Assembly (NCBI GenBank): GCA_015059405.1
Contig: SVAL01000012.1
Location: 1 to 64,000 of the forward strand
Direction of reading: 5' to 3'
DNA: 64,000 bases
Source of the DNA: Bacillota bacterium
GTDB taxonomy: Bacteria; Bacillota_I; Bacilli_A; RF39; UBA660
The position numbers were made by a program, and so were the translations under genes. Under the pieces are notes generated by a model, which saw only the letters and a program-made list of their open reading frames with translations, made no database searches and was not told where the DNA came from. This document shows positions 1 to 64,000 of this stretch, one piece after another. Positions within the stretch are counted from its first letter, which is position 1; each line of letters starts with the position of its first letter.

Positions 1-866
1 ATTGATTGAGGTGTACGAATACCAGCAACAACGTCTTCACCTTGAGCGTTCATTAGATATTCTCCGAATAATTTCTTTTCACCTGTTGCAGGGTTTCTTG
101 TAAATGCAACACCTGTACCAGATGTTTCTCCACGGTTACCATAAACCATTTCTTGAACGTTTACAGCAGTTCCCCAACTACCTGGAATATCATTTAAACG
201 ACGGTAAGTAATAGCTCTGTCATTATTCCAACTTCTAAATACTGCTTTAACAGCTTCTAAAAGTTGTTCTTTTGGATCTTGTGGGAATGCTACTCCAGCA
301 TGTTTTTCATATTCACCTTTGTAGATTTCTACAACTTCCATTAAATCTTCAGCAGTTAATTCTGTATCGAATTCAACATGCTTTTCTTCTTTGATTTTAT
401 CAAATAATCTTTCAAATGAACTTTTTGGGAATCCCATAACTACATCTGAGAACATTTGGATAAATCTTCTGTAGCTGTCATATACAAATCTTGGGTTTTG
501 AGTAACTTCAGCAAATCCTTTTGCTACTTCGTCATTCATACCTAAGTTAAGTACTGTATCCATCATACCAGGCATACTAGCTCTAGCACCACTTCTTACT
601 GATACTAATAATGGATTTTGACTATCTCCCATTTTCTTTCCAGAAACTGCTTCAAGTTCAGCTAATTTTTCGTAAATTTGATTAACGATTTCTTCACTAA
701 TCATCTTTCCGTCTTCATAGTACTTTGTGCATGCTTCTGTTGTAACTGTGAATCCTCTTGGTACTGGAAGTCCAATTCCTGTCATTTCTGCAAGGTTTGC
801 TCCCTTTCCACCAAGTAGTTCACGCATATCTTTGTTTCCTTCTTTGAAAGAATAAACATACTTCAT
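1..866 (-). CDS. ppdK: Pyruvate, phosphate dikinase, N-terminal 288 residues (cut by window edge)
   Basis: Interconverts pyruvate + ATP + Pi and PEP + AMP + PPi in the cytosol. The translated N-terminus shows the family's nucleotide-binding region: [10 protein letters not shown] near residue 20, [20 protein letters not shown] near 95-115 and [19 protein letters not shown] near 250. The ATG at 866 is chosen because AAAGGAAG lies about ten bases upstream and conserved sequence starts at once. The phosphohistidine and PEP domains lie beyond position 1. Pyruvate kinase is also encoded here (21956-23371), so the cell may run both directions between PEP and pyruvate. The family is certain; only the missing C-terminus cannot be assessed. 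Confidence 0.95.
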
Positions 867-905
867 ATTTTTTCATCTTCCTTTCATAATTACACGCATG
901 TATAA

Positions 906-914
906 ATTATACCA
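906..914 (-). promoter_or_regulatory. Extended -10 promoter of ppdK
   Basis: On the minus strand TGG is followed by TATAAT (906-911), an extended -10 element, about 40 bases before the ppdK start. No good -35 is seen. The -10 sits inside a 13-base palindrome (900-912, arms GTATAA and TTATAC), a possible operator. Confidence 0.5.
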
Positions 915-920
915 CAATAC

Positions 921-952
921 AAAATAAAAGAAAAAGATTTTTAGTCTTTTTC
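921..952 (-). terminator. Terminator of secA
   Basis: Arms GAAAAAGA (930-937) and TCTTTTTC (945-952) form a stem; on the minus strand it is followed by a T-rich run (921-929). It separates secA from ppdK. Confidence 0.8.
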
Positions 953-965
953 TTATCTTTTTTTA

Positions 966-3900
966 CTATTTTCTCCCTCTGGTAGTTGTTGATTCGCTAA
1001 AATCAACTATTTCCATGTCATCATCAAATGCTGGATGTGAAGATACTCCTACTTTTTTAGAGTTTCTATTTAGTTTAACATTATTTACAAGTGAGAAAAT
1101 TCTTGGATGAGGTTGTAAGTTAGCGATAGATGCACTCATTGCTTGTTCTTGTTCTTCTATAAACTCATCTAAGTATGCTGTTTGTTCTTTATCAAAATCT
1201 TTTGATACCTTTTCAACACCATGAGGAGTTACTCTAACTGGAACAATTTCTTCACGTGGTTCGTTTGTTAATTTTTCACGATAATTAGGATTAATAATTT
1301 CTCTAACAGTAAGTGCTCTTTCTGTTTCAACTGCATGCATGTATGCAAGTGCAATTTGTTGAGCTATTTCCATTCCACCTTGGAAACTACCTAATTTATT
1401 TAAATAATCTTGATATTTAATAGTATCAACAAAATCTTCAAAGTAATTCCAAACGCGTCCAAACATTTTATCTACCATTTCTTTGCATTCATCGTTTACT
1501 ACTTCTTTTCCTTCTTTTTCCACTTTTTCTCTAAATGGAATAAGACTCTTTCCTATCATATGTTCTCTTAATTCGCCTAAATTTTTAAACTGTTTTATTT
1601 CTTCATCAGTCATTTCAATTCCTAAGAACTCACTTGATAGAGATTTTAATTCTTCTAAATCTAGTTTGGCAACATGTAGTTTTGTTTTGTCTGTTAAGTT
1701 TGGTGTATCAATTTTAGATGTTGCAACTAATATTGATTTTACTGTTTCTTCAGTTAAATATATAACAGTATCTACATAGTCACCATTTTCTTTTAATAGT
1801 TCTTTTTGTGCTCTAAAGTCACGTCTATATCTAGATATTTCTGCTTCAATTTCTTGACTTAATTTAATAACTGTTTCAGTTATACCTTCTGTTTTACTTT
1901 GAGCTTCATAAATAGCGTCACTAACTGGGGTTCTTTTTGTGTTTGGATCTTCGATAATTGGAGATAATTCTGCTTGTTTTTGTAAGCGTTCTACTTTTTC
2001 TTTTGGTACTCCAACTCTTAATAAATCCATTTGATCATTAAAGAAAATTACTTCTCCAGGATCTCCTTGACGACCACAACGACCTTTTACTTGATCATCT
2101 ACTCTTGTATAGTCAAAATGTCCAGAACCAATTACTTTTAATCCACCAGATAGTTCTACTTCTTCTTTTAATTTAGCACGTCTTTCTCTAATTGTGTCTT
2201 GACGTTTTTGTGCTACTGCTTCTAAAGAGTCTCGATTGGCATATATTTTCTTTTTTATTTGCATTTCATATTGTGCTCTGTTTTCTTTTGTTACTTTTCC
2301 TGCTTTTTCTAATCTAGTTAAAGTACTTGCTACTAATTCGTCTGCAACAATTGGTACCAAATCACTAACATCAGGAACTTCTCCTCCCAATTTAATATCA
2401 GTACCACGCCCAGCCATTTCTGTTGCAATTGTAATTGCTCTTGGCATACCTGCTCTTGCAACAATTGCAGCTTCTTGTTCTAATTCATCAACATTAGCAT
2501 TTAAAACTGGAATTTCTTTTTCAATTCCTTCTTCTTTTAATCTCTTAGTTAAATATGCCCATAGTTTTTCACTTTCTTCAATTGAAGTTGTTGATAATAA
2601 AACTGGTTGTCCCTTTTTATATGATTTTAATACTTCTTGGAATATTGCTTCATTCTTTTCTTCAGTACTAGCATACATTCTTTCACCATGATCAATAACA
2701 ATCTTAGGTTTCTTTCTTTCAACTGTTCTTGTTTCTAAGCTATATAAATTTCTAAAAGCAGTAACTGCAGAAGTACCTGTCATACCACCAAATTTACTAT
2801 ATCTAGCAAAAAATGATGCAGTTGGAATTGATGCTAGTGTATTTTTTATTTTTGTTTCTCTTATATTAATTTCTTTTTGATGTTTAATCTTTTCTTCAAT
2901 TGCTTGTTGTAAACCATTAGAATATACTCTTCCTTCAGCAGTACGACCATTCATAACTAGTGATACCACTTGTTCATCTGGTGTACTAGGATTATTTGGT
3001 TTACTTAATATATAATCTACATCTTTTTCAAGTACAAACCATGCTTTAATAGCATTATCTATTTCGTTACGATGTAGTATTAGTTCATTTGTATTAAATC
3101 TATTAAATCTTTGTGTTAACTCTGGAATTTGTCCACTTGTTACTAAATGAGCAAAAGCACGAGGTTCCATTTCAATTCGCCCATAGTCATTAATAACATA
3201 ATCATATCCTTCACGATACATAGGTCCATCTTGGAATTTAATATTTCTTATTTCATCCAAATGTTCTTTTAAAATTTTATTGATATCACTATCACAATAG
3301 AATTGGAAGAACATTGTTTCTCCTAATGTAGTAAAGAAATATTCTTGTGTACTATCATTAATAATAATTGCTCTTGTCATATCTTGGAAATTTGCTGATT
3401 TTGTTTCATTTCTTAAAACAGCATCATATTTTTCATTATCATTTTTTATATGAGAAATTAAGGCTTGTTCTCTTCCATATCTTTCTACTAAAGTTTTACT
3501 TTCGGCATTTATTTTTGCAACTGCTAAGTTAGCTTTCTTTATTTTTTGCATTTTAGCAGTTCTTTCTTCTTCAGTTATTGCTAATTCTTCATCTGTTTGT
3601 TCTCCAGACAATGTAAATGGAGTTGTTGCATCATCAAACAATACAGCATCTACTTCATCTATTACAGCGAAATTTGGATTACCTTGACGTTGTACTGTCT
3701 TATTTATATCTGTTTCTATATCATCTCGTAAGTAGTCAAAAGCAAATGCAGATGATGAACCATATGTAATATCAGCATCATATGCAAATCTTCTTTTTAA
3801 AGTATCTTCCATTCTTAAAGCTTCTACAGCTTTTTGACGAGCTTCTTTTACTTTAACTTTATTTTTTCTATCACTCATATAACGTTCGATTAAAGCTTCT

Positions 3901-4550
3901 CTTTCAGCTTCTGTTGTTGCAGTACTTGCATATAATTCTAATTCTTGACCTAATATAGCAATAGTTTTTTTCTTTATATCTTCAGGATCAAGTGAAGTAC
4001 GTTCTTCAATTAAACCACTTGTTAAACCTAATAAACTATATAATTCACTCATTTCTTCAAAGTCACGTTTGGCTAGATATCCGTTAGGTGTAATAACATG
4101 AGCACCTTTACCTAGAAGGGCATTTAAATATGTTGGTAAAGTTGCTGTTAGAGTTTTCCCTTCACCAGTTGCCATTTCTGATGCATATCCTTCGTTAAGT
4201 AGAATACCACCTTTTAATTGCACATCATAATGAGGTTTGTTCCATAAGAAAGCACTAGCTGCTTTAACAAGTCCATATGCTTTTGGAAGAACTCTAGCAA
4301 GTGATTCTTCTTCAGAGTAACCAAGTTTCATATATGTTTGAATTTCTTTTCTTAAAGAAGATGTCTTTCGATTAAAATATGCTTCTCCACGTTTTCTTTC
4401 AGTTTCATTTGGAACAGTTCGATTACGATCATTAGGATCAAAACCTAACTCTCTACAAAAACCGCTATAGTATCCGTTTATAGCGTCAATAGTTTTATTT
4501 AATTCATCGTTTCTTCTTCCACTACTTTGAATTTGGTCAATTCTACTCAT
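966..4550 (-). CDS. secA: Divergent, enlarged SecA-type preprotein translocase ATPase
   Basis: SecA drives proteins through SecYEG at the cytoplasmic membrane. Seen: Walker A MATGEGKTLTA (about residues 126-136), FAVIDEVDAVLFDD (about 294), GMTGT, MAGRGTDIKLGG, and KGRCGRQGDPG where most SecA proteins have RGRSGRQGDPG. At 1194 residues it is far longer than the usual 780-900. About 65 extra residues lie between Walker A and DEVD, and charged helical sequence extends the rest. No C-terminal Cys-rich SecB/ribosome-binding motif is visible. I start at the ATG at 4550 because GAGGTG lies six bases upstream; the ATG at 4571 has no such site. It could be the only SecA or an accessory SecA2; the window cannot decide. 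Confidence 0.88.
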   Translation of the reverse strand: MSRIDQIQSSGRRNDELNKTIDAINGYYSGFCRELGFDPNDRNRTVPNETERKRGEAYFNRKTSSLRKEIQTYMKLGYSEEESLARVLPKAYGLVKAASAFLWNKPHYDVQLKGGILLNEGYASEMATGEGKTLTATLPTYLNALLGKGAHVITPNGYLAKRDFEEMSELYSLLGLTSGLIEERTSLDPEDIKKKTIAILGQELELYASTATTEAEREALIERYMSDRKNKVKVKEARQKAVEALRMEDTLKRRFAYDADITYGSSSAFAFDYLRDDIETDINKTVQRQGNPNFAVIDEVDAVLFDDATTPFTLSGEQTDEELAITEEERTAKMQKIKKANLAVAKINAESKTLVERYGREQALISHIKNDNEKYDAVLRNETKSANFQDMTRAIIINDSTQEYFFTTLGETMFFQFYCDSDINKILKEHLDEIRNIKFQDGPMYREGYDYVINDYGRIEMEPRAFAHLVTSGQIPELTQRFNRFNTNELILHRNEIDNAIKAWFVLEKDVDYILSKPNNPSTPDEQVVSLVMNGRTAEGRVYSNGLQQAIEEKIKHQKEINIRETKIKNTLASIPTASFFARYSKFGGMTGTSAVTAFRNLYSLETRTVERKKPKIVIDHGERMYASTEEKNEAIFQEVLKSYKKGQPVLLSTTSIEESEKLWAYLTKRLKEEGIEKEIPVLNANVDELEQEAAIVARAGMPRAITIATEMAGRGTDIKLGGEVPDVSDLVPIVADELVASTLTRLEKAGKVTKENRAQYEMQIKKKIYANRDSLEAVAQKRQDTIRERRAKLKEEVELSGGLKVIGSGHFDYTRVDDQVKGRCGRQGDPGEVIFFNDQMDLLRVGVPKEKVERLQKQAELSPIIEDPNTKRTPVSDAIYEAQSKTEGITETVIKLSQEIEAEISRYRRDFRAQKELLKENGDYVDTVIYLTEETVKSILVATSKIDTPNLTDKTKLHVAKLDLEELKSLSSEFLGIEMTDEEIKQFKNLGELREHMIGKSLIPFREKVEKEGKEVVNDECKEMVDKMFGRVWNYFEDFVDTIKYQDYLNKLGSFQGGMEIAQQIALAYMHAVETERALTVREIINPNYREKLTNEPREEIVPVRVTPHGVEKVSKDFDKEQTAYLDEFIEEQEQAMSASIANLQPHPRIFSLVNNVKLNRNSKKVGVSSHPAFDDDMEIVDFSESTTTRGRK

Positions 4551-4635
4551 ATAAGACACCTCTTTTATCATCTAATTCTAATTATAACATAGAGTCAATA
4601 AAAATAAAATATTCAACTTTAAAATTATCTTATTA

Positions 4636-4664
4636 TTGGTATATTATATTTTTTATTGTATAAT
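4636..4664 (+). promoter_or_regulatory. Promoter of the DUF308-like gene
   Basis: TTGGTA (4636-4641), a 17-base spacer and TATAAT (4659-4664). Transcription should begin near 4671, which argues against translation starts upstream of that point. Confidence 0.65.
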
Positions 4665-4680
4665 GATATTGGTGATAAAA

Positions 4681-5229
4681 TTGAAGAAAGATATTATTAT
4701 AGATGGAGATAAATTTCAAAAGGAATATAAGAATCAGTATAAGAAAGAATTAATTACTGACTTAGTACAAGGAATTATATTATTAATTATTTCTTGTTCA
4801 GGATTATTTTTTGGAGATAAATTATTATTAAAATTAATTATTTATATCTTCCCTATTTTTATTTTAACTTACTCAGTTAATTTATTTAGTTTAGGGATTG
4901 GAACAATAAAAAAACACAAAAGACAATCTATTTCATTTTTTATTCAATCATTGTTTTTTGCATTATTTGCGATATATATATTCTTAAATCCTATTTCATC
5001 TTTAGGATTTGTATTTGTTGCACTTGGTGTAGTTGTTCTTCTTAATGCAATAATTAAGATGATTTATTTTCCTAATTATATTCCACTAGGTTCATTAATA
5101 GGTGCTGGATTATTGATATTATTTGCAGATACTTTAATTAATGTATTTTATACTATGGTTATGATAGTTTTACTAATTTTTGGAATTAGTAAAATAAGTA
5201 AATTTATCTATTCATTAAAAAACAAATAA
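4681..5229 (+). CDS. DUF308/HdeD-like integral membrane protein
   Basis: About 182 residues with roughly six hydrophobic segments in a paired pattern and a short charged N-terminus, resembling the DUF308 (HdeD) family of unknown function. The start is uncertain. The promoter predicts transcription from about 4671, so a TTG at 4681 just after GGTGAT is preferred; an in-frame GTG at 4672 or ATG at 4663 is possible. It stands alone on the plus strand with its own promoter and terminator. No catalytic motif is seen. Confidence 0.75.
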   Translation: MKKDIIIDGDKFQKEYKNQYKKELITDLVQGIILLIISCSGLFFGDKLLLKLIIYIFPIFILTYSVNLFSLGIGTIKKHKRQSISFFIQSLFFALFAIYIFLNPISSLGFVFVALGVVVLLNAIIKMIYFPNYIPLGSLIGAGLLILFADTLINVFYTMVMIVLLIFGISKISKFIYSLKNK

Positions 5230-5230
5230 A

Positions 5231-5259
5231 AGAATTTAGAAAAACTAAATTCTTTTTTT
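5231..5259. terminator. Bidirectional terminator between the DUF308-like gene and xerC
   Basis: Arms AGAATTTAG (5231-5239) and CTAAATTCT (5245-5253) with a five-base loop, T-run on the plus side and TTTT on the minus side. It serves both convergent genes. Confidence 0.88.
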
Positions 5260-5270
5260 ATGTCTTTATA

Positions 5271-6143
5271 TTATTTTTTAGCTCTAGGATGAGTTTTAAA
5301 ATAAACATCTTTTAAACGATCATTAGTTATATGAGTATAAATAGATGTTGCTGTTAGGCTTTCATGTCCTAATAGTTCTTGAACAGTTAATATATCACAA
5401 CCTTCATTTAATAAATGTGTTGCGAAACTATGTCTAATCATATGAGGCGATATTTTTTTCTCAATAGTAGTTTTGGAAATGATTTTATCAAGTAAATATC
5501 TTACTCCTCTATCTGTAAGTTTTTGGCCATTATTATTTAAGAACAAGTACTCACTACTACCATTTAATTTATAATGACCATCATTTAAATACATTTTAAG
5601 AATTTCACTACAATAATCACCAAAACGAACAATTCTTTCCTTGTTTCCTTTACCTAAAATTTTAATAGTATTATCACTAGATATATCTTTAATTTTGATA
5701 TTAACTAATTCACTAACACGAACACCAGTTGCATATAGCATTTCTAGTATAAGTCTATCTCTTTGACCAAGAGGTGTATTTAGTTTGGGAGTATTAAATA
5801 ATTCTTCTAATTCATTATAAAAGAAAAATCTAGGTAACTTTTTTTCTTTTTTAGGAAGATTTATTAAAGCAAAGGGATTATTTTCTATTTTATTATTATT
5901 TTGAAGAAATTTATAAAAACCACGAAGTGCACTTATTTTTCTAGATATTGTTGAATTAATATCTTTTTTATTATTAAGATATTTTAAGTATTCTTTTATG
6001 TCATTATAATTTATCTTTAATAAATTTATATTATTTTCTTTTATATATTCTAAGTATTCATCTATATCCTTTTCATAACTTTCAATAGTATGATTAGAAT
6101 AATTTTTTTGATACTCTAAATATTCTAAATATTTTTCTTTCAT
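5271..6143 (-). CDS. xerC: Tyrosine recombinase, XerC type
   Basis: Site-specific recombinase that resolves chromosome dimers at dif with a partner Xer protein. All catalytic residues are present in the 290-residue protein: R142 (TGVRVSELV), K165 (GKGNKER), H234 and R237 (HMIRHSFATHL), H260 (LLGHESL) and nucleophile Y269 (IYTHI). An N-terminal SAM-like domain spans about residues 1-85. The ending THPRAKK is typical of XerC/CodV. The start at 6143 follows GTGAT at a short distance; a GTG at 6152 is the alternative. No other integrase or phage gene is nearby, so a housekeeping role is more likely than an element integrase. Confidence 0.9.
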   Translation of the reverse strand: MKEKYLEYLEYQKNYSNHTIESYEKDIDEYLEYIKENNINLLKINYNDIKEYLKYLNNKKDINSTISRKISALRGFYKFLQNNNKIENNPFALINLPKKEKKLPRFFFYNELEELFNTPKLNTPLGQRDRLILEMLYATGVRVSELVNIKIKDISSDNTIKILGKGNKERIVRFGDYCSEILKMYLNDGHYKLNGSSEYLFLNNNGQKLTDRGVRYLLDKIISKTTIEKKISPHMIRHSFATHLLNEGCDILTVQELLGHESLTATSIYTHITNDRLKDVYFKTHPRAKK

Positions 6144-6182
6144 ATACATCACAATATAAGTATAACATAAAAAAAGAATGGA

Positions 6183-7034
6183 TTATGCAAAGTTTTCTTC
6201 CATTCTTTTTGTTTTATTACTAATTAATTTATATCTACCTGATACTGGATATCTAACTACTCGTCCACATCCATCTTTAACAACGCCAATCATATTTTGA
6301 ACATTTGCTTTTAGATTTGTTACTAATTTTTTACTTAACTTATCTTTATCATATGCATTTATTGCTAAACGTAAGTGTCTTGAATAATAATATAATAATT
6401 CATCATCTAAAGCTAAAATATTTTCTTTCCATACTTCTAATGCGTCTTCTACAAGTCCTCGCATTAGCCCATTTTTTTCAGTTTGTAATGTATATTCTAA
6501 TATTTCATGAATTGTTAAGTAATATGCTCCATCTATTAATTTAGGATGCATACCTTTTTTTATTACCTCTTTATATTCTGGTAATTTTAATTTTATATCG
6601 AAATCAGTAGTATCTGAAAATCTTTCATCATTTATCATTCTTCTTAAGAATAATTTATCTTTACTTCTAAATAAAAGTTTTCTTGCTCTTTCGACTTCAC
6701 TTTTTACTTCTTCCAAAGCACTAGTTCTAGTACGTATTGGTTTATCGTCATTTATTAATAGTGGTAAATATTCACGTTTTTCACTATCCATAATGAATGC
6801 TACTACGAATTCACCTTTAAAGTTATTGTTATATTCTTTAATAAAGTTCTCATTTCTTTTTATAAAATCATTAATTCTTTCCTGAAAGTCTGAACTTTGA
6901 CGTAGTGCTTCAATACTGTCATACCCTCTTGTACAATTATCAATCATTCTAAGGGATCCAGAAAGTAGAACAAGTTCATTTGCATCACTATTTGATTTTT
7001 TATCAAGCGTATAACTAAGTATTGCTTTTCCCAT
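6183..7034 (-). CDS. Conserved hypothetical protein, 283 residues
   Basis: Not recognised. A soluble, charged protein with mixed alpha/beta sequence, no signal peptide, no membrane segment and no obvious catalytic motif. The start at 7034 is chosen because GGAGGAAAGAC directly precedes it; upstream in-frame codons overlap the promoter. Its 5' leader carries a perfect 10-bp inverted repeat just before the ribosome binding site. It is not evidently in an operon with the next gene, which lies 158 bases upstream and has its own promoter. Confidence 0.75.
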   Translation of the reverse strand: MGKAILSYTLDKKSNSDANELVLLSGSLRMIDNCTRGYDSIEALRQSSDFQERINDFIKRNENFIKEYNNNFKGEFVVAFIMDSEKREYLPLLINDDKPIRTRTSALEEVKSEVERARKLLFRSKDKLFLRRMINDERFSDTTDFDIKLKLPEYKEVIKKGMHPKLIDGAYYLTIHEILEYTLQTEKNGLMRGLVEDALEVWKENILALDDELLYYYSRHLRLAINAYDKDKLSKKLVTNLKANVQNMIGVVKDGCGRVVRYPVSGRYKLISNKTKRMEENFA

Positions 7035-7048
7035 GTCTTTCCTCCATA

Positions 7049-7075
7049 CTCTTAACAAGACATTTTTGTTAAGAG
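7049..7075 (-). promoter_or_regulatory. Leader inverted repeat before the 283-residue gene
   Basis: Perfect 10-bp arms CTCTTAACAA (7049-7058) and TTGTTAAGAG (7066-7075) with a seven-base loop. It lies between the -10 and the ribosome binding site, so it could be an operator or an mRNA hairpin controlling translation. Confidence 0.6.
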
Positions 7076-7078
7076 AAT

Positions 7079-7108
7079 ATAATAACAAACACATCTTGTT
7101 TTTGTCAA
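7079..7108 (-). promoter_or_regulatory. Promoter of the 283-residue gene
   Basis: On the minus strand TTGACA (7103-7108), an 18-base spacer and TATTAT (7079-7084). Confidence 0.7.
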
Positions 7109-7192
7109 TAGTATTATTATAGTGCACAAAAAAACAATATGTATTTCTTTTCCTATAACATTATATCATATTGTTTTTAGTATTACATTAAA

Positions 7193-7774
7193 TTATTCTT
7201 GGTTTTTACTATTTTTTAACTCTTTTATTTTTTCTTTTGGACTTACTATTTTATTTTTAAAATATTGATGAGCATATTTTAAAACATTAATTAAATCTTT
7301 TTCTGTTGCTTTTCCTAATGTATAAGTAGATATTTCGCCACTTTCATACATTAATAGGCGAATATCATCAAAAGGTATTGCTTCATACATTTCACAACTA
7401 CATACATATCTTTTTTGGTCAACTATTTCCAAAGTTCCTACTTTTCTCCAATTTGATACATTATTAAATCCTTCATGTGTTGTATGCATACCGATTAAAT
7501 TAGATCTTACACCGATGAACAAAGAACCTGAATCATATCTTTCAGCACCCATAACAATCTCTTTTCCTGTGCTGTGACGTAATTCTTTAAATAAACCTAC
7601 TTGTTCATCATCATATACGCAAATATAGTATGTAGAAACATCTATTTCCTCTTCTTTAATTGGTATATTCATATCTGTTGCATAACTTTTAGGAACTACT
7701 GCAACTTGTTCGCTTCCTGGAAGACTATTGTATGCTTCTACTAATTCTTTGATTTTTGTTAATAAATTTTCCAT
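7193..7774 (-). CDS. Hypothetical protein divergent from lexA, 193 residues
   Basis: Not recognised. Soluble; mostly beta-rich in the middle, with a charged Lys-rich C-terminus and no signal peptide. GAGGTAACT lies just before the ATG at 7774. It is transcribed away from lexA from a shared 121-base intergenic region. Its promoter (7800-7828) lies six bases from a probable LexA box, so it may belong to the SOS regulon; this rests on position and box sequence only. Confidence 0.75.
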   Translation of the reverse strand: MENLLTKIKELVEAYNSLPGSEQVAVVPKSYATDMNIPIKEEEIDVSTYYICVYDDEQVGLFKELRHSTGKEIVMGAERYDSGSLFIGVRSNLIGMHTTHEGFNNVSNWRKVGTLEIVDQKRYVCSCEMYEAIPFDDIRLLMYESGEISTYTLGKATEKDLINVLKYAHQYFKNKIVSPKEKIKELKNSKNQE

Positions 7775-7799
7775 AGTTACCTCACATTAATTGTTTTTT

Positions 7800-7828
7800 A
7801 TTCTAAAATAAATATTATTCTTTGTCAA
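7800..7828 (-). promoter_or_regulatory. Promoter of the gene divergent from lexA
   Basis: TTGACA (7823-7828 on the minus strand), a 17-base spacer and TAGAAT (7800-7805). Confidence 0.75.
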
Positions 7829-7833
7829 ATATA

Positions 7834-7845
7834 AAACATGTGTTT
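7834..7845. promoter_or_regulatory. Probable LexA box 1
   Basis: AAACATGTGTTT: arms AAACA and TGTTT around two bases, the same layout as the Bacillus box GAACA-N2-TGTTC with G and C replaced by A and T. It overlaps the lexA -35 by two bases and lies just upstream of the divergent promoter. Confidence 0.55.
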
Positions 7846-7872
7846 GACATAAACAATTGTTTGTGGTAAGAT
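7844..7872 (+). promoter_or_regulatory. Promoter of lexA
   Basis: TTGACA (7844-7849), a 17-base spacer and TAAGAT (7867-7872). The spacer contains LexA box 2. Confidence 0.8.
7851..7862. promoter_or_regulatory. Probable LexA box 2
   Basis: AAACAATTGTTT is a perfect 12-base palindrome with the same AAACA-N2-TGTTT pattern as box 1, between the -35 and -10 of lexA. This is the expected position for autorepression. Confidence 0.6.
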
Positions 7873-7895
7873 ATGCGTAGAAAAGAGATGATATT

Positions 7896-8513
7896 ATGGA
7901 AAAATTAACTAAGAGACAAGAAGATATTTTAAAAGCATTAAAAAAGTTTATCGCTAGTCATGGTTATCCACCTACTGTTAGAGAAATAGGATCTATGTTA
8001 AATTTGAGTTCACCTGCAACTACACATTTTCATCTTAATAAATTAGAAGAAAAAGGATATATTAGAAAAAATGAAGCTAAAAATAGAGCTTTAGAGTTAC
8101 TTGTTCCAAATGAGTTCTTAGAAAAAGATGAAACAATAGTTGAAGTTCCACTTCTTGGTAAAGTAACTGCGGGTAATCCTATTGAAGCTATTGAAGTACC
8201 TGATGAATATTTTGCACTTCCTGCAACTATGATTACTGGTAAAAAAGAAGTCTTTACATTAAGAGTTAGTGGTGAATCAATGATTAATGTAGGTATTTAT
8301 GATGGAGATATTATTGTTGTAGAAAGAAAGAATACTGCATCTAATGGAGAAAAAGTTGTTGCGATGACTGATGAAAATGAAGTTACAGTAAAAACTTATT
8401 ATAAAGAAAATGGTCATTTTAGATTACAACCAGAAAATGATACTATGGCACCTATTATTTTAGATAGAGTTAATATTTTAGGTAAAGTTATTGGATTATA
8501 TAGAAAATTTTAA
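7896..8513 (+). CDS. lexA: LexA repressor of the SOS response
   Basis: Represses DNA-damage genes and cleaves itself when RecA filaments form. The winged helix-turn-helix occupies residues 1-65 (PPTVREIGSMLNLSS). The self-cleavage bond is A92-G93 (VTAGNP). The catalytic dyad is S128 (SGESMI) and K166 (EVTVKTY). Length (205 residues) is standard. Two palindromes in its promoter match a weakened Bacillus LexA box, so autoregulation is likely. No other SOS gene is recognisable beside it except possibly the divergent unknown gene. Confidence 0.96.
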   Translation: MEKLTKRQEDILKALKKFIASHGYPPTVREIGSMLNLSSPATTHFHLNKLEEKGYIRKNEAKNRALELLVPNEFLEKDETIVEVPLLGKVTAGNPIEAIEVPDEYFALPATMITGKKEVFTLRVSGESMINVGIYDGDIIVVERKNTASNGEKVVAMTDENEVTVKTYYKENGHFRLQPENDTMAPIILDRVNILGKVIGLYRKF

Positions 8514-8530
8514 TTATATTTATACAAATG

Positions 8531-8560
8531 AAAAAGCACATCGATTGATGTGCTTTTCTA
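8531..8560. terminator. Bidirectional terminator between lexA and the ncRNA
   Basis: Arms AAAAGCACATC (8532-8542) and GATGTGCTTTT (8547-8557) around GATT. The minus-strand T-run is the stronger, so it may mainly end the ncRNA. Confidence 0.85.
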
Positions 8561-8741
8561 TTTAATTCTGTCCAAAAGGTGGATGTCTAACGATAAAACC
8601 CGCCCTATACCAGCAGGTGGGTGTCCATACTTAACCTTTAGGATTCTAAGATAAATCTTAGCATTCAACACCAGTTAATGATCCGAACTCCCGTATCGTT
8701 ACTTAGTCGGTTTTAAAAGTAAACAGTCCAATCTTCTAGAC
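8531..8741 (-). ncRNA. Free-standing structured RNA, about 210 nt, possibly 6S RNA
   Basis: A non-coding gene between convergent lexA and the next gene. It has a consensus promoter (8748-8776) and a strong terminator, and is visibly richer in G and C than its surroundings. Structures seen in the transcript: hairpin CUAAGA/UCUUAG with loop UUUA; long-range pairing UAACGAU with AUCGUUA enclosing most of the molecule; CCCACCU pairing with a GGGCGGG-containing segment; GUCUAG near the 5' end with UUAGAC near the 3' end. Size, isolated promoter and a closing stem fit 6S RNA, but I cannot confirm the family. Exposed CCACCU segments complementary to Shine-Dalgarno sequences make a riboregulator an alternative. 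Confidence 0.6.
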
Positions 8742-8747
8742 AATTAT

Positions 8748-8776
8748 ATTATATCATAGGAGATATTCCACTCCAA
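8748..8776 (-). promoter_or_regulatory. Promoter of the structured RNA
   Basis: On the minus strand TTGGAG (8771-8776), a 17-base spacer and TATAAT (8748-8753). A second TATAAT overlaps at 8743-8748. The start point should fall near 8741. Confidence 0.75.
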
Positions 8777-8808
8777 TAGTTTTTAATAAACTTTACACTA
8801 ACTTGATA

Positions 8809-9345
8809 TTATTTTACATCTTTAAATTCTAAAGATAAATTATCATTATTTAGTAAAAATTCAGTTACTCGATAATCATTAGGTTTTTCAGATAATACAA
8901 TTCCATCTTCTGATTTAAATTCTTTATCTCCTAATAAATATGTACTTAATCTAGGTAGAGGTTTAGTATTATCATCATGTTCATAACCAATATAACTTTT
9001 ACCAACCCATGCACCATCAAAGGATTCATTACGATTATCATATACTATATCACTCATGATGTAGTCTCCTTGAAGTTGCATTACTCTTTTATAACCTTTT
9101 TCTTCTAAAATTAATCTTTGATATTCTCCATATTGATCAACTAATGCTTCGGCATGAAATAAAGTTTGACTATTTTTATCTTTTTCATCATAAAACATTA
9201 AAAACCAATTACTAGGTGCTGTTTCATACCAATCTCTTTGACTATGACCAATATATTCTCCCATATCAATCATAGAATAATATCTATCTATTTCTCCTTC
9301 TTCTACATATACTTTTTTCTTATCTTCATCTAATACTAGTTTCAT
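8809..9345 (-). CDS. Hypothetical protein, 178 residues
   Basis: Not recognised. A soluble acidic protein rich in Tyr and Asp, with a Trp-containing stretch (DWYETAPSNWFLMFYDEKD) near residues 38-56. No signal peptide, membrane segment or catalytic motif. The start at 9345 is preceded by AGGTGAATAT. It is monocistronic by position, lying between the structured RNA and rbfA. Confidence 0.7.
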   Translation of the reverse strand: MKLVLDEDKKKVYVEEGEIDRYYSMIDMGEYIGHSQRDWYETAPSNWFLMFYDEKDKNSQTLFHAEALVDQYGEYQRLILEEKGYKRVMQLQGDYIMSDIVYDNRNESFDGAWVGKSYIGYEHDDNTKPLPRLSTYLLGDKEFKSEDGIVLSEKPNDYRVTEFLLNNDNLSLEFKDVK

Positions 9346-9414
9346 ATATTCACCTCTATTATCATCTTAATAGTATCATGACTAAAATTCTTACTCAACT
9401 AGTTATTATTTATT

Positions 9415-9447
9415 TGACAAAAAAAGTACACTTTTTTGTGTACTTTT
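9415..9447 (-). terminator. Terminator of rbfA
   Basis: Arms AAAAGTACAC (9422-9431) and GTGTACTTTT (9438-9447), followed on the minus strand by a T-run. The rbfA stop codon lies at the stem base. Confidence 0.88.
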
Positions 9448-9784
9448 ATTTATTGTTTATATCATTAATTAATTTTTCTATTTTATTTCCATATTCTATA
9501 GAATCATCAAATATAAATCTTAATTCTGGAGTGTGTCTTATTTTAATTCTTTTACTTATTTCTCCACGAATAAATGATTTAGCTTTTTCTAATGCTTTAA
9601 TAGTATCTTTCTTTTTATCCATATCTAATACTGTAAAATATACTTTAGCAAAACTTAAATCATTAGTTACATCACAAGAAGTGATAGTAACAAACTTTAT
9701 ATTTTCATCTTTTATTTCAGTAGCTAGAATTTCACTTATTACTTTAACAAAGTTACTACCTAGACGATCTATTTTTACACTCAT
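9446..9784 (-). CDS. rbfA: Ribosome-binding factor A
   Basis: Single KH-like domain protein that binds the immature 30S subunit and helps 16S 5'-end maturation. The sequence runs from MSVKIDRLGSNFVKVISEIL to the RIKIRHTPELRFIFDDS signature near residues 80-97. The ATG at 9784 follows GAGGTGG; a GTG nine bases further upstream is inside that site. It is 112 residues, normal for the family. It follows infB as in B. subtilis, but a terminator lies between them, so rbfA expression is partly uncoupled. Confidence 0.92.
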   Translation of the reverse strand: MSVKIDRLGSNFVKVISEILATEIKDENIKFVTITSCDVTNDLSFAKVYFTVLDMDKKKDTIKALEKAKSFIRGEISKRIKIRHTPELRFIFDDSIEYGNKIEKLINDINNK

Positions 9785-9824
9785 AGTTTCCACCTCAGTT
9801 TTATTATATAATGTTTCTTTTTAG

Positions 9825-9854
9825 AAAAAAAGAGATTAATTATCTTTTAATCTC
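9825..9854 (-). terminator. Terminator of infB, before rbfA
   Basis: Arms TTAATCTC (9847-9854) and GAGATTAA (9832-9839) with a T-run on the minus strand (9825-9831). The infB stop codon is in the loop. Confidence 0.8.
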
Positions 9855-11948
9855 ATTTAATTCATATACTTCGATAATATCATTTTCTTTAATATCTTGA
9901 TAGTTTTCTAAAGTAATACCACAGTCCATACCTTTAGAAACTTCTTTAACTTGATCTTTTTCACGTTGTACTGATTTAATTTTACCAGTATATAATACAA
10001 TACCATCTCTAACTAATCTAGCATTAGAACCATTTTTTACTGTTCCATCTATTACGTGTGAACCAGCAATATTTCCAACTTTAGAGAATTTAAAGATTTG
10101 TCTTATTTCTGCATGACCAGTTACAACTTCTTCATATATTGGTTCAAGCATACCTTTCATAGATGCTTCAATATCTTCAATCATTTTATAGATAATGTCA
10201 TATAGTTTTACATCTACATTATATTCTTTAGCAAGATCTAAAGTCTTTTGATTAGGTCTTACATTAAATCCAATTATGATAGCATTACTTGCATTTGCTA
10301 GAACGATATCACTTTCAGTAATAGTTCCTACTCCACCTAAAATTACTTTTACTCTTACATCTTCTACTTCTATTTTAGCAAGACTTTGTTTAATAGCTTC
10401 TAATGAACCATTAACATCTGTTTTTAAAACAACATTAATTTCTTTGATACCAGACTTGATTGCTCCAAATAAATCTTCTAAAGTCATACCACTCTTATTT
10501 GTATCTTGTTCACGTGATCTGTTTTTTCTTTGTTCAGCGATAGCTTTTGCTTGTTTTTCAGTTTCGAAAGACATAAATTTATCTCCAGCTGATGGTACTT
10601 CACTTAAACCAGTTATTTCTACTGGAGTTGAAGGAAGAGCTTCAATAACATCTTGTCCTTTATCATTTTTAAGTGTTCTTACTTTACCAAAAGATGTTCC
10701 AACTACTACTGGATCACCTAAACGTAGTGTTCCATTTTGAACTAATACAGTAGCAATTGTACCTACTTTTTTATCTAATTTAGATTCAAGTACAGTTCCC
10801 ATTGCATAACGATTTGGATTTGCTTTTAATTCAGCCATTTCACTAACTAATAGAATATTTTCAAGTAATTCTTCAATACCAATTTGAGCCTTAGCAGAAA
10901 TACGATTTACGATAGTATCTCCACCCCATTCTTCTGGAGTTAAACCATACTCAGTAAGTTCAGTTAATATTCTTTCAACATTAGCTTCTGGTTTATCTAT
11001 TTTATTAATTGCAACAATTATTGGAACATTTGCAGCTTTAGCATGATCTATTGATTCTTTAGTTTGTGGCATGATACCATCATCTGCAGCAACAATTATA
11101 ACAACAACATCTGTTACATTTGCACCACGTGCACGCATTTCAGTAAATGCTTCATGCCCTGGAGTATCAATAAATGTAATTTTCTTACCATCTAATTCAA
11201 CTTGATATGCACCGATTGCTTGAGTAATTCCTCCAGCTTCTCCACTAACAACATTAGTTTTTCTAATTGCATCTAATAATGATGTTTTACCATGGTCAAC
11301 ATGACCCATAATAGTTACTACTGGCGGACGATTAACTAGATTTTCTTCTTTTTCTTTTAATTCATAATTTTCAAAATTAGAAATATCTACGTTTTCTGCT
11401 TTAGTTATTTCTTTACCATAATCTATTACTAACAATTCAGCAACTTCATAACTTAATGGATAATTTAAGTTAGCCATTACTCCTAATTTCATTAACTTTT
11501 TAATTACATCAGTTGAAGATACTTCTAGTGCTGTTGCAAGTTCTGCTACTGTCATATCTTCTTTATATATAACTTTTTCTTCTAATTCTTCATTTTCGTT
11601 TGATTGTAATTTTTCACGATGTTTATAAATTTTCTTTCTCTCTTTTTGAAAGTTAGCTTTGTTATTTTCAACACGATCTTTCTTAGATTTCAATTTTTCT
11701 TTTTTATTATTAGTGTCAACATCAATATTACTTACAGAAATAATATTTTCTACTTTTTCTTCTAATATATCTTCTTCATCAGTAATATAGTCTTCACTAT
11801 CTTGAATCTCATTGTCTAGTAGAATAATGTCATCTTCAGTTAACATTACCTCTTCATTGTAACAAGGTATATCTAACTTCTTACATAATTTCATTATTTC
11901 TTCTACACTTTTATTAACATCTATTGAATATTCTAAAATACTCATCAT
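9840..11948 (-). CDS. infB: Translation initiation factor IF-2
   Basis: GTPase that brings fMet-tRNA to the 30S subunit and promotes subunit joining. A charged, low-complexity N-terminal region (about 1-125) precedes an IF2_N helix-turn module ([20 protein letters not shown]). The G domain follows, with [16 protein letters not shown] and NKIDK, then domains II to IV ending in the initiator-tRNA binding barrel. At 702 residues it is near the B. subtilis length. AGAGGTGAT precedes two adjacent ATG codons at 11948 and 11945. It is the distal long gene of the nusA operon. Confidence 0.97.
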
Positions 11949-12009
11949 GCTAAATCACCTCTACTTTCTTTATATTCATACTTTTTATTATATGGTGTTT
12001 AATCCATTT

Positions 12010-12273
12010 TTATTTATTAATTTCTTCTTTGATAGATTCATATACTTCTTCACTTATTTCTACTTCTAATTGTCTTGAAAGTACACGACTCTTTTTTGCT
12101 TTTTCTAAAACTTCTAAATCTTTTTTTATATAAGCTCCACGTCCATTTACTTTTCCGGTTGTATCTACAACAACGTTTCCTTCTGGAGTTCTTACTACTC
12201 TAAGTAGTTCACTCTTAGGAAGTTTTTCTTTAGTAACAGTACATGTTCTCATAACTATTTTTTTATTTTTCAT
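12010..12273 (-). CDS. rnpM: YlxR/RnpM-family RNA-binding protein
   Basis: Small basic protein (87 residues) with the YlxR signature: MRTCTVTKEKLPKSELLRVV near the start and KVNGRGAYI near residues 42-50. Family members bind RNA, and in B. subtilis the protein has been linked to RNase P. It sits between nusA and infB, the usual place. It starts four bases after an HNH-like gene, with AGGAAGTGAT as ribosome binding site. The L7Ae-like ylxQ gene that often follows it in Bacillota is absent. Confidence 0.9.
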   Translation of the reverse strand: MKNKKIVMRTCTVTKEKLPKSELLRVVRTPEGNVVVDTTGKVNGRGAYIKKDLEVLEKAKKSRVLSRQLEVEISEEVYESIKEEINK

Positions 12274-12277
12274 AAAA

Positions 12278-12622
12278 TCACTTCCTACGCATAAAAGTTT
12301 CTTCGATTAATTCACCTTTTTTTCTTAAGGTTTTTATCTTTTGTTTATGTGTTTCTGTAAGTGGTGCTTTACTTTTATTAATATCTACAAATAAAGCATT
12401 CCATTCTTCATATAAATCAGGGTATGTAAGTTCAAGGCAGTTTAAAAAGCGATGACCTTTTCGGCTTAACAAGGCACCATTTTCCATTGTTTTTTTGCCT
12501 TTGTCACAGTCTTTTTTGATGTGATGATAAGTTAGAGGATTACTTCTTCTAAGTTCAAATCCCATCCAATCAACACCATAAGTACCATGTCTTTCTATTA
12601 GTCTTTCTACTACTGCCTTCAT
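12278..12622 (-). CDS. HNH-nuclease-like protein inside the nusA-infB operon
   Basis: 114 residues with an HNH-like pattern: LTYHHIKK near residue 31, ENGALLSRKGHRFLNCLE near 47-64 and a following helix. The spacing H-H, N, H resembles the beta-beta-alpha metal finger, but the Cys pairs of many HNH proteins are absent. Strong AGGAGG site before the ATG. The gene lies tightly between nusA (38 bases away) and ylxR (4 bases), so it is co-transcribed with essential genes. It could be a domesticated homing-type nuclease or a non-catalytic nucleic-acid-binding protein; the metal-binding interpretation is inference. Confidence 0.65.
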   Translation of the reverse strand: MKAVVERLIERHGTYGVDWMGFELRRSNPLTYHHIKKDCDKGKKTMENGALLSRKGHRFLNCLELTYPDLYEEWNALFVDINKSKAPLTETHKQKIKTLRKKGELIEETFMRRK

Positions 12623-12660
12623 AATACCTCCTGATTATTCTTTAATTACTACTTTAAAAA

Positions 12661-13752
12661 TTAATCTTTAAAATTAATTCCCATTTCAGCTGCTTGTTCA
12701 GTGTTTTTAATGTCAATTTTATAATGTGTTAATTTTGAAGCAAGACGGGCATTTTGTCCCTTTTTACCAATTGCTAATGAGAAGTTATCTTTATCTGCTA
12801 CAACTATACATTCTTGTTTTTTAGGATCTGTAATAATTACATGTAAGTTTTTAGCAGGTTGTAATGCATTTGCAATGAAGATTTCAGGTTCTTTATCGTA
12901 TTTAACGATATCAATTTTTTCTCCATTAACTTCTTCAATAATACGAGCAATTCTTGTTCCTCTTTCACCAATACAAGCTCCGATTGGATCAATATTTGAT
13001 TTTTCAGAATATACAGCAACTTTACTACGGCTACCAGCATCTCTTGCTACGCTATATAGTAAAACTGATCCATCTGATAGTTCAGGTATTTCATGTTCAA
13101 ATAATCTTTTTAAGAATCCATAATGATTTCTTGAAAGTAGAATAAACATTCCTTTACCACTACCATCAACTTTAGTTACGTAAACTTTAATTTGTTTACC
13201 CATTTCAATTTTTTCACCTGGGATACATTCTTTTTTAGGTAAGATACCATTACTTCTTCCTAAATTAATGAAGTAATTATCAACATCTTCTAAATCAACT
13301 GTACCAATTAATAGTTCATCTTGTTTATCTCCATATTCATCCATAATAGAGTTTCTTTCTGCTTCACGCATTTTTTGAACTAGTACTTGTTTAGCAGTTG
13401 ATGTTGCTACACGTCCAAAATCTTTTGGTGTAATTTCTGTATCAATAGTATCTCCAACATTTAAAGCTTTATTAATTTTTCTAGCTTCTGTTAAACCAAT
13501 TTCATAGTCTAAGTCAATTCCATCTGATTCTTCATCATTTGGATCTTCATCTTCTACTACTGTTAAGTATGAGTATACTTTGATTTCTCCTGTTTCTCTA
13601 TTAATCATAATTTTAGAATTTGTTAAAGAATCAAAGTTCTTTTTATACGCTGTTGCAAGTGCAAGTTCCATAGCTTCAAAAACTAATTCTCTATCAATTC
13701 CTTTTTCTTTTACTATTAAATCTACTGCTTTAATAAATTCTTTACTATTCAC
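12661..13752 (-). CDS. nusA: Transcription termination/antitermination factor NusA
   Basis: Binds RNA polymerase and nascent RNA to modulate pausing and termination. N-terminal domain about 1-125 (MNSKEFIKAVDLIVKEKG), an S1 domain about 135-200, and two KH domains with IGACIGERGTRI and LAIGKKGQNARLA GxxG loops. At 363 residues it lacks the acidic repeats of the proteobacterial form, as in Bacilli. The start is a GTG at 13752 within the end of rimP (8-base overlap), preceded by GGAGATGTAGAAA, so translation is probably coupled. Confidence 0.96.
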   Translation of the reverse strand: MNSKEFIKAVDLIVKEKGIDRELVFEAMELALATAYKKNFDSLTNSKIMINRETGEIKVYSYLTVVEDEDPNDEESDGIDLDYEIGLTEARKINKALNVGDTIDTEITPKDFGRVATSTAKQVLVQKMREAERNSIMDEYGDKQDELLIGTVDLEDVDNYFINLGRSNGILPKKECIPGEKIEMGKQIKVYVTKVDGSGKGMFILLSRNHYGFLKRLFEHEIPELSDGSVLLYSVARDAGSRSKVAVYSEKSNIDPIGACIGERGTRIARIIEEVNGEKIDIVKYDKEPEIFIANALQPAKNLHVIITDPKKQECIVVADKDNFSLAIGKKGQNARLASKLTHYKIDIKNTEQAAEMGINFKD

Positions 13753-14002
13753 TTTCTACATCTCCTTTAGATTTAGCATATACATCTAACATATATTCTT
13801 CTTTAATTAAGTCTTCTTTATCAAGTATTGGGTTTATGATACGAGTTACCATTACTACTTTAGATAAATCGATCATGAAATCTGCATCTAATGCAATTCT
13901 TAAGAAAGTTTCACTACCTTCTTTTTCTAAAGATATTGAATCTACAAAAATATCTAAATGTTTTATTTTATCATTTATTATTTCTTTTAACTTTTCTTCC
14001 AT
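13745..14002 (-). CDS. rimP: RimP-like ribosome maturation factor lacking the C-terminal domain
   Basis: 85 residues matching only the N-terminal domain of RimP (family length about 150). The sequence has the fold's pattern (LRIALDADFMIDLSKVVMVT) but reaches its stop where the second, Sm-like domain should begin. The start at 14002 follows AAAGGGG; an in-frame ATG at 14059 overlaps the upstream hairpin and has no such site. It is identified mainly by its position directly before nusA. The stop is a single clean TAG inside the nusA start overlap, which suggests a stable shortened gene rather than a frameshift. Confidence 0.75.
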   Translation of the reverse strand: MEEKLKEIINDKIKHLDIFVDSISLEKEGSETFLRIALDADFMIDLSKVVMVTRIINPILDKEDLIKEEYMLDVYAKSKGDVESE

Positions 14003-14030
14003 ATCTTTTTCCCCTTTCAAATAATATAAA

Positions 14031-14052
14031 AAGTGGAAGACTTCTTCCACTT
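14031..14052 (-). promoter_or_regulatory. Terminator-like hairpin at the 5' end of the rimP-nusA transcript
   Basis: Arms AAGTGGAAGA (14031-14040) and TCTTCCACTT (14043-14052), followed on the minus strand by TTTTTATATTATTT. It lies just after a -10 element and before rimP. It may be an attenuator of the nusA operon, a 5'-end stabiliser, or the terminator of the upstream gene. Confidence 0.6.
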
Positions 14053-14063
14053 GATGCACTTGT

Positions 14064-14091
14064 ATTATAACATAATTTTTATATTTTACAA
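14064..14091 (-). promoter_or_regulatory. Promoter of the rimP-nusA-infB operon
   Basis: TTGTAA (14086-14091 on the minus strand), a 16-base spacer and TATAAT (14064-14069). The predicted start near 14057 places the hairpin at the very 5' end of the mRNA. Confidence 0.55.
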
Positions 14092-14128
14092 ATGTTTTTA
14101 TATATTTTTTCTTTATTTTATAAGGATT

Positions 14129-15028
14129 TTATAAAAAATATGCAATAAAACTAATAATAGTAGCTATTATTGATACGATAAGTAAGATAATACTTATATT
14201 TTTAAATCCTTTATGCTTCTTTGGCTTAATGTTATTCTTAGTTGTAATAGATTGATCTTCTAACTCTTCTCTAGCATAGAATATATCTCCACCTTCAAAA
14301 GCAAGTTTCTTTTGATATTTATTATCCTCTTCTTCAAAAAATTGACTTTTAATATATAAATAATCTACTTTATCAATATTTTTTTCACTCTTTTTTAGAG
14401 TTTTTAAAATAATTGTTAATTTATCTTTATCTTTTTCAATTAAAGCTGTATACATTTCAATATTAAATAATATTTGATCTTTTATTTTCTTATTTGCATT
14501 TTCTAATTCTTTTAATAATTCTTCTTTTACTTTTAAGGCTTCTTTATATTTATTTTCAAAATAATTAAGCATCATTTTCTTTTCTAAGACAGTAATCTTT
14601 ACTAATTTGTCCATTTTATCTTTTTCAAGATAATTTAATATCTCTTTACATTTTTCAAAGTTACCATCATATAAATATCCTGTTGCTATATCACTTAAGA
14701 CATATTTTTTGGACTTTGTTCCCTTAAAAATTGTTTTTAATAAATAAATATTATAATCAATATTTAATTTAGGATTTAATTCATGAAATAATGATTCTTG
14801 TGTTACATTACAAGCATGAACTATATAGAAATAATACATAAATCCAGTTAAAACTGATATTGTTAAAACAACTAACAATACTGGGATAAATTCAAACTTT
14901 GTAACAAGAGAAAAATTAATTACCATTATAAGTAAAAGAAATTCTATTATTCGATAAATCAATCTTAAATTTTTTAATTTCTTTATTCTTTCAGTATGTA
15001 CTTTGTTATTACTAAATTCAAATTCCAT
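14129..15028 (-). CDS. Membrane protein with a helical repeat-like domain, 299 residues
   Basis: Not recognised as a named family. Two membrane segments near residues 27-45 and 48-70, a long cytoplasmic Lys/Glu-rich helical region (about 80-260) with TPR-like hydrophobic spacing, and a final C-terminal membrane segment (about 276-297). AGGTGAT precedes the ATG. It is the second gene of a pair with the small membrane protein at 15037-15348, nine bases upstream. The TPR-like reading is inference from pattern only. Confidence 0.7.
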   Translation of the reverse strand: MEFEFSNNKVHTERIKKLKNLRLIYRIIEFLLLIMVINFSLVTKFEFIPVLLVVLTISVLTGFMYYFYIVHACNVTQESLFHELNPKLNIDYNIYLLKTIFKGTKSKKYVLSDIATGYLYDGNFEKCKEILNYLEKDKMDKLVKITVLEKKMMLNYFENKYKEALKVKEELLKELENANKKIKDQILFNIEMYTALIEKDKDKLTIILKTLKKSEKNIDKVDYLYIKSQFFEEEDNKYQKKLAFEGGDIFYAREELEDQSITTKNNIKPKKHKGFKNISIILLIVSIIATIISFIAYFL

Positions 15029-15036
15029 ATTATCAC

Positions 15037-15348
15037 CTATTTCTTCTTACGGATAAATGTTTTAACTACATAACTTAAGAATATTGCATATAAAATAGTA
15101 TATGCCCACATAAGAATAGTTTCAATTATTCCACTAGAGTATCCACGTATAACTACTTCTATTGATCCTGGAAAATATTTACTTAATAGGTTTTGAATAT
15201 CTTTGATTGGTAGATTATATCTAATAAAATTTAATATTCTTAAAAATATATCAATTATCGCAAAAGAATATACAAAACTCGAGAATCTTCTAAAACAAAA
15301 TACTACTATTAGTAATAATACAACTATTACTATTAAATCTATATACAT
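15037..15348 (-). CDS. Small integral membrane protein, CvpA-like
   Basis: 103 residues with hydrophobic segments at about 3-20, 24-42 and 75-97 and a basic KKK end. The arrangement resembles part of CvpA/YshB membrane proteins, but the protein is short and similarity is weak. AAGGTG precedes the ATG at 15348. It is probably co-transcribed with the following 299-residue membrane protein. Confidence 0.65.
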   Translation of the reverse strand: MYIDLIVIVVLLLIVVFCFRRFSSFVYSFAIIDIFLRILNFIRYNLPIKDIQNLLSKYFPGSIEVVIRGYSSGIIETILMWAYTILYAIFLSYVVKTFIRKKK

Positions 15349-15386
15349 AACTACACCTTCTACTTTCTAAACAATTATATCATTTT

Positions 15387-15917
15387 TTATTTTAAATACA
15401 TATTATTTTTAAATTCTAATTCTAAAGTTGACATAGGACCATGTCCAGGATAAATAGATATGTCCTTTGAATAAGTTTTAATTAATTTTAAACTATTGTC
15501 CATATCAGAGGTACTACCAGTTGGTAAATCAGTTCTACCAATTGTGTCTTTAAATAAGAAGTCTCCTGTAAACATAACTTTTTCTTTCTCAAAATAAAAA
15601 CATATAGAATCATTCGTATGACCTGGAGTAAATATTACTTTAAAAACAAAACTATTTATCTTATATTCTATTTCATTTAAATTATCTTTATTTAAAACTT
15701 CTACTTTATATTCATTTATTAATTCTTCTAAGGCACCAATATGATCAAAATGATTATGAGTAAGTAAAACATTTAAGACTTTATAATCAGATATATTATC
15801 TTTAATCTTAGAAAAATCATCTCCTGGATCTACAACTAAGCATTCTTTATTTATTTCATCTTTTATAATATAACAGTTTTCTTTTAAATAACCTGTTTCA
15901 ATTATATGTATCTTCAT
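15387..15917 (-). CDS. Metallo-beta-lactamase-fold hydrolase, glyoxalase II-like
   Basis: Binuclear-metal hydrolase of the YqgX/GloB group. All metal ligands are visible: THNHFDHIG near residues 54-62, FTPGHTNDS near 96-104, TGDFLF (bridging Asp) near 118 and IYPGHGP near 155-161. At 176 residues it is the short form lacking the C-terminal glutathione-binding domain of true glyoxalase II. Substrate unknown, probably a thioester or persulfide. The start follows GGTGAT with a very short leader from its own promoter. Confidence 0.88.
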   Translation of the reverse strand: MKIHIIETGYLKENCYIIKDEINKECLVVDPGDDFSKIKDNISDYKVLNVLLTHNHFDHIGALEELINEYKVEVLNKDNLNEIEYKINSFVFKVIFTPGHTNDSICFYFEKEKVMFTGDFLFKDTIGRTDLPTGSTSDMDNSLKLIKTYSKDISIYPGHGPMSTLELEFKNNMYLK

Positions 15918-15932
15918 ATTATCACCTATATC

Positions 15933-15961
15933 ATTATAACAAAAAAGAGACAGAGTGTCTC
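15933..15961 (-). promoter_or_regulatory. Promoter of the metallo-hydrolase gene
   Basis: GAGACA (15956-15961 on the minus strand), a 17-base spacer and TATAAT (15933-15938). The -35 lies inside the stem of the preceding terminator. Confidence 0.5.
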
Positions 15962-15964
15962 TTT
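15942..15964 (-). terminator. Terminator after the DUF285 remnant
   Basis: Arms AAAGAGACA (15944-15952) and TGTCTCTTT (15956-15964), then a T-run on the minus strand. It retains the form expected for the end of an intact gene. Confidence 0.75.
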
Positions 15965-16190
15965 AAATATTATTAATTTTCCATGCGGGTGGCGTTACTT
16001 TAGAGGTGACCGATTTATTAAAATCAATATAATTTGTTACTTTATCTACATTCCAATTACTACAATCTAGTTTAAACTTTTGATTAGATGCTCCTGTAAA
16101 ATAAAACATATTATCCATTCCAACAACCTTACTTGTATCAAATTTATCTCCTAAATTTAATTCAAAGATTGGACTTGCTTGGATGTGCAT
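15963..16190 (-). pseudogene. Remnant of a DUF285/BspA-type surface protein
   Basis: Up to 75 codons encode the repeat pattern FDTSKVVGMDNMF then DCSNWNVDKVTNYIDF, typical of DUF285 surface proteins (FDTSKVTNMSSMF, NWDVSKVT). These proteins are normally several hundred residues long with a signal peptide. Here only the last repeat and a short tail remain; an in-frame TGA lies three codons before the first ATG, and that ATG falls inside a hairpin. No ribosome binding site is seen. Probably the 3' fragment of a deleted adhesin-like gene. Confidence 0.65.
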
Positions 16191-16223
16191 CTGAAATCAC
16201 TTTAGTGACTCAGATGCTTTTTT
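16187..16223 (+). terminator. Orphan plus-strand terminator
   Basis: GCATCTG (16187-16193) pairs with CAGATGC (16211-16217) with inner TCAC/GTGA, followed by TTTTTT. No plus-strand gene ends here, so it is a leftover of a lost gene or belongs to the decayed locus. Confidence 0.6.
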
Positions 16224-16394
16224 ATTTTAATAATAATATAAATATTATTATATATTGGAAAATAATTATAATAAATAGAGATATTTCTCTTTTTGTCATA
16301 TCTACCACTATCCTTCTTTTACCCCTGTTTTAGAAGGAAAAGCATCTGATTATCAAATGTATCATTATTTATTATTATTTTTTTAGTTTGTTTT
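16224..16394. other. Intergenic AT-rich stretch without a gene
   Basis: Very AT-rich sequence between the DUF285 remnant and queH. It contains a second copy of AGCATCTGA (16339-16347) matching the stem of the orphan terminator, and no credible ORF. It looks like decayed sequence. Confidence 0.5.
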
Positions 16395-16426
16395 TCCTAA
16401 AAAGAGAATCTTATTGATTCTCTTTT
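16395..16426 (-). terminator. Terminator of queH
   Basis: Arms AAAAGAGAATC (16400-16410) and GATTCTCTTTT (16416-16426); the queH stop codon is in the loop and TTTTT follows on the minus strand. Confidence 0.85.
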
Positions 16427-17034
16427 CTTTGTTTATCTCTTTCTATTTTTGAATATATACATCCACAGAAATCTTGGCGATATAAGTCATATTTTTTAGA
16501 TAATTCTATACTTCTTTGATATCCACCTTTTTTCTTAAAGTCTGCATATAAATAATTTATTTTGTAAATACTACTTAGTTCTTCACCAATTTCATTTAGT
16601 TTTTCTGCATTTTTATGAGGCGATATAGAAAGTGTTGTTGTGAAGAAGTCATAGTTATTACTTTTAGCGTATTTTGCTGCTTCTTCAAGTCTTAACCTAT
16701 AACATTTAAAACATCTTTCTCCGCCTTCTTTAGCATCTTCTAAACCTTTAGCAATATCTATAAATTCTTTTGGTTCATATCTTGTTTCTATTATTTCTAT
16801 TTTATTAGAGTGTGGAAGATTTTCAACTAATCTTTTCAACTCATTTAATCTTTTATCATATTCTTCTTTAGAAGTGATATTTGGATTATAGAATAGAATT
16901 GTTATATCAAAATGATTAGATAAATACTCTAATACATAAGAAGAACAAGGAGCACAACAACTATGTAATAGTAACTTTGGAGTTTTGTCCTTGTTTTCTT
17001 TTATTATTTCTTCTAATTTTAATTGGTAATTCAT
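16411..17034 (-). CDS. queH: Epoxyqueuosine reductase QueH
   Basis: Performs the last step of queuosine formation in tRNA, replacing QueG in many Bacillota. The 207-residue protein has the DUF208 Cys set: C26, C27 and C30 in LLLHSCCAPCSSY, a CFKC pair near 108-111, and DFCGC near 189-192. These hold a metal pair and Fe-S cluster in the family. No other queuosine gene is in the window. GGGTGAT precedes the start. It lies 19 bases downstream of the ClpX-like gene and may share its transcript. Confidence 0.92.
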   Translation of the reverse strand: MNYQLKLEEIIKENKDKTPKLLLHSCCAPCSSYVLEYLSNHFDITILFYNPNITSKEEYDKRLNELKRLVENLPHSNKIEIIETRYEPKEFIDIAKGLEDAKEGGERCFKCYRLRLEEAAKYAKSNNYDFFTTTLSISPHKNAEKLNEIGEELSSIYKINYLYADFKKKGGYQRSIELSKKYDLYRQDFCGCIYSKIERDKQRKENQ

Positions 17035-17053
17035 ATAATCACCCTTTTTCTTT

Positions 17054-18739
17054 TTATTTCTTTACTTTTACTTTTGGCGGATAAACCATTTCTTTATTTT
17101 GACCTTCTAATGAATATAGTTCAAATTGTTCTGGATTATCAATTGTTTCTTTAAATAGAACTAATTCCCCTGGTTTTCCTTGTAACATTCTTATTTTTCT
17201 TACTGATGTTTGTAGCATATCATCTACTACTCTTTTTAAGCCACTTGCGCCTGCTTTTTCTTTTGTTGCTTTTTCTGCGATATCATCTAATACTTCTTTA
17301 CTACAAATTAAACTTACATGATCAACATCTCTAAATGCTGCTTCATATAATCTTAAATTAGATATTTTAGAATCAGTTAGAATTGTTACTAAATCTTCTT
17401 TCTTTAGATTTTTTACTACTTTAATTATATTTAATCTTCTTAATAGTTCTGGTTTTAATCCAAACTTAATTAAATCTTCTGGAGTTAATTCTATTTCTTG
17501 TTCTTCCTCTTTCTTTTGTTCTGAAACATTACCAAAACCAATTGGTCTTTTTGAGTCTTCTTTTTTCTTTTGTTCAATAAGTGCTTGAGCTGAACCTATT
17601 CCTATAAATGTTACATTTTTAGGATTAAATCTAAATGACTTTTCACGATAGTTATCAGCAGCGATTGTTACTTCATCACCTTCAAGCATTTTAAATAGTT
17701 CATCTTGAACATCACCTTTACTAACACCATCTGAACCAGGAGATGCTAGTTTATCTATTTCATCAATTACAATAATACCATGTTCTGCTCTTGTAACATC
17801 TCCATTACAAACAGATATTAAATCTTTAATAGCTTGAGTTACTGAGTTACCTACATAACCAGAAGCTGATGCACTTGTTGCATCAAAAATAGTCATTGGA
17901 ATATTAAGATGTCTACTCATTGATCTTACAATTTCTGTTTTACCACAACCAGATGGTCCTAAAATAAGCATATTTGATTTTAAACCATCATGAGCATGAT
18001 ATCTTTTATTTTTATACATCATAGATACAAGTGCTCTTACAACATGATCTTGTCCTATTACTTCTGATGTTATTTCATCTTCTAGTTTATCTGGATCAAA
18101 ATCAAATGTTACTTCTTTAAAAGCTGTATCTGGTTTTGCTTCTTCTTGTTGTTGTGGTTGTTCTTCTGTTAGACCTAAACTTTCCATATTTAAATCTTCA
18201 GGATTTCCACCTGCAACTAATACTAATAATTGTTTTTGTGGTTCAGTCATATTATTTGCAGTTGCAACTGCTTCTACTATTTCTAAACTTACATCAATAT
18301 TATAAATATTATGATCTTCTAATTTATCTATAACATAGAAAATATTATCTCCAATATCTCCATCATATACAGAATATAAGAAATATCCTCTTACTTCTCT
18401 TTCATATAATTCCATTGGATTTTGTCCTACAAATACATCTCTATCACAATATTCTAATGCTCTTTCTTCTTCAATTGGAAAAGCATAAAATAATTGATTA
18501 CCTGTATCATAAGTTTCTATTTCACTACTTAAAGCATCTAAAATATGATCTTGGTCTTTTCCAAAAGTTGGTATTGTCATATTAACTGATGCATATATTT
18601 CTTCTGTTTCTTCGTCCTTAAACGTATCATCTGTCGGATTATAGAATCCTTTTATTACTTTTACTGGTTTATATGAAATTACTCCACTATCTGGATAAGT
18701 TGCTTCATATAACATTGTATAATATCTTTTATCTTCCAT
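17054..18739 (-). CDS. ClpX-like AAA+ unfoldase with a novel N-terminal domain
   Basis: The C-terminal 350 residues are ClpX-like: Walker A GPSGCGKT (261-268), pore loop GYVG (294-297), Walker B IIVIDEID (322-329), LFKMLEGDE, and GLKPELLRRLNII at the sensor region. An IGF tripeptide (400-402) sits where ClpX has its ClpP-docking loop. Unlike ClpX, there is no N-terminal Cys4 zinc domain; instead about 200 unrecognised residues, then a Gln/Glu-rich linker. The RKH substrate loop is also missing. It is therefore likely a ClpP partner with different substrate selection. The start at 18739 follows GGGGGAATAGGG. Confidence 0.85.
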   Translation of the reverse strand: MEDKRYYTMLYEATYPDSGVISYKPVKVIKGFYNPTDDTFKDEETEEIYASVNMTIPTFGKDQDHILDALSSEIETYDTGNQLFYAFPIEEERALEYCDRDVFVGQNPMELYEREVRGYFLYSVYDGDIGDNIFYVIDKLEDHNIYNIDVSLEIVEAVATANNMTEPQKQLLVLVAGGNPEDLNMESLGLTEEQPQQQEEAKPDTAFKEVTFDFDPDKLEDEITSEVIGQDHVVRALVSMMYKNKRYHAHDGLKSNMLILGPSGCGKTEIVRSMSRHLNIPMTIFDATSASASGYVGNSVTQAIKDLISVCNGDVTRAEHGIIVIDEIDKLASPGSDGVSKGDVQDELFKMLEGDEVTIAADNYREKSFRFNPKNVTFIGIGSAQALIEQKKKEDSKRPIGFGNVSEQKKEEEQEIELTPEDLIKFGLKPELLRRLNIIKVVKNLKKEDLVTILTDSKISNLRLYEAAFRDVDHVSLICSKEVLDDIAEKATKEKAGASGLKRVVDDMLQTSVRKIRMLQGKPGELVLFKETIDNPEQFELYSLEGQNKEMVYPPKVKVKK

Positions 18740-18840
18740 ACCCTATTCCCCCGGTTGCGCTATTTTTCTACATATTCCTATTATATAATAAATTATTCAA
18801 AAAACAAGAAAAAGATATAGAAAAACATAAAAAAAGGCAC

Positions 18841-18862
18841 AAAAAAAATGCTTATTCAGCAT
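18841..18862 (-). terminator. Terminator of yceD-rpmF
   Basis: Short stem ATGCT (18848-18852) and AGCAT (18858-18862), then a T-run on the minus strand; it includes the rpmF stop codon. Confidence 0.65.
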
Positions 18863-19037
18863 CCTTTGTATCAACAACTTTTTTACCTTTGTAAGAACCA
18901 CAATTTGAGCAAGCTCTATGAGGTTTAATAGCTGCTCCACATTCTTTACAAGTTACTACACCAGCAGGTGTTAAAGCATTGTGACTTCTTCTCATTCTTT
19001 TTCTTGTTTTTGAAACTTTTCTAAAAGGTACTGCCAT
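18852..19037 (-). CDS. rpmF: 50S ribosomal protein L32
   Basis: 61 residues, starting MAVPFRKVSKTRKRMRRSHN, with a zinc ribbon CKECG (30-34) and CSNCG (43-47). This is the zinc-binding (C+) form. It lies four bases after yceD, the usual pairing in many bacteria. Confidence 0.97.
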   Translation of the reverse strand: MAVPFRKVSKTRKRMRRSHNALTPAGVVTCKECGAAIKPHRACSNCGSYKGKKVVDTKDAE

Positions 19038-19041
19038 GTTA

Positions 19042-19509
19042 TCACTCCTCTTTCTTATTTTCTATTAGTACTTGGAAGGGATTATTTTCTTTCTTTAACT
19101 CTTCTTCACTAATTAGTCTCCAACCGTCACCACTATATTTGCTATAATCTGTAACTTCAGTATATCTAAGTGGGACCTCTAAGACAATATTTTGCCATAA
19201 AATGTCAATAATATCAATACTATTTTTGTCATTTTCAATAATTTCTTCTAAATTTTCTTCTAATTCAGTTTCGAAATTATAGTCAACTTCTTCTAAACTA
19301 ATGGAATCAAGAATAGTCATTGTACCAGATAAAGTACCTGTTAAAATAACCTCTTCACTTTCATCTAATTCTATTTTTCCGTCTAGATGTACTGATTTTA
19401 ATTCTTTTATTTCTGGTAAATGATATTTATCATCATCAAATGTAACATCTTTATCTAATATAATTGCATCTTTAATATTAGTAAATATTTCATCTAAATT
19501 GATTACCAT
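19042..19509 (-). CDS. yceD: YceD (DUF177) protein, linked to 23S rRNA accumulation
   Basis: 155 acidic residues. The DUF177 pattern includes an N-terminal strand region (ELKSVHLDGKIELDE), a central GTLSGTMTILDSISLEEVDY and the C-terminal VPLRY near residue 126. The family is tied to large-subunit rRNA maturation in E. coli and plastids; exact action unknown. The start at 19509 follows GAGGTGGAG. It is co-directional and adjacent to rpmF, which supports the assignment. Confidence 0.85.
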   Translation of the reverse strand: MVINLDEIFTNIKDAIILDKDVTFDDDKYHLPEIKELKSVHLDGKIELDESEEVILTGTLSGTMTILDSISLEEVDYNFETELEENLEEIIENDKNSIDIIDILWQNIVLEVPLRYTEVTDYSKYSGDGWRLISEEELKKENNPFQVLIENKKEE

Positions 19510-19563
19510 ATCTCCACCTCGCGTTAACATTATATCTTAATTTTATAAAATTTGCAACTAAAA

Positions 19564-20667
19564 TTATAAACTCTTATTTTCAGTATTAGTTTCTTGTTTT
19601 TGTGGTAATGCTTCTTTTCTTAATCCATCATAAAAAGAAAAATCTTTTTCTCCTATTGCTTCACGATAAGCACAAATAACAGCCATGGCATCATATAATG
19701 CTACTTTGTTTCTTTTTCCATAGTCTTCTACTGTTATTTTAAATGATTGTGCTAGAGAATTATTTATATATATTTCATGAACTTTGTTAGCAAGAAAAGA
19801 ATATGCATCTTCTCCCGGAAAATATACTGATGCTGTCTTAGTTGATGAACATAAATATGAGAAATTATCTTTTACTTTATTATCATTATCTACTCGCCAT
19901 TTTAAAATATTATCTAATCCTAATCTAGTTTCTAGTTGTTCTGCAATCATATGAAGAGAACCTCCATAAATATTACCAGAAGCACCCAATGCTGAAATAA
20001 GTGGCTTTAATTCTTCTTCATCTTTAACACCAAAAAAATCAATTAATTGATCTTTAGTCATTTTTTCGTTAACAATATCTTCAATAAGTAATCCTTCTTC
20101 TCGTACTGTTTTAATAGTTGGTTTTCCTTCTACATAACTAATTTCATCAACTGTTTCATAAAATCCATGTTTTGAATAAATCTTATTTCCTTCTTTTTTA
20201 TATGTAGGTTTTTGCATTGCAAAAGCATGTCCTAATTCATGTAAAAAATATGGCATATTAATATTAGTACCAAAAGCATTTTCATAGTTTTCTCTTCTTG
20301 AATCAGTTAATGCTTCAACCGAAATCCATCTTCTTTCGCCTACTACATTTAAATCCTCATCATATATAGCTTGGTATGTATAACCTGATCCAGGTACAAA
20401 GTCATTTCCATAATCAGCTTTGGTTTCATCTTGAATATGTTGATTAATACCTTCTTCCATTTCTTGTTGAATGGTATCATAAGCCTCTTTTGTTCTTTCA
20501 GTGAATGCAAAAATTCTTACATCTCTAAAAACATTTAATACATCTTCAATTCTTTCTTCTCCATATTTTTTAACCATTAATGGAATAGCTATCTCGATTG
20601 CTTTTCTTACATTATCTTGATAACCATATTTTTCTACTATTTCATCTATAAAAGCATTATAATCCAT
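19564..20667 (-). CDS. Putative zinc metallopeptidase (HELGH motif), unknown family
   Basis: 367 residues, no signal peptide or membrane segment, so probably cytoplasmic. The zincin motif YFLHELGHAF gives H143, E144 and H147; a possible third ligand lies in EEGLLIEDIVNEKM about 50 residues later. The N-terminal 90 residues are helical and acidic. Not assignable to a known peptidase family, and target unknown. It diverges from tmcAL and has its own AGGTGAT site. Confidence 0.65.
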   Translation of the reverse strand: MDYNAFIDEIVEKYGYQDNVRKAIEIAIPLMVKKYGEERIEDVLNVFRDVRIFAFTERTKEAYDTIQQEMEEGINQHIQDETKADYGNDFVPGSGYTYQAIYDEDLNVVGERRWISVEALTDSRRENYENAFGTNINMPYFLHELGHAFAMQKPTYKKEGNKIYSKHGFYETVDEISYVEGKPTIKTVREEGLLIEDIVNEKMTKDQLIDFFGVKDEEELKPLISALGASGNIYGGSLHMIAEQLETRLGLDNILKWRVDNDNKVKDNFSYLCSSTKTASVYFPGEDAYSFLANKVHEIYINNSLAQSFKITVEDYGKRNKVALYDAMAVICAYREAIGEKDFSFYDGLRKEALPQKQETNTENKSL

Positions 20668-20739
20668 ACTATCACCTATTATAATTTTAACAATTTATAT
20701 ATATTTCTTCTATTCATTTTTTATATTTTACAAATTCTT

Positions 20740-20768
20740 TTGTCTTATTTTACATCTTATAGTATAAT
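20740..20768 (+). promoter_or_regulatory. Promoter of tmcAL
   Basis: TTGTCT (20740-20745), a 17-base spacer and TATAAT (20763-20768), 19 bases before the start codon. Confidence 0.7.
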
Positions 20769-20786
20769 AACGACGAGGTGAAGGAT

Positions 20787-21926
20787 ATGAATAAAGTTGG
20801 TATTATTTGCGAGTATAATCCATTTCATAATGGACATTTATATCATATTGAAAAGACTAAAGAACTATATCCTGATAGTATATTAATCTTAGTTTTATCT
20901 AGTTGTTTTACACAAAGAGGTCATTTAAGTATTTTGACCAAAGAAGAAAAAACAGAAATATCTTTAAAATATGGAGTTGATTTAGTTATAGAACTTCCAT
21001 TTGTATTTTCTAGTCAAAGTGCTGATATATTTGCTAAAGGGGCTATTTCAATATTAAAAGAACTTAAATGTGATACTTTAGTATTTGGTAGTGAATCTAA
21101 TGATGTAGAAAAACTAAAAGAAATAGCTAATATTCAACTTAATAATTCTTTATATGATGATTTAGTTAAATCTTATTTAGACGATGGTGTTAATTATCCA
21201 ACCGCAATGAGTAATGCTGTTAGAGATATAACTGATTTAGATATTGGTACGCCTAATGATTTACTTGGTCTTTCTTATGTAAAAGAAATTATAAGACAAA
21301 ATACTAATATCACTCCTGTGACTATCAAAAGAACAAATGATTTTCATGATGAAGAATTAGACAAAAATATAGTAAGTGCTACAGCTATTAGAAAAGCACT
21401 AAATGATAACATTGATATTAAAGATAATGTTCCTAGTTTAGTATATGAATATTTAAATAAGAAAAATAATTTTGATTATTTTAATTATTTAAAATATAAA
21501 ATACTTTCTGAAGGAATAGATATTAGTAAATATCAAACTGTAGATGAAGGTATTGAAAATAGAATTATTAATTATATAGATAAATGTAAAAACTTAGATG
21601 AATTAATTGATAAAGTTAAAACAAAGAGATATACATATAATAAATTATCTAGAATGTTTATACATATTATGACTTCTTTTACAAAAGAAGAAGCTACTAA
21701 TCAAGAGCTTCAATATATAAGAGTTCTTGGATTTAATAAAATTGGTAAAGAATATTTAAATTCTATAAAAAAGAAAGTATCAGTACCTATAATTACTAAT
21801 ATTAAGAAAAAAGATGAAGAGTTATTAAGTATTAATATTAGATGTGAAAAAATATATTCTTTAATTACTAATAATGATTTAAATAGTTATAAAAATCCAC
21901 CTATATATATAGAAAAAGGAAACTAA
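20787..21926 (+). CDS. tmcAL: tRNA(Met) cytidine acetate ligase (TmcAL/YlbM)
   Basis: Uses acetate and ATP to make ac4C at the wobble base of elongator tRNA-Met. The N-terminal nucleotidyltransferase-like core shows GIICEYNPFHNGHLYHI (HxGH ATP motif) and LSSCFTQRGHLSILTKEEK, then ELPFVFSSQSADIFAKGA. The C-terminal half is helical. At 379 residues it matches the family. The ATG at 20787 follows GAGGTGAAGG; the GTG at 20778 lies inside this site. Confidence 0.93.
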   Translation: MNKVGIICEYNPFHNGHLYHIEKTKELYPDSILILVLSSCFTQRGHLSILTKEEKTEISLKYGVDLVIELPFVFSSQSADIFAKGAISILKELKCDTLVFGSESNDVEKLKEIANIQLNNSLYDDLVKSYLDDGVNYPTAMSNAVRDITDLDIGTPNDLLGLSYVKEIIRQNTNITPVTIKRTNDFHDEELDKNIVSATAIRKALNDNIDIKDNVPSLVYEYLNKKNNFDYFNYLKYKILSEGIDISKYQTVDEGIENRIINYIDKCKNLDELIDKVKTKRYTYNKLSRMFIHIMTSFTKEEATNQELQYIRVLGFNKIGKEYLNSIKKKVSVPIITNIKKKDEELLSINIRCEKIYSLITNNDLNSYKNPPIYIEKGN

Positions 21927-21946
21927 TCTTAGTTTCCTTTTTTATT
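21915..21946. terminator. Bidirectional terminator between tmcAL and pyk
   Basis: Arms AAAGGAAACTA (21915-21925) and TAGTTTCCTTT (21930-21940), T-run after it. The tmcAL stop codon is within the hairpin. Confidence 0.88.
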
Positions 21947-21955
21947 TAATTTATA

Positions 21956-23371
21956 TTAAATTTCTTCTACTTTTAAGAAGTTTGTTTGATTTACTTCTGA
22001 TTCAGAATGAAGTCCACCAGTAATAACAATAACGTCTTTTTTATGTAGTTTTAGTATTTTAACTGATTCTTCTCTAGCTATTCTTATAATTTCTGAGAAT
22101 TCATCAATTATTGGTACAACAGTACAATAAACACCAAAGTTTAATGATAATCCTCGAGCTACTTTTTCATTTGGACATGTAGCAATAATAATTGGTTCTG
22201 GTTTTAAATTACTCATAACCCTAGCACTATGTCCTCCCATAGTTGGAACTACGATTGCTTTTGCATCTAATTCACTAATTCCTGCCATAACAGCTTTAGC
22301 AACAGCTGCAGTGATTGCTTTATCATGATTATAGTTATATTGATATCCATAGTCATAATACTTTTCAGCATTTTTACATATATCACTCATATATCTTACA
22401 GCTTCTACTGGATGTTTTCCAATAGTTGTTTCACCACTTAACATAACAGCATCACAACCATCTAATACAGCATTAGCTATATCAGATACTTCAGCACGGG
22501 TTGGTCTACTGCTTGTATACATAGATGCTAACATTTCAGTTGCCACAATACAAAACTTTCCTTGTTCACGACATTTTTGAATCATTAGTTTTTGTAGAAT
22601 TGGTAACTCTTGCATAGGAACTTCTACACCTAAATCTCCTCTTGCTACCATAATTCCATCACTTGATGATACTATTTCATCTAAGTTATTAATTGCTGTT
22701 CTACTTTCTACTTTAGATATAATTTTCATATCACTACGATTATATTTTTTTAATAATTCTCTTACATCTTCAATATCTTTTTTACATGTTACAAATGATA
22801 AAGCAATAAAATCTCCATCATTTTCACATGCAAATTTAATATCTTTTTTATCTTGTTCAGATAAAAATGGAATATCTAAAGATACACCAGGAGTAGCTAC
22901 TCCTTTTCGTGATGATAGAATTCCTCCATGTATTATTTCACAAGTAACTCCATCACTTTCTCTTGATAAAACCTTAACATTCATTAATCCATCATCAAAT
23001 AAAACTGTATCACCTGGTTTTAATTTATCTAAAACATTTTTATAATTAACACTAATTCTTTCAGAGTTACCTACTACATCTTCTTTTACAATACGAATAG
23101 TTTTTCCATCAACTAATTCTACTCCATCATTTTCCATCTCTAATGTACGAAAATCTGGTCCTTTAGTATCATATAATAATCCAATATGATACCCTGTTGT
23201 TTCTCTTACTTTTTCTACTAAGGCTTTTCTTTCTTTATATTCTTCATAATTACCATGAGAAAAATTAAGTCTTACAACATTCATCCCTTCTTTAGCAAGT
23301 TTAGTTAATACTTCTAAAGTTTCAGTTGCTGGCCCTATACTACAAATGATTTTTGTTCTCTTAATACTCAT
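21956..23371 (-). CDS. pyk: Pyruvate kinase
   Basis: PEP + ADP to pyruvate + ATP, last glycolytic step. Conserved parts: KIICSIGPATETLE at the N-terminus, NFSHGNYEEY, active-site ISKVESRTAINNLDEI, VARGDLGVEVP and MLSGETTIGKHPVEAV. At 471 residues it lacks the extra PEP-utiliser domain of Bacillus Pyk. The ATG at 23371 follows GGGGAAGTG; the in-frame ORF extends upstream to 23428 but has no conserved sequence or site there. It probably acts alongside the PPDK at the window start. Confidence 0.97.
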   Translation of the reverse strand: MSIKRTKIICSIGPATETLEVLTKLAKEGMNVVRLNFSHGNYEEYKERKALVEKVRETTGYHIGLLYDTKGPDFRTLEMENDGVELVDGKTIRIVKEDVVGNSERISVNYKNVLDKLKPGDTVLFDDGLMNVKVLSRESDGVTCEIIHGGILSSRKGVATPGVSLDIPFLSEQDKKDIKFACENDGDFIALSFVTCKKDIEDVRELLKKYNRSDMKIISKVESRTAINNLDEIVSSSDGIMVARGDLGVEVPMQELPILQKLMIQKCREQGKFCIVATEMLASMYTSSRPTRAEVSDIANAVLDGCDAVMLSGETTIGKHPVEAVRYMSDICKNAEKYYDYGYQYNYNHDKAITAAVAKAVMAGISELDAKAIVVPTMGGHSARVMSNLKPEPIIIATCPNEKVARGLSLNFGVYCTVVPIIDEFSEIIRIAREESVKILKLHKKDVIVITGGLHSESEVNQTNFLKVEEI

Positions 23372-23465
23372 TTTTTCACTTCCCCTTATTATCGTCTTAA
23401 TTATAACAAAATTAATTTTTATTAACAATATTTTTTATAACTCATAATTTATATTAGGTGAAGTT

Positions 23466-24233
23466 ATGAATTTTTGTGTAAATGACTTTACAATTTACTT
23501 TGAAAAATATGGAGATAAAAAAGATAATCTCTTAATACTTCCAGGTTGGGGAGATACAAGATTAACATTTAGATATTTAATTGATGTTTTAAAAGATAAA
23601 TACACTATTTATATATTAGATTATCCAGGATTTGGAAACAGTCCTTTTCCAAATAGGGATTTAGAATTATTTGATTATAGTGATTTAATTTATAATTTTA
23701 TTATTTCTAATAATATTAAAAATCCAACAATACTTGCGCATTCTTTTGGTGGAAGAATTGTTATTGATTTATTTACAAGATTTAATTTAGATATTAAAAA
23801 TTTAATTTTAATAGATATAGCGGGTATTAAACCTAAAAAAAGTATATTAAAAAAAATAAAAGAAAAAAGTTATAAATTATTAAAAAAGATAGGCAGAGTC
23901 TTACCTAAAAAAATAAGAAATAAATATTTAGAAAAACTAATTTATATATTTGGTTCTAGTGATTATTCTAAATTAAATCCTAATATTAGAAAAACCTTTA
24001 TAAATATAGTTAATTTTGATCAAAAAGAAGATATAAAAAATATTAATAAAGATACTTTAATTATATGGGGAGAATTTGATAAAGATGTACCTTTAAAAGA
24101 TGGTTATTTTATTAATAAAAATATAAAAGATTCAGGATTAGTCGTTATACCTAATAGTGGTCATTTTCCACATTTAGATAAAGCATATTACGTTAATAGT
24201 ATTATTTTAGAGTATTTAAAAAGAAGTCAATGA
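23466..24233 (+). CDS. Alpha/beta hydrolase
   Basis: 255 residues with a standard alpha/beta hydrolase core: LPGWGDTRLTF (oxyanion loop, about 25-35), nucleophile elbow AHSFGGR with S93, acid in IIWGEFDKDVPLK near 206, and His in PNSGHFPHLD near 237. A basic helical cap lies at about 120-160. Substrate unknown. It has AGGTGAAG before the ATG and stands alone between pyk and the pilin-like gene, convergent with the latter. Confidence 0.88.
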   Translation: MNFCVNDFTIYFEKYGDKKDNLLILPGWGDTRLTFRYLIDVLKDKYTIYILDYPGFGNSPFPNRDLELFDYSDLIYNFIISNNIKNPTILAHSFGGRIVIDLFTRFNLDIKNLILIDIAGIKPKKSILKKIKEKSYKLLKKIGRVLPKKIRNKYLEKLIYIFGSSDYSKLNPNIRKTFINIVNFDQKEDIKNINKDTLIIWGEFDKDVPLKDGYFINKNIKDSGLVVIPNSGHFPHLDKAYYVNSIILEYLKRSQ

Positions 24234-24244
24234 CTTCTTTTTTT
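24221..24244 (+). terminator. Terminator of the alpha/beta hydrolase
   Basis: AAGAAG (24221-24226) pairs with CTTCTT with the TGA stop codon in the loop, then a run of seven T. It also faces the end of the pilin-like gene. Confidence 0.8.
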
Positions 24245-25703
24245 AATTAGTTTGTATTACATAAGGATCTGATGATGTTCCTGTTCCTGTTGCGAGTACA
24301 TCTGATTTTAAGTTGATTACTGGTTTATAATATACGTTATCAGTAGAAGTAGAAGCATTAACTAAATTACCGTCTTTGTTTATACCCCAAACAACAGAAT
24401 AGCGCTCATCAACTAAACCATCTGGGCTCATTGACCATATAGGATAACTTCCATCGTATAAATAATAATTAGAATTTGACTTACCTAAATATCCTCCAGC
24501 GAACATGATTTCATCATAACTTATTAAACCTACTTTACTACTTAATGCCCCTTTGCCATACCCATCACTTGAACAACTAAACTTTGGAACATACTCTGTA
24601 TAAAGTTCCATTTTTGCATTTCCACTTGAATACCTACCACTTTGATATATTACTCTTGCTTGTTCACAAAAAGTTCCTTTTGTAACATAGGAATCTAAAC
24701 CTTGATTGGATACATTTGTTTCATACCACTTATCAATTGTTGGTTTTGCAATATCACTATTAGAATAATACATATTTAAATAATCATATTGTTTTGAGGT
24801 AAATTTATATCCATTATTGTTAATTATGGATTTCATTAAAATTCTAATTGTCCCGTCTTCATTTATCCTTATTATTTTCCATGTTTGTCCTGCAAACTTA
24901 ACATAGTTATTTTTTACATCACCCCTAAAATAATATGTTGCTTCTCCACTATTTGTATCATTAGATACATATAATCCACTCGCATCACTAGAATTATTAT
25001 TAGATGTTGTTAATGTAGGTTTTGCTGCTATAACTGTATTATGTTTTAAGATTAGATTAGATAATCTCTTTTCTCTATTACTTTCTACTTGTTCATAATT
25101 AGTTCCTTTTTGTGAAAGTGTACAGGTACTCTTACCATTACCTACTTCTCCTTCACTTAAAGCATCTAATACTATTAAACTTGTATTTTCATCTACTTTA
25201 AATCCACTCCAGTTTTTTAGCTCTGTTATGTTTACTACGTTTCCTGATGTTGGTTTAACTATATCTAAACCTGTTTGAATTTGTTTTCCTTGTTCATTTA
25301 ACTTTGATTGTGATGTTGGATAAAGTCCATATCCTGCACTATCTTTAAAAGTGTATCCATATATGTAACTAGATGTTTCATCATCATATTGTACAAGTAC
25401 ATATGCAAAGTACGCATCATTTGATTGGTGCCACTCTCCAAATGGATTTGTTCCTCCTCTTTCAAGTGCTATACACTCTATTGGTATAGCATACACTGTA
25501 TTATATCCAGTAAACGTATATGTTAAATCATTAACATCATTTACAACAGCACTCATATAATTTCCTATGGTTGATGCGACTGTTTTCTTTCTTGATTCTG
25601 TAATATACTTAGTTATACTTGGTATTGCGATTGCCATAAGTAAACCTAGTATTACTATTACCGCAAGTAATTCTATTAATGTAAAACCTTTTTTATTCTT
25701 CAT
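24243..25703 (-). CDS. Type IV pilin-like surface protein
   Basis: 486 residues. The N-terminus MKNKKGFTLIELLAVIVIL is a class III signal: prepilin peptidase cleaves after G6 and F7 is methylated in known pilins. Residues about 30-230 form a pilin-like head. The C-terminal 200 residues hold a separate domain (FAGQTWKIIRINEDGTIRIL, ending YKPVINLKSDVLATGTG), probably an adhesive or structural module; I do not know its family name. No pilin assembly gene or prepilin peptidase is nearby. The ATG at 25703 follows GGAGTG. Its promoter has nine consecutive G, so expression may switch on and off. Confidence 0.85.
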   Translation of the reverse strand: MKNKKGFTLIELLAVIVILGLLMAIAIPSITKYITESRKKTVASTIGNYMSAVVNDVNDLTYTFTGYNTVYAIPIECIALERGGTNPFGEWHQSNDAYFAYVLVQYDDETSSYIYGYTFKDSAGYGLYPTSQSKLNEQGKQIQTGLDIVKPTSGNVVNITELKNWSGFKVDENTSLIVLDALSEGEVGNGKSTCTLSQKGTNYEQVESNREKRLSNLILKHNTVIAAKPTLTTSNNNSSDASGLYVSNDTNSGEATYYFRGDVKNNYVKFAGQTWKIIRINEDGTIRILMKSIINNNGYKFTSKQYDYLNMYYSNSDIAKPTIDKWYETNVSNQGLDSYVTKGTFCEQARVIYQSGRYSSGNAKMELYTEYVPKFSCSSDGYGKGALSSKVGLISYDEIMFAGGYLGKSNSNYYLYDGSYPIWSMSPDGLVDERYSVVWGINKDGNLVNASTSTDNVYYKPVINLKSDVLATGTGTSSDPYVIQTN

Positions 25704-25731
25704 TTGACACACTCCTCTATTATCTACTAAA

Positions 25732-25759
25732 ATCATACCCCCCCCCGGTCTTTTGTCAA
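25732..25759 (-). promoter_or_regulatory. Probable phase-variable promoter of the pilin-like gene (G9 tract in spacer)
   Basis: On the minus strand TTGACA (25754-25759) and TATGAT (25732-25737) are separated by 16 bases, nine of which are a G run directly before the -10 (25738-25746). Gain or loss of one G would move the spacer to 17 or 15 bases. Confidence 0.75.
25738..25746. repeat. Nine-base homopolymer G:C tract
   Basis: Nine consecutive C on the plus strand. In sequence this AT-rich I saw no comparable tract elsewhere in the window. Such tracts are prone to slippage in replication. Confidence 0.9.
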
Positions 25760-25792
25760 GATTTTACATTTTTTATTTTCTTCTTTACAAAT

Positions 25793-25818
25793 AAAAAAAG
25801 AGAAGTTATCTTCTCTTT
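25793..25818 (-). terminator. Terminator of hisS-aspS
   Basis: Arms AAAGAGAAG (25797-25805) and CTTCTCTTT (25810-25818) around TTAT, T-run on the minus strand; overlaps the aspS stop codon. Confidence 0.85.
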
Positions 25819-27556
25819 ATTTTAATTTAATTCCTAATTCGTTTAATTGTTTTTCATCTACAATATTTGGTGCTTCACTCATTAAGCAAGATGCGCTTGC
25901 TGTTTTAGGGAATGCTACTACATCACGGATATTGTCAGTATCAGCTAAGATCATAATTAATCTTTCAAGTCCAATACCTACTCCACCATGAGGAGGAGCA
26001 CCATATTTAAATGCATCTAGGAAGAATCCAAATTTTAACTTTGCTTCTTCTTCAGTTAAACCTATGGCATCAAATACTTTCTTTTGAGTAACTGCATCAT
26101 GAATACGAATTGATCCTGATAATAGTTCATAACCATTTAATACAAGGTCATATGCTCTTGAATAACAGTTTGCTTTATCTGTTAATAATTTATCCATATC
26201 CTCACGTCTTGGAGAAGTAAATGGATGGTGTGCTGCAACAAAGCGATCTTCTTCTTCTGAATATTCATACATTGGGAATTCTGTTACCCATAAGAAGTTA
26301 AATTTAGATGTATCAATTAATTCTAAATCATGACCAAGTTTATTACGAAGTGCACCTAGAGCAGGTTTTGTAATCTTCTTTTGATCAGCTACTATTAATA
26401 CTAAGTCGTTTTCTTCAAGACTTAATTTTTCTATTAGTTCTTTCTTTTCTTCATCACTAGTTACTTTAGCGATAGATCCATTAAGCTCATTTTCATTATA
26501 TTTTAAATAAGATAACGCTTTTGCTTTATAGATTTTTACAAAATCAGTTAATTTATCTAAATCTTTTCTTGAGAATTTATCAGCAGCATTTTTAACTACT
26601 AAACAGTTAATAATACCATTATCATTTATTATATTTTTAAATATTTCAAATGTAGTATTTTTAAATATTTCTGTGATATCTTGAATTTCTAATTCGAATC
26701 TTGTATCTGGTTTATCACTACCGAATCTTTCCATACATTCGTTATATGTTAGTCTTTCGAATTTTGGAAGAGTAATACCTTTAATTTCTTTAAAGATTTC
26801 TCCCATCATTCCTTCTACTACACCCCATACATCTTCTTCTTCAACGAAACTCATTTCGATATCGATTTGAGTAAATTCTGGTTGTCTATCAGCACGTAAA
26901 TCTTCATCTCTAAAGCATCTTGCAATTTGGAAATATCTTTCCATTCCACCAATCATTAATAATTGTTTATAGATTTGTGGTGATTGAGGAAGTGCATAGA
27001 ATCTTCCATTAAAGATACGTGAAGGTACTAAATAGTCTCTTGCTCCTTCTGGAGTTGATTTACATAGAATTGGAGTTTCTACTTCAATAAATCCTAGTTT
27101 AGATAAAAAGTTTCTTACTATCATAGTTACATTATGTCTAAGAATCAAATTATCTTTAATGTTTTCACGTCTTATATCTAAATATCTATATTTTAATCTT
27201 GTATCTTCTAGTGCTGTTGTATCATTTGTAATTTCAAATGGAATATCAATACTATTATTAATTAGTTCCATTTTTTCTACTAATACTTCTATTTCTCCTG
27301 TAGGAATTTTAGTATTTTTACTTTCTCTTTCAGAGATAGTTCCTTCTACTTTAATAACTGCTTCACTCTTTAGTGATGTTGCTATTTCATGAGCTTCATC
27401 TTCAGGTCTTATTACTAATTGGATAATACCACTTCTATCTCTTAAATCAATAAAAGTTAGTCCACCTAAATCCCTCTTTTTTTGTACCCATCCATAAAGG
27501 GTAACTTTTTCATTAACGTTTTTAATATTAAAATCTGTATTATAATGTGTTTTCAT
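25817..27556 (-). CDS. aspS: Aspartyl-tRNA synthetase
   Basis: Class II synthetase charging tRNA-Asp. OB-fold anticodon domain at 1-105 (VTLYGWVQKKRDLGGLTFID), class II motifs 2 and 3 (ARCFRDEDLRADRQPEFTQ; GVGIGLERLIMIL near the end) and a bacterial GAD insertion domain about 290-410. At 579 residues it is normal for the bacterial type. It starts two bases after the hisS stop, with GAAGAGGAAT at the hisS end as binding site, so it is co-transcribed under the T-box. Confidence 0.97.
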   Translation of the reverse strand: MKTHYNTDFNIKNVNEKVTLYGWVQKKRDLGGLTFIDLRDRSGIIQLVIRPEDEAHEIATSLKSEAVIKVEGTISERESKNTKIPTGEIEVLVEKMELINNSIDIPFEITNDTTALEDTRLKYRYLDIRRENIKDNLILRHNVTMIVRNFLSKLGFIEVETPILCKSTPEGARDYLVPSRIFNGRFYALPQSPQIYKQLLMIGGMERYFQIARCFRDEDLRADRQPEFTQIDIEMSFVEEEDVWGVVEGMMGEIFKEIKGITLPKFERLTYNECMERFGSDKPDTRFELEIQDITEIFKNTTFEIFKNIINDNGIINCLVVKNAADKFSRKDLDKLTDFVKIYKAKALSYLKYNENELNGSIAKVTSDEEKKELIEKLSLEENDLVLIVADQKKITKPALGALRNKLGHDLELIDTSKFNFLWVTEFPMYEYSEEEDRFVAAHHPFTSPRREDMDKLLTDKANCYSRAYDLVLNGYELLSGSIRIHDAVTQKKVFDAIGLTEEEAKLKFGFFLDAFKYGAPPHGGVGIGLERLIMILADTDNIRDVVAFPKTASASCLMSEAPNIVDEKQLNELGIKLK

Positions 27557-27558
27557 AT

Positions 27559-28896
27559 TTATTCCTCTTCTTCTAATTCAACATTTTCATTCATATATAA
27601 TTCGATATCAACATCTGAATATTCTTCTTTAGTTGCTTGTTCTTCAAAGAAATATATTAAATAATCAATACCTACTTCATATTCTTCTTTTGTTTCATTA
27701 TTTTTTATTTTTACCATATCATTTTGTAAATCTTCATCATTTAAAATAATTAAGTATTTACTGTTTAATCTATCTGCTTGTTTAAATTGACCTTTTAATC
27801 CTCTACCCATATATTCCATTTCAACTTTATAGTTATTCATTCTTAAATATTGAGTTAGGCTTATTGCATATTCTTTTTCTGATTCAGATACATACATAAT
27901 AAATGCATCTAAACTATTGTTTATAGGTAGTTCAATCTTTTCTAAATCAAGTGCCATTAAAAGTCTTCCCATACCTAATGCAAAACCAATACCAGGAGTT
28001 TGTGGTCCGCCTAATAGGTCAACTAAACCATTATATCTTCCACCGCCTGCTAAAACGTTATTTGAACCAAATCCATCTACTTTAGCTTCAATTTCAAATA
28101 CTGTGTGGTTATAGTAATCAAGTCCACGAACTAATCTTGTATCTACTTCATAATCTACTTCTAGAAGAGTAAGATATTTTTTAACATCTTCAAATCTTGC
28201 TTTTGATTCTTCATTTAAGTAATCAATTGTTATTGGTGCATTTTTTAAGATATCACTATCCTTATCTACCTTACAATCTAAGATTCGAAGTGGATTTTTC
28301 TTAAGTCTTTCTTGACAATCTGGACATAAATTTCCAATGTGTGGTTCAAAGTATTTAATTAATGCTTCACGATATGCATCACGTGATTCTTTATCTCCTA
28401 AACTATTAATATTTACTTTAATTTCTTGAAGACCTAAAGTCTTAAAAAGATTTACTGGTACTGAAATAACTTCAGCATCAATCATTGGATTATCACAACC
28501 TAGTACTTCTACACCAAACTGTGTTAATTCTCTATCTCTTCCTGATTGTGGTCTTTCATAACGGTACATTGTACCATTGTAATATAGTTTTACTGGTTGA
28601 GTTGGATCTCCATACATTTTATTTTCAATATAACTTCTAACAACACCTGCTGTTCCTTCAGGACGTAGAGTCATGTTTCTGTCTCCACGATCTACAAAGT
28701 CATATGTTTCTTTTGTTACGATATCTGTAGTTTCCCCTACACCTCTGTGGAATACTTCACTACTTTCAAATATAGGTGTTCTAATATAATCATAATTATA
28801 TCTATTCATTAAATCATCTATTACTTTATTTACATATTGCCATTTCTTAGCTTCAATGCCATATATATCATGACATCCCTTTGGTTTTACTAACAT
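27559..28896 (-). CDS. hisS: Histidyl-tRNA synthetase
   Basis: Class II synthetase charging tRNA-His. Motif 1-2 region TLRPEGTAGVVRSYIE with YRYERPQSGRDRELTQFGVE, histidine loop LVRGLDYYNHTVFEI and motif 3 GFALGMGRLLMAL. The C-terminal anticodon domain is followed by an unusual acidic tail of about 40 residues (EEQATKEEYSDVDIELY to the end). 445 residues. AAGGAGG lies 6 bases upstream of the ATG. First major gene of the T-box-controlled hisS-aspS operon. Confidence 0.97.
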   Translation of the reverse strand: MLVKPKGCHDIYGIEAKKWQYVNKVIDDLMNRYNYDYIRTPIFESSEVFHRGVGETTDIVTKETYDFVDRGDRNMTLRPEGTAGVVRSYIENKMYGDPTQPVKLYYNGTMYRYERPQSGRDRELTQFGVEVLGCDNPMIDAEVISVPVNLFKTLGLQEIKVNINSLGDKESRDAYREALIKYFEPHIGNLCPDCQERLKKNPLRILDCKVDKDSDILKNAPITIDYLNEESKARFEDVKKYLTLLEVDYEVDTRLVRGLDYYNHTVFEIEAKVDGFGSNNVLAGGGRYNGLVDLLGGPQTPGIGFALGMGRLLMALDLEKIELPINNSLDAFIMYVSESEKEYAISLTQYLRMNNYKVEMEYMGRGLKGQFKQADRLNSKYLIILNDEDLQNDMVKIKNNETKEEYEVGIDYLIYFFEEQATKEEYSDVDIELYMNENVELEEEE

Positions 28897-28898
28897 AA

Positions 28899-28988
28899 TT
28901 AATCCTCCTTCTTTTCTTTATTTTTTAAGTTAGTATATTTATCCATTATTAAAAAATGGTTTTGATGCCGTTTATTTTTTCCTATCAT
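28899..28988 (-). CDS. 29-codon small ORF between T-box and hisS (leader peptide candidate)
   Basis: Starts with ATG at 28988 after a near-perfect AAAGGAGG seven bases upstream, and ends in TAA two bases before the hisS ATG. The peptide is basic: it begins MIGKNKRHQNHFLIMD and continues Lys/Asn/Glu-rich. It carries two His codons (8 and 11) and two Asp codons (16 and 29). Close coupling suggests it affects hisS translation, or is a real small protein. Too short for ordinary ORF calling. The ribosome binding site is the main evidence. Confidence 0.6.
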   Translation of the reverse strand: MIGKNKRHQNHFLIMDKYTNLKNKEKKED

Positions 28989-29007
28989 AAATATACCTCC
29001 TTTATAT

Positions 29008-29205
29008 ATAAAAAAGGTGGTTACCACATAAGGACGAACTATGTCGTGGTACCACCTTAATTCCATTAAATAATGCTTAAAATCTTAACGCGATTACACG
29101 CTCCTACTGTTTCTTGAGTGTCTTCAATATACTCATATTAAACATTTTCACCAACCATGTTCTCTCTATAAATATTTATATATTTACTCCTCTCAAATAG
29201 AAGAT
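29008..29205 (-). ncRNA. T-box riboswitch of the hisS-aspS operon
   Basis: A leader RNA that senses uncharged tRNA and prevents termination. Seen on the minus strand: AGAGAGA (29161-29167), GGTTGGTGAAAA soon after, specifier region GAAGACACTC (29116-29125), T-box AAGGTGGTACCACG (29045-29058), and a terminator formed with GTGGTAACCACCTT plus TTTTTT (29010-29015). In the specifier region GAC (Asp, 29120-29122) and CAC (His, 29118-29120) overlap by one base. That matches the two synthetases downstream and suggests a response to either tRNA. Confidence 0.92.
29010..29058 (-). terminator. T-box terminator/antiterminator element
   Basis: AAGGTGGTACCAC pairs with GTGGTAACCACCTT, followed by six T. 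The same T-box bases would instead form the antiterminator when bound by uncharged tRNA. Confidence 0.9.
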
Positions 29206-29211
29206 ACTTGT

Positions 29212-29254
29212 ATTTTATACTAAATACCATTATTTTTCAAGAGATATTTAGTAT
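29212..29254 (-). promoter_or_regulatory. Promoter of the T-box/hisS operon embedded in an inverted repeat
   Basis: TTGAAA (29235-29240 on the minus strand), a 17-base spacer and TAAAAT (29212-29217), starting just past the stop codon of the preceding gene. A 10-bp inverted repeat (29217-29226 and 29245-29254) surrounds the -35 and may end the upstream transcript; it has no T-run. Confidence 0.55.
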
Positions 29255-30642
29255 TTATATAAATTTGTGTTTCCCATATTAGTATTGTTATATGTAGGTG
29301 GATTAGTATTATTTATTTTCTTTTTCTTTGTAATGATTAAAGTAAATCCTACTCCTAGTAAGAATCCACCAGCTCCAAATATAATATTTAACATACTATT
29401 ATCTTTTTTCAATTCTTCTTTTTCTTTATTTATGTTAAACTTATATTCTTTTGTTTTACCACTTTCACTAGTTGTTAATACTTTAATTACACTTCCATCT
29501 TTTAAGTCTTCATTTCCTTCTATTTTATAACTTGCTTTAGCGTCTTCTAAAGAAATTTCAAATACTAATGCATATTCATCTTTTATATTTAAATCATACT
29601 CTAGTTTTTCTTGATTAAAATCAAGGTCATGTCCTAATACTTTTAATGAAGATACATTATTATTATCTGATTTTTTTATTTCTTGAGATAATCTTTGTAC
29701 TACTATTTTATAAATTCTTACTTGTTCGTTTTCACTAGTTACTTTAATAGTAATAGTATTGTTTCCAACTATTAAATTAGGACTATTTATAGTTACTTTT
29801 GCTTTTTGATCTTCTGGTACTGCTTGAACATTAATTTTATTAATTTCATAATTTACTGTCATTGTATAATTCAAAGTATTTTTATTAAAATTTATATTAC
29901 CACTACTTAAAGTTAATGACTTTAAATAGTTATTAGTATTTCTATTATCTTTTCTATTAACATTAATTGTATATGTCTTAATAGTAGAACTTTCTGCTTG
30001 TACTTTTATTTGAATGGGATTTTTTCCATATTTTAAATTTACAGTACGTGGACCATAACCATTTACGAACTTTGATGTTTTATCTTCTAAGCTCGCATTA
30101 ATTGTTATTGAAGTTATATTTGATTCAACATTTAAATTATAATTAAGAGTATTTTTATCAAAAATTATATTACCTTGATTAGTACTTAATGCTTCTAGAT
30201 TATTATTTGTAGAATTTAATCTAATAGTTGCTGTTTTGTTTTGTGCTGTATAAGAATTAAAATTAGTATCACTTATATCAAAATTTGTTACAGACAAACT
30301 ACCTGGATTATTTACTTTTACTTTTAATACTCCAATAGTAAATGTTCCATTTTTACCATTGTTGTTTCCTACTGAAAAGCCTGTTGCTGATGTATAATTA
30401 CTAGAAAAACCAATTGATGTATTAGGAGTAAAACTAACATAAGTAAAGTTAGTTCCTAAATTATATTTAGCTGCAACTCCATTAATTGTTACATCACTAG
30501 TTATAGTTATCTTACAACTAATTGTTTCTCCTTTATTAGCAGAAGTTGGACAAATTAAAGATGTATTTATAGTGGCTGCTTTTATATTAATTGGAATTAA
30601 TAATATTACAAATACTATTAATATCATTAATTTATTTCTCAT
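29248..30642 (-). CDS. Membrane-anchored surface protein with cohesin-like domain and cadherin-like repeats
   Basis: 464 residues. A signal peptide occupies about 1-22 (LMILIVFVILLIPINIKA). Residues about 24-148 look like a cohesin: GETISCKITIT, GVAAKYNLGTNFTYVSFTP, NGTFTIGVLKVKVNNPGSLS. Three cadherin-like beta-sandwich repeats (PF12733 style, LSSGNINFNKNTLNYTMTV) follow to about 405, then a membrane segment (about 418-438) and a short polar tail. No LPXTG motif. The ATG overlaps the stop of the protease gene (ATGA), with AGGAGG before it, so the two are made together. Inference: it displays the dockerin-bearing protease on the cell surface. Confidence 0.8.
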   Translation of the reverse strand: MRNKLMILIVFVILLIPINIKAATINTSLICPTSANKGETISCKITITSDVTINGVAAKYNLGTNFTYVSFTPNTSIGFSSNYTSATGFSVGNNNGKNGTFTIGVLKVKVNNPGSLSVTNFDISDTNFNSYTAQNKTATIRLNSTNNNLEALSTNQGNIIFDKNTLNYNLNVESNITSITINASLEDKTSKFVNGYGPRTVNLKYGKNPIQIKVQAESSTIKTYTINVNRKDNRNTNNYLKSLTLSSGNINFNKNTLNYTMTVNYEINKINVQAVPEDQKAKVTINSPNLIVGNNTITIKVTSENEQVRIYKIVVQRLSQEIKKSDNNNVSSLKVLGHDLDFNQEKLEYDLNIKDEYALVFEISLEDAKASYKIEGNEDLKDGSVIKVLTTSESGKTKEYKFNINKEKEELKKDNSMLNIIFGAGGFLLGVGFTLIITKKKKINNTNPPTYNNTNMGNTNLYKY

Positions 30643-32822
30643 AGACTTCCTCCTTCTACTATATATTTACTTATTTTCATAACATCATTCATTTTAATAT
30701 TATTATCACTTGTTACATCAGCTGCTTGTTTAGTATTACTAGTTAATCCAGTACTTTCTACTATGAATTTACTAATCATCATAACATCATTCATCTTAGC
30801 ATAACCATCACCAGTTACATCACCTTTAACAATAATTGTATAATTATTTATTGTCATTCCTGTTGATACAATACCTGATGTAACTACTGTAGTATTTTTA
30901 TAAATATTTCCACTCTCACCATTAATATTATTTAAGAATGTTGTTACAGTTGTTTTTGGATTAATATAAATCATTTTAGTTGTATGATTTATTTGATATA
31001 TAGAACTTGTTAATTGTCCAGAACCAGATATATTTATATTAAATGAAGAAATAAAACTATCTTTATAATAAATCATAACAGTATATGTATCTTCTATTGT
31101 TGGTCTTGTTAGAGTAATATTTATTTTACTTAAATTACTACCATTAGTATAACTTATATTTAATGGTGTAATAGTATTATTAGTTTTATTTTTTATATAA
31201 ATATCTATTTCATTTGTATTAATATTACTAGCTGTAGTATTTATTGTAAGTAATGCATTTGTATTATAACTAATATTATAATTATTAACTTTTAAAGTAT
31301 AATCTTCAACATCATTAGTAAATGCTTTTATAGAGGCGATTGTATCATAAGTTCTGGTTGATAAATCAGTCCAACTAGTTCCATTTAATGATATAAAACT
31401 AGTGCCTGGTGTTGCTTCTACATATTCATATTTAGAAGCAGACGCTATTGAAATAGGTACAGGTTTAGTTGCTGTATCCATTTGATAATATACAGCAATA
31501 GTAAAGTTTGTTAAATTTTTATCTAATATTATTTCTTCATCAAATTTATGAGTAATATAACCAGCATAATCCATTCTTCCAGTTCCAATTAATGTCATAT
31601 TAGAAATAGAAGTTGTAGTTGTTGCTTTTCCATTATATAAATAAATTCTATAACTACCTGGTCCATTACTTCCAAATGTTACTTCTTTTAATTCTTCTTT
31701 CTTTTGTTTCTTTGTAAAGACATTCATAGCATATGCTGTTTTATACTCTGTTAGCCCATCTTTTGATTGATATCCCATAAAAGATATGTATCCAAGTTTA
31801 TCTAAAATATAACTATTATCTTCTATTTCATAATCAAGTTCATCTATAGCCATATAAAAATCACAAATATGAACATCTTCATAAGATAGATAATAATATC
31901 CACCTTTACCAAAATCTGTACCATATGAGTTTTGAACTATCCATGCACCATTTGATGTTGGTCTTGTTGAAGATGAGAAATTTGTTTTTGAATAATTATC
32001 ATTCCATCCGACTAAAGTTATTGCATGATTAATATTTTCTGTACCATTATAGTAATAAGAAGCTGTAGAACTATTATAATATTTTGGATCTCCTACAATA
32101 TAAGTTGTTGTAGTAACAGCACCATTACTATAAATGTTTTCTTTAATATTTTGAATTTGAGCAGCACTACATTTTTTACCAATAGTATTATAACTTAAAA
32201 CGATATTATTAACATCTACTAGTGTAGTTTTATTTTGAATATTACTTATTGATATTTTGTTTTCATTATTTTCAAAAGGCATTTCACTTTCAGCAATTGG
32301 TCCATAACCATTTATTAAATAATTACTACTCATATAAAAATGTCCACCAGTACCTAATGCTCTATTATATCCATGATCATTTATCGCACCATTTAAAAAT
32401 ACTCTTGTACTTGAATATTCAATATGTCTAGGTGAAAAATTATATGTTAAATTATCTTGTTTTTTTATGTATGACTCTAGTGCTGTTGTTGTTGAAAAAG
32501 CCCAACACTGACCTGTGTTACCTTGATTTTTTACTTTAGTATTTCTACCATCATAAGTAGTTGGTAAATTACCTTTCGCATCATATGTGAAATTATAATA
32601 TCTTAGATTATCTTTTTCTTTATCACACATATTAGGCATAGGAGTTTTTTCTTTTTCTTCATCACTTAATTTTTCCCACTCTAAATAAGCTGAACTTTTA
32701 CTACATTCAACTAATTCTACTTCTTCAATCTCACTTGAATAACTTTTATTCATAAAAGATAAAGTTAAGATAAAAATAAAGATTGTTATATATATAAATT
32801 TATATTTTTTTATCTTATTCAT
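30639..32822 (-). CDS. Secreted papain-family (C1) cysteine protease with C-terminal dockerin
   Basis: 727 residues. Signal peptide about 1-30, short propeptide-like region to about 85, then a C1 peptidase with Q100 and C106 (VKNQGNTGQCWAFS), H266 (NINHAITLVGW) and N298 (GAWIVQNSYGTDFG). A Lectin_like-type beta region continues to about 500, then beta-rich spacer. Residues about 665-727 are a type I dockerin: two calcium loops, DVTGDGYAKMND and DVTSDNNIKMND, each followed by an ISKFIV/ISKYIV helix. The gene has its own promoter and is coupled to the cohesin-like protein downstream, its probable binding partner. Confidence 0.92.
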   Translation of the reverse strand: MNKIKKYKFIYITIFIFILTLSFMNKSYSSEIEEVELVECSKSSAYLEWEKLSDEEKEKTPMPNMCDKEKDNLRYYNFTYDAKGNLPTTYDGRNTKVKNQGNTGQCWAFSTTTALESYIKKQDNLTYNFSPRHIEYSSTRVFLNGAINDHGYNRALGTGGHFYMSSNYLINGYGPIAESEMPFENNENKISISNIQNKTTLVDVNNIVLSYNTIGKKCSAAQIQNIKENIYSNGAVTTTTYIVGDPKYYNSSTASYYYNGTENINHAITLVGWNDNYSKTNFSSSTRPTSNGAWIVQNSYGTDFGKGGYYYLSYEDVHICDFYMAIDELDYEIEDNSYILDKLGYISFMGYQSKDGLTEYKTAYAMNVFTKKQKKEELKEVTFGSNGPGSYRIYLYNGKATTTTSISNMTLIGTGRMDYAGYITHKFDEEIILDKNLTNFTIAVYYQMDTATKPVPISIASASKYEYVEATPGTSFISLNGTSWTDLSTRTYDTIASIKAFTNDVEDYTLKVNNYNISYNTNALLTINTTASNINTNEIDIYIKNKTNNTITPLNISYTNGSNLSKINITLTRPTIEDTYTVMIYYKDSFISSFNINISGSGQLTSSIYQINHTTKMIYINPKTTVTTFLNNINGESGNIYKNTTVVTSGIVSTGMTINNYTIIVKGDVTGDGYAKMNDVMMISKFIVESTGLTSNTKQAADVTSDNNIKMNDVMKISKYIVEGGSL

Positions 32823-32847
32823 ATACTATTCTCCATATTATAATTTA

Positions 32848-32876
32848 AGTATAAAAAATAAATTATTAATAGTCAA
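32848..32876 (-). promoter_or_regulatory. Promoter of the protease/cohesin operon
   Basis: TTGACT (32871-32876 on the minus strand), a 17-base spacer and TATACT (32848-32853), about 25 bases before the protease start. Confidence 0.7.
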
Positions 32877-32903
32877 ACGATTAAAAAAAATATTTAATAA
32901 AAT

Positions 32904-32930
32904 AAAAAAAGTGTCATTATATTTGACACT
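32904..32930 (-). terminator. Terminator of truB
   Basis: Arms AGTGTCA (32910-32916) and TGACACT (32924-32930) with a T-run on the minus strand. Confidence 0.8.
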
Positions 32931-32934
32931 ATTT

Positions 32935-33798
32935 TTATTTCGTATTAAATACTTTGAAAGGTTTTACTTTTGTATTATCTTTATCATATACTTCATAGAT
33001 AGCTAATACTTCTTTATTTTTATTTATATAAACAAACTTTTCATACTCATATCTATTTTCTAAAATTCGTCCATTTCTTATTTTATTTTCTATATAATCA
33101 TCTACTTCTACCATTGGATAATCTTTTAATACTTCATAGAATGAAATAAGTTTATATTTACCTTGTTCTATTTCTTCTAAGGTATTACTTTCTTCTATAG
33201 AATAAATACCTTGTTTTGTCCTAGTTAGATTTTTCATTGTACAAGGAATAGATAGTTTAGTACCAATATCTCTAATTAGACTTCTTATATAAGTACCTTT
33301 AGATACTTTTACTTTAAATAAAAAACTCTTTTCTTTTAATTCTAATAATTCAATTGAAAATATTTCTATTTCTCTTTTTGGAAGAGTTACTTCTTCATTA
33401 TTTCTTGCATATTCATATAATCTTTTACCTTCTACTCTAATTGATGAATATAAAGGCACTTCTTGAAGTGATTTACCTAGAAATGAATTTAGTACTTCTT
33501 CTATTTTTTCTTTTTCTAAAGTAAAACCTTTCTTCTCTTCTAGAGTTTTTCCAAGAATATCTAGTGTATCTGTTAATATACCGCATTCTACTTCTGCGAT
33601 ATATTCTTTAGTTTCATTACTTAAAGAATCAACTAGTTTTACTCCTTCACCTACTGCGACAACTAAAACTCCTGTTGCGAGTGGATCTAATGTTCCTGTA
33701 TGACCAGCTTTGGGTATATCAAATATTTTACTAATCTTATTTACTACATCTCGACTAGTCCAATCTTTTTCTTTATTTACAATTATTAATCCATGCAT
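32935..33798 (-). CDS. truB: tRNA pseudouridine-55 synthase TruB
   Basis: Makes pseudouridine 55 in the T-loop of tRNAs. MHGLIIVNKEKDWTSRDVV opens the protein; catalytic D38 is in AGHTGTLDPLATGVL; the YSSIRVEGKRLYEYAR and KGTYIRSLIRDIG motifs follow. 287 residues. The start at 33798 lies one base after the mutM stop and lacks a strong binding site, so translation is probably coupled to mutM. An in-frame ATG at 33807 is possible. The adjacent ribF and rbfA found beside truB in Bacilli are not here. Confidence 0.94.
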   Translation of the reverse strand: MHGLIIVNKEKDWTSRDVVNKISKIFDIPKAGHTGTLDPLATGVLVVAVGEGVKLVDSLSNETKEYIAEVECGILTDTLDILGKTLEEKKGFTLEKEKIEEVLNSFLGKSLQEVPLYSSIRVEGKRLYEYARNNEEVTLPKREIEIFSIELLELKEKSFLFKVKVSKGTYIRSLIRDIGTKLSIPCTMKNLTRTKQGIYSIEESNTLEEIEQGKYKLISFYEVLKDYPMVEVDDYIENKIRNGRILENRYEYEKFVYINKNKEVLAIYEVYDKDNTKVKPFKVFNTK

Positions 33799-33799
33799 A

Positions 33800-34633
33800 T
33801 TAATCATTTCTTTCTTTTTGGCATTTAGGACAATAGTATGTACCTCTACCACCTATTCTTGTTTTTAAGATAATACTTTTACAATTTAAACACTCTTCTT
33901 TTTCACGACAATGAACATATAAATTATTTTGAAATAGTCCAGTTATACCTTCATCTGATGTATAACTCCTAATAGTAGTTCCACCTTCTTTAATGGCTTT
34001 TTCTAAGGTTATTTTAGTATTTTTAATTATATTATCTAAATCTTTATCTTTTAACTTATTACAAGGTGTATATGGATTAATATTACTTAAAAATAATATT
34101 TCATCAGCATAGATGTTACCTATTCCAGTAATTATTCCTTGATCTAGTATTACTGTTTTTATAGGTAATTTCTTTGATTTATACTTTTCTTTAAGATAAT
34201 TCTTATTTAATTTATTATCCCAAGGTTCTAATCCTAGTTCTTGCATAGGTTTTGATTCTTCTAATTTATCTTTTTCTACTAAATGCATTCTACCGAATTT
34301 TCTCGTGTCGTTATATCTTAAAGATAAGTTATCAGTAAAATCAAAAATAATATGTTGATGTTTTGTTATTTCTTCATTTGAATCTTTTAAGAAATATTTT
34401 CCTTCCATTCTTAAATGAGATAAAAGATAATAATCATTCAAATGAAAGATTAACCATTTTCCACGTCTAGTTATATCTATAATTGTTTGATTTTTTAATT
34501 TATCTATAAATTCATTTGAACTAATATTTTCTATAATATTAGGATATATTACTCTTACATCTTTGATTGTTTTATTTAATACTTTTCTTTTTAAAGTTTC
34601 TTTTACTGTTTCTACTTCTGGTAATTCCGGCAT
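33800..34633 (-). CDS. mutM: Formamidopyrimidine-DNA glycosylase
   Basis: Removes oxidised purines such as 8-oxoguanine. The N-terminus MPELPEVETV carries the catalytic Pro2 and Glu3. A helix-two-turn-helix region (ILDQGIITGIGNIYADEILF) and a C-terminal zinc finger with CRE, CLNC and CPKC close the 277-residue protein. AGGAAGTGAT precedes the ATG. It lies directly downstream of polA, as in many Bacilli, giving a polA-mutM repair unit with truB attached. Confidence 0.96.
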   Translation of the reverse strand: MPELPEVETVKETLKRKVLNKTIKDVRVIYPNIIENISSNEFIDKLKNQTIIDITRRGKWLIFHLNDYYLLSHLRMEGKYFLKDSNEEITKHQHIIFDFTDNLSLRYNDTRKFGRMHLVEKDKLEESKPMQELGLEPWDNKLNKNYLKEKYKSKKLPIKTVILDQGIITGIGNIYADEILFLSNINPYTPCNKLKDKDLDNIIKNTKITLEKAIKEGGTTIRSYTSDEGITGLFQNNLYVHCREKEECLNCKSIILKTRIGGRGTYYCPKCQKERND

Positions 34634-34673
34634 ACTATCACTTCCTATATGTATTATACATTAATTTTTTTTA

Positions 34674-34701
34674 TAAAAAAAGAAAGATTTCTCTTTCTTT
34701 T
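34674..34701 (-). terminator. Terminator of polA
   Basis: Arms AAAAGAAAGA (34678-34687) and TCTTTCTTTT (34692-34701), minus-strand T-run after it; it overlaps the polA stop, so mutM-truB may need their own promoter or readthrough. Confidence 0.75.
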
Positions 34702-37309
34702 ATTTAGCTTCGTACCAATCATTTCCTTTATTAATATCTACTTTTAAAGGAACATTTAATTTATATGTATTTTCCATTATATCTGTAACTATTTTCTCTA
34801 CAAGTTCTTCTTCATCTTTTATAACATTAAATACAAGTTCATCGTGTACTTGTAGTAACATTTTACTTTTTAGATTTTGTTTATTAAACTCTTCATATAT
34901 TTCAATCATAGCTTTTTTTAGAATATCTGCGGCACTTCCTTGAATTGGTGTATTTTTAGCCATTCTTTCACCACTTTGACGAATCATGTAGTTTTTATTA
35001 TTTAGTTCATCTATTATTCTTCTTCTATTCATAATTGTTTTTACATAACCATCTCGATGTGCATTTTCAACTATTTCATCCATAAATTCTTTAATAGTTG
35101 GGAATGTTTCTAAGTAATTATCAATAAACTTTTTAGCGCTTACTACATCAATATGTAAATCTTCACTTAAACCAAAACTACTAATTCCATAAAGAATTCC
35201 AAAGTTTACTGCTTTTGCTTGTCTTCTCATGTTGGAATCAACTTTGTCTAGTGGAAGGCCAAAAATATCACTTGCCGTTTTAGCGTGAATATCTAAATCT
35301 TTCTCAAAAGCTTCAATCATATTTCTTGCATTAGACATATGAGCAAAAACTCTTAATTCGATTTGGGAATAGTCACTTGATAAAAGAAGAGAGTCTTCTT
35401 CTGGGATAAAGGCTTTTCTAATTAGTTTTCCTTCTTCAGTACGAATTGGTATATTTTGAAGGTTAGGATTAGATGATGATAATCTTCCTGTTTTAGTTAG
35501 AGTTTGATTAAAGCAAGTATGAATTTTTCCATCATTATCTATTTCAGAAATTAATCCTATTATGTAATTATTATAAAGTTTAGTTAGACTACGATATTCT
35601 TCAATTAAAGCAATTATTGGATGAGTATCCATTAATTTATCAAGTATTTCTTTGCTTGTAGAAAAACCATCAGCTTTTATTTTTTTAGGATATGGTAGTC
35701 CCATTTGAATGAATAATACTTCTCCTAATTGTTTTGGAGATGAAATATTAAATTCAGTACCACTTAAAATAAATATTTGCGAAGATATATCTTCAATCTT
35801 GTTTTTTAATTCATTACCCATTTCTAATAAATATTCTTTATTCACTCTTATTCCAGTAATTTCCATATCAGCAAGAACTTCTATAAGTGGCATTTCAAGT
35901 TTAGAAAATAAGTTATAACTATTTTCTTCTTCTAATTTTTTTATAAATTCGTCTTTCTTTTCATATATAAACTTTGCTTTTAAACAAGCATTTTTAGCTA
36001 CTACCTCAATATCAGGTAATGATAGTTTAGCAAGTGAACCAAATTCTTTTTCATAGAAATCAATATTATAATCATGATTATTCATTAGATAAGAAATATC
36101 ATCTTTTATATTTTGATTTAATATATAAGCGGCTACCATCATATCAAAATCTATATTTGATACTTTTAAATTATATCTTGATAATACATAAATTAATTTT
36201 TTTAAATCATATGTTGATTTATTATAGGAACTATTTAGGATTGTTGGATTTTTTTCTAAGACTTCAAATGGAATATAATAAGATATATCTTTATTATAGA
36301 TAGATATACCTAGTGGTTTATCTTTATGATAATCATATCCAAAAGTTTCTAAATAAATAGAAAAGTCATCTTTTAAAATTATATCATCCATATTACTTAT
36401 AATTTTGTAGTCTATATCCATTATATTTTCACGAATATTTTCTTCTTTAATATCTAGTTTTTTTATTAAAGAGTAAAATTCTAATTCATTTAAAAGATCT
36501 ATATATTTTAAAGTATCTATTCCATTATATTTAATTTTAGAAAAATCAGTGTCGATAGGAACATCTTTATATATTGTTGCAAGATCATAACTCATAAAGG
36601 CATCATCACGACTAGCAATTAACTTATCTTTTAATTTTCCTTTAACTGTTTCAACATTATTATAAAGATTACCTAATGTACCATATTCTTGAAGAAGTTT
36701 AATTGCTGTTTTTTCACCTACACCAGCTACACCTGGTATATTATCACTAGAATCACCCATAAGAGCTTTTAAATCTACCATACGAGGTGGTTCTATACCA
36801 TATGTTTTTATAAATTCTTCTTTAGTCATACGAATATAGTCATTTGTCTTTAATAATTTTACTTCTACTTCATCATTTATTAATTGAAGAAGATCTTTAT
36901 CACTAGAGATGATTGTTGCTGTATACTCTTTATCTTCAGTTGCTTTCTTTGCAAAAGTACCAATAATATCATCTGCTTCATAATTATCTATTTCAAAATA
37001 ATGAAATCCCATTGCTTCTACTAATTGTTTAGCTACTGGAAATTGCATTTTTAATTCATCAGGTGTTTCACTTCGTCCACCTTTATAATTATCATATTTT
37101 TCATGTCTAAAAGTCTTTCCTTTATCAAATGCTATCATTACATACTCTGGATTTTCTTCATTAATAATTTTATTCATCATATTAATAAGACCATATAATG
37201 CATTAGTAGGAAATCCTTTACTATTTTTCATAATATTACCAGTATATGCAGTTGCATAATAACTACGAAATAATATATTATTACCATCTATTAAAAGTAC
37301 TTTTTTCAT
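34700..37309 (-). CDS. polA: DNA polymerase I
   Basis: Repair and Okazaki-fragment polymerase. 5'-3' exonuclease about 1-285 (LLIDGNNILFRSYYA, AFDKGKTFRHEKY, GDSSDNIPGVAGVGEKTA), a 3'-5' exonuclease-like domain with degenerate catalytic positions (DFDMMVAAYIL), and the polymerase from about 480: LLSSDYSQIELRVFAHMS, RRQAKAVNFGILYGIS and LQVHDELVF. At 869 residues it resembles the Bacillus enzyme lacking proofreading. The ATG at 37309 follows GGTGAT; the GTG nine bases upstream is within that site. Confidence 0.97.
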   Translation of the reverse strand: MKKVLLIDGNNILFRSYYATAYTGNIMKNSKGFPTNALYGLINMMNKIINEENPEYVMIAFDKGKTFRHEKYDNYKGGRSETPDELKMQFPVAKQLVEAMGFHYFEIDNYEADDIIGTFAKKATEDKEYTATIISSDKDLLQLINDEVEVKLLKTNDYIRMTKEEFIKTYGIEPPRMVDLKALMGDSSDNIPGVAGVGEKTAIKLLQEYGTLGNLYNNVETVKGKLKDKLIASRDDAFMSYDLATIYKDVPIDTDFSKIKYNGIDTLKYIDLLNELEFYSLIKKLDIKEENIRENIMDIDYKIISNMDDIILKDDFSIYLETFGYDYHKDKPLGISIYNKDISYYIPFEVLEKNPTILNSSYNKSTYDLKKLIYVLSRYNLKVSNIDFDMMVAAYILNQNIKDDISYLMNNHDYNIDFYEKEFGSLAKLSLPDIEVVAKNACLKAKFIYEKKDEFIKKLEEENSYNLFSKLEMPLIEVLADMEITGIRVNKEYLLEMGNELKNKIEDISSQIFILSGTEFNISSPKQLGEVLFIQMGLPYPKKIKADGFSTSKEILDKLMDTHPIIALIEEYRSLTKLYNNYIIGLISEIDNDGKIHTCFNQTLTKTGRLSSSNPNLQNIPIRTEEGKLIRKAFIPEEDSLLLSSDYSQIELRVFAHMSNARNMIEAFEKDLDIHAKTASDIFGLPLDKVDSNMRRQAKAVNFGILYGISSFGLSEDLHIDVVSAKKFIDNYLETFPTIKEFMDEIVENAHRDGYVKTIMNRRRIIDELNNKNYMIRQSGERMAKNTPIQGSAADILKKAMIEIYEEFNKQNLKSKMLLQVHDELVFNVIKDEEELVEKIVTDIMENTYKLNVPLKVDINKGNDWYEAK

Positions 37310-37354
37310 CTTTATCACCTATTAATTATTATAGCATTATAGATATTATTTAAA

Positions 37355-37387
37355 AAGAAAAACAAGTACTTTTATTGTACTTGTTTT
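37355..37387 (-). terminator. Terminator of T4SS-like operon B
   Basis: Arms AAAACAAGTAC (37359-37369) and GTACTTGTTTT (37377-37387). The same stem, followed by the same TAATTTTAAGGATTATT, ends the paralogous operon near 40814. Confidence 0.9.
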
Positions 37388-37391
37388 AATT

Positions 37392-39467
37392 TTAAGGATT
37401 ATTATTGTTATTACGTTGTAAGTCAACTTGTTGTCTCATATGTTCAATATGTTCTGTTGAAATTTCTGAGTATACATTTATTTCTTCAGTATTAGTTACA
37501 ACTTGATCTAGTTGTTGTGTAACTTTTTGTGTTGCATCTTCAACTGTTGTATTAACTCTTTCTATTTCTTGAGTAACTTTTTGTGTAGCATCATCTACTG
37601 CATTATTTACTCTTGTACCATATACTTGGTTAACTACTTGAGTAATTGTTTCTTCAGATGCAGCTACTCTATTACCAATAACTTGGTTAACAATTTGGTC
37701 AACTTCAGTTGGAGTTACATTAGCAGGATCTTTAACAACTTGTTTAATTACTTGTTCTACTTCACTTGGTGAAACATCGAATCTTTCACCAAGAACTTGA
37801 TTAACTGTTTGAGTAACAGTACCTACATCAACAGATTGACCAGTTGAAGTAATAGCAGAAAGTTGCCCATTTACTTTAGCAGTAACTTCCCCTGGATCAC
37901 CAAACATTTGCGCAATAACATTTGCTTTGATATCTTTCATTGGTGTATCTTTTGGAAGTGACTCAATAACGCGTTCAGTAACATTACGAGTAACATCTTC
38001 TTCTCTTTGTTTTTGTGCACGTCTTTCTTCTTCACGTTTAGCTTCATCTGCTTTAGCTTTATCAGCTTGTTGTTGTTGTTGTTGAGTAACACCTTGATAT
38101 CCTCTTGTTGCTGCACCAGTAAATTGGTTAGAATTCATTGCAGCTCCAAGAATTCCACTCATACCAGCTTTGCTGGCATTTAAAGTTCCCATTAGGCCAG
38201 GTTTCTTTTGAGCAACATCTTTCTTTGCTTGATCCCATTTTTTACCAGCTTTAGTTGCACCAAATGCAGCTTTACCAGTACCTATAGCACCACCTACAGC
38301 AGCACCACCCATAGCGATTGCTCCCATAGCAGCACCTTTTACCATTCCACCTACTTGTTTTAATAATCCACCTGCATTACCTTCTTGTTCGAAGTCTAAT
38401 CCAAATACTTGACCTACAAGTTTTGGTAGATCCATCATAAAGCCAATTACAGCCATGATAATAAATGCTCTAAGTAGATAGTCATCACTTGCTAGTAATG
38501 AACCTTTTACATATAAATTATTTTTATCAGATGTCATTAAAACTGTAATAAATATTACAAACCATAGAGCAAGAACTCTAATAAAGAGCATGAAATATGT
38601 TCCAAGTATACCTGTTTTCCATGCTTTAAAGACACCATCATCAGCACCATTAATCATATATTCTATCATCGCAATTGGTGCTAGCATTTGATACATTAAC
38701 ATTCTTAAGAATCTTGTTATAACATCAAGTGTATACTTAATTAATATATATAATACGTAACATAAGCAGAAAGTTGATAATAAATAGAAATAATCATATT
38801 CATATTCCCCAACTAAGAAACCATCTTTTTTCAAAGTACTAAGACCAGATAAGTCTCCATCAGCTAAAGCGTTTTCATACTCTGTTTTAGTTTTACTTGA
38901 TGCATTTTCACCAGGACTTATAAATCCTGCTAATACATAAGTACCTATGTATTTTCCACCATCTTTTTGTTTTTCTTTTACAGCATCGAGCATATCTGCC
39001 GGTACTATTACTTGTTGAATAATATTATCTTGTAATATGTGTGCTTGTAAATCTAATGCTAAGTCAAATAATGTTGGAATAAAGATAATTCCCATCAATC
39101 CAATAATAACTCTTTTAACTAAAGCATTAACACCTATTTTATTATCTCCTACTAAATCTGGATTAATTAAATATTTAATAATTAACATCATAAGTCGGAA
39201 GAACATAATTACTCCGATAAAGACATAAACATTTTTAAGTAACGCATTTACTACATCTTCATTAAACATATCTCCATTAAGTACTTGTAAAAAGTACTCA
39301 TAAACTCTAGCAATTACATTTACTAGTAAAGTGTCTATATCAAATCCTATTGTTCTTAATACGAATTTCCATCCACCACTAAAGAACCAAATAATTACAC
39401 TTAACTGAGAAATTTGTCCTATTAATTGTAGACCTAGAAACACCCATTGGACTGGATCCATTCCCAT
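37392..39467 (-). CDS. VirB6/TrbL-like polytopic membrane protein, copy B
   Basis: 691 residues. About seven membrane segments lie in residues 10-350, including VYVFIGVIMFFRLMMLIIKY and YFMLFIRVLALWFVIFITVL, in the TrbL/VirB6 manner. A Gly/Ala-rich stretch (about 365-400), a QQQQQQ run near 465 and a charged coiled coil follow. The last 170 residues hold repeats such as ITQVVNQVYGTRV and VEQVIKQVVKDPANV. VirB6-like proteins form the inner-membrane channel of type IV secretion systems; that role here is inference. It starts two bases after copy B of the pilin-like gene and is paralogous to 40847-43054. Confidence 0.75.
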   Translation of the reverse strand: MGMDPVQWVFLGLQLIGQISQLSVIIWFFSGGWKFVLRTIGFDIDTLLVNVIARVYEYFLQVLNGDMFNEDVVNALLKNVYVFIGVIMFFRLMMLIIKYLINPDLVGDNKIGVNALVKRVIIGLMGIIFIPTLFDLALDLQAHILQDNIIQQVIVPADMLDAVKEKQKDGGKYIGTYVLAGFISPGENASSKTKTEYENALADGDLSGLSTLKKDGFLVGEYEYDYFYLLSTFCLCYVLYILIKYTLDVITRFLRMLMYQMLAPIAMIEYMINGADDGVFKAWKTGILGTYFMLFIRVLALWFVIFITVLMTSDKNNLYVKGSLLASDDYLLRAFIIMAVIGFMMDLPKLVGQVFGLDFEQEGNAGGLLKQVGGMVKGAAMGAIAMGGAAVGGAIGTGKAAFGATKAGKKWDQAKKDVAQKKPGLMGTLNASKAGMSGILGAAMNSNQFTGAATRGYQGVTQQQQQQADKAKADEAKREEERRAQKQREEDVTRNVTERVIESLPKDTPMKDIKANVIAQMFGDPGEVTAKVNGQLSAITSTGQSVDVGTVTQTVNQVLGERFDVSPSEVEQVIKQVVKDPANVTPTEVDQIVNQVIGNRVAASEETITQVVNQVYGTRVNNAVDDATQKVTQEIERVNTTVEDATQKVTQQLDQVVTNTEEINVYSEISTEHIEHMRQQVDLQRNNNNNP

Positions 39468-39469
39468 AA

Positions 39470-40717
39470 TTAAACCCTCCCAACCATATCAATAATACAT
39501 TTTATTGATTGAATTGCACTTATTTCATCTTCAGTTGATCCTGAATCAACTTTTACTGTTGTTAATAGTATTTGTAATATTAATGGTAAGAAGAATATTA
39601 CTAAAGCTGATACAAATCTTACAATAATCTTCGTTTTTTGTTTTGGTAATTCTTCATCAAGATTTCCTGCGATTACTAACTTACCAATGTCAAGTCCTAT
39701 TAATAATATTAATAAAACTGGTGCTACTAATTGCACTATTCCTATTATTTTAGCTAAATCTTTTGATGTTTGAGGCATTATCTTTGTACATAATTCACCT
39801 GAATCGGTATTTTGAGGTGCACTTCCATCACCATTAAATACAAATCTTCGATATTTACTTTTCTCACTACTTGACAATGCTTTATATGCAGACTCTGATT
39901 TTTCAGTTGTTCTAATATCATTAAAGTAATATGACATTGTTCCATTATTTCCACTATAACTTTTTGGATCTGCATCACTGAAATATAAAACTGCTGGTTT
40001 ACTAGACGTAGTAATTGCATTTGTTTTATTTTGACTTTGAGCAAGAATTAAACTTCCATACTTCAATATTGTGATATATTGTGGTTTAGAAATAGCTTGT
40101 GTTACTTCTCCCTCTGCTTTTTCTTCTTCTTGTTTATAATTATAAACCGCATCTGGTTGACCTGCTTTATCTGTTAAAATATAATTTTCTGATACTAGTC
40201 CATATGTATCTCTAACTTTATTTGCACGATCAGAAGTAGGTTTTTGCCACCACCAAAAGTAATCTTTCCAAGTTTCACTAAAATCAGCATCATCAAAAGC
40301 TACATCAGAAAATGATGTAAACTTTAAATATGTTGTCGTTTGACCTTCAGAGTCGTCTCCCTTATCAGATACGATTGATTTTGTTAAATAAGGATAACAC
40401 CTTTTATAAGCAGCAGATCCTCTTCTAGTATCTGGAGTATATATTGGTGTACCATTTGTTTGTGAATAAACAAGTGTACTAGATGATGTATTAGATACAG
40501 AATCGGCACCTTTTAAATTATATGTATACTTATTAGTTGCCCATTTACCTGTATAGTCATTATAAGAATATTCAAATAAACTACCATCACTATAAACACA
40601 TTCAATAACTACACCTTTCCAATCAATATTTGCAGCTTTTACACTTTCTATTTTTATAAAAAACATTCCGATTAAAATAAATATAAATAATAATATATGT
40701 TTCTTGAATGACTTCAT
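39470..40717 (-). CDS. Exported protein with VirB2/TrbC-like membrane hairpin, copy B
   Basis: 415 residues. Signal peptide about 1-28, then about 280 residues of extracellular domain starting with VVIECVYSDGSLFEY. Two C-terminal hydrophobic segments, LVAPVLLILLIGLDIGKLVIAG and FVSALVIFFLPLILQILL, flank a basic loop (EELPKQKTK). That hairpin recalls pilin-like TrbC/VirB2 subunits, though those lack such a large ectodomain. AGGGGAG precedes the ATG. It is paralogous to 43080-44393 and begins operon B with its own promoter. Function unknown. Confidence 0.72.
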   Translation of the reverse strand: MKSFKKHILLFIFILIGMFFIKIESVKAANIDWKGVVIECVYSDGSLFEYSYNDYTGKWATNKYTYNLKGADSVSNTSSSTLVYSQTNGTPIYTPDTRRGSAAYKRCYPYLTKSIVSDKGDDSEGQTTTYLKFTSFSDVAFDDADFSETWKDYFWWWQKPTSDRANKVRDTYGLVSENYILTDKAGQPDAVYNYKQEEEKAEGEVTQAISKPQYITILKYGSLILAQSQNKTNAITTSSKPAVLYFSDADPKSYSGNNGTMSYYFNDIRTTEKSESAYKALSSSEKSKYRRFVFNGDGSAPQNTDSGELCTKIMPQTSKDLAKIIGIVQLVAPVLLILLIGLDIGKLVIAGNLDEELPKQKTKIIVRFVSALVIFFLPLILQILLTTVKVDSGSTEDEISAIQSIKCIIDMVGRV

Positions 40718-40753
40718 AAGGCACTCCCCTTCTACTATTCTCTACTATATATA

Positions 40754-40782
40754 ATTATAAAATAGTTTATATTTTTTTTCAA
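40754..40782 (-). promoter_or_regulatory. Promoter of T4SS-like operon B
   Basis: TTGAAA (40777-40782 on the minus strand), a 17-base spacer and TATAAT (40754-40759). Confidence 0.75.
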
Positions 40783-40813
40783 TCTAAACTCTATCAATCT
40801 TAAATTTATTTAC

Positions 40814-40842
40814 AAAAAAACAAGTACGATTGTACTTGTTTT
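40814..40842 (-). terminator. Terminator of T4SS-like operon A
   Basis: Arms AAAACAAGTAC (40817-40827) and GTACTTGTTTT (40832-40842) around GATT, T-run on the minus strand. Arms identical to those of the operon B terminator. Confidence 0.9.
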
Positions 40843-40846
40843 AATT

Positions 40847-43054
40847 TTAAGGATTATTTCTATTATTCATGTTGTTTTTCATATTCTCAGTATACTCAGC
40901 AGTTAAATCTGTAAAGACATGAATTTCTTCAATATTTGTATTCATTGTTTTTACTTCATCATTTATTTCTCTTGAAATATTAACTTGTTGTTCAATCTTT
41001 TCAGTTAAATTCTTTTGTACATCTATTGATTGTTCAATTTCTTGAGTAACCTTTTGAGTCGCATCTTCTACTGCATTATTTACTCTTGTACCATATACTT
41101 GGTTAACTACTTGAGTAATAGTTTGATCTGCTTCTGCTCTTTGCCCAATTACTTGGTTAACAATTTGTTCAACTTCACCAGGTGTTACATTTGCTGGATC
41201 CTTAACAACTTGTTTTACAACTTGTTCTACTTCATCAGGAGCAACATTAAATTTTTCACCAAGCACTTGTTTTACGGTTTGAGTTACTTCTCCTACATCA
41301 CTAATTCCAGAAGAATCTAATATTCCACGCACCTTAGCAGTTACTTCACCTGGATCACCATATATTTGTGCTCTTGCCATCATTGTAAAATCTTCTTTTG
41401 AGACATTTCTATCTGCTGTTTCAGCAAGACGTTCTATAACATTGCGATAAACATCTTCTTTTCTTTCTTTTTGTGCCTGTGCCTCTTTTTCTCTTTCTTT
41501 ACTTTCTTGTTTTGCTTTACTATCAATACCTTTTTGTTCTTGTTGTTGTGCTGAGTATCCTTTATATGCTGTACCTGTTACAGAATTCGAATTCATTGCA
41601 GCACTTACTATTCCACCTAATGCAGCATTTCTATGCTCTTTTAAATTATTATCACTAGCAGCTTGATTTAGTGCACGTGCACCAGCTGTTAATTTAGAAT
41701 TATGTAGTTTTTCCATTGCTTTGCTATTACCAATTTTTTGACCAAGTTTAGAATTTTTCATCTTATCGCCAAGCTTACTTCCTAAACCTGTTGCTTGATT
41801 CAATGTTTTACCGGCTGCTTTTGCTGAACCGATAGCACCACCAATTGCAGCTCCACCTACAGCTAAACCACCCATTGCAACACCTTTGGCAGCTCCACCA
41901 ACTTTTTGCATTAATCCTTTTACAGTTGCATCTTGTTCTAAATCTAGTCCAAATAAATCAGAGAAGAATTTTGGTAAATCCATCAATACTGCAAGTAAAC
42001 CTAATACAATAATTCCTCTTAATAAATAGTCGGTATTACCATTAGAAATGTATAGTAAACTATCTTCACAAATTCCATCAGCGCCTACTGTAGTACAATT
42101 TTTGTTCATTAATACAGCTATGAAGGCTATAAACCATATACTAAATATTCTAACAAATAACATAGCATAAACTGATATAGTCGTTTTTAGCCAATTTTTA
42201 AACATCTCTTTTGAATCACCATTAATCATATAATCTGATATGGCAAGCGGACCCATCATTTGTAATAGGAACAATTTAAACATACGTACTACTACATCTA
42301 TACAATATTTGATTACTAAGTACAATACATATACTAATACTACGCTTGATGCGATTGGGAAATAGTCAAAAGCATAATCACCATTAAATTTTACATTGAT
42401 ATCTCCTGCAACATTTGGATCCATAGCTTTTATTGCTTGATCATATTTTTTTTGAATATTTTTATCTGTTACCCTATTTTTATCTAAACTCCAAAAAGCT
42501 TGGTGTACATTGAATGCTAACAGTCTACCTATCTTGGTATCATATTTTTCAAACTCTTTAACACCATCTTCAGAAAGAAGTACTTTACCAAAGAGGTTAT
42601 CATTTAAAACTGCTTTTTGTACGCCTAGAGCTAAATCAAATATAGTTGGTAAAAATAACATACCACACATTCCTGTAATAACTCTTTTTATCAATGCTGA
42701 TGTTCCTACTTTATCATCTGAAACTAATTCAGGACTAATTAAGTATTTCATAAGTAACATTAATAATTTTAATACAGCAAAGAGTGATACAAAGATGTAT
42801 ACTCTTGACATAACATCATTAATTACATCAGGTGCAAATATTTGTCCACCTAAAATCTTTTCAAAATATGAGTAGAATTGGTCAATATATTTTAGTAAGA
42901 TTTTATCAAGCCAAAATGATATCAATCTTATCATGTCTAACCATCCACCACCAAATACTAAATATGTTAATACATATAATTCAGTTCCAGTTAGTAATAG
43001 TTGTCCAATTAATTCTGCCCATGTAACTATATCCGTAATAACACTTACTGGCAT
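40847..43054 (-). CDS. VirB6/TrbL-like polytopic membrane protein, copy A
   Basis: 735 residues, same architecture as copy B: about seven N-terminal membrane segments (VYIFVSLFAVLKLLMLLMKY, YAMLFVRIFSIWFIAFIAVL), then GLDLEQDATVKGLMQKVGG and a Gly/Ala-rich stretch, a coiled coil, and the repeat-rich tail VKQVVKDPANVTPGEVEQIV, ITQVVNQVYGTRVNN. The tail is nearly identical to copy B, more so than the membrane part. AGGAAGTGAT before the ATG. It follows copy A of the pilin-like gene by 25 bases. Likely a secretion or conjugation channel subunit; no partner ATPase is visible here. Confidence 0.75.
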   Translation of the reverse strand: MPVSVITDIVTWAELIGQLLLTGTELYVLTYLVFGGGWLDMIRLISFWLDKILLKYIDQFYSYFEKILGGQIFAPDVINDVMSRVYIFVSLFAVLKLLMLLMKYLISPELVSDDKVGTSALIKRVITGMCGMLFLPTIFDLALGVQKAVLNDNLFGKVLLSEDGVKEFEKYDTKIGRLLAFNVHQAFWSLDKNRVTDKNIQKKYDQAIKAMDPNVAGDINVKFNGDYAFDYFPIASSVVLVYVLYLVIKYCIDVVVRMFKLFLLQMMGPLAISDYMINGDSKEMFKNWLKTTISVYAMLFVRIFSIWFIAFIAVLMNKNCTTVGADGICEDSLLYISNGNTDYLLRGIIVLGLLAVLMDLPKFFSDLFGLDLEQDATVKGLMQKVGGAAKGVAMGGLAVGGAAIGGAIGSAKAAGKTLNQATGLGSKLGDKMKNSKLGQKIGNSKAMEKLHNSKLTAGARALNQAASDNNLKEHRNAALGGIVSAAMNSNSVTGTAYKGYSAQQQEQKGIDSKAKQESKEREKEAQAQKERKEDVYRNVIERLAETADRNVSKEDFTMMARAQIYGDPGEVTAKVRGILDSSGISDVGEVTQTVKQVLGEKFNVAPDEVEQVVKQVVKDPANVTPGEVEQIVNQVIGQRAEADQTITQVVNQVYGTRVNNAVEDATQKVTQEIEQSIDVQKNLTEKIEQQVNISREINDEVKTMNTNIEEIHVFTDLTAEYTENMKNNMNNRNNP

Positions 43055-43079
43055 TTTTCATCACTTCCTTATCCAAACT

Positions 43080-44393
43080 TTAATTATCTTGTCTTTCTTC
43101 TGCTTTATCTCTTATTTCTTCTTCGGCTGCTGTTGTATCTTGATTCCATAAACAACTAACATCTCCAAAATCAGTTCCATATTGATCATTGATTACTAAA
43201 CCGATTATAAGTGGTACAAAGAAGAATACTACAGCAACAATAAACCTTGCTAAAATTAATTTCTTTTTCTTTGGAAGTTCTTCTTCTATATCCCCAGCTA
43301 ACACCATTTTACTAATATCCAATCCAGTTAGAACAATTAATAAAATTGGTACTAAAAATTGTAAATATTTAATAATTAATGCTATCCAAACTGCAGTTTC
43401 TGGAATAACTTCACAAATTGAAGTTCCTTTCTTTTGTTGAACTGGATAATCATCTAAGTTAATAGAAATATATAATGTATATCCTGTAGGACAATCCATA
43501 TAATTTCTTATATATTCATCAGTTGTTTCCAAACCAAATCTAGTCGCACTAGATGAGGTGTGATTTTTTCTAGTGAATTTAAATTTAATACTATTTTTTT
43601 CTGTTTCTGTTAATTTTTGTGATGCTTGAAAACAAACACCACGTTTATTTTCTTCTGCTGATGTTGCAAAAGACATATTGAAATTTGTTGTTTCTCCATC
43701 TTTTTCAGCTACATTAAATGTACTACCATCATCTTTAGTATAATTAGATACCATAAAATATTCTGGAGTACTAGCCGCCTGAGCACCTTCACTTTTAAAT
43801 GCCCATTGTAAATTAGGTTCAACATAGTTATCAAAATTTATTCTTTCGGCTACTAAGTAAAACTTAAAATCAGTTCTTTTACCATCTCTACCCCATATAC
43901 CTAATCTTTTTGATAAAGGTGTATCATTTCTGATAAGAAATGCTTTTGAACCAGCACCTGTAGCACTAAATCCAAAGTAATCTTCTTTTCCTTTTGTATC
44001 ATCATTTAATCCTTCTATCCAGCTATTCATATCTGACTGATTTAATGTATATACAATATACTGTAATGAATTTCCATCATCATCCCATTGATTTGTTACC
44101 ATATAATGTATTGTTGATGGACATGATACTGCTTTTAATGCATTTTTTGCTGCTGTTGCCTCGTTATAGACAACTATGTTTGATGTTTGATATGGTGGTG
44201 TTATGGCTCTCGCCAAATTAAAGTCATCTATATCAACACCATATGTTGTACCATCATAATATATTTCTGCTGTTATACCATTTTCATATACACATTCTAA
44301 CGATACATCACCAGTTTGAATTTTTGCCGCTTTGATGTGCATTGGTAAAATTAAAAACATTAAAGTTATTAAAAATAATATTTTTTTATTCAT
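43080..44393 (-). CDS. Exported protein with VirB2/TrbC-like membrane hairpin, copy A
   Basis: 437 residues. Signal peptide about 1-22, extracellular domain starting DVSLECVYENGITAEIYYDG with scattered Cys, then two C-terminal hydrophobic segments (FLVPILLIVLTGLDISKMVL and IVAVVFFFVPLIIGLV) around EELPKKKK, and a short acidic tail. It matches copy B at both ends; the central ectodomain diverges strongly. It lies 15 bases after the single-pass protein and 25 before its VirB6-like partner. The pilin-like reading comes only from the C-terminal hairpin. Confidence 0.72.
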   Translation of the reverse strand: MNKKILFLITLMFLILPMHIKAAKIQTGDVSLECVYENGITAEIYYDGTTYGVDIDDFNLARAITPPYQTSNIVVYNEATAAKNALKAVSCPSTIHYMVTNQWDDDGNSLQYIVYTLNQSDMNSWIEGLNDDTKGKEDYFGFSATGAGSKAFLIRNDTPLSKRLGIWGRDGKRTDFKFYLVAERINFDNYVEPNLQWAFKSEGAQAASTPEYFMVSNYTKDDGSTFNVAEKDGETTNFNMSFATSAEENKRGVCFQASQKLTETEKNSIKFKFTRKNHTSSSATRFGLETTDEYIRNYMDCPTGYTLYISINLDDYPVQQKKGTSICEVIPETAVWIALIIKYLQFLVPILLIVLTGLDISKMVLAGDIEEELPKKKKLILARFIVAVVFFFVPLIIGLVINDQYGTDFGDVSCLWNQDTTAAEEEIRDKAEERQDN

Positions 44394-44408
44394 TTTACAT
44401 CCTCTTTT

Positions 44409-45356
44409 CTATAAAGTTCCTAAATTTTCTATACTATTTAAAAAAGAACAATCCATATAAAGTGTTAGGTTTTCTTCTTTAACATTATACTTGGAAATAT
44501 AAATAGAGCCCTTATCTAAATACATTTCCAAGTTATTTAAATTTTTTGTTAGTAATTTAGTCATTTTACTATCTGCATAAATACCTTGATTATTAACAAA
44601 CACAACTTTATTTTGAATTTGAATTTCATTTTCTAAATTGTATGCGACATATAATTTGGTGTAAACTTTGATACTACTTTCTTTTCCGGTAGTAATACTA
44701 AATGTATATTTATCTCCATCTAAAATTGCATTGAAATAAATAATTTTATCATTTTCTTGATAGTAATATTGGAAATTTTCAAAACTTAATCCGATATCTT
44801 CATTAAATATTTTATTAGATACACTTTGTAATTCTTCTTTTGTCAATGTAATAGTACTATTTTCATAATTACTAATATTTTTCTTTTTCATTAAATCATG
44901 AAACTTACTATGAGAAGTGATTAATAACATTTTTGCTTGAAAGTCTAAATCCTTTATTTCAATTATTCCTTCTCCATATATTTTAGTAATATTTTTTTCA
45001 TATAATGGATTAATCGTTTCAAAATTAAATATTTTATTTATCTTTTGAATTGTTCTGTTAGTAACATCAATATCACCACTTGGCAGTGGTTCATCTCTTT
45101 CAACCACTTCTATTTCTTCTGGTATTTTCTTATCTTTATCTTTTTCTTTTTTATCTGGTAAGAACATTAAAACAACTGCTACAGCTGCAACAATTATAAT
45201 TATCCACACTAAAAGTAATACTTGTTTTTTAAAATACTTTTTTTCATCTTCTGTCATTGGAATTTTTTCTTTTTCTTGTTCTATCGTTTCATTTTCTTCA
45301 ACAACATGTTCCTTATATTCTTTTTTTAAATAGTCCCATCTATCTTTTTGTTCCAA
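44409..45356 (-). CDS. Single-pass membrane protein leading T4SS-like operon A
   Basis: 315 residues: a charged cytoplasmic N-terminus (about 1-45), one membrane segment (VLLLVWIIIIVAAVAVVLMF, about 46-66) and an extracellular domain of about 245 residues without Cys-rich or catalytic motifs until a single late Cys. The start is a TTG at 45356. The topology is that of VirB8/TcpC-type assembly factors, but I see no sequence motif to prove it. It is the first gene of the operon with the pilin-like and VirB6-like copy A genes. Confidence 0.68.
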   Translation of the reverse strand: MEQKDRWDYLKKEYKEHVVEENETIEQEKEKIPMTEDEKKYFKKQVLLLVWIIIIVAAVAVVLMFLPDKKEKDKDKKIPEEIEVVERDEPLPSGDIDVTNRTIQKINKIFNFETINPLYEKNITKIYGEGIIEIKDLDFQAKMLLITSHSKFHDLMKKKNISNYENSTITLTKEELQSVSNKIFNEDIGLSFENFQYYYQENDKIIYFNAILDGDKYTFSITTGKESSIKVYTKLYVAYNLENEIQIQNKVVFVNNQGIYADSKMTKLLTKNLNNLEMYLDKGSIYISKYNVKEENLTLYMDCSFLNSIENLGTL

Positions 45357-45380
45357 AATATATCACACTCTCTTATTCCC

Positions 45381-45408
45381 CTATCTTACTATATAAATTA
45401 TAAGATAG
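45381..45408 (-). promoter_or_regulatory. -10 element inside an inverted repeat upstream of T4SS-like operon A
   Basis: CTATCTTA (45381-45388) and TAAGATAG (45401-45408) form an 8-bp inverted repeat; the minus strand reads TTATAATT within it, a probable -10. It could be an operator or a 5' mRNA hairpin. Confidence 0.45.
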
Positions 45409-45425
45409 ATTTCATATTTTTACAA

Positions 45426-45454
45426 TAAAAAAATAGGAAATAAATTCCTATTTT
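45426..45454 (-). terminator. Terminator of topA
   Basis: Arms AAAATAGGAA (45430-45439) and TTCCTATTTT (45445-45454), T-run on the minus strand; includes the topA stop codon. Confidence 0.85.
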
Positions 45455-47475
45455 TCAAAATTACAATTACTACATTTTATGGTTCCTTTATTATCAACCA
45501 TTAAACTCTTACACTCTGGACATAATTCACCTGTTGGTAAATCCCAAGTTGCTACTTTACATTTAGGAAAGTTGTTGCATCCATAGAATATTTTGCCTGT
45601 TTTGCTTTTTCTTTCTATAATTGTACCTTTACATTTTGGACAAGTACAAATCTCTTTAACAGTCTTTTCTTCCTTTTTAATATATTTACATTCTGGATAG
45701 TTACCACACGCAACAAATTCTCCATATTTTCCTTTTCTAATTACTAAATCGCTTCCACATTCAGGACATGTTTCTCCAGTAGATTCTGGTCCTTTTTTAT
45801 CCATTTCTTTAAATGCTTTTTGAATTAATGGTTCAAATTCATCATAGAAAGAATGAAGAAGTTCTATTTCATCTTTACTAGCATCAGATATATCATCTAA
45901 GTCTTTTTCCATTTTAGCTGTATATTCTACATTTATGATACCAGAGAAAAATTCTTGTAATTTATCAGTTGTTTCATAACCAATTTCTGTTGGTTTAAAC
46001 TTTTTATCATCTAATATTACATATTCTCTTTCTTTAATAGTATCTATAATTTTAGCATAAGTAGAGGGTCTACCAATTCCTAATTCTTCCATTTCTTTAA
46101 TTAGTTTAGCTTCTGTATATCGTGCTGGTGGTTGAGTAAAATGTTGTTCTTTTGTTATTTCATTTGAATCTAATCCACCATCTTTATATTGTTCTAACGC
46201 TGGAAGAATTTTATCTTCACTATTTTCATAATCTTTATATACTTTTAAATACCCATCAAATATTAATACTTGCCCTGTTGCTTTAAATTGATAATTGTTA
46301 TTATCTAGTATTACAGTAGTAGCATTTACTTTAGCATCAGCCATAATAGATGCTAAGGCTCTATAATAAATCATTGAATATAGTTTATATTCATCGCTCG
46401 ATAAATATTTTTTTACTTTTTCAGGAGTTCTTAAGATACTTGTTGGACGAATTGCTTCATGGGCATCTTGAACATTTTCTTTTTTCTTTGTGATTTTAGC
46501 ATAACCTACATACTCTTTACCATATTCTTTTTCAATAAAATTATATCCACTTGCGATAAATTCATCTGAAAGTCTTATAGAGTCAGTTCTCATATAAGTA
46601 ATTAACCCTACTGTTTCATTTTCTAAATCTACCCCTTCATATAACTTTTGAGCAACACTCATAGTCTTTTTAGATGGCATATTTAATTTATTAACAGCAT
46701 CTTGTTGTAAAGTTGAAGTTATATATGGTGCTTTAGCTTTTTTATTTTTTTGTTTTGTTTCAATACTATCTATCATAAAGTGTTTAGAAAGTTTTGATAA
46801 AACATCATTTGCTTCTTCTTCAGAATGGATTTCTATATCTTTATGATCATAATTAAATAGTTTTGCTTCAAATTCATCAAAGATAGCAGTGATAGTCCAG
46901 TATTCTTCTGGTACAAAAGCTTCTATTTCTCGTTCTCTATCAACTATTAGTTTTAAAGCAACACTTTGTACACGACCTGCACTTTTACCACCTGTTTTTG
47001 ATTGCATTAACTTACTTAATCTAAACCCAATAATTCTATCAAGAATTCTTCTAGCTTCTTGAGAATGTACTAAGTCATCATCTATTTTTCTTGTATGATT
47101 AAATGCTTCTATTACTTTATCTTTAGTTATTTCATGAAATAATACACGTTCATAATCATTATCTTTAATATCTAAAGTATCTTTTAAATGCCAAGAAATT
47201 GCTTCTCCTTCACGGTCGGGGTCGGTTGCAAGAAAGATCTTATCATGATTTTTTACTTCTTTTTTCAAATCATTTATTAATTTTGTCTTACCTTCTACCG
47301 CAATATAATTAGGTTTAAAATCATTTTCAATATCTACACCTAATCCATATTTACCTGTTGTTGCTAAATCTCTTATATGTCCTTTAGATGAAACTACTTT
47401 AAAATCTTTACCTAAATATTTTTCAATTGTTCTACTTTTACTTGGCGATTCCACTATTACTAAATTTTTAGCCAT
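45448..47475 (-). CDS. topA: DNA topoisomerase I (type IA)
   Basis: Relaxes negative supercoils. Toprim domain at the N-terminus (LVIVESPSKSRTIEKYLG; ATDPDREGEAISWHL), SAGRVQSVALKLIVDRE, and active-site Y294 in GLITYMRTDS. Three C-terminal zinc ribbons follow the core: CPECGSDLV...CGNYPEC, CPKCKGTI...CNNFPKC and CPECKSLM...CSNC. 675 residues, normal for Bacilli. GAGGACGTGAT precedes the ATG. Monocistronic by its own terminator. Confidence 0.97.
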   Translation of the reverse strand: MAKNLVIVESPSKSRTIEKYLGKDFKVVSSKGHIRDLATTGKYGLGVDIENDFKPNYIAVEGKTKLINDLKKEVKNHDKIFLATDPDREGEAISWHLKDTLDIKDNDYERVLFHEITKDKVIEAFNHTRKIDDDLVHSQEARRILDRIIGFRLSKLMQSKTGGKSAGRVQSVALKLIVDREREIEAFVPEEYWTITAIFDEFEAKLFNYDHKDIEIHSEEEANDVLSKLSKHFMIDSIETKQKNKKAKAPYITSTLQQDAVNKLNMPSKKTMSVAQKLYEGVDLENETVGLITYMRTDSIRLSDEFIASGYNFIEKEYGKEYVGYAKITKKKENVQDAHEAIRPTSILRTPEKVKKYLSSDEYKLYSMIYYRALASIMADAKVNATTVILDNNNYQFKATGQVLIFDGYLKVYKDYENSEDKILPALEQYKDGGLDSNEITKEQHFTQPPARYTEAKLIKEMEELGIGRPSTYAKIIDTIKEREYVILDDKKFKPTEIGYETTDKLQEFFSGIINVEYTAKMEKDLDDISDASKDEIELLHSFYDEFEPLIQKAFKEMDKKGPESTGETCPECGSDLVIRKGKYGEFVACGNYPECKYIKKEEKTVKEICTCPKCKGTIIERKSKTGKIFYGCNNFPKCKVATWDLPTGELCPECKSLMVDNKGTIKCSNCNFEK

Positions 47476-47559
47476 TAAATCACGTCCTCACTTAAATATA
47501 TATACTAATAAAATATTAATTTGTCAACAAGACTATTCCTACATAATTGTAAAGTTATT

Positions 47560-48162
47560 TTACAATTTTTTATTATATTTATTAATCATTTTATTTAATT
47601 CATACATTCTTCTATCTAATTTTCTTATATCTTCTGCATAATTTTTTATCTCTTTTTCTACTTCTTTTGGAACATGTTCAGGAAATTTATATCTTATTTT
47701 ATGATCAAGACTCGCCCAAAAATCCATTGCGACAGTTCTTATTTGAATTTCTGCTGGAATATACTCTTTTTTACCATTTAAATGAAGTGGTACTTCAACC
47801 TTTAAATGATAACTAGTATAACCTGTATCTTTAGGATTTAATATATAATCTTTTTTCTCTTTTATTTTTATATTTTTAGATTTATATATTTCACTTACTA
47901 AATCATATACATCACTTATAAAGGATACAACTATTCTTATTCCAACTATATCAGATATATTTTTTAGACTTTGTTCATCTTTTTGATTCAAGCCTTTTTT
48001 TAAAAGTTTATTATTAATACTTGTTTCTGTTTTTAGTCTTGATTTTACATGTTCTACTGGTAAATAACCATTGTTTCTTTCAAATTCTTTTAAAATAATA
48101 TTTATTTCTGTTTCTAAAATATCTTTAGCATATTCATATTTATACAATTTATAATCCTGCAT
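47560..48162 (-). CDS. relQ: Small alarmone synthetase, RelQ-like
   Basis: 200 residues containing only a RelA/SpoT synthetase domain, so it makes (p)ppGpp without the hydrolase and regulatory domains of Rel. Motifs: ISDIVGIRIVVSFISDVYDL, NPKDTGYTSYHLKVEV and AEIQIRTVAMDFWASLDHK. A C-terminal helix after about 165 matches the tetramer helix of RelQ. AGAAAGGAAA precedes the ATG. Members of this group respond to cell-wall or other stress transcriptionally; nothing in its short upstream region shows a specific control site. Confidence 0.9.
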   Translation of the reverse strand: MQDYKLYKYEYAKDILETEINIILKEFERNNGYLPVEHVKSRLKTETSINNKLLKKGLNQKDEQSLKNISDIVGIRIVVSFISDVYDLVSEIYKSKNIKIKEKKDYILNPKDTGYTSYHLKVEVPLHLNGKKEYIPAEIQIRTVAMDFWASLDHKIRYKFPEHVPKEVEKEIKNYAEDIRKLDRRMYELNKMINKYNKKL

Positions 48163-48184
48163 AACTTTTCCTTTCTTCTTAAAA

Positions 48185-48213
48185 CAAAAAACTAGAATTT
48201 TACTTCTAGTTTT
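48185..48213 (-). terminator. Terminator of the cohesin-like anchored protein gene
   Basis: Arms AAAACTAGAA (48188-48197) and TTCTAGTTTT (48204-48213), T-run on the minus strand. Confidence 0.85.
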
Positions 48214-48224
48214 TTTATTTTACA

Positions 48225-49007
48225 TTATTTCATTTGTTTTATTTTTTTAGATTTTACGATTAATAAAACTATTAATACTACATTTAGTATAATTGATACA
48301 ATCGATAAATAAAGGAATGTGTTGTCTTTTTCAACTTTTTTATTATTTGTATTAGTTTTTTTCCCATCCTCATCTGTAGCATCATTGTTTGCTACTTCAT
48401 CTTTTTCTTCTGGTTCTTCATATGTTTCATCATTTAAATCTTCTTCATATCCATTATCATAATTGTCATCTTCTGAAGCACCTGATTCATCGCCATTTTC
48501 TTCTATAAACAATTCCTCTTCAAGATAACTTTCTCCATCTAATACAGTTTTATCATCTGGGATAAATCTAACTTTAATAGTATCCTCACTTGGCATAGAT
48601 TTTATTTCAAATAATACATATACTTTAGCATTAACAATTGTTTGTGCATCAGTTGTAAGTGTATATTTAATTGTTCCTGCAGAATTTTTTGTAATGTTTA
48701 ATTTAGTATTAGTTGTTGTTGTGTTATTTGAATCTCCACATTCATCATAATAACAAGAACTTGTTTCAACATATATTTTGTTGACTTTTAATTGAGTTGA
48801 ATCATAAGTAACCGTACCATTTAAATCACTATGATTACCATTTGCATTATATAATGCATATCCTGATACTTGATATGTAATAACTGATCCTTCTTTTACT
48901 GTTCCTTCACTAGAAAGATCACTCCATACACTTATAGCATCTGCTGATACAAAATGTGGAATACATAAACCAATCATCATTATAAATAACACTACATACT
49001 TCTTCAT
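48225..49007 (-). CDS. Membrane-anchored surface protein with cohesin-like N-terminal domain
   Basis: 260 residues. Signal peptide about 1-22 (YVVLFIMMIGLCIPHFVSA), then about 140 residues of beta-rich sequence with a cohesin-like course: VKEGSVITYQVSGY, LNGTVTYDSTQLKVNKIYV, and VNAKVYVLFEIKSMPSEDTI. A highly acidic linker (about 165-225) leads to a membrane segment (about 231-252) and a basic tail. A CYYDEC pair may form a disulfide. Either a second anchor for dockerin proteins like the protease at 30639-32822, or an unrelated immunoglobulin-like fold. It is 13 bases downstream of the phosphohexomutase gene. Confidence 0.65.
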   Translation of the reverse strand: MKKYVVLFIMMIGLCIPHFVSADAISVWSDLSSEGTVKEGSVITYQVSGYALYNANGNHSDLNGTVTYDSTQLKVNKIYVETSSCYYDECGDSNNTTTTNTKLNITKNSAGTIKYTLTTDAQTIVNAKVYVLFEIKSMPSEDTIKVRFIPDDKTVLDGESYLEEELFIEENGDESGASEDDNYDNGYEEDLNDETYEEPEEKDEVANNDATDEDGKKTNTNNKKVEKDNTFLYLSIVSIILNVVLIVLLIVKSKKIKQMK

Positions 49008-49020
49008 ATTTTTACATCCT

Positions 49021-50397
49021 TTATTCTTCGTTATATTTTTCTATTAATTCCATAAATTCTTTTTGAATTTCATCTAATCTTTCCTTAGATACTGCTTCAA
49101 ATCTAACAGTTATATTAGGACCTGTATTACTACATCTAACTAAAGCCCATCCATCTGGGAAAGTTGCTCTTACACCATCTATAGTATTAATATTATAATT
49201 TTTTTCTTTACAATATTCTATTACTTTTTCTACTACACTAAATTTTATTTTATCTGGTGAAGATACTTTTATTTCTTCTGTTGAATAATAATTAGTAATA
49301 CCATCTAACAATTCACTTGTTTTTTTATCAGTTTTACTTAGTAATTCTAATAATCTTAAACCTGCATATAATCCTGAATCAAATCCTGGAAATTTATCTC
49401 TAAAATAAACATGTCCAGATAACTCTCCTCCGAATGGTAGGTTTTCTTCTTTTACTTTTGCTTTGGTATAAGAATTACCTGTACGATAACAGATACTTTC
49501 TCCGCCTAAGCGTCTTATTTCGTCTTCTACTATTTTAGAGCATTTAACATCATATAAGAATTTTTTATTTTCTACTTTATTAAATAAATCTCTAATAATA
49601 ATAACCATATACTTATCAGTTGCGATATAGTTACCTTTTTCATCAACGATTCCTACTCTATCTCCATCACCATCAAACCCTAAACCTAAATCAGCTTTTG
49701 TGTCTATAACTCTTTCTTTTAATAAATCAAGGTTTTTTTCAACACATGGATCTGGGTGATGATTAGGAAATGTTGGATCACTTTCACCGCAAATAATATC
49801 TATATCAATTGGAAATTGTTCATATAATTCTTTTAATATACATGTTGTAGTTCCATTACCAGGATCTAAAACAACTTTTAATCTTCTTGAACCAAAATCT
49901 AGACTATTTTTAAATAATTCAAAATACTCATCTTTAATATCATAACTACTTAAAGTTCCTAGTCCTTCATCATAATTTCCTTCTAAAGTAAAATCACGAA
50001 ATTCTTCAATCATTTCACCTTTGGCATTTCCTCTTTCATCAAAAGAAAATTTAAAACCATTTTCATCTTTAGGATTATGACTTGCTGTTACCATAACACC
50101 AGCAGGAATTCCTAGTTTGATTTGGGTATAGTAATACATTGGAGTTGTAACTAAATCTAAATATACAACATCAATTCCTGTATCTAAAACACCTGTTACT
50201 AAAGCTTTAGTTAATTCCATATTGGAATATCTATTATCATGACCAATAACACATTTAGTTTGGTTAAATTTTTTTATATATGTTCCATAACTTTTACCAA
50301 TAGTATATGCTACATCTTCATTTAAATCTTCAGGATATTTACCTCTAATATCATAACCACGAAAGATAAATCCATTAATATTATTAGTTATTTTCAT
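49021..50397 (-). CDS. manB: Phosphomannomutase/phosphoglucomutase
   Basis: Interconverts hexose 1- and 6-phosphates for sugar-nucleotide synthesis. The phosphoserine loop is VTASHNPKDENGFKF, the metal loop LGFDGDGDRVGIVDEKG, and the sugar loop GGELSGHVYF. 458 residues, standard four-domain length. The start overlaps the preceding gene by 14 bases, with CGGAGGGATC as binding site, so the two are coupled. Substrate choice between mannose and glucose cannot be read from sequence. Confidence 0.92.
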   Translation of the reverse strand: MKITNNINGFIFRGYDIRGKYPEDLNEDVAYTIGKSYGTYIKKFNQTKCVIGHDNRYSNMELTKALVTGVLDTGIDVVYLDLVTTPMYYYTQIKLGIPAGVMVTASHNPKDENGFKFSFDERGNAKGEMIEEFRDFTLEGNYDEGLGTLSSYDIKDEYFELFKNSLDFGSRRLKVVLDPGNGTTTCILKELYEQFPIDIDIICGESDPTFPNHHPDPCVEKNLDLLKERVIDTKADLGLGFDGDGDRVGIVDEKGNYIATDKYMVIIIRDLFNKVENKKFLYDVKCSKIVEDEIRRLGGESICYRTGNSYTKAKVKEENLPFGGELSGHVYFRDKFPGFDSGLYAGLRLLELLSKTDKKTSELLDGITNYYSTEEIKVSSPDKIKFSVVEKVIEYCKEKNYNINTIDGVRATFPDGWALVRCSNTGPNITVRFEAVSKERLDEIQKEFMELIEKYNEE

Positions 50398-51010
50398 TTG
50401 ATCCCTCCGTTATGACACATTGGAAACTTTCATCTTGATAATTTTGTCTTTGAATAGTTATCATTTTACTATGTTTTTCTAAAAATTCATTATCTCTTAG
50501 ACTTTCATCTAATCGATAATCTATTTCTACTATAAATTGGTCTATATCTTTTTGTGTTTTAATACCCTTTGATTCAATAGATGAAATATTATCATATTCA
50601 GGAATAGCAACATCTTCAAATGTTAATCCACTTGCAGTATCTAGTTGTATAACATATTTTAGTTGTGTATGTTGAACCTGACTATCAGTATATTTACTTG
50701 TTACTTCTACTGTATAAATAAAACCTGTTTCTTTAAAGTGTGCATTACAACTTAACAGTTTATTTACTTTTTTTATCTCTACTGGAGTATCTTCAACTCT
50801 TCCTCCTTCTTCATATGTAGGATCTAAGCTTCTTAAAATTGTTGGTAAAAAAGCCATTATAAGAAAAAATACAGCTCCTGCATAACAAAGTGCATCTTGT
50901 TTATCAAGCGGTTGTTTTGGTGCAGTATTTGTTTTTTTAGCCACTGCCGGCTTTTTAACTGTTTCATTTTTAACTGGTTCTTTTACTTCTGGTTTTGTAT
51001 TATTATCCAT
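50384..51010 (-). CDS. Single-pass membrane protein of unknown function, 208 residues
   Basis: A Lys/Pro-rich cytoplasmic N-terminus (about 1-38), one hydrophobic segment (LCYAGAVFFLIMAFLPTIL, about 41-59) and an extracellular domain of about 145 residues with two Cys (LLSCNAHF and SFQCVITEG). Not recognised. Overlap with the phosphohexomutase gene suggests a shared envelope role, but this is only context. AGAGGGTG precedes the ATG. Confidence 0.68.
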   Translation of the reverse strand: MDNNTKPEVKEPVKNETVKKPAVAKKTNTAPKQPLDKQDALCYAGAVFFLIMAFLPTILRSLDPTYEEGGRVEDTPVEIKKVNKLLSCNAHFKETGFIYTVEVTSKYTDSQVQHTQLKYVIQLDTASGLTFEDVAIPEYDNISSIESKGIKTQKDIDQFIVEIDYRLDESLRDNEFLEKHSKMITIQRQNYQDESFQCVITEGSNENN

Positions 51011-51051
51011 TTCTCAACACCCTCTATCTTATTTCATTTTAGCATAATTAT

Positions 51052-51081
51052 CCATAAAAAAAAAGTCTATAAAAGACTTTT
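51052..51081 (-). terminator. Terminator of tig
   Basis: Arms AAAAGTCT (51061-51068) and AGACTTTT (51074-51081), then a run of nine T on the minus strand. Confidence 0.85.
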
Positions 51082-51088
51082 ATTATTA

Positions 51089-52369
51089 TTATTTATTTTC
51101 TTCTTTTAAGAAGTCTACAACTTTACGAATTTCCATATCATATTGAATCATTTCAATTCCACCAAATGCTTTTAAGAATTCGTCTTTTGCCATATTATAT
51201 TTACCAGCTAATTCTTCTGCTTGTTTATTAGCATCTTCTTCACTAATTTCTATTTTTTCTAAATTAGCAATTTCTTCTAGCATTAATCTATATAATACAT
51301 TTTTATATCCTTCTTTTTCTAATTGTTGTTTTAAATCTGCTTCAGTAGTTCTAGTGATTTGGTAATATAAATCTAAAGATACACCTTGCATTTTTAATTG
51401 TTGTTCATATCTACCAAGTAATCTTTCTACTTCTTCTTCTACCATTTCTTCTGGAATATCTACTTCTACATTTTTAGCTACTTCTTCTAATAAAGTATCT
51501 ACATATCTATTTTCAGCATCCATTTCTTTTTGTGCTTCGATATTAAGTTTTAATTCTTTTTCTAAATCTTCTTTAGAATTAACACCTTCCATAGCTAAAT
51601 CTTCAAATAATTCTTCATCAAATTCTCTTTCTACTTTTTCTTTAATTTCATGAAGTTTTACTTTGAATACTACAGCAGCACCTTTTAAGTTTTCAGCAGG
51701 ATATTCTTCTGGGAAAGTTACATTAATTTCTCTTTCTTCTTCTTTCTTCATTCCTACTAATTGTTCTTCAAATCCTGGGATAAATGTATTACTTCCGATT
51801 TCTAAATCGTAGTTTTCACCTTTTCCACCATCAAACGCTACACCATCTTTAAATCCTTCAAAGTCAATAACAGCGATATTTCCATTTTCAAGAGTTCCTT
51901 CTTCTTTAACTCTTACTTCTCCATATCTTTCTAAGATATGTTTCATTTCATGTTCAATTTCTTCTTTTGTTACTTTAACAGTTTCTTTCTTAACTTTTAA
52001 ACCTTTATATTTTTTGATATTAACACTTGGTTTTGTAACAATAGTAAATACAAATTCAACACCTTCATCAGTAATAGATTTAATATCTACTTTAGGTTGT
52101 ACAACTGGTACTAGTTTAGATTCTTCTAAAGCTTTAACATATGCTACATTAACTACATTATCAATTGCAGCCATATATAAACTTTCTTTACCAAAATTCT
52201 TTTCATAAATATTTCTTGGTACTTTACCTTTTCTAAATCCGCTAACTGTTACATCTTTTCTTTTTTCTTCGAAAGCTTTATCAACAGCTTCAGTCCAGTC
52301 TTGACCTTCGATTTTTATAACAACTTCTTGTTTATTTTCTACTTTTTTATTTTCAGCTTTTTTTGCCAT
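51089..52369 (-). CDS. tig: Trigger factor
   Basis: Ribosome-bound chaperone and peptidyl-prolyl isomerase. Ribosome-binding signature GFRKGKVPRNIYEKNFGKES near residues 43-62; FKBP-type domain about 150-240 (ENGNIAVIDFEGFKDGVAF); helical C-terminal chaperone domain to residue 426. Full length. GGAGGAGAT precedes the ATG. In B. subtilis tig precedes clpX; here the ClpX-like gene is far away. Confidence 0.96.
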   Translation of the reverse strand: MAKKAENKKVENKQEVVIKIEGQDWTEAVDKAFEEKRKDVTVSGFRKGKVPRNIYEKNFGKESLYMAAIDNVVNVAYVKALEESKLVPVVQPKVDIKSITDEGVEFVFTIVTKPSVNIKKYKGLKVKKETVKVTKEEIEHEMKHILERYGEVRVKEEGTLENGNIAVIDFEGFKDGVAFDGGKGENYDLEIGSNTFIPGFEEQLVGMKKEEEREINVTFPEEYPAENLKGAAVVFKVKLHEIKEKVEREFDEELFEDLAMEGVNSKEDLEKELKLNIEAQKEMDAENRYVDTLLEEVAKNVEVDIPEEMVEEEVERLLGRYEQQLKMQGVSLDLYYQITRTTEADLKQQLEKEGYKNVLYRLMLEEIANLEKIEISEEDANKQAEELAGKYNMAKDEFLKAFGGIEMIQYDMEIRKVVDFLKEENK

Positions 52370-52421
52370 AATATCTCCTCCAACAAGTTATATTATATAG
52401 TATTTTAAGTTCTTATACAAG

Positions 52422-52444
52422 AAAAAAAAGAGGTTTCCTCTTTT
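52422..52444 (-). terminator. Terminator of greA
   Basis: Arms AAAAGAGG (52426-52433) and CCTCTTTT (52437-52444) around TTT, T-run on the minus strand. Confidence 0.85.
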
Positions 52445-52447
52445 CTC

Positions 52448-52915
52448 TTACTTAATTTCAGTAATTTCTATTTTGTATACTCCATTTGGACTTTCTACTT
52501 CCACGATGTCCCCTACTTTTTTATTAAGTATTGCTTTAGCAATTGGACTTTCATTAGAAATTTTACTCATAAATGGATCTGCTTCTTGACTACCAACGAT
52601 TTTATATTCATCAGTATCATCATCATCAACATATTTAATTGAAACAGTTGAACCAATACTTACTTTATCAGTATCAATCTTTTCAATAATTTCTACGTTT
52701 TCAAGCATTTTTTCTAATTTTTTAATACGACCTTCTAATTCTGCTTGTTCATTTCTAGCAGCATCATAGTCAGCATTTTCTGATAAGTCACCTAGCGCAC
52801 GTGCTTCTTTAATAGATGTAATATTTTCAGGACGTTTTACATTTATTAAATAGTCTAATTCTTTCTTTAATTCTTCTAAACCTTCACGTGTTACATATAT
52901 TTTCTTGTCTGTCAA
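52448..52915 (-). CDS. greA: Transcription elongation factor GreA
   Basis: Rescues backtracked RNA polymerase by stimulating transcript cleavage. The coiled-coil tip carries the acidic residues in ARALGDLSENADYDAARNEQ near residues 44-63; the C-terminal domain has SPIAKAILNKKVGDIVEVE. 155 residues. The start codon is TTG at 52915, with GAGGTG ten bases upstream. It lies in the B. subtilis-like mltG-trmR-trhP-greA neighbourhood. Confidence 0.96.
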   Translation of the reverse strand: MTDKKIYVTREGLEELKKELDYLINVKRPENITSIKEARALGDLSENADYDAARNEQAELEGRIKKLEKMLENVEIIEKIDTDKVSIGSTVSIKYVDDDDTDEYKIVGSQEADPFMSKISNESPIAKAILNKKVGDIVEVESPNGVYKIEITEIK

Positions 52916-52951
52916 TTTAATGCACCTCTTTTTTAATAATATACTTTTAAC

Positions 52952-52980
52952 AAGATACTACATTTTTGACTTTTTGTCAA
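52952..52980 (-). promoter_or_regulatory. Promoter of greA
   Basis: TTGACA (52975-52980 on the minus strand), a 17-base spacer and TATCTT (52952-52957). Confidence 0.65.
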
Positions 52981-53003
52981 GGAAAAGACTATGAAACACA
53001 CTA

Positions 53004-54137
53004 TTATTTATCTATTTCTTGATATTTTGACATAAAGTATTCATCAGTCATTCCTGCTAAAAAGTCAATAACTCGACGTTTAGGAACAGTATTATTTAGA
53101 TATTCATCATTCTTTGTATTTAAAAAATCAATAAATATTTCACTGTCTTTTTTATTATATTCAATATCTTCTAAATATTTATCAAATAATAAATTAAATC
53201 CTCTAGTATAGTAATCTTCTTCTTCTTTTGTATTAGCTTTACTATAAATATGATCATAATTAAATTGTTTTAAATCAACAATTGCTTTATATACATCATC
53301 ACTTAATTTAATATATGGTTTACCATAACTATTATTAATAATATCGTTATTAATAGTTGCGATGATATCACGATTATTATCTCCTAAAACTTGTTTTATA
53401 TGCTTAGGAATTTGATCGCGTGAAAATACACCAATCATAATTGCATCTTCTATATCTCTACCAATATAGGCAATAATGTCTGATATTCTTACTACACATC
53501 CTTCTAGTGTCATTGGAATTAGTTTTTTTGTTAAAGTAGGATCAATGTAAGAATCATTATATTCTTTTAAGAAATCTTCTTTTGTTTTTTTCTTTGGATG
53601 ATATTCTCCACTTACCATTTCACCATTATGACATAAAACAGCATCTAATACTTGAAGTGATAAATTTGATCCATTACCATTTTTATCTATATACATAAAT
53701 GTTCTAACTCCTTGAACATTATGTTTAAAAAATTCTCCTAATTCACGCATAGATATATCATTTAAGATTCTTTCTCCTAAATGTCCAAGTGGTGTATGTC
53801 CGATATCATGACCTAATGCTGCAGCTTCTATTAAATCTTCATTTAGATTTAACATACGACCAATTGTTCTTGCTACTTTACTTACTAATTGAACATGTGT
53901 CATTCTTTTTGAGACATGATCATTATCTTTAAATGAGAATACTTGGGTTTTATCTGAATATCTAGCATAAGATAAGTTATGAACTATTCTATCAGCATCT
54001 CTCCAAAATGGTGGACGATAATCATCTTGAAACTCATTAAATCTTATTACTTCACTATCTCTTGTTGCATATTTACTTAATGAATCTTGTTGTTTTTGTC
54101 TTTGTTCTTTTACTTTTTCATAGATTTCTTCATTCAT
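53004..54137 (-). CDS. dgt: HD-domain dNTP triphosphohydrolase (dGTPase-like)
   Basis: Splits dNTPs to nucleoside and triphosphate. The HD metal site shows RMTHVQLVSKVARTIGR, then AALGHDIGHTPLGHLGE, and a later Asp in RISDIIAYIGRDIEDA. The N-terminal SRDADRIVHN-like stretch reads WRDADRIVHNLSYARYSDKT, as in dNTPases. 377 residues. AGGTGAT before the ATG. It is nine bases downstream of trhP2, so probably in the same operon. Substrate specificity is not visible. Confidence 0.88.
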   Translation of the reverse strand: MNEEIYEKVKEQRQKQQDSLSKYATRDSEVIRFNEFQDDYRPPFWRDADRIVHNLSYARYSDKTQVFSFKDNDHVSKRMTHVQLVSKVARTIGRMLNLNEDLIEAAALGHDIGHTPLGHLGERILNDISMRELGEFFKHNVQGVRTFMYIDKNGNGSNLSLQVLDAVLCHNGEMVSGEYHPKKKTKEDFLKEYNDSYIDPTLTKKLIPMTLEGCVVRISDIIAYIGRDIEDAIMIGVFSRDQIPKHIKQVLGDNNRDIIATINNDIINNSYGKPYIKLSDDVYKAIVDLKQFNYDHIYSKANTKEEEDYYTRGFNLLFDKYLEDIEYNKKDSEIFIDFLNTKNDEYLNNTVPKRRVIDFLAGMTDEYFMSKYQEIDK

Positions 54138-54145
54138 AAAATCAC

Positions 54146-55345
54146 CTATACCTTTATACGCATCATAGAATATTCTTCTACTTCAAACGGAATATCTACT
54201 AATATATTAATAATTTCTTCAGGATGTCTTGCTGTATCTATTTCTTCCATGTTTTCATTATACATTTTATCTATTGTAAATGCATAAGTACGACCACTTG
54301 GTGTAAATAATTCAACTATATCCCCTAATTTAAAATAATTTCTTTCGGTTAGAGTAAGAATCTTTTTATCTTTATCATATCCTTTTATTAATCCTAGAAA
54401 GTCTTGATTAGATAATTCTTGTCTTCCTGTATAATATTGGTCAGTATGATCTGCCTTTTTTAGTAAATAATGACTACTTGTTTCACGATTAGCCACTCTA
54501 TCAAGAATACGATATTGTTCTTCTAAATATTCTTTATCTTCTCTATTTTCATAGTAATAGTCAATTATTTTACGATATGTACCAATTACAGTAGCAGTAT
54601 AATACAAAGAACGCATTCTTCCTTCTACTTTTAGAGAAGTTACTCCAATATCGATTAAATCTTTAATATGTCTTGATAAATTCAAATCTTTTGTTGCCAT
54701 AGTAAACTTTGTATCATTACTATCATCTTCTTCTAAGTTATATGCAAAACGACAGATTTGCGCACATCCTCCACGATTTGAATCACGATTAGTAACATAG
54801 TTTGACAAACAACATCTACCACTATAGAAGGTACACATTGCTCCATGAATAAATACCTCGATATCAGTTTGAGTCTCATCTATTATTTCTTTCATTTCGT
54901 TTAATGATACTTCTCTTGCTAATACTACTCTTTTTACTCCTTGCTCTTTAAAGAAAAGAACTGTATCTTTATTAGTTGTTGAATTTTGTGTACTTAAATG
55001 AGCTTCTACATTTGGATAATTAGTAACAATATGATTAATAATAAATGGATCACTTATGATAAAAGCATCAATTCCACATTCTACAACTTGTTTAATATAT
55101 TCTTCTACCCCTTCAATATCTTCATTATGAAATACGATATTTAAAGTTAAAAATACTTTTTTACCTAACTTATGTGCAAAGTCACAAGCTTCTTTTATTT
55201 CTTCTAATCCAAAATTACTAGCATTTGCTCTTAAACTATACTTTTTACCACCAAAGTATACAGCATCTGCCCCATATAATAAATTTATTTTTAGTCTTTC
55301 TAAATCCCCAGCTGGTGCTAATAATTCTATTTTCTTATTTGTCAT
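54146..55345 (-). CDS. trhP2: U32 peptidase-family tRNA hydroxylation protein TrhP2
   Basis: U32 proteins of this type make 5-hydroxyuridine at tRNA position 34 with prephenate as oxygen-pathway cofactor source. Seen: KIELLAPAGDLERLKINLLY, GADAVYFGGKKYSLRA, and a Cys cluster CTFYSGRCCLSNYV with GGCAQICR near residues 168-200, the family's Fe-S site. 399 residues. It overlaps the end of trhP1 by 11 bases. Together with trmR the set builds 5-methoxyuridine, as in B. subtilis yrrMNO. The peptidase label of the family is historical. Confidence 0.9.
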   Translation of the reverse strand: MTNKKIELLAPAGDLERLKINLLYGADAVYFGGKKYSLRANASNFGLEEIKEACDFAHKLGKKVFLTLNIVFHNEDIEGVEEYIKQVVECGIDAFIISDPFIINHIVTNYPNVEAHLSTQNSTTNKDTVLFFKEQGVKRVVLAREVSLNEMKEIIDETQTDIEVFIHGAMCTFYSGRCCLSNYVTNRDSNRGGCAQICRFAYNLEEDDSNDTKFTMATKDLNLSRHIKDLIDIGVTSLKVEGRMRSLYYTATVIGTYRKIIDYYYENREDKEYLEEQYRILDRVANRETSSHYLLKKADHTDQYYTGRQELSNQDFLGLIKGYDKDKKILTLTERNYFKLGDIVELFTPSGRTYAFTIDKMYNENMEEIDTARHPEEIINILVDIPFEVEEYSMMRIKV

Positions 55346-56195
55346 TTTTCTTCACCATAAATATTGTCTTTTTAAAGAAGAAATTAGTATAATCACCAAT
55401 TAATTCTTCTATTTCTCCAATAACTCTTTCATTTTTAGTATTTTTATATTCATTTATTAATGATACTAATTCTAAAGACTTTGATTCATCTATTAAATAA
55501 TTAGAAAAGACTAAATAATCTATATTACTATCAGTTAAAAGACAACTTCCATTAACTATTTCATTATTTAAAAAAGTTGTACCTGTTTCATCTTCTTTTA
55601 ATATAAATCTATTATTATTATCATATATATGACAAATATTTCCTTCATATTTTTTATTACGATTATAAAAATAATTAGTTAATAAACTACGTCTTGTATG
55701 GGCCATTACTGGATAACCAAAAGCATAAGCAAATAATTTCATATTAGTTTTATCTTTAATTTCATTTATTTCTTCTAGAGTAATTTCAGTAGATAAATAA
55801 GCATAATTTACACCCAAGTTTTTATAGTAATTACAAGTATTATAATTAGTAACCATATGAGTTTGGTTCCAAACTAAATCTAATTTTAAATTATTCTTAT
55901 TTCTTAAATACACTACTGATAGATCATAATATAAAACTCCATTTATATTTATTTTATCTAATTCTTTTAAACTTTCTTCTACTTTTGGTAATTCTTCATT
56001 AAAGAAGTTTTTATTCATAGCGATAAAGATTTCAATACTTGGATATTTTTCTCTTAATATTTTAATTTGATTCAAGTCTAATGCAACATCATAGTTAGTA
56101 GATAAGTCTTTTAAACCAATAATTATTCCATTACAACCTCTATCTATATAACTTTCTAAATTACTTAATTCTTCAGGTATAAGTAATAATTTCAT
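55335..56195 (-). CDS. trhP1: U32-family tRNA hydroxylation protein TrhP1
   Basis: 286 residues, shorter partner of TrhP2 (B. subtilis YrrN-like). Barrel features include GCNGIIIGLKDLSTNY, VVYLRN, QTHMVTNYNTCNYY and a TRRSLLTNYF motif, but it lacks the full Fe-S Cys cluster seen in trhP2, as expected for this subgroup. The ATG at 56195 follows AGGTGAT; upstream in-frame codons to 56255 are hydrophobic, lack a site and run into the preceding terminator. Confidence 0.82.
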   Translation of the reverse strand: MKLLLIPEELSNLESYIDRGCNGIIIGLKDLSTNYDVALDLNQIKILREKYPSIEIFIAMNKNFFNEELPKVEESLKELDKININGVLYYDLSVVYLRNKNNLKLDLVWNQTHMVTNYNTCNYYKNLGVNYAYLSTEITLEEINEIKDKTNMKLFAYAFGYPVMAHTRRSLLTNYFYNRNKKYEGNICHIYDNNNRFILKEDETGTTFLNNEIVNGSCLLTDSNIDYLVFSNYLIDESKSLELVSLINEYKNTKNERVIGEIEELIGDYTNFFFKKTIFMVKKNDK

Positions 56196-56229
56196 AGTAT
56201 CACCTCGAATATATTTATTATAACATACA

Positions 56230-56268
56230 AAGAAAAAGATGTTAATTATTAACACCTTTCATCTTTTT
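56230..56268 (-). terminator. Terminator of the AAA-like gene, before trhP1
   Basis: AAAAAGATG (56233-56241) pairs with CATCTTTTT (56260-56268), with an inner GTTAAT/ATTAAC hairpin; the stop codon of the AAA-like gene is inside. The T-tail on the minus strand is moderate. Confidence 0.6.
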
Positions 56269-56811
56269 TTGTTTTGCTTTTTCTTGTTCTTCTTTTTCTT
56301 TTTGGATTTTTGCTTCTATTATAGGATCTTTTCCAATAGTAATAGATGCACTTCCTCTTCTAACAACATCTGTTAAATCTCTAAAATACTTTCTAATGCT
56401 GTTATCTATTATTACAATAGTAGATTTTGGATTTTTATTATTTTCGATACTTAAAAAATAAGTCATTAAAAGATATGTATCATAAGTATCTAATTGGTCA
56501 AAATCTTTAATTACTATGTAGTCTCCTCTAAACTCACTTTCTCTTAGTTCTCTTACAATTTCAGTTTGATCCATATAATGATTACCATCGATACAAGAAT
56601 GTGCGAAATCAAATACTTTTGGTTCTTTTCCTATTATTTTCCCTAATTGACTAACCATAGTTTTTTTACCACTTTCAAATTCACCTTTTAATAAAATTGG
56701 TTTTGTTGTAGTATTTTGTAAATAACAATTTACAAAACTAGGAAAGTCTTTATGATAATATTCTTTTTCACTAAATTTTATATTTTCATTTATAACAACA
56801 ACATTTGTCAT
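56242..56811 (-). CDS. Degenerate AAA-like ATPase-fold protein, 189 residues
   Basis: Not recognised as a named protein. GEFESGKKT (residues about 43-51) resembles a P-loop with an altered residue order; YIVIKDFDQLD (about 98-108) resembles Walker B without the usual acidic pair; SIRKYFRDLTDVVRRG resembles a sensor/arginine-finger region. The C-terminus is a Lys/Glu coiled coil. Possibly a clamp-loader- or DnaA-like fragment, with doubtful ATP hydrolysis. It is inserted between trmR and trhP1, genes usually adjacent in Bacilli. GAGGGGGAT precedes the ATG. Confidence 0.6.
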   Translation of the reverse strand: MTNVVVINENIKFSEKEYYHKDFPSFVNCYLQNTTTKPILLKGEFESGKKTMVSQLGKIIGKEPKVFDFAHSCIDGNHYMDQTEIVRELRESEFRGDYIVIKDFDQLDTYDTYLLMTYFLSIENNKNPKSTIVIIDNSIRKYFRDLTDVVRRGSASITIGKDPIIEAKIQKEKEEQEKAKQKKMKGVNN

Positions 56812-56864
56812 TTTATCCCCCTCTTTGAAGTGCTTTGTATTTTAACATAAATTATTTAAAAAGT

Positions 56865-56893
56865 CAAAAAAAGATAAAACTATTGTTTTATCT
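56865..56893 (-). terminator. Terminator of trmR
   Basis: Arms AGATAAAAC (56872-56880) and GTTTTATCT (56885-56893) around TATT, T-run on the minus strand. The trmR stop lies inside the stem. Confidence 0.8.
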
Positions 56894-57484
56894 CTTACTA
56901 GTTACTGCAACTCCATCGCCTAAATCATAGAATTTAGTTTTATAAGTTTCATTTTCTTCTAAGAATACTTTATAATCTTTTATTTTTCTTACTAAACCTC
57001 TTAAATTTCTATTTTTAATTTCAGATTCATCTTTATCAACATATCCATGAAATTTCATATTATCTGTTATGATAAATCCATCTTCTGAAAGTCTTTTTTC
57101 AAATTTTTCAAAGAAGTTTTTATTTTGACCTTTAGCTGCATCTATAAAAATTAAATCATATTCATCTTCTAATTTAACTTCTAGAGCATCATTAAATAAT
57201 AAAGTAATTCTATCTTCTAAATCAAATTTTTTAATATTTTTAACTGCCTCTAAATATCTAGCTTCATCTCTTTCAATACTAGTTACTTTTAACTTAGGAT
57301 TAGCTAGTGCCATAGAAATAGCAGAAAATCCGATGGCTGTTCCGATTTCAAGAACATTTGTGATTTGATGTTTAATAACAAATGTTGTTAGGAAGTCTAT
57401 TCCTTCATCTTGCATTATTGGAACGTCATTTTCTTTGGCATATTCTTTTAGTTCTCTTAACATCGAGTATGCATTATCTACCAT
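56888..57484 (-). CDS. trmR: tRNA 5-hydroxyuridine methyltransferase TrmR
   Basis: SAM-dependent O-methyltransferase family 3 protein (B. subtilis YrrM) that converts ho5U34 to mo5U34. Motif I VLEIGTAIGFSAISMA (about 41-56), acidic SIERDEARYLEA, metal/catalytic region LIFIDAAKGQNKNFFEKFE and IITDNMKFHGYV. 198 residues. The neighbouring trhP genes and mltG give the same context as in B. subtilis, which separates it from catechol-type homologues. Confidence 0.9.
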   Translation of the reverse strand: MVDNAYSMLRELKEYAKENDVPIMQDEGIDFLTTFVIKHQITNVLEIGTAIGFSAISMALANPKLKVTSIERDEARYLEAVKNIKKFDLEDRITLLFNDALEVKLEDEYDLIFIDAAKGQNKNFFEKFEKRLSEDGFIITDNMKFHGYVDKDESEIKNRNLRGLVRKIKDYKVFLEENETYKTKFYDLGDGVAVTSKR

Positions 57485-57499
57485 TATTTTCTTACTCCT

Positions 57500-58564
57500 T
57501 TATCTATTCCATTTACCAGCTGCGATTAATTCTTGTTTCTTTTTTGCGTGTTCTGCTGCTGTTTCAAAGAAATATGTATTTCCTTCATTATCTGATAGGA
57601 AGTATAATATTTTACTATTAGTTGGATTTAAAGCTGCGATTATTGCTTTTTCACTTGGTGATGATATAGGTCCAATTGGAAAATCAACTTTATATGTATT
57701 GTATGGATTAACATTAGCAATCATTTCACTGTTTGCTATTCCAGTTGAATTAAAGTCAAGACCCATTCCATAATAAGTAGTTGCACAGCTTTCTAATTTA
57801 ATTTTTCTATTTAATCTATTATGAAAAACAGTTGATATATTAACAAAATCCCATGTTTTACCTTCTTTTTCAATAACAGATGCAAGTGTTATTATTTCAT
57901 GAACACTATATTTAGAGTTTTCTATCTCGTTTTTATATTTATCTAATATTTGCTTAGTTCTATCAAGCATTTTAGTAAATATTTCTTTTATTGTAACATC
58001 TCTTCCAGTAAATTTATATGTATCTGGGAATAAATATCCTTCTAACGGATAATATAATTCTTTATTTTTAATATCTTCTGTTAAGAACCAATATTTAGCA
58101 ATTAATTCATCTAAGTATTTTTCATCACTTGCTAGTTTTAATACGTCTTCATATTTATTATTAGTATTATTATTGATTGTGGCTGCAATATTTCGCATAT
58201 TTATACCTTCAACAAATCTAATTGTTATTTCACCAGCATTATATGAATTACCATTTCTTAAAGTTTCTACAATATCTTCTAAAGACATGGCTTTAGTTAA
58301 AGTATAAGTAGTAGCTTTCATATCATTAACTTTATATAATTTACAATAAATATAAAAGAACTGAGAACTTTTAATAAGTTCTTTTTCTTCTAATATTTCT
58401 CCAATTTTTTTAACAGATGAACCACTAGGTATAACAATAGTTATTTCTTCTTTTGCTTCTTTATCTACTGGTTTTAATTGATAATTATATATACAACATA
58501 CTGTTATTATTAAAGCTGCTATTAGAAAAAAAAGAATCATAGCAATGTTTCTTAATGTTTTCAT
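57500..58564 (-). CDS. mltG: Endolytic murein transglycosylase MltG
   Basis: Cleaves nascent peptidoglycan at the membrane. One N-terminal membrane segment (IAMILFFLIAALIITVCCIY, about 7-26), a LysM-like subdomain, then the YceG catalytic part: LASVIEKEGKTWDFVNISTV with the essential Glu near residue 225 and TYYGMGLDFNSTG near 270. The C-terminal PIGPISSPSEKAIIAALNPT motif is intact. 354 residues from ATG 58564. No good ribosome binding site precedes this ATG; a perfect 11-bp hairpin ends ten bases upstream. The ORF is open further upstream without conserved sequence. Confidence 0.93.
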   Translation of the reverse strand: MKTLRNIAMILFFLIAALIITVCCIYNYQLKPVDKEAKEEITIVIPSGSSVKKIGEILEEKELIKSSQFFYIYCKLYKVNDMKATTYTLTKAMSLEDIVETLRNGNSYNAGEITIRFVEGINMRNIAATINNNTNNKYEDVLKLASDEKYLDELIAKYWFLTEDIKNKELYYPLEGYLFPDTYKFTGRDVTIKEIFTKMLDRTKQILDKYKNEIENSKYSVHEIITLASVIEKEGKTWDFVNISTVFHNRLNRKIKLESCATTYYGMGLDFNSTGIANSEMIANVNPYNTYKVDFPIGPISSPSEKAIIAALNPTNSKILYFLSDNEGNTYFFETAAEHAKKKQELIAAGKWNR

Positions 58565-58574
58565 ACTTTGAATA

Positions 58575-58604
58575 AATAACGAGCAGTTTTTATTGCTCGT
58601 TATT
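58575..58604 (-). promoter_or_regulatory. Hairpin between yrzB and mltG
   Basis: Perfect 11-bp arms AATAACGAGCA (58575-58585) and TGCTCGTTATT (58594-58604), loop of eight. It includes the yrzB stop codon and is followed on the minus strand by TATTCAAAG, too poor in T for a strong terminator. It may control mltG translation or stabilise the mRNA. Confidence 0.6.
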
Positions 58605-58895
58605 CCCTTCTTCTGTATTAGTTGTTGCTTTTTTCTTAATTTCTTCTTGTAATGTATTAAGAATAGTTTCAATAATTTTCCATTCTTGTTCTGTTTCGAT
58701 TGGTTCTAGTTTTGGACTTTCTTGTTTTGGATCATAGATTGATGCAAAAACTTGAATATTTCCAGCTTCATCTTTGCTGTTGTCTGTATATACTATATAA
58801 CTTTTATTTGTTTCTTCTGAATCAAATGTAAATAGAATATCACAAACGATTTCTCTTCCTTCTTCATTAATTACTTTAAATGTGTTATTTTCCAT
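58590..58895 (-). CDS. yrzB: YrzB-like DUF1292 protein
   Basis: 101 residues, DUF1292: NTFKVINEEGREIVCDILFTF and KSYIVYTDNSKDEAGNIQVF, then LEPIETEQEWKIIETILNTL. Function unknown. Position between ruvX and mltG matches B. subtilis exactly. The C-terminus has a short Lys/Thr/Asn-rich tail. AAGGAGAAAG precedes the ATG. Confidence 0.9.
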   Translation of the reverse strand: MENNTFKVINEEGREIVCDILFTFDSEETNKSYIVYTDNSKDEAGNIQVFASIYDPKQESPKLEPIETEQEWKIIETILNTLQEEIKKKATTNTEEGNNEQ

Positions 58896-58910
58896 ATTTT
58901 TCTTTCTCCT

Positions 58911-59324
58911 TTATTTATTCTTATCTAAGTATGATTGCAAAATTATTGTTGCTGCCATACTGTCTATAACTTTTTTTCTTTTTTTTCTAGATGTATCGTT
59001 ATTAATAAGTAAGTTTTCTGCTTGTTTAGTAGTTAATCTTTCATCTTCTAAAAAAACAGGAATACCTAACTTATTTTCTAACTTTTCTTTAAATTGAAAT
59101 GATAATTCACCTTTAGGACCAATAGTATTATTCATATTCTTTGGTAATCCTAAAACTATAGCTTCTATCTTTTTTTCTTCTACAGTAGCTTGAACCTCAT
59201 CTAACAAGCGATCATATTCTTCGTTATGTCTTACTATTTTATAACTAGAAGCAATCATACCGAGAGCATCACTTACTGCCATTCCAAGAGTTCTACTACC
59301 TAAATCTAATCCTAAATATCTCAT
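58911..59324 (-). CDS. ruvX: RuvX/YqgF pre-16S rRNA nuclease
   Basis: RNase H-fold protein (137 residues) implicated in 16S rRNA 5' processing and once proposed as a Holliday junction resolvase. Core motifs: LGLDLGSRTLGMAVSD at the N-terminus, IVLGLPKNMNNTIGPKG, EDERLTTKQAE and the final DSMAATIILQSYL with the last acidic residue. Starts right after the ireB stop (no gap). Confidence 0.93.
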   Translation of the reverse strand: MRYLGLDLGSRTLGMAVSDALGMIASSYKIVRHNEEYDRLLDEVQATVEEKKIEAIVLGLPKNMNNTIGPKGELSFQFKEKLENKLGIPVFLEDERLTTKQAENLLINNDTSRKKRKKVIDSMAATIILQSYLDKNK

Positions 59325-59579
59325 TTATTTATTATTGTTCATGTAGTCTTTTAATAGAACTTCTACAATTTTGTTTCTTTCTAAAGTAGTTATTCTTTTT
59401 CTAGCATCTTTATGTGAAGAAATATATCCAGGATCTCCACTCATAATATAACCAATTAATTGATTGATTGGATTATATCCTCTTTCTTCAAGTGCCATAT
59501 AAACATCATTTAGAGTGTCTCTAATTAGTTTATCTTCAAATTCTTCTACATTGTATAAAGTAGTTGTGCTATCATTCAT
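59325..59579 (-). CDS. ireB: IreB (DUF965) regulatory phosphoprotein
   Basis: 84 residues: TLYNVEEFEDKLIRDTLNDV, then EERGYNPINQLIGYIMSGDPGYI and DARKRITTLERNKIVEVLLK, a near-textbook DUF965 sequence. In enterococci IreB is phosphorylated by the Ser/Thr kinase IreK on N-terminal Thr residues and affects cephalosporin resistance; the TTT run near residue 5 fits that site. The ATG at 59579 follows GAGGTGAT. First gene of the ireB-ruvX-yrzB-mltG block; alaS, usually upstream, is replaced by the rhomboid gene. Confidence 0.93.
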   Translation of the reverse strand: MNDSTTTLYNVEEFEDKLIRDTLNDVYMALEERGYNPINQLIGYIMSGDPGYISSHKDARKRITTLERNKIVEVLLKDYMNNNK

Positions 59580-59638
59580 GCTAATCACCTCAACTATCAT
59601 CTCATTTACATTTTAACACTTTTTTTTTAACATATCAA

Positions 59639-59662
59639 TAAAAAAAGCTATTTCTAGCTTTT
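59639..59662 (-). terminator. Terminator of the rhomboid gene
   Basis: Arms AAAAGCTA (59643-59650) and TAGCTTTT (59655-59662), T-run on the minus strand, overlapping the stop codon. Confidence 0.8.
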
Positions 59663-60797
59663 AAAAGTTATGCATCATCATTAAGTAATATAAAAATACA
59701 AAAATAATGATTGATATAATAATACCATTTATTCTGTCTGAAGTTGTACTCTTATGTTTTATTCCTACAGCCATAGTAGTAAGAACTCCACCTATTAATC
59801 CACCAATGTGTCCAAAGTTATCAATTCCGCTGAAACTAAAACCAATAATTAAATTTATAACTATAATTGGTATTATTTGAGTTTTAACTACTTCTCCTAG
59901 ATAAACACGATAGTGATATCCAAAATATAAAATAGAACCTAATAAACCAAATATTGCACCACTAGCTACAACAGCTGCGAAATTACCACTATGAAGTGCA
60001 ACAGATAGTAAGCTTCCCATAATTCCACTTACTATATAAACAGTTAGATATTTAGCACGCCCAATAAATCCTTCTAGTTGACTACCAATTACATACAATG
60101 CATACATGTTTGTTAGTAAATGCCAGATATTAGCGTGTAAAAATATCCCTGTAAATAAACGATAGAATTGGTTGAATTTTATGATTCCAATATTCCATAC
60201 AGCAAAAGACTCTTCTATCCCAGGATTAAATAATTCTAATAAAAATATTGCTATATTTATAAAAATTAATACTGTTGTTACTATAGGTCTTTTTGGTTTA
60301 AAAACATCATTTACGATTTCTGCTTCTTTTTTATTTTTTCTATTAATATCAGAAGTTATTTTCATAAATAGTTTTACCCCTTCTTCACTAAACTTAAGTT
60401 TTTTTACAATATCAGGGAATACTTCTTTAACAAAATCATATTTTTTAATATCTTCTGTTTCATATAAATAAATTGAATCTATATCATCTTCTTCTTCAAA
60501 TTTAACATTATCTCCTAAATCAGTAAAAATACTTAAAACTTTCATATCAAAACAAAAAGTCTTTCTCTTTATTTTTTTTACTACTCTTTTAGTTTTAAAA
60601 GTATCAAATTCTAATTGTTCTTTATTGTGAACGTGTCCTGAAACAATTCTTATAATCTTATATTCACCTTGAAGATTTTCAAGCCAGATTTCATCTTCTG
60701 CACCTTGAAGGATAATCGGATTATAGTTTTGTTCAGTTATAAAATAATGTAATAATTTCATAGCTATTTCATTTTTTCTATCTAGTAATTCGTTCAC
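59661..60797 (-). CDS. gluP: GluP-like rhomboid intramembrane protease with cytosolic N-domain
   Basis: 378 residues. A cytosolic domain of about 180 residues precedes about seven membrane segments. The catalytic dyad is the Ser in VASGAIFGLLGS and the His in NFGHIGGLIGG; the WNIGIIKFNQFYRLFTGIFLHANIWHLLTNMY stretch carries the rhomboid L1 region. Architecture matches B. subtilis GluP/YqgP, which cleaves membrane proteins. The start is a GTG at 60797 directly after AGGAGGGATAAT; the longer ORF from 60833 begins inside the leader. Confidence 0.9.
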   Translation of the reverse strand: MNELLDRKNEIAMKLLHYFITEQNYNPIILQGAEDEIWLENLQGEYKIIRIVSGHVHNKEQLEFDTFKTKRVVKKIKRKTFCFDMKVLSIFTDLGDNVKFEEEDDIDSIYLYETEDIKKYDFVKEVFPDIVKKLKFSEEGVKLFMKITSDINRKNKKEAEIVNDVFKPKRPIVTTVLIFINIAIFLLELFNPGIEESFAVWNIGIIKFNQFYRLFTGIFLHANIWHLLTNMYALYVIGSQLEGFIGRAKYLTVYIVSGIMGSLLSVALHSGNFAAVVASGAIFGLLGSILYFGYHYRVYLGEVVKTQIIPIIVINLIIGFSFSGIDNFGHIGGLIGGVLTTMAVGIKHKSTTSDRINGIIISIIIFVFLYYLMMMHNF

Positions 60798-60858
60798 ATT
60801 ATCCCTCCTATAACAATAATTATTATATATCAAATATTATTTTTTTTCACTATATAAA

Positions 60859-61740
60859 TTAATTTTCAATATTTTTTAAATATTCTTTAAATTCATCTGG
60901 TACATCTGTTTCAAAATATATATCTTTTTTTGTAATTGGATGTGTAAATCTAATACTCTTAGAATGTAACATTTGACCAAATGGAGTTGTTTTTTTACCT
61001 TTACCATAAACTGGATCATTACAGATTGGAAAACCAATATAATTCATATGTACTCTTATTTGGTGAGTTCTACCTGTTTCTAATTTACATTCTATTAATG
61101 TCTTATCTTTAAATCTTTTTAAAACTCTAAAGTGAGTTTTTGCTTCTTTACTATTTTCATCAGTTACTTTCATTTTTTGACGATTATTAGGATCTCTTCC
61201 AATTGGAGCATCAATAGTACCTGTTTCATGTTTAATAACACCATCAACTAAAGCAACATAGATTCTTTCAACATCTTTGTTTTTAATCATATCTCCTAAT
61301 AATTCATGAGTTTTATCATCTTTTGCTACAACAAGTAATCCACTAGTATCCTTATCAATACGATGTACAATACCAGGTCTAATCTTATCATTAGATAAAT
61401 TGAATTTACCCATTAAGGCATTAACTAAAGTACCTGAATAATTACCAGGAGCAGGATGAACAACCATTCCACTTTCTTTATTAACAATAAGTAAATATTC
61501 ATCTTCATAAATAATATTTAATGGAATGTTTTCTGCTTCTATATTAATTTCAAAGTCTAATTCATCATCTATATCTATTTCATCATCTACTTTAACTTTA
61601 TAATTATTACTTATAATTTTTCCATTAACACTAACTTTTTCATCTTTAATTAGTTTTTGTACTTTACTACGACTAATATCTAATTCTTCTGTTAAATATT
61701 GATCAATTCTTACATTCTCTTTTTCGCTTTTTATATGCAT
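60859..61740 (-). CDS. rluD: RluD-family large-subunit pseudouridine synthase
   Basis: S4 RNA-binding domain about 8-55 (ISRSKVQKLIKDEKVSVNG), then the catalytic domain with D129 in GIVHRIDKDTSGLLVVAK and the GRTHQIRVHM motif near 225. 293 residues. In Bacilli the copy beside lspA is YlyB-like; its exact 23S sites are not readable from sequence. The ATG at 61740 follows GAGGTGAG and lies inside the end of lspA (38-base overlap), so the two are coupled. Confidence 0.93.
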   Translation of the reverse strand: MHIKSEKENVRIDQYLTEELDISRSKVQKLIKDEKVSVNGKIISNNYKVKVDDEIDIDDELDFEINIEAENIPLNIIYEDEYLLIVNKESGMVVHPAPGNYSGTLVNALMGKFNLSNDKIRPGIVHRIDKDTSGLLVVAKDDKTHELLGDMIKNKDVERIYVALVDGVIKHETGTIDAPIGRDPNNRQKMKVTDENSKEAKTHFRVLKRFKDKTLIECKLETGRTHQIRVHMNYIGFPICNDPVYGKGKKTTPFGQMLHSKSIRFTHPITKKDIYFETDVPDEFKEYLKNIEN

Positions 61741-62296
61741 GTATCTCACCTCTTACTACATCTACTACCATTAAAATAATACCTAAAACAATAAGTATAT
61801 CTGCAATATTAAAAACTGGATAATCATATCCAAATATATAGAAATTAAAAAAATCTGTAACATATCCTAAAAATAATCTATCTATTAAGTTACCTATAAT
61901 TCCAGCAAATAAAATTCCATAATAAGTAATAGATATTTTATTTAACTTTTTTTCTTCCTTTAAAAAATATATTAATACTAATACTACTGTTGCGCTTATT
62001 AAAGCAAGAATTGGAACATTTCCTGAAAACATTCCCCAAGCTCCACCAGTATTTTTTACGTTTGTTATATAAAAGAAGTTTTTTATTATTTCTATTCCTT
62101 TTTCTGGAACAACATTAAATCCATTATATAATCCCCCTACTGATAATATACTAGATAAACATTTTACACATGAAAGATTAGTAAATTCATATCTAATAAA
62201 TATTTTAGATATTTGATCTAATACAACACCTAGTATAGTGATTATTAAAATTATCATATATTCTTTTCTTGGTTTTATTTTTTTTATTTTATCCAT
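61703..62296 (-). CDS. lspA: Lipoprotein signal peptidase
   Basis: Cleaves diacylated prolipoproteins in the membrane. Four membrane segments; catalytic Asp residues in GNLIDRLFLGYVTDFF and FNIADILIVLG; conserved NTGGAWGMFSG. At 197 residues it is longer than the usual 150-165: a Cys-containing insertion (SCVKCLSSILSVGGLYNGF) follows the first segment. The ATG at 62296 follows GGTGAT. Confidence 0.95.
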   Translation of the reverse strand: MDKIKKIKPRKEYMIILIITILGVVLDQISKIFIRYEFTNLSCVKCLSSILSVGGLYNGFNVVPEKGIEIIKNFFYITNVKNTGGAWGMFSGNVPILALISATVVLVLIYFLKEEKKLNKISITYYGILFAGIIGNLIDRLFLGYVTDFFNFYIFGYDYPVFNIADILIVLGIILMVVDVVRGEIHAYKKRKRECKN

Positions 62297-62324
62297 AATA
62301 TCACCAACACACATATTTTATCAA

Positions 62325-62372
62325 AAAAGATGTTATTTGTAAATTACATTGCACTTACCAAAATAACATCTT
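62325..62372 (-). terminator. Terminator of the PRC-barrel gene
   Basis: AGATGTTATTT (62329-62339) pairs with AAATAACATCT (62361-62371) across a 21-base loop, then TTTTTT on the minus strand. The end of the gene lies inside the hairpin. Confidence 0.7.
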
Positions 62373-62574
62373 CACCAATCTTTTTAATATTCTCCCATCG
62401 TATTTCTGCTTGAGAATTTTTATTTGAAAAACTAAACCCTTTTTTATTTGGTTCAATAATTAACGCAATAACATTTCCAGTTTCTTCATCCATCTTTATA
62501 TCAACTATATTTCCAATATTTCTACCATCATTAACATTTATTAAAGTTTTATTTTGTAACTCTGATAAAAGCAT
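62344..62574 (-). CDS. PRC-barrel protein, YlmC/YmxH family
   Basis: 76 residues forming one PRC barrel: LLSELQNKTLINVNDGRNIG, VDIKMDEETGNVIALIIEP and EIRWENIKKIGEDVILV. YlmC/YmxH proteins are common in Bacillota, sporulating or not, with unknown function. AGGTGAT precedes the ATG. Short, complete and monocistronic by its terminator. Confidence 0.85.
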   Translation of the reverse strand: MLLSELQNKTLINVNDGRNIGNIVDIKMDEETGNVIALIIEPNKKGFSFSNKNSQAEIRWENIKKIGEDVILVSAM

Positions 62575-62596
62575 ATTATCACCTAATTTATTATAT

Positions 62597-62622
62597 TAAA
62601 AAAAGATGAAGAAATTCATCTT
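62597..62622 (-). terminator. Terminator of the 175-residue gene
   Basis: Arms AAGATGAA (62603-62610) and TTCATCTT (62615-62622) around GAAA, T-run on the minus strand. Confidence 0.8.
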
Positions 62623-63148
62623 ATTTAATTTTTATACTTTCTAATATATTAATTACATTAGATATATACAAATCAAAATATTTATCAACATTAGTATAAG
62701 ATATTAAGATAAGTTTATCATTATCTATTATATAATTTAAATCTATTTGTTTATTATTGTTTTCATCAATATATAAAAAGTTTTTTACAACATAATTATT
62801 TATTTTAACTTCATTACTATAACTTAGTGTAAAAGTACTATTATTATTTTCAAAATCATTATTTACTTCACTAATTATTATATTTTCATCTCTTTCTATA
62901 ACTTCTTTTGAAAGTTCAGAGATAACAATATCTATTTGACCACTTTTGTCTTGTTTACTAATTGATATTTTGTGTTTATCATCTTTTAAAGTATAATCTC
63001 CAGTATATTCGAATTCTAAATATTCATTTTCATATTTATTTATTTTTTTGGTATCTTTTAAATAAATAAAACAGAATAAAACAACATCTAATATAACTAA
63101 TAAAATTATAGAAATAGTAAATAAAGTTTTCTTTTTCTTATTACTCAT
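62621..63148 (-). CDS. Membrane-anchored extracellular protein, 175 residues
   Basis: Not recognised. N-terminal membrane anchor (about 8-30, LFTISIILLVILDVVLFCFI) after a Lys-rich start, then a beta-rich extracellular domain (YLEFEYTGDYTLKDDKHKI; LNYIIDNDKLILISYTNV) resembling PsbP/MOG1-like folds in pattern only. The Cys in the anchor is not in a clear lipobox. AAAGGGGTTG precedes the ATG. It follows the 169-residue gene by three bases, so both form one unit. Confidence 0.68.
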   Translation of the reverse strand: MSNKKKKTLFTISIILLVILDVVLFCFIYLKDTKKINKYENEYLEFEYTGDYTLKDDKHKISISKQDKSGQIDIVISELSKEVIERDENIIISEVNNDFENNNSTFTLSYSNEVKINNYVVKNFLYIDENNNKQIDLNYIIDNDKLILISYTNVDKYFDLYISNVINILESIKIK

Positions 63149-63151
63149 ATC

Positions 63152-63661
63152 TTACAACCCCTTTACTATTAAAATAATACAGTCCCATTTATTTTGAAAA
63201 TTAATTTCAATATTATCTTTAATATAAAAATCATTTTTTTGAGTATATCCCGAATTAATTAATGATTCTTCATACATATTAATAATCTCTTCAATAGAAT
63301 TATTTTCTAAATTAGAAATATGATATCTAATTGTGATAAAATCATCTATTTCATAACCTCTAATGATAGTAGCACTATAATCTTTTTCTATATCTATTAG
63401 ATTTTGTATTTTAGTCATTTTTTCTTTAGATATAGAGTTTTCTATAGTAGATGGTTCTTGAAACTGATAATACCCTTGCTCAAATTTATCTTTTGATGTA
63501 TGATCTAATATCTTATCAATACTTTCATCACTAATTTTATTAACTTTTACTCCATATCCATCAAATACAAATTCTGATTTTCCATCAAAACTCATCTTTA
63601 TAATTAAAGATATCAATATAAGTATTAAAACAATAGTTAATACTTTTACTCTTTTATTCAT
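63152..63661 (-). CDS. Membrane-anchored extracellular protein, 169 residues
   Basis: Not recognised. Basic start, membrane segment about 7-24 (VLTIVLILILISLIIKMSF), then a polar extracellular domain with FVFDGYGVKVNKISDESID and a late single Cys. AGGTGAT precedes the ATG. First gene of a two-gene unit with the similarly built protein downstream; the pair may act together at the cell surface. Confidence 0.68.
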   Translation of the reverse strand: MNKRVKVLTIVLILILISLIIKMSFDGKSEFVFDGYGVKVNKISDESIDKILDHTSKDKFEQGYYQFQEPSTIENSISKEKMTKIQNLIDIEKDYSATIIRGYEIDDFITIRYHISNLENNSIEEIINMYEESLINSGYTQKNDFYIKDNIEINFQNKWDCIILIVKGL

Positions 63662-63752
63662 ATTATCACCTATTATAATTATCTTATTATTATAAAGATT
63701 TTACTAGGTATAATTTTTTATTATCTTTATCTTTTTACATTTCTTGACAAAT

Positions 63753-63778
63753 AAAAAATCAATGAGATTCATTGATTT
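63753..63778 (-). terminator. Terminator of the gene at the window end
   Basis: Arms AAATCAATGA (63756-63765) and TCATTGATTT (63769-63778), T-run on the minus strand; includes the stop codon. Confidence 0.85.
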
Positions 63779-64000
63779 AATTTTTCTTATATGCACCTTT
63801 ATCATTATATGCCTTAGTTTCTTCTCTGTTGTTAATACTAAGAAGAAAAGATTTTTCTCTTTCTAAAACAGCTAATTTTTCTTCATTTGTCATTTCAGAA
63901 TAAGGTTTATTTATTACTACTTCTTTAGTTACTTCTTTTATTTTTGTTTTAGTTTTCTTTAATTCTTTTTTTATTTTTTGTTCTTCTTTTTCTTCTTCTG
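63777..64000 (-). CDS. C-terminal fragment of a charged coiled-coil protein (5' end outside window)
   Basis: The last 74 codons before a TAA at 63777-63779. The sequence begins Glu/Lys-rich, continues KTKTKIKEVTKEVVINKPYS, then EMTNEEKLAVLEREKSFLL and ends AYNDKGAYKKN. It looks like a soluble Lys/Glu coiled coil. The start and any N-terminal domain lie beyond 64000, so no function can be given. Confidence 0.65.
   Translation of the reverse strand, partial: EEEKEEQKIKKELKKTKTKIKEVTKEVVINKPYSEMTNEEKLAVLEREKSFLLSINNREETKAYNDKGAYKKN

Follow-up and report, generated by a model that had tools for sequence, protein, structure and literature searches.

A poly-G promoter spacer repeated before a pilin repertoire in an uncultured Bacilli-type bacterium: a probable phase-variation switch

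Introduction

The switching of surface genes by gain or loss of G residues is known mainly from pathogens. The closest described systems are the promoters of tp0126 and porA, in which a poly-G tract sets the spacing between the -35 and -10 boxes, with a maximum at 17 nt (PMC7864442). For porA of Neisseria meningitidis, a second source likewise places the poly-G between -35 and -10, and gives a spacing of 17 as optimal (PMC3639595). At tprL of Treponema pallidum, tract lengths in vivo range from 7 to 11, with a mode of 9 (PMC7864442). On the scale of entire genomes, the phasomes of Neisseria, Campylobacter and Helicobacter include many surface genes per genome that are controlled by homopolymers (PMC6321876, PMC5953494), and a homopolymer survey of 99 genomes, which concerned coding tracts, found poly-G rarely enriched (PMC2831843).

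Here we describe a promoter of this kind in a 64-kb stretch of DNA (hereafter the window) from an uncultured bacterium, together with its counterparts in the same genome and in relatives. No description of the design in uncultured Bacilli or Clostridia was found in the open-access literature that we searched, which does not in itself prove novelty.

Results

The genome to which the window belongs is AT-rich and amounts to 1,544,594 bases (1.54 Mb) in 21 contigs, with a completeness of 78.6%. Read on the minus strand from 25759 to 25732, the promoter is TTGACA-AAAGACC-GGGGGGGGG-TATGAT, in which AAAGACC and GGGGGGGGG form a 16-nt spacer that has the homopolymer inside it (Table 1). The two boxes match 11 of 12 consensus positions, and the G9 tract is the sole run of at least six G or C in the whole 64-kb window. 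An earlier note had reported TTGACA and TATGAT 16 bases apart with nine consecutive G in AT-rich surroundings; the coordinates are exact, and the GC content of the window is 26.9%.

Table 1. Features of the poly-G promoter and its surroundings in the window
Feature	Coordinates	Strand	Remark
Upstream element AATGTAAAATC (AATGTAAAACC in most copies)	25760..25770	-	5' of -35; kept across copies
-35 box TTGACA	25754..25759	-	Invariant in 16 paralogs
AAAGACC, spacer part without repeat	25747..25753	-	Invariant in 16/16 pilin copies; AAAGTCC at L018
G9 tract (+ strand: C9)	25738..25746	-	Proposed slippage site
-10 box TATGAT	25732..25737	-	
Ribosome-binding site AGAGGAG	25712..25718	-	
Type IV pilin-like protein, 486 aa	24243..25703	-	Variable C-terminal region; 26-gene paralogous family
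Terminator-like stem-loop	25797..25818	-	3' of upstream aspS

The reading frame of the pilin gene could be extended to 497 aa by an ATG inside the -10 box. We consider this unlikely to be the true start because an ATG is missing at this point in sister promoters that read TAAGAT, and the start is therefore more likely the ATG that follows AGAGGAG. A translational switch through the ATG in the -10 box was discarded on the same grounds, and also because the tract lies upstream of that ATG. The stem-loop behind aspS, being terminator-like, would set the pilin gene apart from aspS read-through. In addition, an antisense promoter-like pair, TTGACA-18-TAAAAT (+ strand, 25704-25733), overlaps the pilin 5'UTR and has its predicted start at the C-run; of the 16 paralogs, 15 retain the TGTCAA that precedes the pilin ATG, and L022 has TGACAA.

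The gene behind the promoter had been called pilin-like, and the prepilin N-terminal motif of the predicted protein lies above the cut-offs of both PF07963 (35.8 bits, cut-off 21.2, E 4.8e-9) and TIGR02532 (32.2 bits, cut-off 16.3). A domain-profile search returned no named family above cut-off for its C-terminus, no equivalog model reached cut-off for the protein, and the AlphaFold model (mean pLDDT 45) is too weak to help. A search with the N-terminal part yielded 26 strong pilin paralogs in the genome, 16 with a tract and 10 without, that have about 200 N-terminal residues in common followed by divergent C-termini; DUF285/PARCEL surface repeats occur in the C-terminus of one paralog (L094), and DUF285 in that of another (L112). 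Since the genome also encodes a PilB-type ATPase (C5:44148, E 1.5e-123) and one prepilin peptidase (C8:23247, E 4e-13), a type IV pilus in this organism appears plausible. Directly behind a pilin gene with an interrupted tract and a 17-nt spacer stands a Tad-type-like pilus cluster (L398:3082-9535; G000:C6:36081-42535) with TadE/F-like proteins, a MinD/CpaE-like ATPase and a CpaF-type ATPase. In one tract-controlled paralog (L107:1501-1773; G000:C8:46121), codon 91 is an in-frame TGA in place of the W of the others, and the frame is otherwise intact.

In the assembly, TTGACAAAAG(A/T)CC with a G run behind it has 18 exact matches and one near match. Two of these, at the start of contig C3 and the end of contig C9, represent one locus, which leaves 18 loci with nearly identical promoters. 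All runs of at least eight G in the assembly sit within the motif TTGACA-AAAG(A/T)CC-Gn. The tract is G9 at 13 loci, G8 at two, both 8 and 9 at one, and interrupted at two (GGGGGGGAGG, GGAGGGAGGG). Behind these promoters lie 16 pilin-like genes, a lipoprotein gene (L012) and one other gene (L018), so that the search for further G or C tracts before surface genes, which had been suggested in the earlier note, turned up a multi-locus repertoire, mostly of pilin-like genes, instead of a single gene.

Spacer lengths elsewhere in the genome bear on the proposal that ten G would give the optimal 17-base spacer. Wherever one of the ten tract-less paralogs has a clear promoter (L096, L097, L108, L109, L111, L113 and L114), its spacer is 17 nt, as in TTGATA-17-TAAAAT, and 14 of the 21 TTGACA-TATAAT consensus promoters found genome-wide have the same length, which supports the proposal. 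G9 corresponds to a spacer of 16 nt and G8 to one of 15. A single interrupting A brings the spacer to exactly 17, as would be expected for a copy fixed in the favourable state. Measured in this way, the majority of assembled copies, including that of the window, are one G below the optimum, and would be low or off.

Conservation of the promoter was compared with that of neighbouring sites in the 16 tract-bearing pilin paralogs. No difference in TTGACAAAAGACC occurs in any of the 120 pairs, with thirteen invariant bases in the promoter block; agreement is 92% between the -10 box and the ATG (5'UTR) and 56% at four-fold sites of the codons just downstream. The copies are judged to be old because their synonymous sites have strongly diverged, and the identity of the block beside four-fold sites at 56% indicates that selection, or gene conversion limited to the block, maintains promoter block and tract. 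Upstream of the -35 box, AATGTAAAAYC is conserved. Before one paralog without a tract (L113), both this upstream element and the start of the cassette, ATGTAAAACC-TTG, are retained. Since AAAGACC is invariant and the upstream element conserved, a regulator may act as well.

We then consider the design in relatives. The pattern TTGACA-N4-9-G8 is present in 84 of 386 family genomes and 44 of 395 class genomes, as against two and none, respectively, for the reversed control pattern. A TAnnnT directly 3' of the G run occurs in 91 of 124 distinct promoters of relatives, where about 5% would be expected by chance; because the pattern specified no -10 box, the placement of the tracts in promoter spacers is independently supported. 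In 85 of these 91 promoters the spacer measures 15-20, and the commonest direct spacers in the class-wide set are 18-19, not 17. Tract lengths range from 8 to 18. The genes that follow, judged by their N-termini, are mostly secreted, anchored or lipoproteins, with some transferases and regulators. Among the matches listed, the named genomes belong for the most part to uncultured Clostridia and Bacilli sampled from guts, and also include Treponema, Saccharibacteria, Microcystis and others. The organism of the window may itself be a gut inhabitant. Viral contigs gave ten loose pattern matches, none with the cassette of this organism.

Far outside the class, the poly-G promoter pattern was seen in Streptococcus sp. 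Marseille-Q0941 (L286), in Microcystis (L302 and L341) and in Rickettsiales (L277), and in the Streptococcus it stands before a gene with a surface-protein-like N-terminus. In two f7 species (L235 and L236), the region behind an orthologous G10 promoter is a long leader, conserved and with no ORF close by, which may be an RNA element.

The conservation of the promoter block in this genome could also arise if one transcription factor bound a co-regulated block, with the G tract as part of its operator and changes in length incidental. This would account for the invariance of TTGACAAAAGACC across the 16 paralogs, which extends to seven bases of the spacer that are dispensable for sigma-70, for the conserved AATGTAAAAYC, and for the equal length of orthologous tracts. 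We nevertheless regard it as unlikely, since other genera keep the tract, and its position relative to the -10 box, in an entirely different sequence context, both to its left and all around it, tract lengths spread over 8-18 G, the genes behind the promoters are unrelated, and one locus differs between G8 and G9.

The last point comes from two contig ends. At the start of C3 (147 bases) and the end of C9 (148 bases), the flanks of 21 and 118 bp (139 bases) are identical, but the tract is eight G long on one contig and nine on the other. The 118-base flank holds the 3' end of the neighbouring gene, and its full length matches nowhere else in the assembly. Most simply, the two ends are the same locus with two tract lengths in one sample; the difference could reflect two strains, or an error of assembly or sequencing. 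Because one unique locus was assembled with both G8 and G9, tract length seems to vary within the sample. In a relative (G020), near-identical promoters have tracts of 9 to 14. Four orthologous tracts in sister species pairs are equal in length, and modal lengths are therefore not drifting fast; in another genome (G275), a contig-end overlap is identical, with G11 in both ends and no length difference. In several relatives, contigs (L403, L405, L407, L411, L418 and L421) stop exactly at the last G of the tract, as an assembler would when reads disagree on length.

If the tract were a fixed weak promoter element that does not switch, and the length differences were errors of assembly or sequencing, one would expect what is seen at 13 of the 16 pure loci, namely exactly nine G, which counts against switching, and also the equal lengths in sister species. 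The G8/G9 difference at a locus assembled on two contigs with 139 identical flanking bases, the G8 tracts of two further paralogs and the range of 9 to 14 G in G020 make this reading quite improbable. That the tract is a mere passenger of a recently spread repeat or recombination substrate for the exchange of pilin cassettes, as the promoter and about 600 bp of coding sequence common to the paralogs might suggest, is very improbable indeed, given that the copies are old (56% at synonymous sites) with an invariant promoter, that a lipoprotein gene and another gene have the same promoter, and that unrelated promoters elsewhere bear the tract.

Discussion

We consider it very likely that the window contains a sigma-70-type promoter in which the spacing depends on the length of a slippage-prone G tract, in the manner of porA and tp0126, and that it belongs to a multi-locus repertoire. 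The earlier note had proposed a phase-variable promoter, and this proposal gains from the 17-nt spacers of tract-less paralogs and consensus promoters and from the presence of G8 and G9 at one unique locus. Further support comes from the number of such promoters, 18, and from the position of the tract, which is kept in differing promoters across family and class.

Slippage in replication would add or remove one G, so that expression would be high with G10 (17 nt), would fall with G9 (16 nt), one short of the optimum, and would be lower still with G8 (15 nt). One cassette is found before 18 genes, of which 16 are pilin-like, one encodes a lipoprotein and one is of another kind; any given cell would therefore produce a random selection of pilins whose C-terminal domains differ and are probably adhesive or antigenic. 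The surface fibres are thus probably switched at random by gaining or losing G, since there are 18 such promoters, one of them assembled with both eight and nine. The on and off states, the adhesive role, the switching rate and the dependence of expression on length are what we infer from the sequence.

With a simple DNA pattern, this design can be recognised in one genome out of five in the family of this organism. On balance, we favour the view that poly-G abutting the -10 box represents a widespread and unrecognised form of phase variation in uncultured Bacilli and Clostridia that are mostly gut-associated, some of which have many such promoters in one genome, that it originated or was retained in many lineages before different envelope families, and that it generates a random pilin repertoire in the present organism. 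If this is true, consensus genomes from metagenomes conceal which surface proteins are expressed.

The mechanism is as in porA and tp0126, and the interest lies in the number of loci, the pilin repertoire and the spread in uncultured bacteria. Like the promoter in the window, that of porA has a G homopolymer in its spacer; however, porA is one outer-membrane porin gene of a Gram-negative pathogen, whereas the present organism, an uncultured bacterium from a Bacilli-type lineage, has one cassette at 18 loci, mostly of pilins. The poly-G of tp0126 also lies between -35 and -10, although tp0126 and the tpr genes encode outer-membrane proteins of a spirochaete, and the tract of tprL overlaps the -10 region instead of the spacer. 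With the multi-locus phasomes this organism has in common that many surface genes of one genome are controlled by homopolymers. Those of Neisseria, Campylobacter and Helicobacter consist mostly of intragenic frameshift tracts, whereas the tracts described here all occupy one type of promoter spacer. Finally, the protein resembles type IV pilins (PF07963, TIGR02532) in its prepilin N-terminal motif, and the genome in its PilB-type ATPase and prepilin peptidase, but the family differs from them in its 26 paralogs and long, variable C-termini, some with DUF285/PARCEL repeats.
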